A DNA stretch of 45,996 nucleotides from Thermoflexus hugenholtzii JAD2. GTDB taxonomy: Bacteria; Chloroflexota; Limnocylindria; Limnocylindrales; Limnocylindraceae. Every line of letters starts with the position of its first letter. The stretch's first letter is position 1. This document shows, one piece after another, positions 1-45,996 of the stretch. The translations under genes were made by a program, and so were the position numbers. Below the pieces are notes generated by a model. The model had not been told where the DNA came from and ran no database searches. It worked only from the letters and a program-made list of their open reading frames with translations. The DNA is taken from positions 1-45,996 of the forward strand of contig CAMAXG010000003.1 of the NCBI GenBank assembly GCA_945862225.1, given 5' to 3'.

Positions 1-1
1 G

Positions 2-739
2 GTTACCTACATGCTCGACGGCATCCTCGACCATCGCGATAGCAACGGTGGAGGCGGACGCATTAGTGATGGCGATACGCAGTGGATGACCGCCGGCGGC
101 GGCATCTTGCACATCGAGACACCACCAGAGTTCTTGGTCGCGAGCGGCGGCCTCTTTCACGGATTCCAACTCTGGGTGAATCTGCCGCGCGCCAAGAAGT
201 GGTCGCCACCCGCCTACCAAGACATCCGTTCAAGCGAGGTAAAACTGCTCGCCTCCCCCGATGGCGGCACCCTCCTGCGCTTGATTGCTGGTGATGTTGG
301 TGGCCACAGCGGACCTGGCTCCACACAAACGCCGATCGCCCTGGTGCACGCAACGCTGCAGCCTGGTGCCGAGCTCGACCTGCCGTGGCGCCCCGACTTC
401 AATGCACTCGTCTACGCCCTCTCTGGCCGCGGCACTGTTGGCGCCGAGCGCGTCGGTATTCAGGCAGGGCAGCTCGCCGTCTACGGCGCGGGTGATCGCA
501 TCGTCGTCAAGGCCTCCGAGCATCAGGACCAGCGCACCCCTGCACTCGACGTGCTGATCCTTGGCGGGCTCCCAATCAAGGAGCCGGTTGCTTGGCTCGG
601 ACCATTCGTCATGAACACGCGCGACGAGGTGGTCCAGGCCTTCGAGGATTACCAGGCTGGAAAGCTCGGCGTGATCCCCGCCGCCCATAGCAATCCACAC
701 AACACACCAACGAGCGTCGTGGAGTCGGGGCACGAGTAG
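2..739 (+). CDS. Pirin family protein, 5'-truncated at window edge
   Basis: Open frame runs from base 2 (VTYMLDGILDHRDSNGGGG...DTQWMTAGGGILHIE), the typical pirin cupin core; upstream start lies outside the window. Confidence 0.9.
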   Translation, partial: VTYMLDGILDHRDSNGGGGRISDGDTQWMTAGGGILHIETPPEFLVASGGLFHGFQLWVNLPRAKKWSPPAYQDIRSSEVKLLASPDGGTLLRLIAGDVGGHSGPGSTQTPIALVHATLQPGAELDLPWRPDFNALVYALSGRGTVGAERVGIQAGQLAVYGAGDRIVVKASEHQDQRTPALDVLILGGLPIKEPVAWLGPFVMNTRDEVVQAFEDYQAGKLGVIPAAHSNPHNTPTSVVESGHE

Positions 740-741
740 GG

Positions 742-1389
742 GTGGAGATCTTTCTCCTTGGCGCCGCACTCGCCTTCTCCATCAATATTGAACTCGGTGT
801 CGTCAACGTCATGATCGTGCGCACCGCGATCGATCGTGGAGCATGGCCCGCCCTTCTCATCGGCCTCGGCTCTTGTATCGGCGATGTGATCTGGGCCTGT
901 GCTGGCGCACTCGGAATCAGCGCCCTACTTCAGTGGCCACCCGCGGCCTGGGTGCTCTGGCTCGGCGGCAGCGCCATCCTCTGCTGGTTCGCCGCTGCCG
1001 CGCTGCGCGACGCTGTGCGCGGCGGCTCAATTGATGACTCATCACCACTCCGTCGCGCCACCGGGCTGCGTGCCGTCGGGCTTGGCCTTGGCGTTGCCCT
1101 CAGCTCTCCTACGTTGATCTTGTGGACCGCCACCGTCGGCGGCAGCGTCGTCGCCTCGCAGGCAACGAGCATCGCCGGATTCATCCCATTCATCTCTGGA
1201 TTCGCAACGGCGGCGGTGTTGCACTCTGTTGTGCTCGCCGGCGTAGTCGGCGCAACGCGTCGCTTCACTGGACCGCGTACGATTCGCGCTGTCGCACTGA
1301 TCTCTGCACTGATGTTTGCCGCGTTCGCGATTGGAATCTTTGTTGACGGTGCAAACCGTCTTGCGTTGCCACTGCTCGCGGGGAACTAG
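742..1389 (+). CDS. LysE/RhtB family translocator
   Basis: GTG start 2 nt after pirin stop; hydrophobic multi-TM protein with a LysE-like N-terminus and central SSPTLILW segment. Confidence 0.75.
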   Translation: MEIFLLGAALAFSINIELGVVNVMIVRTAIDRGAWPALLIGLGSCIGDVIWACAGALGISALLQWPPAAWVLWLGGSAILCWFAAAALRDAVRGGSIDDSSPLRRATGLRAVGLGLGVALSSPTLILWTATVGGSVVASQATSIAGFIPFISGFATAAVLHSVVLAGVVGATRRFTGPRTIRAVALISALMFAAFAIGIFVDGANRLALPLLAGN

Positions 1390-1399
1390 TCCGAGCGCG

Positions 1400-1927
1400 T
1401 CACGAGTTGATCGGCTCCGCGTTTTTCGCTGCGATTTTTAGGAGGTCTTTCGTGAAGCGCTCCATCTCGCTGACGGGGAGTGCGCCACCGAATCGTTCCG
1501 CAACTGCTGCGAGGTGCCCCGGCGCAACAGCCTTGAACGTTCGCACGCCGAGTGGGGTCAGAGTTGCCCAATGCACGCGACCATCTTCGGTGCAGCGGCG
1601 ACGTGTGACCCACCCATTGATTGCGAGTCGATCAATTCGGCGCGTCAGTCCGCTCTTTGAGATGAGGGCTGCATCGGCAAGTTCGCTCATGCGCAGTCGG
1701 TAGTCCTCAGATCGAACCAACTGCGCCAGCACATCAAAGTCGGCAAGGCTCATCCCTGAACTCTCCATGAGCTCAGCGGAGAGGGCGCGCGTCACGCGGC
1801 CGTAGGCCGTGAGCAGCGCGATCCAGGCTTTCGCAACCGTGGGGTCGAGCAGCTTCGACGCGTCGGTACCAAGCACTGCGGAGAGTGCTTCAATTTCGGC
1901 GCTGACGGGTTTGTTCGTTGTTGCCAT
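1400..1927 (-). CDS. MarR family transcriptional regulator
   Basis: wHTH pattern (LADFDVLAQL...YRLRMSELADAALISKSGLTRRIDRLAINGWVTRRRCTEDGR). ORF extends to 1951; MATTNKP start at 1927 preferred. Confidence 0.85.
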   Translation of the reverse strand: MATTNKPVSAEIEALSAVLGTDASKLLDPTVAKAWIALLTAYGRVTRALSAELMESSGMSLADFDVLAQLVRSEDYRLRMSELADAALISKSGLTRRIDRLAINGWVTRRRCTEDGRVHWATLTPLGVRTFKAVAPGHLAAVAERFGGALPVSEMERFTKDLLKIAAKNAEPINS

Positions 1928-1930
1928 TGC

Positions 1931-1986
1931 TTGCAATAGTTGCACTTGCAATCATTTTGGTCAAGGGGTATGGTTGCGTCTGCAAC
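1931..1986. promoter_or_regulatory. Putative promoter/operator between MarR gene and LUD gene
   Basis: TTGCAA at 1931-1936 and 1946-1951; the second is followed by N17 and TATGGT (1969-1974); perfect GTTGC-N4-GCAAC at 1973-1986. Confidence 0.5.
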
Positions 1987-2029
1987 TACCTGCGCGCTCG
2001 CACGGGGGTTGAGTTGAAGGAGGTCCACG

Positions 2030-2641
2030 ATGTCAGCAGCACGATTCAAGGAAGTGGCAGATAGCGCCAAGATCGATCGCGCCGTAGCGGCGCTCAATAA
2101 GCGCGGCTTCTCCGCGAAGGTCGTTGCCAACGGCGCCGCCGCCAAGGATGCAGTGCTCGCGCTGATTCCTGCCGGCTCGGAGGTCTTCACCTTCACCTCA
2201 GCGACGCTCGACACCGTTGGCCTCACCCAGGCGCTGAACGCAGCTCCGTACAAGAGCCTGCGCGACAAGATGTACGCCCTCGACCGCAACACGCAGAGCG
2301 CCGAAATGCGCGCCATCGGTTCGGCTCCAGCATTTGCCGTGGGTAGCGTGCACGCCATTACCGAAACGGGCGAACTGATGTTGGCCTCTGCAACCGGCTC
2401 ACAGCTTCCAGCGTATGCCTACGGTGCAGGCCACGTGGTCTTCGTCGTTGGCGCACAGAAGATCGTGAAGGATCTTGCCGAGGCAACGGAGCGGATCGCT
2501 ACCTATACCCTGCCGCTCGAAGATGTTCGCGCGCAGGCCGCCTACGGCGTAAACAGTGCCATCAACAAGACATTGACCCTTCACGGCGAGTTTCCAGGTC
2601 GCATTGACGTGGTGATTGTTGCCGAAGAGCTCGGCTTCTAA
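2030..2641 (+). CDS. LUD domain (LutC/YkgG-like) protein
   Basis: 203 aa, SD AAGGAGG; NKRGFSAKVVANGAAAKDAVLALIPAGSEVFTFTSATLDTVGL resembles LUD_dom. Confidence 0.75.
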   Translation: MSAARFKEVADSAKIDRAVAALNKRGFSAKVVANGAAAKDAVLALIPAGSEVFTFTSATLDTVGLTQALNAAPYKSLRDKMYALDRNTQSAEMRAIGSAPAFAVGSVHAITETGELMLASATGSQLPAYAYGAGHVVFVVGAQKIVKDLAEATERIATYTLPLEDVRAQAAYGVNSAINKTLTLHGEFPGRIDVVIVAEELGF

Positions 2642-3051
2642 TGCTGGCCGCAGTCAATCGCGGCGCAGCACTCGCCGCAATCGGCAATCTTGCTCTGTGG
2701 ATCGCGGTCTCGATCGTCGGCATTGTGCCGCCGATTGGAGAATCGGTCCCGACGGTCGCTGGCGTTGCGTTTGCGTCTGCCGGCGGCGTTGCTGCGGCCA
2801 GCCTCGTGGCGCGGATCTTTGTCGGCACATGGCGCCGCTACATTTGGGATCGCGCTGCACTTGTCGTCTTGCTGATGTCGTTCGGCTCGCCGCTCGGCTT
2901 GGCTCTGGGAGTGATTCCAGTTTCGCCAATTGATCCAACAAACGAGCTGTTGATTTCGTTCAAGGATGGGATCGCGCTGATCTATGCCGTGATGCATGTC
3001 ACGACGTACCTCGCGGTGCAGCGTACGGTTGCCAAAGAGTTCAGTGCGTAA
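2641..3051 (+). CDS. Small integral membrane protein, unknown function
   Basis: TAATG overlap with upstream gene; several hydrophobic segments. Confidence 0.6.
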   Translation: MLAAVNRGAALAAIGNLALWIAVSIVGIVPPIGESVPTVAGVAFASAGGVAAASLVARIFVGTWRRYIWDRAALVVLLMSFGSPLGLALGVIPVSPIDPTNELLISFKDGIALIYAVMHVTTYLAVQRTVAKEFSA

Positions 3052-3128
3052 GTTCGCTTGAGAAGTGGGGCTGACCCGCTTGGGGCGATCCATCGCACTA
3101 TCAACGGCGCTCCGCTACGCTGCTGGGC

Positions 3129-3974
3129 ATGAGCTTTGATCCGCTTGGTCCACTACACGCGCAACCGCGACTGGTCACCTTCATGACCGACTTCGGCCTG
3201 CGCGACCCCTCCGCCGGGGTCCTTTCGGGCGTGGTGCTCGGGATCGCCCCAGATGCGCGAACCCTTGACCTCACCCACGCGATCCCCCCCTATGACGTGG
3301 AGGCGGGGGCTGAGGCGCTCGTCGAGTCGCTCGTGCACCTGCCAATCGGCGCCCATGTGGCGGTGGTGGATCCGGGCGTGGGCACCCAGCGCCGACCGAT
3401 CGCCATTCGCTGCGGGCGTGGTGATGCCCTGATCGGCCCAGACAACGGACTCCTGCTCCCTGCCGCAGCGGCGCTTGGCGGCGCGGTGGCAGCGGTCATC
3501 CTTGATGACGAGCGCTGGTGGGGCTCGAGCCGCTCACACACCTTCCACGGCCGCGACCTCTTTGCGCCAGTCGCAGCGCACCTCGCCGCGGGCATCCCCT
3601 TCGGCGACCTCGGTACGCCGATCTCCCCCAGCGACCTTGTCCCCGCATCCAAGCTGCCGATTGAGATCGGCGCCGGTGTCTTGAACACATCAGTTCGCAT
3701 CGTGGATGGTTTCGGCACGTTGGTGCTCACGGGCGATCGCCAAGCCATTGAAGCGTCAGTTGGTGCCCTGACCGCCGGGGAGCCGCTCAAGATCAGTGTT
3801 GGCGACAAGCAGCTGACAACCGTCTGGGCCAACCGCTTCGGCGACGTGCCTGAGCAGGAGCCCCTCTGCTACATCGACTCGGCTGGGCGGCTCGCGCTGG
3901 CAATCAACCGTGGCAGCGCCGCCGAGCGATATGGTGCAGTTCGCCGAACTCCTGTGGTGATTACCCGCGCATAG
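3129..3974 (+). CDS. SAM hydroxide adenosyltransferase / SAM-dependent chlorinase-fluorinase family (DUF62)
   Basis: TFMTDFGLRDPSAGVLSGV..., VVDPGVGTQRRPIAI, GPDNGLLLPAA motifs. Confidence 0.92.
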   Translation: MSFDPLGPLHAQPRLVTFMTDFGLRDPSAGVLSGVVLGIAPDARTLDLTHAIPPYDVEAGAEALVESLVHLPIGAHVAVVDPGVGTQRRPIAIRCGRGDALIGPDNGLLLPAAAALGGAVAAVILDDERWWGSSRSHTFHGRDLFAPVAAHLAAGIPFGDLGTPISPSDLVPASKLPIEIGAGVLNTSVRIVDGFGTLVLTGDRQAIEASVGALTAGEPLKISVGDKQLTTVWANRFGDVPEQEPLCYIDSAGRLALAINRGSAAERYGAVRRTPVVITRA

Positions 3975-4014
3975 CTCGGTTTCCAGCCACCACCCCCCTG
4001 CTATCCTTCCGCTC

Positions 4015-4098
4015 GTGGGGGCACAACGTCGACGGCGCGCCGCGCGCCGATCACCGCCCCACCGTCGCACTGACGCTGTGTCAGATCGTCGCCAATAG
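4015..4098 (+). CDS. Candidate leaderless Arg-rich leader peptide (MGAQRRRRAARRSPPHRRTDAVSDRRQ)
   Basis: TATCCT (4002-4007) N7 GTG; 27 aa with 10 Arg; ends 22 nt before the ABC transporter SBP start. Confidence 0.35.
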   Translation: MGAQRRRRAARRSPPHRRTDAVSDRRQ

Positions 4099-4120
4099 CG
4101 GCTGTACAGGAGGTATGGAT

Positions 4121-5041
4121 ATGAGCACAACGCGCTCACGCATCGCAATCGGCCAGACCACACGTATGGCGGCCGTGGTCATGGCGATGGCGATGTTCCT
4201 CGCCGCCTGTGGCGGCTCCGCAGCTTCACCATCAGCATCTGTTGACGCTTCATGCGCAAAAGACACGTTGGCACTGAAGACCGCAGGGAAGCTCACCCTC
4301 TCCACTGACAACCCGGCCTACAGCCCGTGGTTCCAGGGTGGTAATGAGGGCGCCACGGTGTGGACCGGTGATTACAACAATGATCCAGTAAAGGGCCAGG
4401 GCTATGAAGGTGCAGTGGCGTACGCCGTTGCCGCCAAGCTCGGATTCACTGCCGACGAGGTTGTGTGGATTCACACCACCTTCGACAATTCGTACGCCCC
4501 TGGGGCAAAGAGCTTCGACCTCTACTTGGCTCAGGTCTCGATTAAGCCAGAGCGCGCAGAGGCCGTAGATTTCAGCAGCGGCTACTACGACGCTGCTCAG
4601 GGTGTGGTGACGATCGAGGGTTCGCCAATTGCTGGTGCCACGAGCATTGCCGATCTAAAGACGGCGAAGCTTGGCGCAATGATCGGCACGACGAGCCTTG
4701 ATGCGATCAGCGAGACCATTAATCCAGACACGGAAGTCGCCGTGTTCAACACGAACGACGAGGCAGTTGCTGCGCTGAATGGCGGCATCATTGACGGCAT
4801 CGTGACCGACGTTCCAACTGCGTTCTACATGCGTGATGCACAGCTCACGGGCGGCATCATCGTTGGGCAGCTCCCTTCAGAGGGTGGCGCACAGGAGCAG
4901 TTCGGCATCGTGATTGAGAAGGACTCAGCACTCACGGCCTGTGTTTCAGCTGCTGTCGACGCCCTAAAGGCTGACGGCACGTTTGCAGCACTGCTCACGG
5001 AGTGGATCGCGGACAAGGCGAGCGCGCCAGTCCTGAAGTAA
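4121..5041 (+). CDS. Amino acid ABC transporter substrate-binding lipoprotein
   Basis: Lipobox-like FLAACGGS; SBP_bac_3-like body (FDLYLAQVSIKPERAEAVDFSSGYY); SD AGGAGG at 4108-4113 is 7 nt from ATG 4121. Confidence 0.88.
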   Translation: MSTTRSRIAIGQTTRMAAVVMAMAMFLAACGGSAASPSASVDASCAKDTLALKTAGKLTLSTDNPAYSPWFQGGNEGATVWTGDYNNDPVKGQGYEGAVAYAVAAKLGFTADEVVWIHTTFDNSYAPGAKSFDLYLAQVSIKPERAEAVDFSSGYYDAAQGVVTIEGSPIAGATSIADLKTAKLGAMIGTTSLDAISETINPDTEVAVFNTNDEAVAALNGGIIDGIVTDVPTAFYMRDAQLTGGIIVGQLPSEGGAQEQFGIVIEKDSALTACVSAAVDALKADGTFAALLTEWIADKASAPVLK

Positions 5042-5053
5042 GCGAATCGCACG

Positions 5054-5860
5054 ATGACGGCGGCGAGGTCAGCCCGTAAGGGAACCCTCGTCGCCGTCAT
5101 CAGCACACTCGTCGTCGCGACACTCGTCGCGATCTCCATCGGCTCATCGCCGAGCTGGCCACTCGTTCAGAAGGCCTTCTTCGACGGAACCTACTTCTCC
5201 TCCTCCCTCCCGGATGTGATTGGCGCATTCGCCATCAACATCCAGCTCTTCGTGCTGGCCGAGATCCTCATCCTGCCGATCGGACTCTTGATTGCACTCG
5301 CGCGATCGATCACCAATCCAGCCTTCACACCGCTGCGGATTTTCGCGACCATCTACACCGACTTCTTCCGTGGTGTGCCGAGCATCTTGCTCATTTACGT
5401 GCTCGGCTTCGGCGTGCCTGCGCTGCGCCTCCCTGGCGTGCCGAAGGAGCCCTTCTTCTGGGCACTCGTCACCTTGGTGCTGATCTACAGCGCCTACGTA
5501 AGCGAGGTCTACCGCGCCGGTATCGAGTCCATTCACCCATCGCAGGAGCGCGCCGCACGTGCGCTCGGCCTGACACGCTTCCAGGCGCTGCGCTACGTCG
5601 TGCTGCCGCAGGCGCTCCGGCGCGTCGTGCCACCGCTGTTGAATGACTTTATCGGCCTGCAGAAGGACACGGCGCTGGTCTCAATTCTCGGTGTCGTGGA
5701 AGCCTTCAAGCAGGCGCAGATCCTGAAGTCAGCCAACTTCAACTTCACCCCACTCATGGTGACCGCGCTGATCTTCTTGGTGATCACGATTCCAATGACG
5801 CGACTCGTTGATTGCCTCGCGGCGAAGGATCGTGCGACGCAGCAGGGAGGTACCCGCTGA
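5054..5860 (+). CDS. Amino acid ABC transporter permease
   Basis: HisM/GlnP-type pattern (YTDFFRGVPSILLIYVLGFG; EVYRAGIESIHPSQERAARALGLTRFQALRYVVLPQALRRVVPPLLNDFI). Confidence 0.95.
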   Translation: MTAARSARKGTLVAVISTLVVATLVAISIGSSPSWPLVQKAFFDGTYFSSSLPDVIGAFAINIQLFVLAEILILPIGLLIALARSITNPAFTPLRIFATIYTDFFRGVPSILLIYVLGFGVPALRLPGVPKEPFFWALVTLVLIYSAYVSEVYRAGIESIHPSQERAARALGLTRFQALRYVVLPQALRRVVPPLLNDFIGLQKDTALVSILGVVEAFKQAQILKSANFNFTPLMVTALIFLVITIPMTRLVDCLAAKDRATQQGGTR

Positions 5861-6642
5861 TGGCCCGCAAGGCGACGAAGCGGGCAGCTGCGCCAGTGCT
5901 GGAGCTGCGCGGCCTCTCGAAGCGCTACGGGCGCCCCCTGGTGCTCGACAAGATTGATCTCTCACTCGCCGAACACGAGGTCGTCTGCCTGATCGGCGCA
6001 TCAGGTTCGGGGAAATCAACGCTGTTGCGCTGCGCCGACCTACTCGAGCCGATTGACGCCGGCAGCATCACGCTCGACGGGGGCACGGTGAGCGCTGATG
6101 ACCGCGATGCAGACGCGACGCGACGTCAGCTCGGGATCGTCTTCCAGGGGTTCAGCCTCTTCCCGCATCTCACCGCCCTGGAGAATGTGGCGCTTGCTCC
6201 GCGCGTAGCGCTCGGCCTGACCACCGCTGCGGCGGAGAAGCGTGCCCGCGCACTCTTGAAGCAGCTCGGGCTTGCCGCAAAAGCGAACGCGTACCCAGAC
6301 AGCCTCTCGGGTGGACAGCAGCAGCGCGTTGCCATTGCGCGTGCATTAGCGACGGAGCCAAAGGTCTTGTTGCTTGATGAGATCACCAGCGCGCTCGACC
6401 CGGTCTTAGTTGCCGATGTGCTTGAAGCGCTGCGCGCACTCGCAAAGGGCGGCATGACGATGCTCATCGCAACGCATGAGATGGCCTTTGCCGCCGACGT
6501 CGCCGATCGCATCTGCTATCTCGAGGGTGGACGAATTGTGGAAGAGGGAAGCCCAGAGAAGATCTTCAAGGCACCACGAGACCCACGAACGCGCGCGTTC
6601 CTGAAGCGGGTGCGCTCTGTTGGGGCAAGCGCCCTTCGCTAA
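5860..6642 (+). CDS. Amino acid ABC transporter ATP-binding protein
   Basis: Walker A GASGSGKST, signature LSGGQQQRVAIARAL, Walker B VLLLDEITSALD; start overlaps permease stop (TGATG). Confidence 0.95.
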   Translation: MARKATKRAAAPVLELRGLSKRYGRPLVLDKIDLSLAEHEVVCLIGASGSGKSTLLRCADLLEPIDAGSITLDGGTVSADDRDADATRRQLGIVFQGFSLFPHLTALENVALAPRVALGLTTAAAEKRARALLKQLGLAAKANAYPDSLSGGQQQRVAIARALATEPKVLLLDEITSALDPVLVADVLEALRALAKGGMTMLIATHEMAFAADVADRICYLEGGRIVEEGSPEKIFKAPRDPRTRAFLKRVRSVGASALR

Positions 6643-6689
6643 GTGCTGGTGGTACGCCACCAATACGTGGGTCGCGATAGGGTGAACTC

Positions 6690-7229
6690 ATGAGCCGTAT
6701 GTATCGCGTCAAGATCGCCGGGCGTTGGACCGAGGCGCCGAAGTGGGCGCTCGACCTCCCCTTTGAAGTTCGACCGATGCGTGGCTTCACTGTTGCTGCA
6801 TGGCCGCACTGGCGCCCAACGCTCGAGCTCCTCGCAAAAGCTACCGCGCGTGCCAAGCGAAAACTTGAGTGGGTGCGCATTCACGACCACACCGGAACGC
6901 GACGTGAACCATCGCATCCGTTTGGTTGGGTGATCACTGAAGCGGGTGAAATGTTCCTCTGCTCGTACGACAAGGGGACCGCGCTGCATGAGCTTGCGCA
7001 CCTCATCAGTGGCGATTCGCATGGTGATGCGTGGGCGCGGAAGTGCTTTGAACTGCATCGCACCTGGTTACGCGGGGCGGCAATTAAGGCGGCTGACCTT
7101 GAGGTGACGCGCTATCTCTCTGGGCGACGTGAGTGGAAACGACGATTTGGCGAGCGTCCACCGAAGCAGCCGGTGCCGAAAAGCTCCTGGGTTAGCGAGG
7201 GTCGACGGGCGGCGGCAGCAGGGCGGTAA
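6690..7229 (+). CDS. SprT/YgjP-like putative zinc metalloprotein, unknown function
   Basis: HELAHLISGDSHGDAWARKCFEL (HExxH plus downstream HG..W); leaderless-type TAGGGT-N6-ATG. Confidence 0.6.
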   Translation: MSRMYRVKIAGRWTEAPKWALDLPFEVRPMRGFTVAAWPHWRPTLELLAKATARAKRKLEWVRIHDHTGTRREPSHPFGWVITEAGEMFLCSYDKGTALHELAHLISGDSHGDAWARKCFELHRTWLRGAAIKAADLEVTRYLSGRREWKRRFGERPPKQPVPKSSWVSEGRRAAAAGR

Positions 7230-8424
7230 GTCGCTGCACATAGGCGGCACCAGCCGCCTCCCAGCTGAGACCGCCCTGAATCGCTGCGAGGCCAGACGCA
7301 ATGCGACTCGCGCGTTCTGCTGGATCTGACGCTAGCCGTCTGATCACAGTGGCAGCCTCCTCAGCACTCCCCGACGCGTAGCGTGCGACCGACTCTTCTG
7401 GGACGAGGTCGTCAAGCGTCTTGAGCCGTGTCCCTAGTACAAGTCGACCACTTGCCATCCCTTCAAACACCTTGTTTGAGATTGAGAGATCGGTGAACTC
7501 GTCGAGACGCGTTGGTGCCAAGGCAATGTCGGCGCCTCGAATGAGCGCCGGCACCGCTTCAAATGGGACACGGCCCAAGAATTCCACCGCATCCGCGACC
7601 CCAAGTTCTGCGGCAAGTGCCTGGAGGGCCTGCTCACGATCGCCGCGTCCCGCAACAACCAGGTGCACTGGAAGCGGTGCTGGCGCAGCGCGCAGGAGCG
7701 CGACGGCGCGAATGATGACGTCGACCTCGTAGATCGGCGTCAGCGCGCCGGTATAGACAAGGCGGACCGTTCCATCTGACATCCAGGTTCGATCGCCTGC
7801 TGTTGCGGCGGCGAATCGTTGCGTCTCGGGAACGTTGAGGAGCACCTCCACCGCATCGGCGCGTCGCGGTGCGATCTTGACTAGACGATCGCGCAGGCGT
7901 GGAGCGGTGACAAAGACCCAATCGGCGATGGCGATGGAGCGGCGTTCAGCGAACGCGACGAACGAGATCAGTGCACGCGCTGTGAAGCGCGTGAGGAGCG
8001 AGCGCGACGATCGCGCGAAGCGCATGCGGAAGAGTTCCGGGGACGCTTCGTGCAGGTCAAGGATCAGGCCGATGCGGTGGCGTCGGCGCAGCGGCACGGC
8101 GGCAAAGACGAGCCAGTCTGGGACGCTGTTGGTATGGACGACGTCGATCGGATGATCGCAGTCGATGCGGAGCAGTTGGCGCGCGGCCAGCACAGCGAAG
8201 CGACCGTACTCAACGACGTAGGTGCTGATCCCCGCCCCTTGGTGCCGCTGAACGGGCTGGCGGTAGAGCTGGGCACCGTCGAGATCACCTCGTGCGGGAT
8301 CGCCGTCGCGCTGCAGGGAGATGATGCTGACCCGCCAACCGGCGGCAACCGCGGCGCGGGCGGCGCGGCGAACGCGCGGATCTTCATCTACGTACGAGTG
8401 CACCACGAGTGCCAGGTGTGGCAT
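7192..8424 (-). CDS. Glycosyltransferase family 4 protein
   Basis: MPHLALVVHSYVDEDPRVRRAARAAVAAGW...FEGMASGRLVLGT; SD GAGGGG before ATG at 8424; longer ORF to 8775 overlaps the divergent gene. Confidence 0.85.
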   Translation of the reverse strand: MPHLALVVHSYVDEDPRVRRAARAAVAAGWRVSIISLQRDGDPARGDLDGAQLYRQPVQRHQGAGISTYVVEYGRFAVLAARQLLRIDCDHPIDVVHTNSVPDWLVFAAVPLRRRHRIGLILDLHEASPELFRMRFARSSRSLLTRFTARALISFVAFAERRSIAIADWVFVTAPRLRDRLVKIAPRRADAVEVLLNVPETQRFAAATAGDRTWMSDGTVRLVYTGALTPIYEVDVIIRAVALLRAAPAPLPVHLVVAGRGDREQALQALAAELGVADAVEFLGRVPFEAVPALIRGADIALAPTRLDEFTDLSISNKVFEGMASGRLVLGTRLKTLDDLVPEESVARYASGSAEEAATVIRRLASDPAERASRIASGLAAIQGGLSWEAAGAAYVQRLTALLPPPVDPR

Positions 8425-8526
8425 GAATCCCCTCGCCTTCTCTGAATAACTCTGGGCGATCGTAGCAGGGGCTCCCCGCGCATCAGGCACGCAGGTGGGG
8501 AGCGAAACCCGTACACTCACCGCCTT

Positions 8527-9507
8527 ATGGAACGCCGAAAGATCTTGCTCGACGCCGACGTGGGGATCGATGATGCGATCGCCATGCTTCACCTCGCCGG
8601 GCGCAACGACGTTGAACTGATCGCCGTTGGTAGCGTGCACGGCAACATCCCCGCTGACCTCGCCGCCGTCAACGCTCGTCGCCTCCTTGAGCTCTGCGGC
8701 CTCGACGATGTTCCGGTCGCCTACGGCGCGCGCCGACCAATGGCGCAGCCGCTGGCCACCGCCGAGTGGGTGCACGGCGAAGATGGCCTCGGCAATACCA
8801 ACCAGCCCGCGCCGAGGCGCGGGCCTGTTGCTGAAGATGCGGTCTCACAAATCCTGCGCCTCACCCGCGAGATGCCTGGAGAGATCGACCTGCTCGCCGT
8901 TGGCCCACTGACTAACCTCGGACTCGCCCTCTGCCTCGACCCAGAGCTCGCGGGGCGTGTGCGCTCTGTAGTGGTGATGGGCGGTGCGATCGCTCACGAA
9001 GGGAACGCCTCCGCCACAGCTGAAGCCAACATCTGGCACGACCCTGAGGCGGCGAATCTTGTCTTCGGTGCCGAGTGGCCGGTGACCATGGTTGGGCTTG
9101 ATGTGACCCAGGTCACGCGCTTGCGCACCAAGGAGCTTGCTGAAATTGAGGCGATCGGCTCAGTGCGTTCGAAGTTCGCCCTCAAGGTGTTGAGTCACTA
9201 CCTCGACGTCTATCAGCGAACGTTTGGCACGCGCGAGTGCCCACTCCATGATCCGCTCGCCGCTGGCATCGTCGCCGATCCCACCTACATGACCGAGTGG
9301 CTTGATCGCGCAGTAGAGGTGAACACCACTGGCCCAACCCGCGGCGCAACGATCATCGATCGCCGCGCCTGGATGGCTCCCGCCGCCGATGCTCGCGAGA
9401 CGCGTGAGCGCAACGGTGGCAAAGATGCCACCCCGCCACTTGTACGAGTACCAATGAAGGTTGATGGCCCACGCTTCGTCGCCGATCTGATCGCCTCACT
9501 CAAGTAA
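8527..9507 (+). CDS. Nucleoside hydrolase (IUNH family)
   Basis: KILLDADVGIDDAIAMLHLAGRNDVELIAVGSVHGN (DxDxxxDDA) and VVMGGAI. Confidence 0.93.
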   Translation: MERRKILLDADVGIDDAIAMLHLAGRNDVELIAVGSVHGNIPADLAAVNARRLLELCGLDDVPVAYGARRPMAQPLATAEWVHGEDGLGNTNQPAPRRGPVAEDAVSQILRLTREMPGEIDLLAVGPLTNLGLALCLDPELAGRVRSVVVMGGAIAHEGNASATAEANIWHDPEAANLVFGAEWPVTMVGLDVTQVTRLRTKELAEIEAIGSVRSKFALKVLSHYLDVYQRTFGTRECPLHDPLAAGIVADPTYMTEWLDRAVEVNTTGPTRGATIIDRRAWMAPAADARETRERNGGKDATPPLVRVPMKVDGPRFVADLIASLK

Positions 9508-9528
9508 GGCGCCCTACTCGGCGCGACC

Positions 9529-9568
9529 GTGCCACGCTGCTGGCACGCACACGTGCCACACTACGAAC
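9529..9568 (+). promoter_or_regulatory. Triple half-site GTGCCA-N6-TGGCAC-N6-GTGCCA in the promoter of the 9569 gene
   Basis: Half-sites at 9529-9534, 9541-9546, 9553-9558, overlapping CACACT-N6-ATG. Confidence 0.4.
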
Positions 9569-10504
9569 ATGAAGAAGACTCAGCGCACCCCTTGGCTTGT
9601 GGCCGCAGCTCTGGTTGCCCTGATCGTTGGCTCTGCTGCCGCACCACGAACGTTTGGCTGGGGTGCCGGGCTGGTCGCTGCGGCCGACGAAGAGCCAATC
9701 GACGGGGACCCGATCACCGACGAAAGCGCCGATCCCGATGAGAGAACGTCGCCAGACGAGAGCCTCGATCCCGATGCTTCCGCACCTGCCGAGGAGGAGC
9801 CAGAGCCTGACCCGGGGCAAGATCCGGGAGAGGAGATTACCCCTGACGCCACGGACGGCGAAGGTGGCGAAGACGGCGATGTCGAAGTATCTCCAAGTGA
9901 TGAGCCAGCTACGCCAACTCCACCAGAGCTCACACTCGGCGATCTGCTCGCCGCCGCCACTGCCAGCACACCCTTTGATGCCGATCTCGCGCTGCAGATC
10001 CTGCAGGACTATGCGCCACCGGGCGCACGTGCAATTGAAGTCGCTGATCGACAAACCTTCCGCAACGCACGTACCTACACGATCCGCGAAGTGCGTAGCT
10101 GGTCGCGACTTCCGCAACTCGGCACGTCGAGCGCAACGGTATGGATGCGGTTCGTTGGCGGATCAGAGCGAACGCCGTTCGCCGTTGCCGCTGGACGCGA
10201 CCGTAGCGATCCGCGAATTAGCAGTGTGCGTGTTCGCGAAGGGCGAGCATCGCGCGGGAACCCAGCGCCATATCTTCTGAAAATCGCCGGAAGCGATACG
10301 GGCACCGGCACCGTTGCCATTGAGGTACGGGTTGGCTACGAGAAGCCGCTCAGGTTCGCCGCTGGCGATGAGATTGAGATCGGCCCCTTCATGAAGACTA
10401 CGGGCGGGAAGGTGATCTTGTTGATGCGTGGCGTCACCGTTGAGGTGCGCTTGATTGATGCAGCTGGGAACGAGAGTTCCTGGCGCCGCGTGCGCCTCCC
10501 CTAG
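9569..10504 (+). CDS. Secreted/anchored hypothetical protein with long acidic Asp/Glu/Pro linker
   Basis: N-terminal hydrophobic segment; low-complexity DEEPIDGDPITDESADPDERTSPDES...EPEPDPGQDPGEE; folded C-terminal region. Confidence 0.65.
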   Translation: MKKTQRTPWLVAAALVALIVGSAAAPRTFGWGAGLVAAADEEPIDGDPITDESADPDERTSPDESLDPDASAPAEEEPEPDPGQDPGEEITPDATDGEGGEDGDVEVSPSDEPATPTPPELTLGDLLAAATASTPFDADLALQILQDYAPPGARAIEVADRQTFRNARTYTIREVRSWSRLPQLGTSSATVWMRFVGGSERTPFAVAAGRDRSDPRISSVRVREGRASRGNPAPYLLKIAGSDTGTGTVAIEVRVGYEKPLRFAAGDEIEIGPFMKTTGGKVILLMRGVTVEVRLIDAAGNESSWRRVRLP

Positions 10505-11764
10505 CTAGAGGATCGCCCGCCACCGCGTTGCCGCGTACGCCGTGGCAATCAGCGCCAACCCGCCCGCAACGATCAGCGCGCCTGGTGCCCCAATGAGCGA
10601 AACCACCGCACCTGTCCCAAGCCCACCAATCGGGGTTGAGCCGGCGAAGACCGTCGTATACACGCTCATCACTCGACCGCGTAGTGCTGGCGGCGTCGAG
10701 GTCTGAATCGATGCGTTTGCAGTGGCCGCCATGGCAATCGCGCCGAAGCCAGCGCCAAAGAGAGCCACACCAGTAACGAGTGCCGCCCACGGTGCTCCAC
10801 TCCCGCTGACTGCACCAGCCACGATGGAGAGCACTCCTAGTGCCGCCGCCCCAAGAATAATCACGGCCGTACGCGGCTGGCGGAGCATGGCGACCGCGAG
10901 CGCTCCACTTAACGAACCGAAGCCGATCGCAGCCATAAGCAAGCCGAGGCCAGGCGCACCAATCTCCAGCACGCTGCGCGCGAGGATCGGGATGATCACG
11001 TTGAAGTTCATTGCCACACCAGAAACTACGCCGATCACAAACACACAGAGGGCAATGAGCGGCGTGCGAGCCACGAATCGAACGCCCTCGGCGAGGCTGA
11101 TGAGCACATCGGCAACGGTTCGCGGACGTGGGGTTCGTGGCGCAGGGCGAAGCTCATCAGCACGCATAAAGAGGAGAGCCAGCAACACTGCAAGGAAACT
11201 GGCGCCGTTGACGGCGAAGCAACCGGCTACGCCGATCACCCCGATCAGCACGCCGCCGATCGCTGGGCCGATCACGCGCGCGCCATTGAACATGGCTGAG
11301 TTCATCGCGACGGCGCGACCGACCTCGTCTTCGGGAACCATCTCGCTGAAGAACGACTGGCGAACAGGCATGTCGATGGCATTTACGGCACCGAGCAAGA
11401 CGGCCATGAGAATCAGCAGCGGCAGTGTCATGTGGCCTGTTGCAACTAGCGCGGCCTGAAGTAGAGCGAGCACCATCAGACTGACCTGCGTCCCCATGAG
11501 GGCGCGGTGCTTGGGGAGCGCGTCGGCGAGCACACCGCCGAAGAGTCCGAGGATCATCACTGGGGTGAACTGCGCGGCGGCAACGATGCCGAGCCATGCG
11601 GGCTCATTCGTGAGCTCGGTGATGTACCAGGCCTGTGCAATTGACTGCATCCACGTGCCAGCCAGCGAGACAAGTTGCCCGAACCAGAAGAGGCGGTAGT
11701 TGCGATGGCGAAACGGCCCACGCCAGGCTGGGGTGATGCGGGATCTGCTTCGTGTATTCGGCAT
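10505..11764 (-). CDS. MFS transporter
   Basis: FRHRNYRLFWFGQLVSLAGTWMQSIAQAWYITELT, typical MFS_3 start; 12-TM character. Confidence 0.93.
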   Translation of the reverse strand: MPNTRSRSRITPAWRGPFRHRNYRLFWFGQLVSLAGTWMQSIAQAWYITELTNEPAWLGIVAAAQFTPVMILGLFGGVLADALPKHRALMGTQVSLMVLALLQAALVATGHMTLPLLILMAVLLGAVNAIDMPVRQSFFSEMVPEDEVGRAVAMNSAMFNGARVIGPAIGGVLIGVIGVAGCFAVNGASFLAVLLALLFMRADELRPAPRTPRPRTVADVLISLAEGVRFVARTPLIALCVFVIGVVSGVAMNFNVIIPILARSVLEIGAPGLGLLMAAIGFGSLSGALAVAMLRQPRTAVIILGAAALGVLSIVAGAVSGSGAPWAALVTGVALFGAGFGAIAMAATANASIQTSTPPALRGRVMSVYTTVFAGSTPIGGLGTGAVVSLIGAPGALIVAGGLALIATAYAATRWRAIL

Positions 11765-11817
11765 CGCTAGAGGCTACACCTGCGCGGATCTACCCCTCGC
11801 CAGCGTGGCGGGTTGGG

Positions 11818-12930
11818 TTAGCGACGCTTGCTCTTTGCGGCTCGCTTCACCGTTTTTGCGCGGGCTGGGGGCTCATCGCGGCGAATTGCGGCAACGGCAG
11901 CGACCACAGGCAGGGCGAAGATCGCCCCAAGGACGCCCCCCACGAGCCCGCCGATGCTGCCCGCAATGAAGACGGTGGTTCCAGAGAGGCGCAGCACGCC
12001 GTTCATCAGACGTGGTGCGAGCTGCGTGGCACAGAGGAGCCAGCCAACAATGATCACCACCGAGCCAGGAAGCACGTAGGGGCCAGCGGCGAGAATCGAG
12101 AGCGCAAGTGGTGGTAGTACCGCAGCGCCCTGGCCAATTGACGGGATCGCCATCACGATGCCGCCAAGCACGGCGGCCAACAGGCCATCGGCTCCAGCAA
12201 TCGTGGCGCCGACGAACACGACTAGGCCGTAGACAAACCCGAGTGCCACATGTCGTCCAATGAACCGCGCAATGATCGTTTCAAGAATCTTGCGTGAACG
12301 CTGCGCGCTGCGCACTCGCCCGCGCGTTGCAATCTGATCAACGGAATCAAGGTGAGCAGGGTTTGCCGAGAGGATCACGCCAATGCCGATCGCCAAGATG
12401 AGCGGGCCAAGCGCACCAATCGCGCCTGCCGCGATCGCCGCAATGTTTGACTGCACCGACGCCGCCACATCGCGGATGGCGAGGATCGCCGTGGTCGCCA
12501 GCGGTACGAGATCAACATTGAGTCCGACAGAGGCGAGTAGGGCGCTGAGTCGCCCAACCATCACGCCGACCTCTGCCGACGTTGGCTCTGGCCCGGCGAT
12601 GATGCCGCCCAGCGATTGCGCGAAGGCAATCGCAAGCTCAATCGCAATGACGATGACAGGAATAGCGCCTGCAATCCACACAAGGACCGCTGCGCGTGTG
12701 CGCGTCCAGCCGCGTGCCACGAGTCGGTCAATTGGCGCATCGGCCAGCGCCGCCAGCAGCCACCCGCCGGCGAGTGCGTAGAGGAGGGGGCCCTGGGCTG
12801 AGATGAAGGTGGTGACGACGCCAAGTCCCGCCATGATGGCGACGAGGGCAAGGCTTGCGAGCGTGGCCCACGCGATTAGGCGAATGCTCTGTGGCCACTC
12901 ATCGCTGCGGAGAGGATTCGGCAGATTCAT
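11818..12930 (-). CDS. AI-2E family transporter
   Basis: Multi-TM protein with GFVYGLVVFVGATIAGADGLLAAVLGGIVMAIPSIGQGAAVLPPLAL; TAAGAT-N6-ATG. Confidence 0.85.
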   Translation of the reverse strand: MNLPNPLRSDEWPQSIRLIAWATLASLALVAIMAGLGVVTTFISAQGPLLYALAGGWLLAALADAPIDRLVARGWTRTRAAVLVWIAGAIPVIVIAIELAIAFAQSLGGIIAGPEPTSAEVGVMVGRLSALLASVGLNVDLVPLATTAILAIRDVAASVQSNIAAIAAGAIGALGPLILAIGIGVILSANPAHLDSVDQIATRGRVRSAQRSRKILETIIARFIGRHVALGFVYGLVVFVGATIAGADGLLAAVLGGIVMAIPSIGQGAAVLPPLALSILAAGPYVLPGSVVIIVGWLLCATQLAPRLMNGVLRLSGTTVFIAGSIGGLVGGVLGAIFALPVVAAVAAIRRDEPPARAKTVKRAAKSKRR

Positions 12931-12939
12931 GAGGTGATC

Positions 12940-14094
12940 TTAGTCCAGCGCCGTGCGCACGATATCGAGCGGGAGTTCCACGGCTGTGGCGCCGTCAGCG
13001 CCACTCATCGTTTCGGCGGCGAAGAGCGCATCAAGGATCGCGGACTCTGTCGCATCAGCGGTCGCCTCAAAGAGCGCAGAGAGGTGTGCATTGACCACCA
13101 TCGTGACTGAGGCTTCGAACGGCTCCTTCGGCTCAAGGTCCTCTGCGGGGAGATGCCCATTCGCGGTGCTAAAGCTGAGCACGAAATCACCCGAGGAGTG
13201 CTCACCGACGCCACCAACGCGGCCGATGCCGATGACCGCTCGCTGCGCAAGGCGATCGAGTTGCATCGGAAGGAGTGGCGCATCCGTCGCGACGATCACA
13301 ATGATGGAGCCTGCCCCGCCGCGAGGATCATCGGGCTTCGGTGCAGCGCCGACCTTGGTCTCCCATGGAAGTGGGTAGTGCTCAGTCGAGAGTGGTCCGT
13401 CGGCGGCGCCCAGCATCTTCCCCTGCAGCGTGAGCCGGTGGCGACGTCCATGGTTCGCCTGAACGAACACCCCAATGGTGTACCCGCCAAGTTCTGCGGG
13501 GAGTCGGCGACTCGATGTGCCGTTGCCGCCCTTAAAGCCGTGGCAGATCATGCCGGTACCGCCACCCTGATTGCCGCGCGGCACTGGCGCACCGTTCGGT
13601 AGCGCAGCTGCCGCATCGAGTGCCTGCTGTGCATGCGCCGCGGTGACATGGAATCCGTTCACGTCGTTCAGCACACCGTCCCAGGTCTCGCCTGCAACGG
13701 GGAGGCTCCATGGTGGTGCGTCGGGTACGTGGTCCAGCGACCAGCTGATCATGGCGTCGTGCACGACACCAACGGAGTGGGTGTTTGTCAGACAGATCGG
13801 CGAGGTGAGCAGACCAGACTCCCGAATCCATTCCAACCCCGTGAGCTCGCCGTTGCCGTTCAGTCGATGGGTGCCAGCAAAGAGCGGGTGTCCCATCTCG
13901 GCGAGCGGGCGGGGAAGAATGGCGGTGACGCCGGTGCGAATCGGTCCAACACCGCGCTTGAGTGCGCCGTCACCCTTGATGATGGTGGTGGCAGCAACGC
14001 GCACGCCCGCAACATCGTTGATTCCGTCCGTTGGGCCAGGAGTAAACCGGCCGATGCGGATTCCAAGGTCGGTGGCTCGGGTGTCTCGTGGCAT
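12940..14094 (-). CDS. P1 family peptidase (DmpA/aminopeptidase)
   Basis: GPTDGINDVAGVRVAATTI..., GNQGGGTGMICHGFKGGNGTSSRRL, S58-type motifs. Confidence 0.9.
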   Translation of the reverse strand: MPRDTRATDLGIRIGRFTPGPTDGINDVAGVRVAATTIIKGDGALKRGVGPIRTGVTAILPRPLAEMGHPLFAGTHRLNGNGELTGLEWIRESGLLTSPICLTNTHSVGVVHDAMISWSLDHVPDAPPWSLPVAGETWDGVLNDVNGFHVTAAHAQQALDAAAALPNGAPVPRGNQGGGTGMICHGFKGGNGTSSRRLPAELGGYTIGVFVQANHGRRHRLTLQGKMLGAADGPLSTEHYPLPWETKVGAAPKPDDPRGGAGSIIVIVATDAPLLPMQLDRLAQRAVIGIGRVGGVGEHSSGDFVLSFSTANGHLPAEDLEPKEPFEASVTMVVNAHLSALFEATADATESAILDALFAAETMSGADGATAVELPLDIVRTALD

Positions 14095-14129
14095 GGGGGT
14101 AGTGTGCCATCCCGCACTACACTCTCCCT

Positions 14130-14921
14130 ATGTTGCCGCCAACCAAGCCCACGTCCCGCACTCCGCGTGAGCGCATGCCGTTTCGACATATTGGCTCAAC
14201 GATCCTGCTTGCTACCTCGTTCATCCTCGCTGCGGGCGCGCTCGTCACGTGGGGGATCGATCAGCAGATCGGACCCTGGGCCCCAGACGGAGTTGTGGTC
14301 GTCACTGAGGAGCCGTCAACCGGCCCAAGCGGCTCCCCCACTCCAGAGGCCGACCCATCAGACCCTTCAGAGCGCTCGCGCACCACGCCGCCACCCCTCC
14401 CGCCCGTGGATCCAAGCCTGCTCGTTCCCTCGATCGCCGGTGACCCTGTTCGCGTCTTGGTGAGTGGCGTCTGGATCAACCTCCCGGTCGTTCGCCCACC
14501 ACTTGAGGGCGATGGAGCGCCTCGATTCCCCTGGTGTCGTGTTGCCGAGTGGATGCCAAGTAAGGGGAGGGCCGACGGTAAGACGGGCATCCTCTTTATC
14601 TATGCACACAGCCGCTACTGGGAATTCGGCGGTCTTCTCGACAAAACGCCAAAGCAGATGCTTGGTCAGATCATTGAGGTTGATGTTCTGCCAAAGGAAA
14701 CTGGCCAGAAGCTGCTCCGCCTTCGCTACCGCGTGACCGAAGTGCGACAGCACATCACCTCATGGGCTGACATTAGTGATGTGCCAAAGGGTCGCGTCGT
14801 CTTGCAAACCTCTGAAACTGATCGTAGTGATGGAACAAAAATGGTCGTCATTGGAAAGTACGTAGATACAACAGTCTCCACCCGGCCGATGCCGGTAGCA
14901 ACGCCGCAGATCTGCGAATAG
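14130..14921 (+). CDS. Sortase-like membrane-anchored protein lacking the catalytic Cys
   Basis: N-terminal TM plus Pro/Ser linker; sortase-like GILFIYAHSRYWEFGGLLD and RVVLQTSETDRSDGTKMVVIG (TLxTC replaced by VLQTS). Confidence 0.65.
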   Translation: MLPPTKPTSRTPRERMPFRHIGSTILLATSFILAAGALVTWGIDQQIGPWAPDGVVVVTEEPSTGPSGSPTPEADPSDPSERSRTTPPPLPPVDPSLLVPSIAGDPVRVLVSGVWINLPVVRPPLEGDGAPRFPWCRVAEWMPSKGRADGKTGILFIYAHSRYWEFGGLLDKTPKQMLGQIIEVDVLPKETGQKLLRLRYRVTEVRQHITSWADISDVPKGRVVLQTSETDRSDGTKMVVIGKYVDTTVSTRPMPVATPQICE

Positions 14922-14968
14922 TTTTTCCGGGATCAGCCCAGCAGTATTGAACGAGCTGATCTAGTGCG

Positions 14969-15760
14969 CTAGCGCTGCGCCCGCTCCGCGGCGTAGAGCA
15001 TGATCGCGGACGCCACCGCAAGGTTGAGACTCTCAGCGGTTCCAAGCATCGGAATCAGTGCCGCACTGGCACAGGCGCGGCGCAGGTTGGCACTCAGCCC
15101 ATCCGCCTCAGTGCCGATCACGATCGCCGTTGGGGTTGCGTATGTGAGCTCGCTGTAATCTGATGCTCCGTCGAGTGCAGTGGCAACGGTGCTCCCCGGC
15201 CAGCGCTTCAGTAGCGCGACCGCCTCTTCGTGTGTCGCGCGATAGATCGGCACCGTAAAAATGGAACCCATCGTGGCGCGCACCGTTTCAATGGAGTACG
15301 GGTCGCACGTGTTGCCAACCAGAATCACGCCCCCAGCCGCACAGGCATCGGCGCTGCGAATGGCGCTCCCAAGATTGCCAGGGTCGCGCGGTGCTTCAAG
15401 CATCAGCCAACGTGCTGCTCGGCTCGGGTCAATGGTGGACACCGATTGGGCCTCTGGCGCAGGATCGGCATAGACGGCAAGCTGCTCCTGCGGGTTGTCG
15501 CGTCCAGTGATCTTGGCCAGCACTTCGGTCGTCACCGAGAACGACTCGCGCGCGTGGCTCGCTCCACCGTCAATGGGAGCGCGCAGGGGCCCAGCGGTCA
15601 GCAGCATCTCAGGGATCCAGCCTGCTGCCGTAGCGGTCGCAATGGTGCGCTCGCCCTCAGCCAGGAAGAGGCGCTGCTCGTCACGACCCTTCGGTGTGCG
15701 CAGGGCGCGCAGCCCCTTCACGATCGGGTTGGAGAGGCTTTCAATGCGCAGCGGTTGCAT
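14969..15760 (-). CDS. TrmH/SpoU family RNA methyltransferase
   Basis: LMLEAPRDPGNLGSAIRSADACAAGGVILVG..., IVIGTEADGLSANLRRACASAALIPMLGTAESLNLAVASAIMLYA. Confidence 0.95.
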   Translation of the reverse strand: MQPLRIESLSNPIVKGLRALRTPKGRDEQRLFLAEGERTIATATAAGWIPEMLLTAGPLRAPIDGGASHARESFSVTTEVLAKITGRDNPQEQLAVYADPAPEAQSVSTIDPSRAARWLMLEAPRDPGNLGSAIRSADACAAGGVILVGNTCDPYSIETVRATMGSIFTVPIYRATHEEAVALLKRWPGSTVATALDGASDYSELTYATPTAIVIGTEADGLSANLRRACASAALIPMLGTAESLNLAVASAIMLYAAERAQR

Positions 15761-15775
15761 GGGGGGAGGATACCC

Positions 15776-16744
15776 CTAGGGGGCTGCGACGGTTTCGCCA
15801 ATCAGGCGCAAGAGTGAGTCGCTACCGCGCGCATCCTGCGATAGCTCCCAGATCATGATTCCGCCTGCCAACTGCAGGGCAAGCTCCGTCTTGCGCCGAA
15901 TCGTTGCGGGCCCGTTGTAGTTCTGCTCAAAACCCTTGAAGAGGATGCGATCACCGCTTGCGGTCGCTGGGTCGCTTGCGAGCAGGGTGCGGTAGGTTGC
16001 ACCACCGGGGCGGGCGTAAAACGGCACCCCAAGCACGAGCTTGTCGGGATGAATGCCTCGGGCAAGCCAGCTCGTGATCGAACGTTCGGCCATCGCAAAC
16101 GACGAGTGATCGGTTCTCGGTCCGTCGTACGCCATGAGGTTGATGAAGTCGAGAAGCCCAACGGCATCAGTCGAGATCCCATCCGCGTCCGTGGCATCGG
16201 CGAGCACTGCGGCGGTCACCAGCGCCCCCGCAGGGAGCGCCGATCGGAAGTCCATCGCGAGTGCGGCGAAGCGCTCCGCCGATGCCCCGGCATTTGGATA
16301 CTCCCAATCAATGTCGACCCCGTCGAGTTGGTAGGTGGCACAAAAATCAGCCACGCGCTTCGCGAGCTTTGCGCGAATTGCTGGATCCGCCGCGAGCGTC
16401 TCAAACTCCTTATCCCACCCCCAGCCTCCAACAGCGATGAGCACCTTGACGTCATGTTTCTTCGCTTGCGCAACAACGTTGCGTAAATGATTCGGCGCAC
16501 CGAACGGTCGAGTCGTGCCATTCGCCCGTGGAATGAGGAAGGAGTAATTGATGTGCGTCAGGATCGAGAAGTCAATCGCATCGATGTTTGCCGCCGGCGT
16601 CACATATCCAACGACCTTGAATGGTTGAGTTCGCGCGATTGGTGTCGGGCTTGGCGACGCCGTCGGAACCACCGAAGCCGAGCAGCCGATAAGTACGAGT
16701 GCAAGGCCCACGGCACTCCAGGTTGCTCGTACAAAGCGCACCAT
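15776..16744 (-). CDS. GH18 glycoside hydrolase lipoprotein (chitinase-like)
   Basis: Lipobox LIGCSAS; catalytic DGVDIDWEYP; VLIAVGGWG. Start 16744 overlaps upstream stop. Confidence 0.9.
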   Translation of the reverse strand: MVRFVRATWSAVGLALVLIGCSASVVPTASPSPTPIARTQPFKVVGYVTPAANIDAIDFSILTHINYSFLIPRANGTTRPFGAPNHLRNVVAQAKKHDVKVLIAVGGWGWDKEFETLAADPAIRAKLAKRVADFCATYQLDGVDIDWEYPNAGASAERFAALAMDFRSALPAGALVTAAVLADATDADGISTDAVGLLDFINLMAYDGPRTDHSSFAMAERSITSWLARGIHPDKLVLGVPFYARPGGATYRTLLASDPATASGDRILFKGFEQNYNGPATIRRKTELALQLAGGIMIWELSQDARGSDSLLRLIGETVAAP

Positions 16745-19449
16745 CAGCGCAGCGTCTTCACAGTGCCAAGGTCGATGCGCGGCGATGGCCCGGCCGGGGC
16801 AGACCAGGCGACGAGCGTCACCTTGTAGGTGACCCCTTTGACGAGGCCAGTGATGGTGCACGTAGCGGCAGCCCCTGCGACCTGCGTGACCGCTGTTCCA
16901 GCAAGCGTGCAGGTGCGCGTCGTTCGACCCTTAGCGGTAGCGGTAGCGATCCAGCCAGTTGCAAGGGTGGAATCGGCGGGGAGCGTCCAGTCGACGCGAA
17001 TGGTGCCGCGACCCGCCGTGAGCGTTGCGCCAACAGGGGCGCCAGGCGCCTGGGTCGCCCAGACTCCGATGCAGCGCCCGCCGTTGCCGCCAGGAGCTGC
17101 GCTCCGCACTCGTGTCGCCGCATACACCGTTCCGAATGCGCTCGACGCGAGGGCGTCGGGCTCAATGGCAAGACCAGCGCCGATCGTTGTGTACCGCTGC
17201 GTGATGGGGTCCCATAGTGCGAGATTCGGCGAATTCAACGCGCCGGCATTGGCGAAGTAGCCGCCAACAGCAACGGTGCCGTCGGAGAGTGTGGTCATCG
17301 CCGTAACCCACGCCGTGCGTCGCGGGTAACTGACGCCGCCGCCCAGCGCGACCCAGCCACCAGGAGCGGCGGGTTCAATCATCTGGACCGCTTCGCCATA
17401 CCAGCCAACGCCACGCCCAATGAGTGGATGGCCGAGTGAATCAATGACCATACTCGTCGGAAGGTCAGAGAAGAGTCGAGCGTCACCGATCGCGCTCCAG
17501 TCTTTCGTTGTGGGGTTCCATGTTGACACCAGCCCATCAGTAAACTGACCGGCGGCGTAGACGGTGCCGTCGCCTGCGAGCGCAGCGGTGACAACGTCAG
17601 ATTTCACTCCGGTGCCAAGGGCGAGCCAGCGCTTCCGTGCTGGGTTCCACGTTGCGATGTTTGCCGAGGCGATGCCGCCCGCGCGCGTAAAGCGGCCCCC
17701 GACCAGCAGGTTGCCACTCGCTGCGTCCAGCGAGAGTGTTCTGGCGAAAACCCCTTTGCCGGTGAGGCCTGTGCCGACCTTTGACCAGAGCCCAGTTTTG
17801 AGATTGAGCTGGGCGATCCCAACAGCTGCAACGCGGCGGTTGCCCCGCGTCACGCTGCTGAAGTTGCCAGCGACATAGAGGAGTTTCCGCGAGGCATCAA
17901 CGGCCAACGCGTACACCGAGGCGACGCGCCCGTTAGAGGTCTTCAGACTTGCGAGGGCCTGCCACGCGCCCGTCCGCGGGTCGAGCACCGCAAGCCCCGC
18001 GACGGCACTACCGGCCGCCTTCGTCAGTCCTGTGCCGCCAACGACGAGGCGCCCATCGGGGAGCTCAACCATCGATGTCGTGCCGCCCACCCAACCGGTG
18101 GAAGAGCCGAGAGCGATCCAGCGGGCAGCCAGAGCATCGCTGCTGCTGATCGGTGTGGGATCACCGCAGTAGTCGGCAGGGAGAACCACCGGCGCGTCGG
18201 GTGGCTCCGGGTCGCCGCTGTCGGCAGCGGTGGGGCGCGGTAGGCCACTACCATCAACTGCGGGCTGATCAATCAACTTGAAGAGTTCCATAACAAGATC
18301 GTCGGCGAACGAGTTCCTTGTCGGCGAGCCGTTCGCCACCGCAGCGATGGTGATCCCCAGCGTGGGAATTCGCTTGAGTGAGCTCGTGACGCCAGAGAAT
18401 CCACCATCGTGGCCGTACGTGCGCAGTTCGCCGAGCCAGGTTCGATCCACTTGTGTGCCGTAGTTGTAGAGCCATGATGCCCAGGTTCGATATCCGATTC
18501 CGTTCATCGCGAGCGTTGCCTCACCCTCGGTGAGTCGGTTCCCCCAGAAGAGCTCACCGAATCGTGCAAGGTCGCGTGGCGTGGAGAGCATGTCACCTGC
18601 GCCACGCAAGATCGTGCCGACCGCCTTGCTCGGCCCCCAGCTCGCAAAGCCGTATGGCTTGCCGCTCATGTGTGGCCGCGCCGCGCCAACTTTTGGTCCC
18701 CAGCCTGTCTCAGTCATGTTCATTGGATCAAGGAGCAGCGACTGCACCAGCGACTTCCAGCCAACACCAGTAGCGCGTTCAGCGGCGATTGTGAAGAGAG
18801 TGAAGCCTGAGTTGGAATACGAGAAGTTCCCAACCGTTGTCGGGGAGAGCAGCCCCTGCACGGCCGTCAGTGGCGTCACCTTGGCGTTCTGATTTCTGCT
18901 CAGCCACCCCATTCTGGAGTCCTTGTCGGTCAGCCAGTCGCTCATCCCTGATCGATGCAACAGCAACTGCGCAATGGTGACTTCAGGTTTCACGTCAGCT
19001 TCGGGTACGAGATCAGAGGCGCGTGTGCTAAGTGGCAAGATTCCACAGCGATCAAGGAGCAGCGCCACTGCGGCGGTCATTGCCTTGCTGGTACTCGCGA
19101 TGGTGAATGGCATTGCGGGCGTAACGACACGCTTGCTCTTCGTATCACCAACACCAACGGCAGCGGTGAGGCTGCGGCCATCATCCCAGCGAATGGCGAC
19201 GGAGACGCCGGGGTGGCGGGTTCGACGCGCCTTCTGCCAGGCAACCACTTTGGCGGTGAGGGCCTTTGCAAGAGTGGGGTCAACTGCGCGCGCCGGTGGG
19301 AGCGGGACAGGGCGTGCCGCACAGGTGCGCCAATCCACTGGATCCGTCGCGGCAACCGGCGCCACCGATTGACCCGAGAGGCTGATGGCGACGGTGAGCA
19401 GCGCGACGCAGAGGCGGACGGTGCGGTGCGGCACGGCGGCAGATGGCAT
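16744..19449 (-). CDS. Secreted serine hydrolase (beta-lactamase family) fused to beta-propeller-like and FN3-like domains
   Basis: Signal peptide; SxxK in FTIASTSKAMTAAVA; YSNSG; repeated WNP/LVGGRFTRAGG-type blades; C-terminal FN3-like module. Confidence 0.85.
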   Translation of the reverse strand: MPSAAVPHRTVRLCVALLTVAISLSGQSVAPVAATDPVDWRTCAARPVPLPPARAVDPTLAKALTAKVVAWQKARRTRHPGVSVAIRWDDGRSLTAAVGVGDTKSKRVVTPAMPFTIASTSKAMTAAVALLLDRCGILPLSTRASDLVPEADVKPEVTIAQLLLHRSGMSDWLTDKDSRMGWLSRNQNAKVTPLTAVQGLLSPTTVGNFSYSNSGFTLFTIAAERATGVGWKSLVQSLLLDPMNMTETGWGPKVGAARPHMSGKPYGFASWGPSKAVGTILRGAGDMLSTPRDLARFGELFWGNRLTEGEATLAMNGIGYRTWASWLYNYGTQVDRTWLGELRTYGHDGGFSGVTSSLKRIPTLGITIAAVANGSPTRNSFADDLVMELFKLIDQPAVDGSGLPRPTAADSGDPEPPDAPVVLPADYCGDPTPISSSDALAARWIALGSSTGWVGGTTSMVELPDGRLVVGGTGLTKAAGSAVAGLAVLDPRTGAWQALASLKTSNGRVASVYALAVDASRKLLYVAGNFSSVTRGNRRVAAVGIAQLNLKTGLWSKVGTGLTGKGVFARTLSLDAASGNLLVGGRFTRAGGIASANIATWNPARKRWLALGTGVKSDVVTAALAGDGTVYAAGQFTDGLVSTWNPTTKDWSAIGDARLFSDLPTSMVIDSLGHPLIGRGVGWYGEAVQMIEPAAPGGWVALGGGVSYPRRTAWVTAMTTLSDGTVAVGGYFANAGALNSPNLALWDPITQRYTTIGAGLAIEPDALASSAFGTVYAATRVRSAAPGGNGGRCIGVWATQAPGAPVGATLTAGRGTIRVDWTLPADSTLATGWIATATAKGRTTRTCTLAGTAVTQVAGAAATCTITGLVKGVTYKVTLVAWSAPAGPSPRIDLGTVKTLR

Positions 19450-19531
19450 GCAGCGATTCTACCGCTCTACGCTCCGAGGGAGCCGTACAATCGGCGGAGC
19501 GAGCCGTGTGGCGCGCACGAGCTAGGAGGGC

Positions 19532-19579
19532 ATGGAGATAGTCTCTGGTTCGCGACAATTCACACCTCAGTACGCATGA
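19532..19579 (+). CDS. Candidate 15-aa upstream ORF (MEIVSGSRQFTPQYA) overlapping the P450 start
   Basis: ATG follows AGGAGGG; stop TGA overlaps P450 ATG (ATGA). SD-to-ATG spacing is short (2 nt). Confidence 0.25.
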   Translation: MEIVSGSRQFTPQYA

Positions 19580-20631
19580 GCGGCCCGACACGGATTGAAC
19601 GCCTACCGCGCATCACTGGCTACGACGCCGTCCGAGCGGCAGGAAGAAACTTTGAACGATTTTCGTCGCTCCACCAAGGCGACGAAGATGTACGCGACTA
19701 TCGACAGCTGCCGCTGGAGGCGGACCCGCCGCTGCACTCTGCGCTGCGCGCGTTTCTTGTTCCCTTCTTCTCTAAGGGATCACTCGCGCCACACCAGCAC
19801 CACATTGACGCGGATGCGCGTGCGCTAATCGCTCCGCTGGCGCACAGTGATCTTGAACTGGTTCGCGGGGTTGGCCTCCCACTTGTGGTGCGCACCATCG
19901 CGCGGCTCCTCGACCGCGAAGGCGACATCGAAGAGTGGGCTTCATGGGGTCCGTCGGTGTGGGGTGATCACGATGGGCGACGCGACGGCACGGCGTTGCT
20001 CGGATTCTTGGAGCGTGCCGTTGATGAGGGGGCTGCGGGGCGCGGTGGGCGCCTCTTTAACCTCCTTGCGGCCACACCGATCAACGGTATGGTGCTGAGC
20101 CGTGAGGAGCAGATCGGTGTTGGTAGCCTCCTCCTCGCCGGGGGACGAGATACGGTCATGAACCTGATCTCCGGAATCGCCTGGATGCTCGCGATGCACC
20201 CAGCCCATGCCGACGCCGTGCGAGGCGATGCAGCACTACGGGCAACGTTCATTGAAGAGACGTTGCGGCTTACCACCCCGCTTGGCCTCATGGAGCGCAT
20301 TGATCGCGGTGATGCTGCTGGTAACCCCGCGACTTCGCCACACGTCGGGCTCGACTTTGCCTCAGCCAATCACGATCCCGCCACCTTCACCTGCCCCGCC
20401 GAACTGCGCCTCGACCGCCCCGCAAGCACGCCGCATGTGGCGTTCGGGATTGGTCCTCATGCCTGCGTTGGGGCGCCTCTCGCGCGCATGGAGGCGCATG
20501 CCGTACTTGGCGCACTCTTGGACGCGGCGCCAAACGGATGGCAGATCGTTCACTGCGAAGCACAGTACCGAACAGTTGACGGGAGAGAGGTTCCCGCAAG
20601 CTTCCAGCGCCTGGTGATCGCTGCTCGCTAG
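19576..20631 (+). CDS. Cytochrome P450 (compact, 351 aa)
   Basis: Heme motif FGIGPHACVGAPLARME, I-helix LLLAGGRDT, FIEETLRL (ExxR), DPPLHSALR. Confidence 0.93.
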   Translation: MSGPTRIERLPRITGYDAVRAAGRNFERFSSLHQGDEDVRDYRQLPLEADPPLHSALRAFLVPFFSKGSLAPHQHHIDADARALIAPLAHSDLELVRGVGLPLVVRTIARLLDREGDIEEWASWGPSVWGDHDGRRDGTALLGFLERAVDEGAAGRGGRLFNLLAATPINGMVLSREEQIGVGSLLLAGGRDTVMNLISGIAWMLAMHPAHADAVRGDAALRATFIEETLRLTTPLGLMERIDRGDAAGNPATSPHVGLDFASANHDPATFTCPAELRLDRPASTPHVAFGIGPHACVGAPLARMEAHAVLGALLDAAPNGWQIVHCEAQYRTVDGREVPASFQRLVIAAR

Positions 20632-20640
20632 CTCAGGCAG

Positions 20641-22503
20641 CTACGCGTGCAGCCCGAACTGCACCGCGGCGAGTTCAGCGTAGAGGCCGCCGTTGGCGCG
20701 CAGTTCTTCATGTCGACCGCGCTCCACGATGGTGCCGTGATCCAAGACGATGATCTGATCTGCCGAAGCAACGGTGCTCAGCCGGTGCGCCACGGCGATG
20801 GTGGTGCGGCCCGCCATGGCGCGCTCGAGCGCCTGCTGCACATGGCGCTCCGAGACCGAGTCGAGTGCCGAGGTCGCCTCGTCGAGCAAGAGGATTGGTG
20901 GGTCCTTCAAGAGCACGCGGGCGATGGCAAGGCGCTGACGCTCACCACCAGAGAGCTTGTAGCCGCGCTCCCCTACGACGGTATCGAGCCCCTGCGGCAA
21001 CTCCTTGATGCGCTCTTCCAGCGATGCTCCCGCAAGTGCCGCGAGGATCTGTGTGTCGCTTGCCTCTGGTCGGGCATAGAGCAGGTTGTCGCGGATGCTC
21101 GCATGCAGCAGGTGCGTCTCTTGGGTCACGACGCCGATCATCTCGCCGAGCGATCGCAACTTGATCCCGCGCACATCCACACCATCAACCTGCACCGATC
21201 CGGCGCTCGCATCCCAGAAGCGTGGAATCAAACTCAAGATCGTGCTCTTCCCTGAGCCTGATGGGCCAACGAGCGCGGTGAGGCTCCCTGATTCGGCGGT
21301 GAACGAGATGTTTGTGAGACCGAAGGAATCACGCCTCTGTCGACCCTGGCCCTCGGGTGGCTGCGGATAGCGGAAGCCGACATCGCGCACAGAGACCTGC
21401 CCGCGAACTCCAGCGCGCGTCAGTGTTACCGCGTTCGGCGCGTCCACAATTTCTGGAACAAGGTCGAGGTAGGCAAAGATGCGCTCAAAGAGCGCGAGGC
21501 TTCCACCGATCTCGACCTGCAGACCGAGCAGTGAGGCGAGTGGGAAGAAGAGGCGGCTCTGCAGTGTGGTGAAGGCGACGATGTCACCAATGGTTGGCGC
21601 ATCTGGCGCGCCAGCGACAGAGAGTGAACCAGCGACGAAGTAGACCAGCGCCGGAATGCCGCTGAATACGACTTGCACCACCACGCCGACCCAGCGACCA
21701 GTGAGCGCTTGCCGCAACTGCAGTGTGGCGAGCTCACCGGAGCGATGCGTGAATCGCTCAGCACCAGCCTCAGAGCGACCGAACGACTTGGCAAGAAGTG
21801 CGCCGCCCACGGAGAGGTGCTCTTCAGCAATAGAGGTCAGGTCGGCAAGCGCCGTCTGCACCTCACCACTCGCCTTGCGGCGGGCCGCTGAGGCCTTTGA
21901 GCTTAAGAAGAGGAAGAGCGGCGCAACGGCAACGCTCACCGCTGTGAGGCGCCAGTCGATGATTGTCATCGCCACCAACGTTGAGACGACGATGGCAATG
22001 CTTGATGCCAAGTTCGCGGCGGCGTCACTGACGACTGACTGCACGCCAGAGACATCGTTGGTGAGGCGGCTCTGAATCTCGCCGGTGCGTGTCTCTGAGA
22101 AGAAGCGGATCGGCATCGACTGCACATGGGTGAAGAGGGCGTTGCGCAGGTCGCGCATCACGAACTGGCCAACCGAGGCGGTAAGCCACGCCTGGGCGAG
22201 TCCAATGCCACCGTTGACGATCGGCACCACCACCATCAGCCCGGCGTAGAGGGCCAGCAGGCCAAGATCGCGCTGCGGAATCGCCTCGTCGATGAGGAGC
22301 TTTAGTAGATACGGGTTGGCGAGCCCCAAGATGCTCGACCCAAGGATGGCGAGCCCAATGACGCTCAGTCGCCCTCGATATGGCCCAAAGAACTTGGCCG
22401 CTCGTCGTAGTAGCGGCAGCGCCGCCCCGGCCGGCTTCGTTGGGCCGGTGTCATCGCCGCCGAACATGTGGCCACCACGACCTGAACCCATGCCGCCGCT
22501 CAT
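20641..22503 (-). CDS. ABC transporter, fused permease/ATP-binding (exporter type)
   Basis: GPSGSGKST, LSGGERQRLAIARVLLKDPPILLLDEATSALD, N-terminal TM domain. Confidence 0.96.
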   Translation of the reverse strand: MSGGMGSGRGGHMFGGDDTGPTKPAGAALPLLRRAAKFFGPYRGRLSVIGLAILGSSILGLANPYLLKLLIDEAIPQRDLGLLALYAGLMVVVPIVNGGIGLAQAWLTASVGQFVMRDLRNALFTHVQSMPIRFFSETRTGEIQSRLTNDVSGVQSVVSDAAANLASSIAIVVSTLVAMTIIDWRLTAVSVAVAPLFLFLSSKASAARRKASGEVQTALADLTSIAEEHLSVGGALLAKSFGRSEAGAERFTHRSGELATLQLRQALTGRWVGVVVQVVFSGIPALVYFVAGSLSVAGAPDAPTIGDIVAFTTLQSRLFFPLASLLGLQVEIGGSLALFERIFAYLDLVPEIVDAPNAVTLTRAGVRGQVSVRDVGFRYPQPPEGQGRQRRDSFGLTNISFTAESGSLTALVGPSGSGKSTILSLIPRFWDASAGSVQVDGVDVRGIKLRSLGEMIGVVTQETHLLHASIRDNLLYARPEASDTQILAALAGASLEERIKELPQGLDTVVGERGYKLSGGERQRLAIARVLLKDPPILLLDEATSALDSVSERHVQQALERAMAGRTTIAVAHRLSTVASADQIIVLDHGTIVERGRHEELRANGGLYAELAAVQFGLHA

Positions 22504-22556
22504 GCGGGCACGGCGAAGAGGGCGAGGGCGTTACGCGTCGGTAGGCGATTGGGCAT
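22500..22556 (-). CDS. Candidate leaderless 18-aa upstream ORF (MPNRLPTRNALALFAVPA) coupled to the ABC exporter
   Basis: TAGAAT-N6-ATG on minus strand; stop overlaps exporter ATG (ATGA). Confidence 0.4.
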   Translation of the reverse strand: MPNRLPTRNALALFAVPA

Positions 22557-22575
22557 GGCGGGATTCTATCCCGCC
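22557..22575. promoter_or_regulatory. Perfect palindrome GGCGGGAT-TCT-ATCCCGCC spanning the putative -10 of the exporter transcript
   Basis: 8-bp arms, 3-nt centre; minus-strand TAGAAT lies inside it. Confidence 0.45.
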
Positions 22576-22580
22576 GAGCG

Positions 22581-23471
22581 TTAGATCCCTGAACCCTCGG
22601 CAGCGAGCTCGTCGGTGCGCACGCGTGCCTGCGAAAGTTGGCTCCCAGCAGGAACGCTCTTCGTCAGCCATACGTTGCCGCCGATCGTTGAACCGCGTCC
22701 AACGGTGATGCGACCCAGGACCGTCGCCCCGGAGTAGATCACCACGTCGTCTTCGATGATCGGGTGCCGAGGCTGGCCCTTTACGAGGTTGCCGTCTTCA
22801 CCCTTCGGGAAGCTCTTGGAGCCAAGGGTGACGCCTTGATACAGGCGCACGCCACTCCCGATGATCGCCGTCTCGCCGATCACCACGCCGGTGCCATGGT
22901 CAATAAAGAAGCGCTCGCCAATCGTTGCGCCGGGGTGAATGTCGATTCCCGTTGCGGAGTGCGCCGCCTCCGATGCGATGCGCGGCAGGAGCGGCACGCT
23001 CAACGTATAGAGAAGGTGGGCCATGCGGTGGTCAATCATGGCGCGCACGCCAGGGTAGCCATGCAGGATCTCTGAACGGCTGCGTGCTGCTGGGTCTCCC
23101 GCAAACGCTGCGGCGATATCGCCTTCAATCAGCGTGCGAATCGCGGGGAGCTCGGCCGCGAATGCGCTCGTGACGCGATCGACCTGATCAGGGGCGAGCC
23201 CTTCGCCTGGTCGCTCAGCAGCAAAGAGCACCGTGCATCGTCGGATCTGCTCGCGCAGGCCGGCGAGCGCCGCGGTGAGATGCGCGGCTACTGCCGCATC
23301 GCCATCGGCGGCGACGCCGAGCTCGCGTGGGAAGAGTGCCGCACGCAACTCGGCCAACACGCGTGTGATCTCGCCACGCGATGGGCGGTCGCCCGCCGCC
23401 ACCGCGCCGCCCGCGAGGGCAGCGTCGGCAGCGGTGAGTGCACGACTAAGTTCGTTCACCTCAGAACTCAC
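22581..23471 (-). CDS. cysE: Serine O-acetyltransferase
   Basis: Left-handed hexapeptide core ([43 protein letters not shown]); ATGA overlap with cysK. Confidence 0.92.
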
Positions 23472-24457
23472 AGGGCGATGCCGCTGGCATCAAAGAGCCC
23501 CTCGTAGAGCGCGGTGCTCAAGTAGCGCTCGCCCGAATCTGGCAGTACCACCACGATGGTCTTCCCCGCGTTCTCTGGCAGGTGCGCCAACTTCAGCGCA
23601 ACGTGTGCGGCAGCGCCGCATGAGATGCCAACGAGGATCCCCTCTTCGCGAGCGATGCGACGCGCCATGGCGATCGCCTCTTCGTTCGTCACTGACTCAA
23701 CCTGATCAATCAGCGAGATATCAAGAATGTCAGGAACGAATCCTGGCCCGATCCCTTGAATCTTGTGCGGCGCAGGCTGATTTGGCTGGCCAGCAATGCG
23801 CTGCGCAATGACTGGGCTGGTGGCAGGCTCAACGGCAACGATGTGTACCGCCTTACCACGACCCTTCTTGAAGTAGCGAGCGACGCCGGTAATGGTGCCG
23901 CCGGTGCCACTCCCTGCAACGAAGATGTCGACCTTCCCGTCGGTGTCTGCCCAGATCTCTGGACCGGTGGTTGACTCATGAATGGCCGGGCCGGCTGGGT
24001 TTTTGAACTGCTGCAGCAGCACGTAGCGTGCAGGATCTGATGCGGCAATCTCTTCCGCCTTCGCGATCGCGCCGGGCATTCCCTTTGCGCCCTCGGTAAG
24101 CACCAGCGTTGCGCCGTAGGCAACGATGAGCTTGCGTCGCTCAATGCTGACGGTGTCGGGCATGGTGAGGGTGACCTTGTAGCCGCGTGCCGCACCAACC
24201 ATCGCCAAGGCAATGCCGGTGTTGCCGCTCGTTGGCTCAACGATCTCTACGCCTGGCTTCAGTACGCCGCGCTTCTCGGCGTCGAGCACCATGGCGGTGC
24301 CAAGTCGGCACTTCACGGAGTAGGCAGGATTGCGCCCCTCAACCTTGGCAAGCACCGTTGCGGCGGCGCCGTCGGTGACGCGGTTCAGGCGCACGAGTGG
24401 CGTACCGCCAATGGTGATCGCGTTGTCGGAGAAGATCTCTGGGTTCTGAACGCTCAT
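23468..24457 (-). CDS. cysK: Cysteine synthase A
   Basis: [57 protein letters not shown]; atypical PLP-lysine context NPAYSVKCR. Confidence 0.95.
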
Positions 24458-24538
24458 GTCGGGTACCTCCAGCTACATGGTGGGTGGTGGACTACATCCG
24501 CCGCCCCCTCTGCCGTTTGGTCCCTGGTTGCGATCGCC

Positions 24539-24631
24539 TCAGCGCGCGCAGGACGGCCCGAAGGAGAGCGACGGGCATCGACAGATGCTCGGCTCGCCAG
24601 CGGCTTGGGCAATGAGGTCAGCTGCGGTCAT
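24539..24631 (-). CDS. Candidate leaderless Cys-containing leader peptide (MTAADLIAQAAGEPSICRCPSLSFGPSCAR) upstream of cysK-cysE
   Basis: TACGAT-N6-ATG (24643-24638, spacer 24637-24632); 30 aa with CRC and SC; ends 81 nt before cysK ATG. Confidence 0.45.
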   Translation of the reverse strand: MTAADLIAQAAGEPSICRCPSLSFGPSCAR

Positions 24632-24685
24632 ATGGATATCGTATCGCCTACGCGTGGAGGTCGTTACTGCAACGTCTCGCAACCG

Positions 24686-25270
24686 CTAGATGCGGCGCGT
24701 GACCCCATCAATGAAGCTAAGGAGGCTCCCCTTGCGAAGGGTGGGGGTGATCCAGAGGCGCCAAAGCGCGGCAACAACCTTCAGTGCGAGGTAGATCGCA
24801 AGTGCCCCGGCCGCTCGGGCCATGATGTCGTGCACGTCGATCCGATACGGCGGTACTGGGCTCGAGAAGTAGTTAGAGAAGCCCTGGCTGATCTCGAGGC
24901 CCACCGCAATGATGCCGATGACCGCAAACGCTGCGCGTCGGGCATCGCCATAGAGGGCAAGGGTTGCGAGCAAGAATGTTGATGCGCCCATGCTGACCTG
25001 CACCAGCAGCCACTGCGTTTGCAGAAGGGCAGGGTCAAAGTCCATAAATGGAATCAGGCGGATCACATCGCTGCCGAGCGGAGCACGCGACCAATCAGAG
25101 TTGGGAAATCCGAACGGTGCCCAAACGTAGGCGACGAGGGCGGCAAACGCGATGGCACTCACCATCGTTCCGCGGGATTGATGGATGCGCTGCGACCGCT
25201 GCACAAACAGCACAACAAGGAAGCTAACCAGCCCCCCGATGATGCCCGTCCAGTCCCACTGCGCCAGCAT
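24686..25270 (-). CDS. VanZ-like membrane protein
   Basis: RLIPFMDFDP..., GLEISQGFSNYFSS...YRIDVHDIMARAAGALAIYL. Confidence 0.75.
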   Translation of the reverse strand: MLAQWDWTGIIGGLVSFLVVLFVQRSQRIHQSRGTMVSAIAFAALVAYVWAPFGFPNSDWSRAPLGSDVIRLIPFMDFDPALLQTQWLLVQVSMGASTFLLATLALYGDARRAAFAVIGIIAVGLEISQGFSNYFSSPVPPYRIDVHDIMARAAGALAIYLALKVVAALWRLWITPTLRKGSLLSFIDGVTRRI

Positions 25271-25332
25271 GTCTGGGATTTTACCGAACGGGCTCCGTTT
25301 CCGCCAACCCCCTCAGGCGATACGATGCACGC

Positions 25333-26502
25333 ATGAATACTCGAGAGCGCATGCAGCTCTTTCTTCGCAGCGAGACCGTGGGTGGCGCGCTGCTGATCGC
25401 TGCAGCGCTCATCGGCATCCTCCTGGCGAACAGCCCCCTCTCAGAGGTACTGCGCGCCGTTGCCACGACGCAGATCGGCAGCGACGCGCTCCACCTGAAC
25501 CTCACCGTGCAGGAGTGGGCCGCGGATGGGTTGCTCGCCATCTTCTTCTTTGTGATCGGCTGCGAGCTCAAGCATGAGCTGGTGGTGGGCACACTCTCGA
25601 AGCCGCGCCAGGCGGCCCTGCCGGTTGCCGCGGCACTCGGCGGGATGATCGTTCCAGCGCTCTTCTACGTTGCAATCAATCAGGGCGGTGCCGCCGATGC
25701 GCTCAGCGGCTGGGGTATTCCGATGGCCACAGATATCGCCTTCGCCCTCGCAGTGCTTGCGGTGCTCGGTCGCGGACTGCCCACTGGCGTGCGCACCTTC
25801 TTGCTGACACTGGCGGTGGTCGACGATCTCGGAGCGATTCTAGTAATCGCACTCTTCTACTCCGCGAGCCTGCACGTAGAGTGGCTAGTCATTGCAGCGG
25901 TGCTGCTCGCACTCTTTGCGATCGCGCAGCGACAACGCATCACCTCACCGCTCATCTACGTGCCCCTTGCACTCGGCACCTGGTACGCCGTGCATAGTGC
26001 TGGGATTCATCCAACGATCGCGGGCGTTGCCCTCGGGCTACTGATGCGCGTCAAGAAAGATCCTGGCGAGCAAGATGCACCCGTTGACCGCGCAACGGAA
26101 CGCTTCCATCCCATCAGTGCGGCGATCGCCGTGCCGCTCTTCGCCCTCTTCGCCGCTGCAGTTGACCTTCGCTCCATCGACCTCGGTGCGGTAACCGGTT
26201 CGCCAATTCTGCTCGGCGTACTTGTTGGCCTTGTCCTCGGCAAGCCAATCGGCATTCTTCTCGCCGCCCGGCTTGCAACCGCGCTAGGGGCGAAGCTTTC
26301 GGCGGGCATGCGCTGGATTGACATCGCCCTCGTTGGTGCACTTGGAGGGATCGGCTTTACCGTCTCGCTGCTCATTAGTGAGCTCGCCTTTGCTAACGAG
26401 GCGTCGCTCGGTGCCGCCAAGATTGGCGTCTTGATCGCGTCAGTTGCCGCAGTTGCACTCGCTGCCGTTGTTCTCGCCCTGCGGCGATCACTCGCTCGCT
26501 AG
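25333..26502 (+). CDS. nhaA: Na+/H+ antiporter
   Basis: FFFVIGCELKHELVVGTL, GWGIPMATDIAFALAVLAVLGRG, LTLAVVDDLGAI. Confidence 0.97.
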   Translation: MNTRERMQLFLRSETVGGALLIAAALIGILLANSPLSEVLRAVATTQIGSDALHLNLTVQEWAADGLLAIFFFVIGCELKHELVVGTLSKPRQAALPVAAALGGMIVPALFYVAINQGGAADALSGWGIPMATDIAFALAVLAVLGRGLPTGVRTFLLTLAVVDDLGAILVIALFYSASLHVEWLVIAAVLLALFAIAQRQRITSPLIYVPLALGTWYAVHSAGIHPTIAGVALGLLMRVKKDPGEQDAPVDRATERFHPISAAIAVPLFALFAAAVDLRSIDLGAVTGSPILLGVLVGLVLGKPIGILLAARLATALGAKLSAGMRWIDIALVGALGGIGFTVSLLISELAFANEASLGAAKIGVLIASVAAVALAAVVLALRRSLAR

Positions 26503-26535
26503 CCCAACTCGATCGCGTTCGGATATCCTCGCGCC

Positions 26536-27027
26536 ATGGAAAACACCACGTTGAACCGCACCCTGGAGCACATGGCCTGGGCGAACACCCAGATGTTCAC
26601 AGTGCTTGCAGCACTTCCTGTTGATGCGCTCGCCTACACCTCACCCGGCTCCGAATGGAGCGTTGGAGCGATTACCCATCACCTGGTCACCGCCGCCGAG
26701 AACTACGCGCAGCGACTGCACGGTGAGCCGCGCGCCGAGAAGCGCGAGCTCCCCACCACCATCGCCGATCTCGCCGCCCTCGCGGTCGCCGTGAAGGTTG
26801 CCGACGCCAAGCTCCATGCGGGTGCGCAGCTCCCCGGCGACGAGATCCTCACCTGGATCTCGTACGGCGGTGAAGAGATCTCCGTACCCCGTTGGGTGCT
26901 CATCAACCAGGCGGTGCACCACGCCACCGAGCATCGCGCCCAGATCGCTGGTGCACTCGCCGCGAACGGCAACACCACGCTCGACCTCGATGCGCTCGAC
27001 GTCTGGACGTATAACGACGCCCTCTAG
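26536..27027 (+). CDS. DinB family protein
   Basis: LEHMAWANTQMFTVLAALP...GAITHHLVTAAENYAQRL...INQAVHHATEHRAQIAGAL. Confidence 0.88.
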   Translation: MENTTLNRTLEHMAWANTQMFTVLAALPVDALAYTSPGSEWSVGAITHHLVTAAENYAQRLHGEPRAEKRELPTTIADLAALAVAVKVADAKLHAGAQLPGDEILTWISYGGEEISVPRWVLINQAVHHATEHRAQIAGALAANGNTTLDLDALDVWTYNDAL

Positions 27028-27062
27028 ACCGCTCGCTAAGCGACGGAGCTAGCCTCCGCCCT

Positions 27063-28253
27063 TTACGCGTTCTGGTCGTGCGATAGAAAGAGCAGACCAG
27101 TTGCTGGCTTCGGCGAGAAGTGCGTCGACTTCTGGGGCATCACCTGCTGCGCGAGCGCCATAGTTGTCACGAGTTCCGCTCGCTCTGGCGGAAGGAGCAA
27201 CGTGATCACCCCATCAGTGCGTGAAGCCTCAACCGCGTCCGTCACTCGTCGCTCATAGCGAAGTGCCCCGCCGGCAATATCCTCTTTGGTGATTCCAAGG
27301 AGCGACCGAAGGAGATCCTCTACCTGCTGCGTGATCGGCTGCGCCTGTTGGCTTGGCGCCAGCGTGATGAGGTGCGCCGCTCCATTGGCGCAGAGCGAAA
27401 ACTCCGCTCGCTCGCCACGGTGCACTTCGGAGAATCGCGCTCTCGCATCTGCCAGATCAACTGCCTGAACAGTGACGACGTCACTGCTCTCTCGGAGGGC
27501 GGTTAGGAATCGCTCGCTTTCGTAGCCGCGCAGGATCCGGTGGGTGGCATGCAGCGTTGGGCCAGCGGCATCGGCCTCAACGATGAGGCCCATCGTGGCC
27601 GCAGGGCCGCCGTGGCGCTCGGCATATTCGCGCGCTGCTTCGTATCGGTGATGCCCGTCGGCAATGATCAGCGGCGCGCCAGATGCCCAGCCCAGCAGGG
27701 TTCGGCCCGCCTCGCTCTCTGGCGGTACGTGCCAGAGTCGAATACGCGTGCCATCTGGTGCAGTTGTGCGCGTTGTCGGTTCACCTGCTGCAACCTGCGT
27801 GAACGCCGCGCTGAATGTGTTGGCATCGCCCGCGCGCAAAAGTAGGATCGGTGAGAGGTTCGCACGCGTTGCCGCGAGCAGTGCTAGTCGACCTGCGCGC
27901 GGTGCATCGAGGGTGCGCTCGTGCCCATAGACGCCGGTCTCTGGTCCGTATGCGCCAACTGGCACTGCGGCAAAGATGCCGCGCATGGTGACGCCGTTTT
28001 CGCTGACCCCTTCGTACAGGTAGATCGCAGGCTCGGCTTCGTCGATCAGCACGCCGCTCTCGCGCCACGAGCGCCAGAGTGCCGCGGACTCTTCGGGAGA
28101 GTTTGAGGCGTCGAGCGCCGCCGAGTTGAGCGGCTCGCTCGCGCACAAGCGTTGAATCACCTCTGCCTCTGCCGCGTCATACGGCGGACTCAGGAGCGCG
28201 TCAATCTGCTCGCGCGCGTAGCGCGTCGCCCGGAAGGGTCGTACGTTCGCCAT
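27063..28253 (-). CDS. DUF1015 family protein
   Basis: VRPFRATRYAREQIDALLSPPYD..., LIIADGHHRYEAAREYAE, typical DUF1015. Confidence 0.92.
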   Translation of the reverse strand: MANVRPFRATRYAREQIDALLSPPYDAAEAEVIQRLCASEPLNSAALDASNSPEESAALWRSWRESGVLIDEAEPAIYLYEGVSENGVTMRGIFAAVPVGAYGPETGVYGHERTLDAPRAGRLALLAATRANLSPILLLRAGDANTFSAAFTQVAAGEPTTRTTAPDGTRIRLWHVPPESEAGRTLLGWASGAPLIIADGHHRYEAAREYAERHGGPAATMGLIVEADAAGPTLHATHRILRGYESERFLTALRESSDVVTVQAVDLADARARFSEVHRGERAEFSLCANGAAHLITLAPSQQAQPITQQVEDLLRSLLGITKEDIAGGALRYERRVTDAVEASRTDGVITLLLPPERAELVTTMALAQQVMPQKSTHFSPKPATGLLFLSHDQNA

Positions 28254-28273
28254 GAGCGTCTAACGCCGGTGCG

Positions 28274-29638
28274 TTACGGCTTTGGCAGGTCGCTGAGCGC
28301 AGCCTCGATCTTGCTCTGCTCAAGGCTCAAGTCCTCGAGCTTGCCAGCGAGGTAGTTCTCATACGCCGCCAGGTCGAGGAAGCCGTGCCCGCAATTGTTA
28401 AAGACAATCACGCGCTCCTTCCCCTCGGCCTTGGCGATCAGCGCCTCACGTACCGCCGCCGCAATGGCGTGGTTCGCTTCGGGTGCTGGCAAGATCCCCT
28501 CTGCTCGGGTGAACTCCACGCCGCGCTCAAAGGTTTCACGCTGCGGAATGGCGACCGCCTCGATGGCGCCCTTCTCCTTTAGGAGAGAGACCAGCGGGGC
28601 CATGCCGTGATAGCGCAACCCACCGGCGTGGATTGGATCTGGCATGAAGGCCGAACCGAGCGTGTGCATCTTCACCATTGGGGCCATATGCGCGGTGTCG
28701 CCGTAGTCATACGCATAGATGCCGCGCGTCAGCGATGGCGCCGCCGTCGGCTCCGCCGCAATCACCCGCACCTTGCGCCCGCCACGGAAGGCGGCACCCA
28801 AGAACGGGAAGGTGAATCCGGCAAAGTTCGATCCGCCGCCGGTGCAGCCGACCAGGATGTCGGGCTCAACGTCCGCCATCTCGAGCTGCAACTGCACCTC
28901 TTGGCCGATCACCGTCTGGTGCAACAGCACGTGATTCAACACCGAACCGAGCGCGTACTTGGTGTCGTCGCGCGTGGCGGCATCTTCGACCGCCTCGCTA
29001 ATCGCCATGCCAAGCGAACCGGTCGTGTGCGGATCCGACGCGAGCACCGAACGACCGTAGTTCGTGTCGGGGCTTGGGCTTGCAACCACCTTCGCGCCGT
29101 ACGTCTCCATAAGGATGCGGCGATACGGCTTCGCGTCGTAGCTCGCACGCACCTGGTAGACCTTGATCTCCAGGCCGAACATTGCCCCTGCGAACGCGAG
29201 CGACGTACCCCACTGGCCAGCGCCCGTCTCGGTTGCCAGTCGCTTCACACCCTCTTGCGCGTTATAGAACGCCTGCGCAATCGCGGTGTTTGGCTTGTGG
29301 CTTCCGGCTGGGCTCACACCCTCGTACTTGTAGAAGATCTTCGCCGGCGTGCCCAGCAGCTTCTCAAGTCGATGCGCGCGAAAGAGCGGGCTCGGTCGAT
29401 AGAGACGATACGCGTCGCGCACCGGCTCTGGAATCTCAATCTCTCGTTCCGTCGAAACCTCTTGGCCAATGAGTGCCATTGGGAAGAGTGGGGCGAGATC
29501 ATCGGGGCCAAGGGGCTGGCCGGTCTGAGGATTCAGCGCCGGCGATTGGGGCCACGGAAGATCCGCCGCGATGTTGTACCAGGCCTTAGGCATCCGATTT
29601 TCGTCGAGCACGAATTTCGTCTGCTTTGGGTCGGCCAC
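28274..29638 (-). CDS. TrpB-like (TrpB2) PLP-dependent enzyme
   Basis: EGVSPAGSHKPNTAIAQAFYNAQEGVKRLATETGAGQWGTSLAFA; GTG start preceded by AGGAGG. Confidence 0.93.
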   Translation of the reverse strand: MADPKQTKFVLDENRMPKAWYNIAADLPWPQSPALNPQTGQPLGPDDLAPLFPMALIGQEVSTEREIEIPEPVRDAYRLYRPSPLFRAHRLEKLLGTPAKIFYKYEGVSPAGSHKPNTAIAQAFYNAQEGVKRLATETGAGQWGTSLAFAGAMFGLEIKVYQVRASYDAKPYRRILMETYGAKVVASPSPDTNYGRSVLASDPHTTGSLGMAISEAVEDAATRDDTKYALGSVLNHVLLHQTVIGQEVQLQLEMADVEPDILVGCTGGGSNFAGFTFPFLGAAFRGGRKVRVIAAEPTAAPSLTRGIYAYDYGDTAHMAPMVKMHTLGSAFMPDPIHAGGLRYHGMAPLVSLLKEKGAIEAVAIPQRETFERGVEFTRAEGILPAPEANHAIAAAVREALIAKAEGKERVIVFNNCGHGFLDLAAYENYLAGKLEDLSLEQSKIEAALSDLPKP

Positions 29639-29788
29639 GATACACCTCCTATAGATGACACAGCCTCAGGGCAACGCCCCGATTGTGCTGCGGCGGATGC
29701 CACGATACCGCACGCGCCACTGCCACCGCCGTTGCGGTGCAGATTCCTCGCTTGGGGTGGTTCGCGTTCTTGTTACCATCCCGCAACG

Positions 29789-30343
29789 ATGAGCACCCTC
29801 CCGCAACGTACGGCAACCGCGCTCCTGATCATCGACGTGCAGGTCGGCGTGGTTGGCGCCGCCTACCAGCGCGACACCGTGATCGCCAACATCCAAACGC
29901 TCCTCACCGCGGCGCGTGCATCTGGCACCCCCGTGATTTGGGTGGCGCACTCGGAAGAGCAGATGCCCATCGGCAGCGAGGCCTGGCAGTACGTACCCGA
30001 GCTCGTGCGCCTAGAGAGCGAGCCGCTCGTGCACAAACTCTACGGCGACTCATTCGAGGCGACTGATCTAGAGGCGGCGCTTGCTGCTGCGAATGTGGCG
30101 CACCTAGTGGTGGTCGGCGCTCAGACCGATGCCTGCATTCGCTCAACGATTCACGGCGCCTTTACTCGTGGCTACGACGTAACGCTCCTAAGCGACGCCC
30201 ACACCACCGAAGACATGACCGAGTGGGGTGCGCCGCCCCCCGGAGTGATCATCAAGCACACCAACATGTATTGGGGCTTTCAGTCAGCGCCAGGTCGAAC
30301 CGCGAAGGTGTTGACGACCGCAGAGGTCTCGTTTAGCGCTTGA
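29789..30343 (+). CDS. Isochorismatase family cysteine hydrolase
   Basis: TALLIIDVQVGVV..., VVVGAQTDACIRSTIHGAFTRGYDVTLLSDAHTT. Confidence 0.94.
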   Translation: MSTLPQRTATALLIIDVQVGVVGAAYQRDTVIANIQTLLTAARASGTPVIWVAHSEEQMPIGSEAWQYVPELVRLESEPLVHKLYGDSFEATDLEAALAAANVAHLVVVGAQTDACIRSTIHGAFTRGYDVTLLSDAHTTEDMTEWGAPPPGVIIKHTNMYWGFQSAPGRTAKVLTTAEVSFSA

Positions 30344-30369
30344 CCGCCGAACTTCCTCGTCGCTTCTCC

Positions 30370-31164
30370 TTATTGGGCAACTAGAACGATTGCAACCCCG
30401 ATCAGGAAAATAGCGAAGCCTCGACGAAGTACTCCTGCTGGGATTCGTTCGGCGAGCGGTGTAATCAGAAACGCGGTACCGATAGCTAACGCCGCAACTA
30501 GCCCAACGGGGCCGAGCTGCAACGTGCCCCATTGGTCGGCACGCAGAAGCAGCACGACTGCCGAGTTCAAGCTGATCGCTACAAGAGATGCTCCAGAGGC
30601 TTCACGAACAGAGAGACCCATGCCGAGCACTAACGCCGGCACGATCATGAACCCACCCCCTATTCCGAACAGGCCGGTGAGCGCCCCCACCCCAGATGCG
30701 ATGAGAACCGTTCGCCATCGCCCACCCCAAACTTTTCCGTTGGGGGGTACCGAACGCCACATAGAAGCGGCTGCAGCAAGCACAACAAGAGAGAAGGCAT
30801 ACACAACGATGCGCTCGTCGATCAGCGACGCAAGTCGAACTCCGACGATCGCACCGAGAAGGCCGGTTGCACTGAAAACCACCCCAGCACGAACGTTGAT
30901 CGACTCGGTTGTTCGACGCCGAATGAGCCCCGCTACCGACGCGCTGCCAACGATTACTGCTCCAGAGAGGGTCGCCTCGTTCATGGGGAGACCGAGCACG
31001 GCGATCAAGCCAGGAACGGCCAAAATCGAACCACCGGCGCCAATCAACCCAACAAGCGCACCGATTGTGATGCCGAGTGCAACGAGCCCAACGGGTGGCA
31101 CGGTGACGTTAAGGGTGTGCTGGTTCGTCTGATGGGGCAACGGGCGTGTGATCTGAGGCGCCAC
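30370..31164 (-). CDS. TauE/SafE family sulfite/organosulfur exporter
   Basis: GALVGLIGAGGSILAVPGLIAVLGLPMNEA and GALTGLFGIGGGFMIVPALVL duplicated motifs; overlaps upstream gene by 56 bp if this start is used. Confidence 0.9.
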   Translation of the reverse strand: MAPQITRPLPHQTNQHTLNVTVPPVGLVALGITIGALVGLIGAGGSILAVPGLIAVLGLPMNEATLSGAVIVGSASVAGLIRRRTTESINVRAGVVFSATGLLGAIVGVRLASLIDERIVVYAFSLVVLAAAASMWRSVPPNGKVWGGRWRTVLIASGVGALTGLFGIGGGFMIVPALVLGMGLSVREASGASLVAISLNSAVVLLLRADQWGTLQLGPVGLVAALAIGTAFLITPLAERIPAGVLRRGFAIFLIGVAIVLVAQ

Positions 31165-32512
31165 GAACTATCGTGAGACCGGTCGCCCCAAGTGCTGCGC
31201 TGTATGGCTCGTCAATGAGCACCGCCGTGCGACCAGAGCGCTCCAAGACTCCTACGGCGGCCGCAGCGCGATACGCGCCAGCACAGTGCACCCAGATTTC
31301 ACTGAAGGGCGGGATCTCCTCCACCCGTCGCTCCAACTCGTGCAGAGGAATGTGGTGCGTTCCCAGCACATGCGAACCCTCACGCTCGCTGTTGCGACGA
31401 ACGTCAAGGACGAGTTTGCCGGGGTCGCTCAGCACTGCGGCAACTTCGCTGAAGGTCACCCGCCGGGTTGAGCCGCCATCAAGTTGTTCGCGCGGGGCGA
31501 CCATTGCCGCCGCTGGACGGTCGATGCCAATGCGTACCAACTCACGCTGTGCGACCGCAACCTGCTGCGCTGAATCGCTGACGAGCAGAAGTTGGCGCTC
31601 GTAGGGAAAGACCCATCCAAGATACGTAGCCATAGAGCCGTCGGTGCCGAATGGGATGCTTCCAGGAATATGCCCACTGCACCATTGCGCACGCGGTCGC
31701 ACATCTACGGCCCACGCCCCAGAGGCAATTGCGCGCTCGACGGATGCACGATCCGCAGCAGGAAGCGCCGTTAGATCAACGGGAGAGGGTCCGGCAAGAT
31801 TTGCGGGTCCCATATGACGATAGTAGGCAGGGAATGCATCAAGGCCAGCGAGTGTCTCCTTGATGAACTGTTCGCGCTGCAAAAGTAGTGCCGGGTTCAC
31901 GCGGCGCTCGTCTTCGATGGTTGACGCGGTGCCACTCGTTGGCGTTGCCGCACAGAACGATCCGAAGCCATGGGTTGGATAGATTGACGTCTTCGCTTCA
32001 AGCAGCTCACTGAGTCGATGTGCAGAGCCGTGCTGTAGGCCCGCTAATGTTGGTGCATGTTCAGGGCCAAGTAGATCGGGGCGACCAGTTGAACCGTGGA
32101 GGAGCGAGCCACCAGTGAAAACCCCCTGCGCCTCGCCGTTGGCGGCAAGCAACGAGAAAGACAGATGCGTGAACGTGTGGCCAGGGGTATGAAGAGCTTG
32201 TACGCCGAAACTGCCAACGTTGACAACATCGCCGTCGCGCATTTCACGGCGAGTGAATCGCACCGGATCCTCGGCGCTGACGAGGTAGTGCGCGCCGTTT
32301 AGCCGAGCCAGCTCCAAGCCACCGCTCACGTAGTCGTTATGCATGTGGGTTTCGGCGACGGCGGCAATAGTGACGCCCTCTTGCTCCGCGAGTAGCTGGA
32401 CGCGGTCAATATCGCGCTGCGGATCAACGACCAGGGCCTGCGCGCCATCGTGTACGAGGTAGGAGCGATCACCAAGCGTTGGGGTGTCGATCGCGATGAC
32501 TTTCAGGTTCAT
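31109..32512 (-). CDS. MBL-fold hydrolase with two C-terminal rhodanese domains (persulfide dioxygenase-like)
   Basis: ETHMHNDYVSGGLELA, LHTPGHTFTHLSF; rhodanese WVHCAGAYRAAAAVGVL. Confidence 0.93.
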   Translation of the reverse strand: MNLKVIAIDTPTLGDRSYLVHDGAQALVVDPQRDIDRVQLLAEQEGVTIAAVAETHMHNDYVSGGLELARLNGAHYLVSAEDPVRFTRREMRDGDVVNVGSFGVQALHTPGHTFTHLSFSLLAANGEAQGVFTGGSLLHGSTGRPDLLGPEHAPTLAGLQHGSAHRLSELLEAKTSIYPTHGFGSFCAATPTSGTASTIEDERRVNPALLLQREQFIKETLAGLDAFPAYYRHMGPANLAGPSPVDLTALPAADRASVERAIASGAWAVDVRPRAQWCSGHIPGSIPFGTDGSMATYLGWVFPYERQLLLVSDSAQQVAVAQRELVRIGIDRPAAAMVAPREQLDGGSTRRVTFSEVAAVLSDPGKLVLDVRRNSEREGSHVLGTHHIPLHELERRVEEIPPFSEIWVHCAGAYRAAAAVGVLERSGRTAVLIDEPYSAALGATGLTIVRGASDHTPVAPSDEPAHP

Positions 32513-32538
32513 GGGCCCTCCACTCGCCTACGGTAGCA

Positions 32539-32556
32539 CATACCCCAGGGGGTATG
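32539..32556. promoter_or_regulatory. Putative CsoR/CstR-family operator CATACCCC-AG-GGGGTATG
   Basis: Perfect 8-bp inverted arms around AG, in the divergent intergenic region (32513-32598) beside the CsoR/CstR-family gene. Confidence 0.8.
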
Positions 32557-32598
32557 CTAATCTGCCGCCATCGGTCGTCAAAGTGTCCGAAGTAAGGA

Positions 32599-32892
32599 GT
32601 GAACATGGTGAAGGAAAGCATCGTTCCGGCAGCTGCAGATCAGCGATTGATCCTTGCCCGGGTTAACCGCGCGCATGGTCAGTTAGGTGCTGTTGCCCGC
32701 ATGATCGAAGAGGGGCGTGACTGCGAAGAGGTTGTCACGCAGCTTGCAGCCGTCAGCAAGGCGATCAATACGGCAGCCTTCACGATGATCTCTTCGAGCC
32801 TTCGTGAATGCATTTTGGACGGCAACAAAAAGAGGCGAGGGGGAGTGGACGCTTCGGCGCGCCTAGAGAAACTCTTCTTGACGCTGGCATAG
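32599..32892 (+). CDS. CsoR/FrmR family regulator, CstR-like (persulfide-sensing type)
   Basis: LARVNRAHGQLGAVARMIEEGRDCEEVVTQLAAV...SSSLRECIL; Cys pair present, CsoR His ligand position is Ser. Confidence 0.85.
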   Translation: MNMVKESIVPAAADQRLILARVNRAHGQLGAVARMIEEGRDCEEVVTQLAAVSKAINTAAFTMISSSLRECILDGNKKRRGGVDASARLEKLFLTLA

Positions 32893-32909
32893 GCAAAAGG
32901 AGGCTCAAC

Positions 32910-33104
32910 ATGTGCTCAAAAGTAACGTGCGGAACGTGCAAGAAACCGACCTGGTCCGGTTGTGGCCAACATATTGACCAGGCCCTGAAGGGTGTGCCAA
33001 AGGCTGAGCGTTGCCGCTGCCGAGCTGAGGCGAGCCAGGCCCGCCCAACAGCGACAAGCACCAAAGAGAGAGGGTTCCTCTCTCGTTTGTTTGGCGGCGA
33101 ATAG
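32910..33104 (+). CDS. Small Cys-rich protein, likely metal-binding, unknown function
   Basis: MCSKVTCGTCKKPTWSGCGQHIDQALKGVPKAERCRC; ATG preceded by AAAAGGAGG. Confidence 0.75.
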   Translation: MCSKVTCGTCKKPTWSGCGQHIDQALKGVPKAERCRCRAEASQARPTATSTKERGFLSRLFGGE

Positions 33105-33125
33105 CTCTACCGATAGGAGGAGAGT

Positions 33126-33536
33126 GTGAATATGATCCGAATGCCCCGATTGGCCAAGGTTGCACTGCTCACGTTGTCTGCGGTGCTCATTGCTGCTGCT
33201 TGCAGTAGCGGGAGCGCAACTGGTATTGGAATCCGCAAACTCGGAGCGAAGGAGGCTGTCACCGTGATTGATCAGCGAACTGTTATTGACGTCCGGAGTG
33301 CCGGCGAGGCCGCCTCAGGCATCGTTGCTGGCGCTACTGTCCTGGACTTCAACTCTGGTGAGTTTGAGACCAAAATTGGCGCATACGATCGGAGCGCAGC
33401 CTATTTCGTCTACTGCCGCAGCGGCAGTCGCTCGGGCCAGGCCGTGGAGATCATGAAGAGCCTCGGCTTTACCGACGTGATTGACGGGGGTGCGTACGCA
33501 GATCTCGTGGACGCGGGGGCGCCCACCGCGCCGTAG
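33126..33536 (+). CDS. Rhodanese-like lipoprotein
   Basis: Lipobox LIAAACSSG; rhodanese VIDVRSAGE and active-site YCRSGSRSGQA. Confidence 0.88.
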   Translation: MNMIRMPRLAKVALLTLSAVLIAAACSSGSATGIGIRKLGAKEAVTVIDQRTVIDVRSAGEAASGIVAGATVLDFNSGEFETKIGAYDRSAAYFVYCRSGSRSGQAVEIMKSLGFTDVIDGGAYADLVDAGAPTAP

Positions 33537-33581
33537 CCGGCTACCTGGGTGGTTGTGGCTCCGCTACAATCCCCCTTCGGC

Positions 33582-33656
33582 GCCGATGTAGCTCAGTGGT
33601 AGAGCAGCTGTTTCGTAAACAGCAGGTCGTGAGTTCAATCCTCACCATCGGCTCCA
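33582..33656 (+). tRNA. tRNA-Thr (anticodon CGT), CCA encoded
   Basis: Acceptor GCCGATG/CATCGGC, anticodon stem GCTGT/ACAGC with loop TTCGTAA, T arm GTGAG-TTCAATC-CTCAC, 3' TCCA. Confidence 0.97.
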
Positions 33657-33660
33657 GCCG

Positions 33661-34719
33661 CTACGGCTGGTTGACCGGAACCCCCATCCACTTGGCCAGC
33701 ACGGCCGCTGAGTAGCGCCCGTCGTGATACTTGCGGGCGAAGGCTTGCCCTGCGGCGGCGCGTGCGGACCAGGTTGTTCGATCGGCAACGAGGTCGCGGA
33801 TCACTGCCTCGAGGGTGGCGATGGAGCTCTGAACCAGCGGTATCTCGTCAAGCTCGTCGCGCTCGATTTGATCGATGTCACCAATGAGGAGTCGCCCAGA
33901 GGCCATCACCTCGGCACCCATGACGCCCGTACCTCCAATGCCAATCTTGTCGATCACGATGTCTGACCATTCCACATGTGCGCGCACCTCCGCCGGAGTG
34001 ACTCCCGTGATGCTGCGGTACTCAATGACGCCCTCCTCGTGCAGCGCCTGACAGATCTGATCCACCCGGTCGCTTTGGAAGAGTGCGCGTCGGGATGGTA
34101 GATGCAGCACGTGTGGACGTGGTCGATCCGTGGAGATTGCCGACATTGGCGTAAACCAGGAAGCGTCCGGGACGATCGGGAGCCAACGCCCACGCGGCAC
34201 GAAGCGCTTCAGGTCAAGTGTTGAGATAAAGACTGGAAACGGCCAGACCCGCAACCAACGGTGCATCTGTTGCGTTTGCGTTTCGAGCTTCGCAGTCAAG
34301 CCATCGAGGCTCTCATGGAACGGTGAGTCAGGGTGCCTGGCGGCGTGCATGCTCGGCACGCGGATGTCACTGCCGTGAAAGAGTAGCGCTGGTCGAATAC
34401 CGTGGCGGCGCGCCGTGAGTGCCTGGAAGAGCATGCGCCGGAACGTGCCCCTGATGACAATCGGCTTGCCGCTTTCGATGATGAGATGCGTTGGTTTCGT
34501 GGGGGCTTGTAGTAGATCCTTCCAAGCTTGATCGGCTGCACCGTTTACAAGTGTGTAGGTGCGATCCGCCGCAAACGAGATGGCCGCCTCGTCGGGCCGC
34601 TTGATTCCCCATGACTCGGCTGTTGCTGGGGTGTTGTGTCGCACGGCGTTCGCCCATTCACGCGCCTGCCCAGCGGTATTGAGCATGCCGATCACGAGTC
34701 GACGCGGCGAGCGGCTCAT
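33661..34719 (-). CDS. Putative glycosyltransferase
   Basis: GT-B-like C-terminal half (SDIVIDKIGIGGTGVMGAEVMASGRLLIGD); operon with a GT4 gene via ATGA overlap. Confidence 0.65.
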   Translation of the reverse strand: MSRSPRRLVIGMLNTAGQAREWANAVRHNTPATAESWGIKRPDEAAISFAADRTYTLVNGAADQAWKDLLQAPTKPTHLIIESGKPIVIRGTFRRMLFQALTARRHGIRPALLFHGSDIRVPSMHAARHPDSPFHESLDGLTAKLETQTQQMHRWLRVWPFPVFISTLDLKRFVPRGRWLPIVPDASWFTPMSAISTDRPRPHVLHLPSRRALFQSDRVDQICQALHEEGVIEYRSITGVTPAEVRAHVEWSDIVIDKIGIGGTGVMGAEVMASGRLLIGDIDQIERDELDEIPLVQSSIATLEAVIRDLVADRTTWSARAAAGQAFARKYHDGRYSAAVLAKWMGVPVNQP

Positions 34720-36059
34720 GCTGATGGTGTTGGTGGCAGCGATCTGTAGAGCTCGGTAAGGCGGGTGGCCTGCGCCTCCCAGTTCCAGCGCGCGGCGGCT
34801 GCGCGAATGCAGTGGGCGCGCAGAGCCGCGCGATCGCTTGGGCTCATGCTGAGGATCGAGTGAATGGCGGTTGCGACGTCGTGTGCGTTCGTCGGATCGC
34901 AGACAGCGCCGAGGGGAGCGTCGGGATCTCCGAGCAGAATGTCGCGCATCGTGGTGAAGTCGCTACCAACGACCGGCACACCAGCACCGATTGATTCAAA
35001 GAGCTTGTTCGGCGTGGAGATTCGATGATTCAACGTGCTGGGCAGCACGGTGCACATGCCGACATCGGCACCCGAGACCCAACGATCGAGCACTTCTGGT
35101 GCGACCGCCTTCAGCACATGAACGCGCCCGCTGTATGCGGGATCAGCGGCAGCCGCACGCAGCGTGGCCTCAAGCGGTCCGTATCCAAGGAACACCAAAT
35201 GTGCGTTGGTAAGGCGCGGGTCTCGCTTCGCTTCAAGCAGCTCTTCGAGCCCACGGTGTGCCGAGAATCCACCGTGATAGAGCACGACCTGCGCCGTGGC
35301 ATCAACACCAATGGCGGCGCGCAGCTCTGTGCCGCGCGGCTCGGCGTTCCATGCTGGCGGGCAGTTGTACGTCACGACCTGGCGCTCTGGAATCTCGTAG
35401 CGCTTGGCGAGCTCCTCGATGACCTGGGGGTTCACCGCGATCAGCGCGGCAGCGCGACGGAGCGCCGGCTGCTCAAATCGTGTGGCGAGGAGACGGCGAA
35501 TGAACGCAGGGCTTTTCGCCCAGCGCCCACTCTCAAGGAAGACTTCGTGGCTGTCATAGAGCAGCGTGGCGGTGGGGTTGGTGCGGAGTGTGGCGAGGGC
35601 GGGCAGTGCGCCGGAGAGGTCATGGGCGTGCAGGATCTGCGCGGAGTTTGCCGCGCGTGCCGCAAGCGTTGCCCATGATGTCCAGCGGATGGCAAGAAGT
35701 GCAGCGCCAGCAAGTGGGAGTCGAACCTTTCGCGCAACAGCGACGGCGATGGCAAGCGCGCACCAGAGCGGATGAAGGAGTAGGGCGAGAAGTCGTGGGC
35801 GGATTGGTAGTACCGGCGGAATCAGCCCGAGCCGATGACGAAGAATCGTGAATCCGTCTGGGTGCTCCTCTCGTAGTGGGAGCACCTCACGTCGCTGTGC
35901 GATCGCGTGCACCGTGACGGCGAACCCAGCCGCGGCCACCGTTGCCGCCTCGCGGATCACACGGCGGTCGCTCACCATGTTGTTGGCCACGAACATCGCC
36001 ACCTGCCGCTTCGGCTGGGAGGCACCCTTTGGTACGGTGTGCGGAGCGGGGTTCGGCAT
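34716..36059 (-). CDS. Glycosyltransferase family 4 protein
   Basis: LHAHDLSGALPALATL..., VVLYHGGFSAHRGLEELLEA..., NKLFESIGAGVPVVGSDF; TAGACT-N6-ATG. Confidence 0.88.
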   Translation of the reverse strand: MPNPAPHTVPKGASQPKRQVAMFVANNMVSDRRVIREAATVAAAGFAVTVHAIAQRREVLPLREEHPDGFTILRHRLGLIPPVLPIRPRLLALLLHPLWCALAIAVAVARKVRLPLAGAALLAIRWTSWATLAARAANSAQILHAHDLSGALPALATLRTNPTATLLYDSHEVFLESGRWAKSPAFIRRLLATRFEQPALRRAAALIAVNPQVIEELAKRYEIPERQVVTYNCPPAWNAEPRGTELRAAIGVDATAQVVLYHGGFSAHRGLEELLEAKRDPRLTNAHLVFLGYGPLEATLRAAAADPAYSGRVHVLKAVAPEVLDRWVSGADVGMCTVLPSTLNHRISTPNKLFESIGAGVPVVGSDFTTMRDILLGDPDAPLGAVCDPTNAHDVATAIHSILSMSPSDRAALRAHCIRAAAARWNWEAQATRLTELYRSLPPTPSA

Positions 36060-36108
36060 GCGGCGAGTCTATCGCAGCACGCACGGGCGCCAAGGGTGAG
36101 GAGGGGCT

Positions 36109-37227
36109 ATGCGCATCACGGCGATCGTCGGAACGCGCCCGCAACTCATCAAGCTTGCCGCCCTTCGCCCGCACCTCTCACCTCCCATTGAGCCGTTCGT
36201 TATTGATACCGCCCAGCACCACGATGAGTTGCTTGCCGGCCAGATCTACCGCGACCTGGGGATGGCACCGGCCGACCTCCTCCTCCCTGAGCCAGGAGAT
36301 CTCCACGGCACCGAGCGACTTGATGCCATGGTGCGTGGGCTGGATGCAGCACTCGCGCAGAGTCAGCCCGATGCCGTGCTCGTGTTTGGTGACACCGACT
36401 CCACGCTTGCAGGTGCGCTCGCTGCGCACGCTCGCAAGATTGCAGTCGTGCATGTTGAGGCAGGGGTGCGCTCTGGCGACACGTCGATGCCCGAAGAGCG
36501 CAATCGCATTGCGGTCGACAAGATCGCTGCACTGCGACTTTGCACGAGTGACGCCGCGGTACAGGCGTTGCGCGGTGAAGGACTCACCGAAGAGAACGTG
36601 GTCGTCGGCGACCTGATGGCCGACCTTGCGGCGCGACTCGCACCAACAGCGCGCGGCGCTACAGCCCTTGATGCTGCCGCGCTGCATATCGGCCGATCAC
36701 TGACATCAGGTGGGTTCGCCTACGCCACCCTGCATCGCGCCGATGTGCGCGAGGCGTCACGGCTGCGCGCCGCGCTTGATGTGCTGCGCGTTGCCGCAGA
36801 GCACCTCGGCGTGCCAATGCTCTTTGCGGCGCACCCTGGAACCAGCGCCGCGATCGCCGCGCACAACATCGACGTACCCGATGGCGTGGAACTGGTGCCG
36901 CCCGTCGGCTATCTCGACTCACTCGCCCTCGCTGCACACGCCGCCGCAGTGCTCACCGACTCCGGCGGGTTGCAGCGCGAGGCGGTCTGGCTCAATACGC
37001 CAACGCTGATCTTGCGCGACACCACCGAGTGGCCAGAGCTCGTGCACCCGGCTGGTCCGTCGCTCCTTATTGGGGTGGATGCGGCTCGCGCTGCAGGTGC
37101 CCTCGTAACGGTCGGGGCCACAACGGGTGCGGCTGCGGTCGCTGCGCGGGCCTCCCAACCACTCCCCGCCGGGGGTGCCGCGGAGGCGATCCGAGCCGCC
37201 CTAATCGCGCGCCGCTTCGCTCGCTGA
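36109..37227 (+). CDS. UDP-GlcNAc 2-epimerase (non-hydrolysing), WecB/WbpI-like
   Basis: ITAIVGTRPQLIKLAAL, DTAQHHDELLAGQIYRDLGM, VVHVEAGVRSGD..PEERNRI, TDSGGLQREA. Confidence 0.93.
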   Translation: MRITAIVGTRPQLIKLAALRPHLSPPIEPFVIDTAQHHDELLAGQIYRDLGMAPADLLLPEPGDLHGTERLDAMVRGLDAALAQSQPDAVLVFGDTDSTLAGALAAHARKIAVVHVEAGVRSGDTSMPEERNRIAVDKIAALRLCTSDAAVQALRGEGLTEENVVVGDLMADLAARLAPTARGATALDAAALHIGRSLTSGGFAYATLHRADVREASRLRAALDVLRVAAEHLGVPMLFAAHPGTSAAIAAHNIDVPDGVELVPPVGYLDSLALAAHAAAVLTDSGGLQREAVWLNTPTLILRDTTEWPELVHPAGPSLLIGVDAARAAGALVTVGATTGAAAVAARASQPLPAGGAAEAIRAALIARRFAR

Positions 37228-37240
37228 TACGCTCCCCGCA

Positions 37241-38362
37241 ATGAGTACACCGCCAATTCGCATCCCGATCACCCGCCCCGCCGTTGGCCGCGAGGAGGCT
37301 GACGCCGCCGCCGACGCGATCATGTCGGGCGCCCTCGCACAGGGCCCACGCGTTGCCGAGTTTGAGCGCCGCTTCGCCGAGCTCGTTGGCGTGAAGCACG
37401 CGATCGCCACGGCGAACGGCACGCTCGCCGAAGAGGCGATCATTCAAGGACTCGGCATCAAGCCAGGCGACGAGGTCATCACCGTTGGTCACACCTTTAG
37501 TGCCACCGCAGCCGCGATCTTGCGCGCAGGTGCCACGCCTCGATTCGTAGACATCGATCCGGTCACCTGGTTGATGGACCCCGCTGCTGCTGCAGCGGCG
37601 ATCACGCCAAAGACGAAGGCCCTGATGCCGGTGCACCTCTTCGGCCTCATTGCCGACATGAACGCCCTTGGCGCACTCGCCGCCAAGCACAACCTCGCGA
37701 TGATCGAAGACGCCTGCCAAGCGGTTGGTGCGACACAGAACGGCAAGCAGGCCGGTTCGTTCGGTGTTGGCGCCTTCTCGCTCTACGCCACCAAGAACAT
37801 CACCAGCGGTGAGGGGGGCATGATCACCACGAACGACGACACGCTGAACGAGTGGCTGCGCACCTTCCGCAGCCAAGGGATGAAGGTGCGCTACCTGCAC
37901 GAGATGCTCGGCACCAACTACCGCATGACCGACATCGCCGCCGCAATCGGCACCGTGCAGCTCGGCAAGCTTGCCCAGTTCACTGCGGCGCGCGTCACCG
38001 CTGCGTCGCGCTACGACGAACTCCTTGCTGGCGCACCAATCGTTCGTCAGGGAACTCCAGCCGGCAATCTGCACGTCTATCACCAGTACACGGTGCACGT
38101 TGGTCCAGCGCGCGACGAGATCGTGAAAGATCTTGCCAACGATGGCATTGGCACTGGCATCTACTACCCAATTCCGGTGAGCCAGCAGCCATACATTAAG
38201 GAGCGCGGTCTCGACGTTGCGCTCCCGGTTACGGATGCGCTGGCGAAGGGTTGCCTCTCGCTCCCAATGTTCGCGGCGATCACCGCTGCGGAACAAGAGG
38301 AGGTTGCCGCATCGCTCCGACGCGCCGTGGAACGCCACGGCGGGAGCGCATGGCCCGCATGA
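37241..38362 (+). CDS. DegT/DnrJ/EryC1/StrS aminotransferase, WbpE-like
   Basis: FSLYATKNITSGEGGMITTND (PLP Lys), EDACQAVGA. Confidence 0.95.
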   Translation: MSTPPIRIPITRPAVGREEADAAADAIMSGALAQGPRVAEFERRFAELVGVKHAIATANGTLAEEAIIQGLGIKPGDEVITVGHTFSATAAAILRAGATPRFVDIDPVTWLMDPAAAAAAITPKTKALMPVHLFGLIADMNALGALAAKHNLAMIEDACQAVGATQNGKQAGSFGVGAFSLYATKNITSGEGGMITTNDDTLNEWLRTFRSQGMKVRYLHEMLGTNYRMTDIAAAIGTVQLGKLAQFTAARVTAASRYDELLAGAPIVRQGTPAGNLHVYHQYTVHVGPARDEIVKDLANDGIGTGIYYPIPVSQQPYIKERGLDVALPVTDALAKGCLSLPMFAAITAAEQEEVAASLRRAVERHGGSAWPA

Positions 38363-39372
38363 AGGTTGGCCTGATCGGCCTCGGTGTGATGGGTCGCAAC
38401 CATCTCCGTGTTCTCGCAACACTCCCCGACGCCGAGATCGTGGCGATCAGTGACCCAGTCGATGCGGCGCGCGACGCTGCACTCGCCGTGGCGCCAGCGG
38501 CCACCGCCTATGCCGACGCCGCAGAGCTGTTGAGCCACCCCGGCCTTGAGGCGGCGATCATCGCCGCGCCAACGCGCTTCCACGCCGCGCTGGTGATTCG
38601 CGCAATCGAGCGCAAGATTCCAATTCTGGTCGAGAAGCCGCTCGCCGCCGATTCAACCGAGGCGCTCGACTTGGTCGCACGCGCCACAGCCGCCGGCGCC
38701 ATCGTGCAGGTCGGCCACGTGGAGCGCTTCAACCCTGCCGTCACGCGCCTCTTCGAGCAGATGGGCGGCAGTGCTGGTGAAGCGCTCTACGCGATCGAGG
38801 CGATGCGCGAGAGCCCACTCCCCGAGCGGATCAGCGACGTTGGTGTGGTGCGCGACCTGATGGTCCACGACATCGATCTCGCCTGTGCCATCGCTGGCAG
38901 CTCGCCGCTCTCGGTCACCGCCGTAGCCGGCTCACGACTCATTGAAGGGCGAGAAGATTTTGCGGAAGCGCTCTTCACCTTTGCGGGTGGCGCCGTTGCG
39001 CGCATTCGCGCCTCATGGCTTGCGCCAGCAAAGCGTCGACAACTGCTCGTCACCACGAGTGCGGGCGCCTACGACGTGAGCCTGCTGCAGCGCACCGTCT
39101 CGTTCACCAGCGCCGATCCGAACTCGAGCGCCATGCTCGATGGATTCGCCCCCGTGCAGCCGGGTCGCACCGCCGACCTCCCCGCCGCACGACAGGAGCC
39201 GCTGGCGCTCGAGCTGAGCTCCTTCCTTGCCGCTGCACGTGGTGAGGCGAAGCCTGCGGTCAGCATTCACGATGGCGCGCGTGCCGTGATCCTCGCAGAC
39301 GCAGTTCTTGAGTCCGCACGTGGCGGCGGCGTCCCTGTGCGGCCGAACCTCGAGGCGATCGCCGCGGTGTAG
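38359..39372 (+). CDS. Gfo/Idh/MocA oxidoreductase, WbpB-like
   Basis: MKVGLIGLGVMGRNHLRVLATLPDAEIVAISDP; ILVEKPLA; ATGA overlap with upstream gene. Confidence 0.93.
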   Translation: MKVGLIGLGVMGRNHLRVLATLPDAEIVAISDPVDAARDAALAVAPAATAYADAAELLSHPGLEAAIIAAPTRFHAALVIRAIERKIPILVEKPLAADSTEALDLVARATAAGAIVQVGHVERFNPAVTRLFEQMGGSAGEALYAIEAMRESPLPERISDVGVVRDLMVHDIDLACAIAGSSPLSVTAVAGSRLIEGREDFAEALFTFAGGAVARIRASWLAPAKRRQLLVTTSAGAYDVSLLQRTVSFTSADPNSSAMLDGFAPVQPGRTADLPAARQEPLALELSSFLAAARGEAKPAVSIHDGARAVILADAVLESARGGGVPVRPNLEAIAAV

Positions 39373-39375
39373 CAT

Positions 39376-39399
39376 CCCCTCCAAGGGAACAAGGAGGGG
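39376..39399 (+). promoter_or_regulatory. Putative SD-sequestering hairpin before the nucleotide-sugar dehydrogenase gene
   Basis: CCCCTCC (39376-39382) pairs perfectly with GGAGGGG (39393-39399), which contains the SD; begins 4 nt after the upstream stop. Confidence 0.6.
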
Positions 39400-39401
39400 C
39401 A

Positions 39402-40811
39402 ATGAGCGCACGCACCACAGATCCGCTCGGTCGAGCAACGTCCATGCTCGGTGGCTCCTTTACTGCTGAGCCGCATCCCTGCACCCATGGCACGCCCATT
39501 ACCGCCAAGCCGTGGGTCGGCGCCCCTGACACCGTTGGCACCATCGCCGTCATCGGCTCCGGAAAGATCGGCCTGCCGCTCGCCCTGCAGTTCGCCTCCC
39601 ACGGGTGGCGCGTGCATGCCGTCGACATCAATCAGGCACTCGTCGACATCATCAACTCGGGCGTTGCCCCGTGGGGTGGCGAGCCGAATCTTCCCGAGCT
39701 CCTCGCCGAGCACGTTGGCTCTGGCCGACTGCGCGCCACCATCGACGGCCCTGCTGCAGTGCGTGACGCTGACGTTGCCCTTGTCGTAGTGCCGGTACTC
39801 GTTCGCGACGACGGAAGCATCGCCGACAAGGCGCTCGTTGGCGCCACCGAAACGCTGATCGCCGGTGCGCACGACGACCTACTCGTCATTCTTGAAACCA
39901 CCGTGCCGATCGGCACCACCCGCGACCTGGTCGCGAAGGTTGCTGCCAAGAGTGGCGCCAAGGTCTTCGGCTGCTTCTCGCCAGAGCGCGTGCTCACCGG
40001 CCAAACGTTCCGCAACCTCGCCGCGTATCCGAAGCTGGTTGGTGGCACCGAAGCCGCCAGCTTGGCGCGTGCAACTGCCTTCTACGAGAGCGTGCTCGAC
40101 GCGCCAATCGCGCAGATGCAAACGCTCGAGGCCGCCGAGATGGCAAAGCTTGCCGAGACGACCTATCGCGATGTGAACATTGCGCTCGCCAACGAGTTCG
40201 CTCGCGTTGCGGATCGACACGGCATTGATCTCTCTGAGGTGATTCGCGCCGCGAACTCGCAGCCGTACTCACACATTCATGAACCGGGCATCGGCGTTGG
40301 TGGGCACTGCATTCCCGTCTATCCGCGCATGATCCTCTCGACCGATGGCGACCTTGACGTGATCAAGACCGCGCGCGCAGTGAACGATGGACAGGTGGAT
40401 CGCGCCGTTGACGCCGTAGCGAAGCAGCTCGGTTCGCTGAAGGGGGCGACGGTTGCGGTGCTTGGGCTCACCTACCGCGAAGGTGTGCGAGAACTTGCAC
40501 ATGCGCGCGGACCACTCGTTGCCGACGCATTGCGAGCACGCGGCGCAACCGTCCTTGGTGCCGATCCACTACTTTCTGCTGATGATGTTTCGGCGCTCAA
40601 GATGACGCCGTGGGACGGCACTGCGAATGCGAGCGTCAGCGCCGTGGTGGTTGCGACCGCTGATGCTGCGTATCGCACGATGGACTTCGCAACACTCTTC
40701 CCGGCGCTGAAGGTGCTGATTGACGGGCGTAATGCCTGCGCTGGTGCGACGTTGCCAGCTGGCGCGAAGCGCATCGGTTTCGGCCGACCAAACGGAGTCG
40801 CAGCTCAATGA
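39402..40811 (+). CDS. UDP-sugar (UDP-HexNAc) 6-dehydrogenase, WbpA/WecC-like
   Basis: IAVIGSGKIGLPLALQFASHGWRVHAVDIN, ETTVPIGTTRDLV, EAAEMAKLAETTYRDVNIALANEFA, GVGGHCIPVYP. Confidence 0.94.
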   Translation: MSARTTDPLGRATSMLGGSFTAEPHPCTHGTPITAKPWVGAPDTVGTIAVIGSGKIGLPLALQFASHGWRVHAVDINQALVDIINSGVAPWGGEPNLPELLAEHVGSGRLRATIDGPAAVRDADVALVVVPVLVRDDGSIADKALVGATETLIAGAHDDLLVILETTVPIGTTRDLVAKVAAKSGAKVFGCFSPERVLTGQTFRNLAAYPKLVGGTEAASLARATAFYESVLDAPIAQMQTLEAAEMAKLAETTYRDVNIALANEFARVADRHGIDLSEVIRAANSQPYSHIHEPGIGVGGHCIPVYPRMILSTDGDLDVIKTARAVNDGQVDRAVDAVAKQLGSLKGATVAVLGLTYREGVRELAHARGPLVADALRARGATVLGADPLLSADDVSALKMTPWDGTANASVSAVVVATADAAYRTMDFATLFPALKVLIDGRNACAGATLPAGAKRIGFGRPNGVAAQ

Positions 40812-41410
40812 TTGACCCAACGGCGTTCATTGACCCAACGGCGATTGTCGAAGATGGCGCGACGATTGGCGCGCGCAGCAAGGTGTGGGGCGGCGCCGTG
40901 GTACGACGCGGCGCCCGAATCGGCGCCGACTGCATTATTGGTCGCGGTGCCTTCATCGACGCCGACGTTGTGCTTGGCGATCGCTGCAAGGTGCAGAATC
41001 TCGCCCTCGTCTATCACGGTGTCACCGCTGGCAACGGTGTCTTCATCGGCCCCAACGCGATCCTCACCAACGACCGCTTCCCGCGCGCGCAGACACCCGA
41101 CGGCGGCCTTGCCGCAACGAGCGACTGGGTAGTTAGCCCGATCCACGTTGGCGACGGGGCCTCGATTGGTGCTGGCGCCGTGATCGTGGCTGGCATCACC
41201 CTGGGCGAGTACTGCATGGTTGGTGCGGGTGGAGTCGCCTCACGGAACGTGCCGCCGCGCGCCCTTGTGGTTGGCAGCCCAGCCAAGCGGATCGGCTGGG
41301 TCTGCGACTGCGGAAGCCGCCTCCCCAATGAGGGAGCCACGCTCAGCTGCAGCACCTGCGCACGCTCATACACGCTCAATGCATCGAACGGTGGCCTAGC
41401 CCGCGCTTAA
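40808..41410 (+). CDS. Hexapeptide-repeat N-acetyltransferase with C-terminal zinc-ribbon-like tail, WbpD-like
   Basis: Left-handed beta-helix repeats; C-terminal GWVCDCGSRLPNEGATLSCSTCARSY; ATGA overlap. Confidence 0.9.
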   Translation: MIDPTAFIDPTAIVEDGATIGARSKVWGGAVVRRGARIGADCIIGRGAFIDADVVLGDRCKVQNLALVYHGVTAGNGVFIGPNAILTNDRFPRAQTPDGGLAATSDWVVSPIHVGDGASIGAGAVIVAGITLGEYCMVGAGGVASRNVPPRALVVGSPAKRIGWVCDCGSRLPNEGATLSCSTCARSYTLNASNGGLARA

Positions 41411-41484
41411 TCGCCGACGGTCTCGCTAACCCCCCTCCGCTACCATTACCCCAACGCCAAACGGCGACTAGTAAGGGGGACTTC

Positions 41485-42459
41485 ATGGGCGGCAACGAAC
41501 TCTTCTCGCCACTTGGAATTGGATTCATGGTCTTCCTCGTTGCCGCGCTCGCCGTTGACTTTGGACTTCTCCGAAAGAATGGCACGCACGTTGTGCCGGT
41601 CAAAGAGGCGGCGGCCTGGACCCTGGTCTGGATCGTACTCGCCATCATCTTCGGCATCGCGATGCAATTCGTCTGGCAAGATGGAACGAAGACCACGGAG
41701 TACTTTGTCGGCTACCTCGTAGAGAAGTCGCTCTCTGTCGACAACATCTTTGTCTTCACGCTAATCTTCGCTGCGCTCAAGACGCCGAAGAAGTTGCAGC
41801 AGCTCGCCCTGATGTGGGGCATTCTTCTCGCGCTCGTGCTGCGCGGCATCATGATCTTGATCGGCGCTGCGCTGATTGAGCGCTTTGAGTGGATCATCTG
41901 GGTCTTTGGCGGATTCCTTCTCCTTACCGGCGTGCAGATGCTGCGCGGTGGTGGCCATGCAAATGAAAATGAGCCGTCGGCGATCAAGCTCGCACGACGC
42001 TTCATCCACGTGAACAACGACTACACCGAAGAGCGCTTCTGGATCGTTAAGGCGGGTAAGCGAGTCTTCACGCCGATCTTCTTGACCATCGCGGTAATCG
42101 GCATCATTGACCTCGTCTTTGCCATTGATAGCATCCCAGCAATCTTTGGCATCACGCTTGATCCGTTTATCGTGTTCACTTCAAACGCGTTCGCCATCCT
42201 CGGTCTTCGCAACCTGTACTTCTTGCTTGCTGACGCGAAGGATCGATTCCATTACCTGAGTGCGGGCCTCGCCTTTGTGTTGATGTGGATCGGCGTGAAG
42301 ATGATCCTGCCGGCAATCAATCATGACTGGAAGGTTCCGCCACTCGTGAGCTTGGTGATTGTGCTTTCCATCTTGACGCTCTCCATCGTGGCTTCACTGC
42401 TCCGTACGAGGCGCGTCGCGCGCAAGGCTGCTCGACCCGCTCGCGCGCGCAAGCGCTAG
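41485..42459 (+). CDS. TerC family integral membrane protein
   Basis: YLVEKSLSVDNIFVFTLIFAALKTP, VFAIDSIPAIFGITLDPFIVFTSNAFAILGLRNLYFLL. Confidence 0.96.
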   Translation: MGGNELFSPLGIGFMVFLVAALAVDFGLLRKNGTHVVPVKEAAAWTLVWIVLAIIFGIAMQFVWQDGTKTTEYFVGYLVEKSLSVDNIFVFTLIFAALKTPKKLQQLALMWGILLALVLRGIMILIGAALIERFEWIIWVFGGFLLLTGVQMLRGGGHANENEPSAIKLARRFIHVNNDYTEERFWIVKAGKRVFTPIFLTIAVIGIIDLVFAIDSIPAIFGITLDPFIVFTSNAFAILGLRNLYFLLADAKDRFHYLSAGLAFVLMWIGVKMILPAINHDWKVPPLVSLVIVLSILTLSIVASLLRTRRVARKAARPARARKR

Positions 42460-42467
42460 GCGCAACA

Positions 42468-42498
42468 ACGCCGCTGGTAGGAGGACCACCAGCGGCGT
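42468..42498. terminator. Bidirectional hairpin terminator between convergent genes
   Basis: 11-bp perfect stem ACGCCGCTGGT/ACCAGCGGCGT, 9-nt loop, between stops at 42459(+) and 42522(-). Confidence 0.7.
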
Positions 42499-42521
42499 CG
42501 CGCGATAACTAGGTGCGCTCG

Positions 42522-43289
42522 TTACTTGACGATAAGCACCGACTCAGCGGCTGCGACCTCTCGGCCCATGTCCACAACCACGCTGTCACCGGCGGTGACG
42601 TCGGCGTTCGTAGCAGCTGCAATCTTGCTGAACACGGTGTTGTCACTGACTGTGACGGTAATGGTCTTTGTTCCGCTCGGAGTGACCATCGCAAGGGTGA
42701 GGGTGTTGCCGTCCACGGCGGTGACCTTCGCAGGTCGGCCAAGGTGAACGTGCGCCTCGGTGAGTCCGGTCGCTAGAACGGCGATACCGTCAGCTTCACT
42801 TACTGCACCGTCGACCGGCTTCTCAGCTCGGACGAGTACATAGGAACCAACCGCCACGTCAGCAGCGGTGCCCGCCGTCTTCGTGAAGTACTGGCTCTCG
42901 CTGTTGAGCACGACCGTCTTGGTCGTACCGTCAGCGAGCGTGATCGAGAGCTCGGTTGGGCTCACGCTGGTAACGGCCCCGGTGAGATCAGCGCTAGCCT
43001 GTGGCCCGCCCTCGCCTCGATGCCGGTCGCCGTGTCGATCGCCGTCTCGGTCCATGCCGCCGCGCATGTGATCGCGCTCCATCTCCATGCGCGCTTCCGC
43101 ACCCTGTCCAGGGTGACGATCATCTCGACCGTCAGGACCACCGTTTGCGAGTGCCGTACCGGCAAGAGCGCCTGCAGCCACAAGGGCCGCTGCGCCAAAG
43201 ATGGCCGGGAGGTTGTTGCGAATGCCGCTGAAGCGTGAAGGGGCAACGATCTGCCTCTCTGTTGGAGCAAGCTTTACCGTTCGTGCCAT
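42522..43289 (-). CDS. DUF5666-containing membrane-anchored protein
   Basis: Repeats of the form VTSVSPTELSITLADGTTKTVVLNSESQYF; single TM; start MARTVKLAP with AAGGAG upstream. Confidence 0.75.
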   Translation of the reverse strand: MARTVKLAPTERQIVAPSRFSGIRNNLPAIFGAAALVAAGALAGTALANGGPDGRDDRHPGQGAEARMEMERDHMRGGMDRDGDRHGDRHRGEGGPQASADLTGAVTSVSPTELSITLADGTTKTVVLNSESQYFTKTAGTAADVAVGSYVLVRAEKPVDGAVSEADGIAVLATGLTEAHVHLGRPAKVTAVDGNTLTLAMVTPSGTKTITVTVSDNTVFSKIAAATNADVTAGDSVVVDMGREVAAAESVLIVK

Positions 43290-43398
43290 ACATGGCTCCT
43301 TCCCAATTCCCGAGGTCATTTGCCTCGTTCTCCCTCATGGTGCGCCTCGCGCATTAGCCGACTCTTTGTTGAAGATGGGAATGCGCCAAACTATCGCC

Positions 43399-44391
43399 AT
43401 GAACCGTGCTCACCACCCCCGGCCACCCATGCGCGTCGTGCCCCTTCTCGCGCTGATTCTTGGTGCCTCGGTCCTGGGGGCCGCCCTTCCCGGGGGTGGG
43501 GTCGTGGCGGCGGGCGTTGCCCCGCACACGGTTGTAGTGCCCCCCATCACCGCCTGCTCAGAAATCAACAAGCGCAAGATCATCATCACGCGCACATCGA
43601 TCGGCATTCAAGGGGCAGTGACCACCAAGAACTGGCGCACAAGCCAATGGGCTACCTCCGTTCTTGACCCCATGTACCGCCTCTCGTCGAGCTATAAGCC
43701 AACGAACCTCGTCGCTATCACCTGGCGCGGCGTCATCAGCCCCAAAGGTGGATACCTGTTGAAGCGCGAGGCGGCCCAAGCGCTCAGCGCCATGTTCATC
43801 GAGGCCAAGGTCAGCAACATCTCGCTGAAGATCCTCTCCGCATATCGCTCATACGCCACGCAGAGAGCCACCTTTGCGAAGTGGGTGGCGCAATCTGGGC
43901 TGCAGCAGGCTCGAAAGTACAGCGCCGTTCCTGGGCACTCTGAGCATCAGCTTGGCACGACCGTTGACCTTGGAAGTCTCACCGGAGTGGCCTGGAGTAA
44001 TCCAAAATTCCCCACGTCGCCAACAGCACTCTGGCTTGAATCAAACGCATACAAATTCGGATTCGTTCGTTCGTATCCGGCAGGTTCAGCGAACATCGCG
44101 CTGAGTTGCTACGGCGCAGAGGCGTGGCACTGGCGCTACGTTGGCAAAGATCTCGCCTACGAGATCGTCTGCAGCGCGCAAGTCCCACGCATCTTTTTGT
44201 GGAACCGCCAAAACGGCGGGGATCGCGTGATTGGCCCCGCATGTGATTCGTTCACGCCGCCAGATGGCTACGTGTTGCCAAGCCCAAGCGTGTCGCCACC
44301 AGCGAGTGAGACGCCGAGTGAGACGCCGAGCGAATCGCCGACTGAGTCGCCGACTCCGTCGCCTACTGGTTCGGAGCCGACTCCGCCGTAG
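43399..44391 (+). CDS. D-alanyl-D-alanine carboxypeptidase, M15/VanY family
   Basis: LSAYRSYATQRATFAKW...SAVPGHSEHQLGTTVDLGS...FGFVRSYP...EAWHWRYVG; start MNRAHHP chosen from CAAACT-N6-ATG. Confidence 0.88.
   Translation: MNRAHHPRPPMRVVPLLALILGASVLGAALPGGGVVAAGVAPHTVVVPPITACSEINKRKIIITRTSIGIQGAVTTKNWRTSQWATSVLDPMYRLSSSYKPTNLVAITWRGVISPKGGYLLKREAAQALSAMFIEAKVSNISLKILSAYRSYATQRATFAKWVAQSGLQQARKYSAVPGHSEHQLGTTVDLGSLTGVAWSNPKFPTSPTALWLESNAYKFGFVRSYPAGSANIALSCYGAEAWHWRYVGKDLAYEIVCSAQVPRIFLWNRQNGGDRVIGPACDSFTPPDGYVLPSPSVSPPASETPSETPSESPTESPTPSPTGSEPTPP
44300..44391 (+). repeat. Low-complexity Ser/Pro/Glu/Thr coding repeat at C-terminus
   Basis: Near-tandem gagtgagacgcc / gagcgaatcgcc units encoding SETPSETPSESPTESPTPSPT. 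Confidence 0.75.
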
Positions 44392-45121
44392 TCTCCTGGC
44401 CACGTCGATAGACGAGTGCGGCTACGAGTAGCGCGAGAAGTAGGACCGGCATGGTCGCCCCTGGGAAGAGCGTGCGTACCACCGCGACGGGCGTGTGAAT
44501 AGCGGCAGGCAGAAGAAGCCCGCGGCCAATCGCGCGTGGTCCACCGCCACGAACCACCGCGCGCAGCACGATCACCGTAAGGAGCGCGTGGAGTCCAAGC
44601 ATCAGTGCACCCTGAGCAACCAGCAGCGCCGCAGAGAAGAGCGTTTGGCTGGCGAGGAAGACTGCGACCGCCTGCACCTTCTCGGTGACTTCGGCATCCA
44701 GGCCGACGAAGATGCTGCCGTCTCTAATGCCGCTAAGAATGATGACCGCCGAGAGTGTTGGAATCAGTGAGCTCGTCAACAGGTCAATCGCGCCGTGTCC
44801 GAATCCGAAGGCCGTGCTCGGCCTCGTGTCGCGAACGCCTCGTGCGGCGGTAGAAAGAATGATCGCGCGGCTTGCCTCTTGCAGCGGCGCACTCGTAAAC
44901 GCCGCGATGAGTGGGCCAAAGAGAAAGAGGGTCACAACTTGTGCAGTCTGGCTCAACACGAACGAGACGCCGCCAAGCGCCCAGCCGTTCAGTGAACGCG
45001 CCCAGGTGGCGGCAGCGACTGCGCTGCCGACGATCAGAAGGCCAACGCCGACGAGGGCAAAAGTGAAGGCAGCGGAGGCTGCCTCAAGCGCTGCGGATGA
45101 TGGGAGATCGACCGTGATCAC
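44363..45121 (-). CDS. Multi-TM membrane protein, possibly YhfC-family intramembrane protease
   Basis: APLQEASRAIILSTAARG and AFGFGHGAIDLLTS motifs in a hydrophobic context. Confidence 0.5.
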   Translation of the reverse strand: MITVDLPSSAALEAASAAFTFALVGVGLLIVGSAVAAATWARSLNGWALGGVSFVLSQTAQVVTLFLFGPLIAAFTSAPLQEASRAIILSTAARGVRDTRPSTAFGFGHGAIDLLTSSLIPTLSAVIILSGIRDGSIFVGLDAEVTEKVQAVAVFLASQTLFSAALLVAQGALMLGLHALLTVIVLRAVVRGGGPRAIGRGLLLPAAIHTPVAVVRTLFPGATMPVLLLALLVAALVYRRGQETTAESAPNQ

Positions 45122-45795
45122 CGGCGGCGTTTCGTGCGCGGCGACCTCGGTTCACGACTCCAAACGCGATAGGCAACGAAGACGGTGCCGACCACGCTGA
45201 GCGTCAAGCCAACCAGCAGCGTGAGGATTGCCGCTGCACTAAGGCCGAGGTAGCCGAGGAGCGCCGTGGCGACCCCGACAAGAATCCAAATGCCGCCGAT
45301 GAATCGGTGTGACGCATCCCACGCCGCCTCGCTCTCAATCGTCCAGGGGAGGCGCACACCAATGGTGTAGTTCTGGCGAATGTTCGGCATGGCGTAGCCA
45401 AAGATGGCGAAGAGGGCGCCAGCAGCGACAGGCACCGCATGATCGAGTCGCGCCGCCTCGCCGAATCCTGAGTTGATGATTGCCGACTGCGTGACGGCAA
45501 CCAGCAGGGAGAGAGCGACAACAACCAGACCGAGAGAATCGGCGCTGCGCGCGATATTGACGCGCTTCGGGTCGTAGCGCACCGCGAGCCAGAGCAGGCC
45601 GCCGACCAGAGCCGTGGTGATCGGAACGAATAAGAGCGCCTCTCGGCCGGCGAAGCCGTCAGCAACACCGTTGATGTTCCAGTGAATCGCTAGCACTGCG
45701 TCGGCAGGGAGCTGCAGGAAGGCTGCAAGCGTGAAGAAGGCGGTGGCGGCCAAGGCGACCGTGCTGACCGCTCGTGCGAGTGGGTTGAGCTCCAT
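45118..45795 (-). CDS. SdpI/DUF1648 family membrane protein
   Basis: AIHWNINGVADGFAGRE (DUF1648-like) and NIRQNYTIGVRLPWTIESEAAWDASHRFIGG (SdpI). Confidence 0.85.
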   Translation of the reverse strand: MELNPLARAVSTVALAATAFFTLAAFLQLPADAVLAIHWNINGVADGFAGREALLFVPITTALVGGLLWLAVRYDPKRVNIARSADSLGLVVVALSLLVAVTQSAIINSGFGEAARLDHAVPVAAGALFAIFGYAMPNIRQNYTIGVRLPWTIESEAAWDASHRFIGGIWILVGVATALLGYLGLSAAAILTLLVGLTLSVVGTVFVAYRVWSREPRSPRTKRRR

Positions 45796-45801
45796 TCGGG
45801 C

Positions 45802-45996
45802 CTAGAGCCCCTTCACTTCGGTGACGACCTGGGAGAGGACGCTCTTAGCGTCGCCGAAGAGCATCGACGTCTTGTCGAGGTAGAAGAGCTCGTTCTCAAT
45901 GCCGGCGAAGCCGGTGGCCATGCCGCGCTTCACGACAATGACCTGCTCGGCGTCCTGCACGTTGAGGATCGGCATGCCGTAGATCGGCGAGCCTGG
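45802..45996 (-). CDS. pntB: NAD(P) transhydrogenase subunit beta, C-terminal fragment (5' end outside window)
   Basis: Minus-strand translation PGSPIYGMPILNVQDAEQVIVVKRGMATGFAGIENELFYLDKTSMLFGDAKSVLSQVVTEVKGL*; absent from the supplied ORF track. Confidence 0.9.
   Translation of the reverse strand, partial: PGSPIYGMPILNVQDAEQVIVVKRGMATGFAGIENELFYLDKTSMLFGDAKSVLSQVVTEVKGL

Follow-up and report, generated by a model that had tools for sequence, protein, structure and literature searches.

The cysK-cysE locus and its upstream ORF

In the window (the whole stretch of DNA analyzed, 45,996 nt), a cysK gene and the cysE gene which overlaps it are preceded by a short, hitherto unannotated ORF containing three cysteine codons. 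The features of the region are the following:

22581-23471, minus strand: cysE/epsC-type serine O-acetyltransferase gene, overlapping the cysK stop codon (NF041874, 160.5 vs. a cut-off of 150)
23468-24457, minus strand: cysK, cysteine synthase A gene (TIGR01139, 447 bits vs. a cut-off of 351)
24539-24631, minus strand: leader ORF, 30 codons, MTAADLIAQAAGEPSICRCPSLSFGPSCAR and a stop; frame, start, stop and Cys codons kept in nine genomes
24548-24550, minus strand: Cys28 codon, TGC, invariant in nine cysK leaders
24575-24577, minus strand: Cys19 codon, TGC, invariant in nine cysK leaders, with no counterpart in sister leaders of the genus
24581-24598, minus strand: GEPSIC core, codons 12-17, ending in the TGT of Cys17 (24583-24581), common to three leader types with differing codons
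24638-24643, minus strand: -10 box TACGAT, 6 nt 5' of the leader ATG; TANNNT at -6 in nine of nine cysK leaders
24663-24673, minus strand: GTTGCAGTAAC, an imperfect palindrome in the promoter region, near-invariant in nine genomes, the flanking upstream DNA having diverged

The layout given in the original prediction is exact. TACGAT (24643-24638) is followed, after six bases, by the ATG at 24631, the leader stop (24541-24539) lies exactly 81 nt before the cysK ATG (24457), and cysK has its own GGAGG at 24470-24466; the three Cys codons counted there are likewise those found, at positions 17 (TGT), 19 (TGC) and 28 (TGC). The leader transcript is predicted, from promoter spacing only, to be leaderless. 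GTTGCAGTAAC is a putative activator site, repressor site or upstream promoter element. Compared with NCBIfam and Pfam, the leader peptide matched no family above its cut-off. Upstream of the leader, the same strand carries a gene for a weakly VanZ-like membrane protein (24686-25270); the gene at 25333-26502, divergent from the leader, presumably encodes a NhaA-type antiporter, a name taken from its sequence. The DNA immediately 5' of the leader is different in some congeners.

The genome which includes the window is a 1.1-Mb draft from a freshwater member of the Chloroflexota; 19 congeneric genomes were compared. A cysK of the window type resides in 9 of the 19, and the leader is found upstream in all nine, the leader region being 93-100% identical over 152 nt. 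The locus was also spotted in Candidatus Aquidulcis sp. (QWRK01000006.1); four other near-identical loci belong to Chloroflexi MAGs. All nine leaders retain the ATG, the frame, the stop, the three Cys codons and the -10 box at 6 nt from the ATG. An alignment of cysK upstream regions had been proposed as a check, loss of the frame or of the Cys codons speaking against a regulatory leader; no such loss was observed.

Conservation is not uniform along the region. Codons 1-8 of the leader vary among the nine genomes, and the upstream intergenic DNA has drifted, with the exception of GTTGCAGTAAC and the -10 box. In leader codons 9-31 none of the 13 four-fold sites is variable; cysK has 129 of 168 variable (77%; binomial p about 6e-9, a guide only, as the genomes are related). 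Residues 24-25 vary in the same set (FG, FE or IW), and the conserved nucleotides extend to non-coding positions 3' of the leader stop. Frozen four-fold sites, together with amino acid changes at codons 24-25, indicate that the constraint is partly exerted on nucleotides, as expected if the 3' half of the ORF doubled as an RNA element.

Sister leaders in the genus and in the class

The GEP-x-I-C core was searched in the 19 genomes by the degenerate pattern GGNGARCCNWSNATHTGY, using the reversed pattern as control. Thirty sites were retrieved, 29 of which are leaders, and the control gave none. Nine of the leaders precede cysK, 12 DUF4395 and 8 a rhodanese-type sulfurtransferase gene. All 29 lack an SD, feature TANNNT 6-7 nt 5' of the ATG, and precede sulfur genes, be it cysK-cysE, the DUF4395 operon or the rhodanese-type sulfurtransferase. 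DUF4395-type leaders (MSAA..IA..AGEPSICR.., 12 loci) lie directly after sufS- and sufU-like genes, and in one subgroup are followed also by a rhodanese/MoeB-like gene and the native cysK. The sulfurtransferase-type leader, MTSTQLRALEGEPSIC and a stop, has 16 residues and is found at 8 loci (e.g., L278, at G008:C43:3104-3121, minus strand; the seven others are among L275-L283); its sole Cys codon directly precedes the stop (EGEPSIC). The window's genome hosts two leaders, that of cysK and one before DUF4395 (G000:C15:6146-6057, minus strand).

GEPSIC amino acids are constant among the three leader types, codons are not, Ser being encoded by AGC, TCG or TCC, with variation also in GGN and GAR. 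In the genus, sulfurtransferase leaders all have a single Cys codon, as do most of the DUF4395 leaders, and the cysK leader has Cys-Arg-Cys. As the Cys pair is restricted to the cysK copy and most sisters have one Cys, what the leaders share is a GEPSIC core with TGT as its last codon, rather than a run of Cys. The cysteine-responsive leader of the original prediction is thus supported by the conservation of frame and Cys codons in 9/9 genomes and from GEPSIC paralogues at two other sulfur loci, the Cys pair on which it drew being peculiar to the cysK copy. Every leader examined encodes the final Cys of the core by TGT, although the share of TGT among Cys codons is 25% in the window and 17% for the class loci. 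Universal TGT would fit a decoding role, though relatedness inflates the TGT count.

In other families of the class, ORFs starting with ATG or GTG, predicted to be leaderless and featuring a CxC(R/L/P)R-type core, are located 196-269 nt 5' of the DUF4395 domain at 18 of 40 further loci; MTSELLRLHEGEPCICRRRGPAAE and MSTSDHLALTGECCSCLRRVPARSMVVVNR are examples. These leaders were chosen partly by promoter and Cys pattern, and neither feature is therefore independent evidence outside the genus. A profile search added three looser cases, and some leaders in these families carry CC or CxC. An earlier scan of 30 DUF4395 loci had returned only one Cys ORF, of a different kind. Strong matches to the profile were confined to the class in a phylum-wide search, most weak matches being chance-like, and a class-wide DNA search gave, outside the genus, only chance-level matches (the G002 paralogue is inside the genus). 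A GC hairpin, CGCCGGC GAGU GCCGGCG, is often found directly after the Cys codons of CxCRR leaders of other families (L127-L156, L248, L249, L260).

Predicted pairings and proposed mode of control

Three segments of the leader RNA are relevant to folding:

24549-24557, minus strand: segment 1, GCCGTCCTG, 3' end of the ORF, proposed anti-sequestor strand, pairing with segment 2 according to RNAalifold (nine leaders)
24512-24526, minus strand: segment 2, CAGGGACCAAACGGC, nearly invariant in sequence, partner of segment 1 or of the SD strand
24461-24474, minus strand: segment 3, AGCTGGAGGTACCC, which includes the cysK SD GGAGG (24470-24466), predicted partner of segment 2 via GGUACCC and GCUG

A near-unchanged ORF in nine genomes, and sister copies before sulfur genes, make a cysteine gauge the most likely function of the leader. 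The reading we prefer, to which a probability of about 0.7 is assigned, is that the ORF encodes a leader peptide, translated from a leaderless transcript, through which cysteine supply governs cysK-cysE in cis, by translational attenuation with masking of the SD. With charged tRNA-Cys scarce, the ribosome would stall at the UGU and UGC codons 17 and 19, and segment 1, left free, would pair with segment 2; as segment 2 is held by segment 1, the cysK ribosome-binding site would be unmasked and the enzymes made. With cysteine plentiful, the ribosome would reach the stop and cover segment 1, segment 2 would bind the SD strand, and translation of cysK would be restrained. We infer both the cysteine-dependent stalling and the translational output. 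The parts of this reading differ in strength: it is very likely that the conserved leader-peptide regulator is real, likely that the leader senses cysteine, and plausible that SD masking operates in the window's copy, where, even with a genuine leader, the pairings given here may not be the right ones.

In the window, RNAalifold predicts an anti-sequestor made by GCCGUCCUG and CAGG(GACCAA)ACGGC, and the predicted SD-masking helix is GGGACC/GGUACCC. No hairpin masking the SD had been recognized by eye; a long-range candidate was found (24524-24519 with 24467-24461, minus strand), yet shuffled sequences fold as well, the anti-sequestor being equalled by 24% and the SD pairing by 35% of shuffles of this GC-rich RNA. 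The stability of the window leader, folded as a single sequence, is not unusual (z 0.94), and the near-invariance of the nine cysK leaders makes a covariation test impossible there.

Variation is found among the other leaders. In most of them, folding places the downstream SD in a long-range helix after the ORF, predicted as CACCUC/GAGGUG or UCAGGCU/AGCCUGA in the genus, as CUCCAGC/GCUGGAG or CUCCGGG/CCCGGAG outside it. Among DUF4395 leaders of another family of the class, the flanks of CUCC agree with those of GGAG more closely inside one leader than across leaders (permutation p=0.0016, with relatedness ignored). Pairing of the masking strand with the ORF 3' end shows a compensated change in one DUF4395 subgroup (from GACUUCU/AGAAGUC to GACCCCU/AGGGaGUC), and is found in another as CCUG(C)GACC with GGUC(GAU)CAGG. 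When a ribosome was walked along co-transcriptionally folding RNA, pairing of segment 2 with the ORF was seen in 9/9 cysK leaders as long as the A site was at Cys19 or before, and was gone beyond about codon 22; several other leaders switched near their Cys codons. SD opening in an equilibrium walk did not change sharply with ribosome position, so that the model requires co-transcriptional folding. No U-run follows hairpins in the 81-nt gap between leader and cysK, which hence lacks an intrinsic-terminator layout, and this favours translational control.

Other readings were weighed against attenuation. Arrest by the nascent GEP[SC]xC peptide, cysteine or charged tRNA-Cys being the ligand or trigger, in place of plain codon starvation, is a tentative alternative. 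It would explain why GEPSIC residues stay constant in three leader types despite codon change, and would fit the single Cys codon found in all sulfurtransferase leaders of the genus, where it stands just before the stop, and in most of its DUF4395 leaders. Yet other CxCRR leaders of the class do without GEP (QQCSCRRR, GRCSCRRR), common ancestry of the copies accounts for part of the conservation, and conservation of the TGT codon itself points to decoding. An extended form of the idea, just as speculative, is that GEP[SC]xC is a pausing motif which turns one UGU codon into a cysteine sensor, a portable module which would have spread to three sulfur loci in the genus, and been placed before the acquired cysK-cysE (see below) for native control.

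Rather less probable is a Rho-dependent output, by which the ribosome would leave when cysteine is plentiful and the C-rich CCACCACCCACC in the untranslated 81-nt gap would recruit Rho, stalling or slow translation preventing this. The lack of a U-run terminator, the conservation of the C-rich stretch and a window SD-masking fold no better than chance are all consistent with Rho, which has also been proposed for mycobacterial cys leaders, where terminators are missing (Seliverstov et al. 2005, PMC1262725). On the other hand, SD masking covaries in sister leaders, and segment 2 is conserved exactly where masking needs it.

It is quite improbable that the ORF product is a small functional protein (e.g., metal- or thiol-binding) with no role in cis. 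The conserved N-terminal and GEPSIC residues, and the three Cys of the cysK copy, would suit such a protein, but it would not require frozen four-fold sites; residues 24-25 vary (FG, FE, IW), the sister MTSTQLRALEGEPSIC stops right after Cys, and every copy precedes sulfur genes. Least probable of all is a conserved RNA element (riboswitch, T-box, protein site) with an accidental open frame. Nucleotides are strongly conserved, also past the stop in non-coding sequence, which would suit such an element; but no Rfam covariance model (riboswitch, T-box) matches 24440-24720 even at E=1, and paralogous leaders of different nucleotide sequence have the start codon, the -10 spacing and the peptide core in common.

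Known cysteine leaders and the origin of cysK-cysE

Leaderless Cys-rich ORFs are found upstream of mycobacterial cysA2 (Msmeg_5788), nirA (Msmeg_4527) and Rv0485 (Shell et al. 2015, PMC4633059), and were later shown to be cysteine-responsive (Canestrari et al. 2020, as reported in papers citing it). The window has in common with them a short Cys ORF, leaderless by prediction, before sulfur/cysteine genes, with no terminator, and one of the sister leaders in the genus precedes, as at cysA2, a sulfurtransferase gene. In contrast, the leaders described here belong to a different phylum, feature a GEPSIC/GEPCxC core in place of a terminal Cys run, often have one Cys codon, always TGT, and in the sisters a covarying SD-masking helix. 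The analogy to mycobacterial polycysteine ORFs drawn in the original prediction holds for a Cys ORF directly before cysteine genes, not for consecutive Cys codons (Cys-Arg-Cys here, mostly a single Cys in the sisters).

Seliverstov et al. (2005, PMC1262725) also proposed Cys leader peptides, in Mycobacterium and Propionibacterium before cys operons and in Bifidobacterium before cbs. These candidates are similarly Cys-codon leaders before cysteine genes with no obvious terminator, but have Cys runs near the stop, and an SD-masking element was not described. In Streptomyces lividans, metNIQ is preceded by the leaderless leader metL, MSTTSDRTPATEATTTPGARCMCRRMCAF, annotated as methionine-dependent (PMC8079986). 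Leaderless as the leader here is predicted to be, it shares CxCRR with DUF4395 leaders of the class; it differs in phylum (Actinomycetota) and in its annotation, and the likeness is one of motif. Its CxCRR..C pattern suggests that metL may be a cysteine leader.

A literature search on leader peptides of Chloroflexota found no earlier description. Cysteine attenuation by leaderless leader peptides would be extended from Actinomycetota to Chloroflexota, with TANNNT-N6/7-ATG...GEP[SC]xTGT as a searchable signature. Many parallel leaders, in which the sensing codon is fixed and the pairing strands change, make the mechanism testable in a laboratory host.

CysK of the window is 74-75% identical to proteins of Burkholderiales and other freshwater Pseudomonadota, and 39-51% to CysK of its own genus and order. 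Sister species have a native CysK, encoded in one subgroup within the leader-DUF4395 operon, and the CysK of the window clade is 39-41% identical to it. In a tree the window-clade CysK nests among freshwater Pseudomonadota (98/91 with a proteobacterial MAG); the bacteria included were picked by similarity to the query, and the donor is therefore only indicated. Horizontal acquisition of cysK-cysE from Pseudomonadota is probable. In 74 of 75 cysK loci of other bacteria, no leaderless ORF with at least 2 Cys was found upstream, the remaining one being a weak case; such a leader is hence not a general feature of cysK, nor obviously derived from the donor.

Similarity to the DUF4395 leader is seen in the cysK leader and in parts of the promoter in front of it; most simply, cysK-cysE was acquired horizontally and placed behind a copy of the native leader. 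As cysK is apparently foreign, a native leader seems to have been placed before a foreign gene, which suggests a route by which a horizontally acquired biosynthetic gene may be put under a native sensor. The end of the sufU-like gene upstream of some DUF4395 leaders carries, at a comparable distance, a sequence similar to GTTGCAGTAAC, TTGCAA..GCAGTAA, which hints at this region as the source of a copied cysK promoter.
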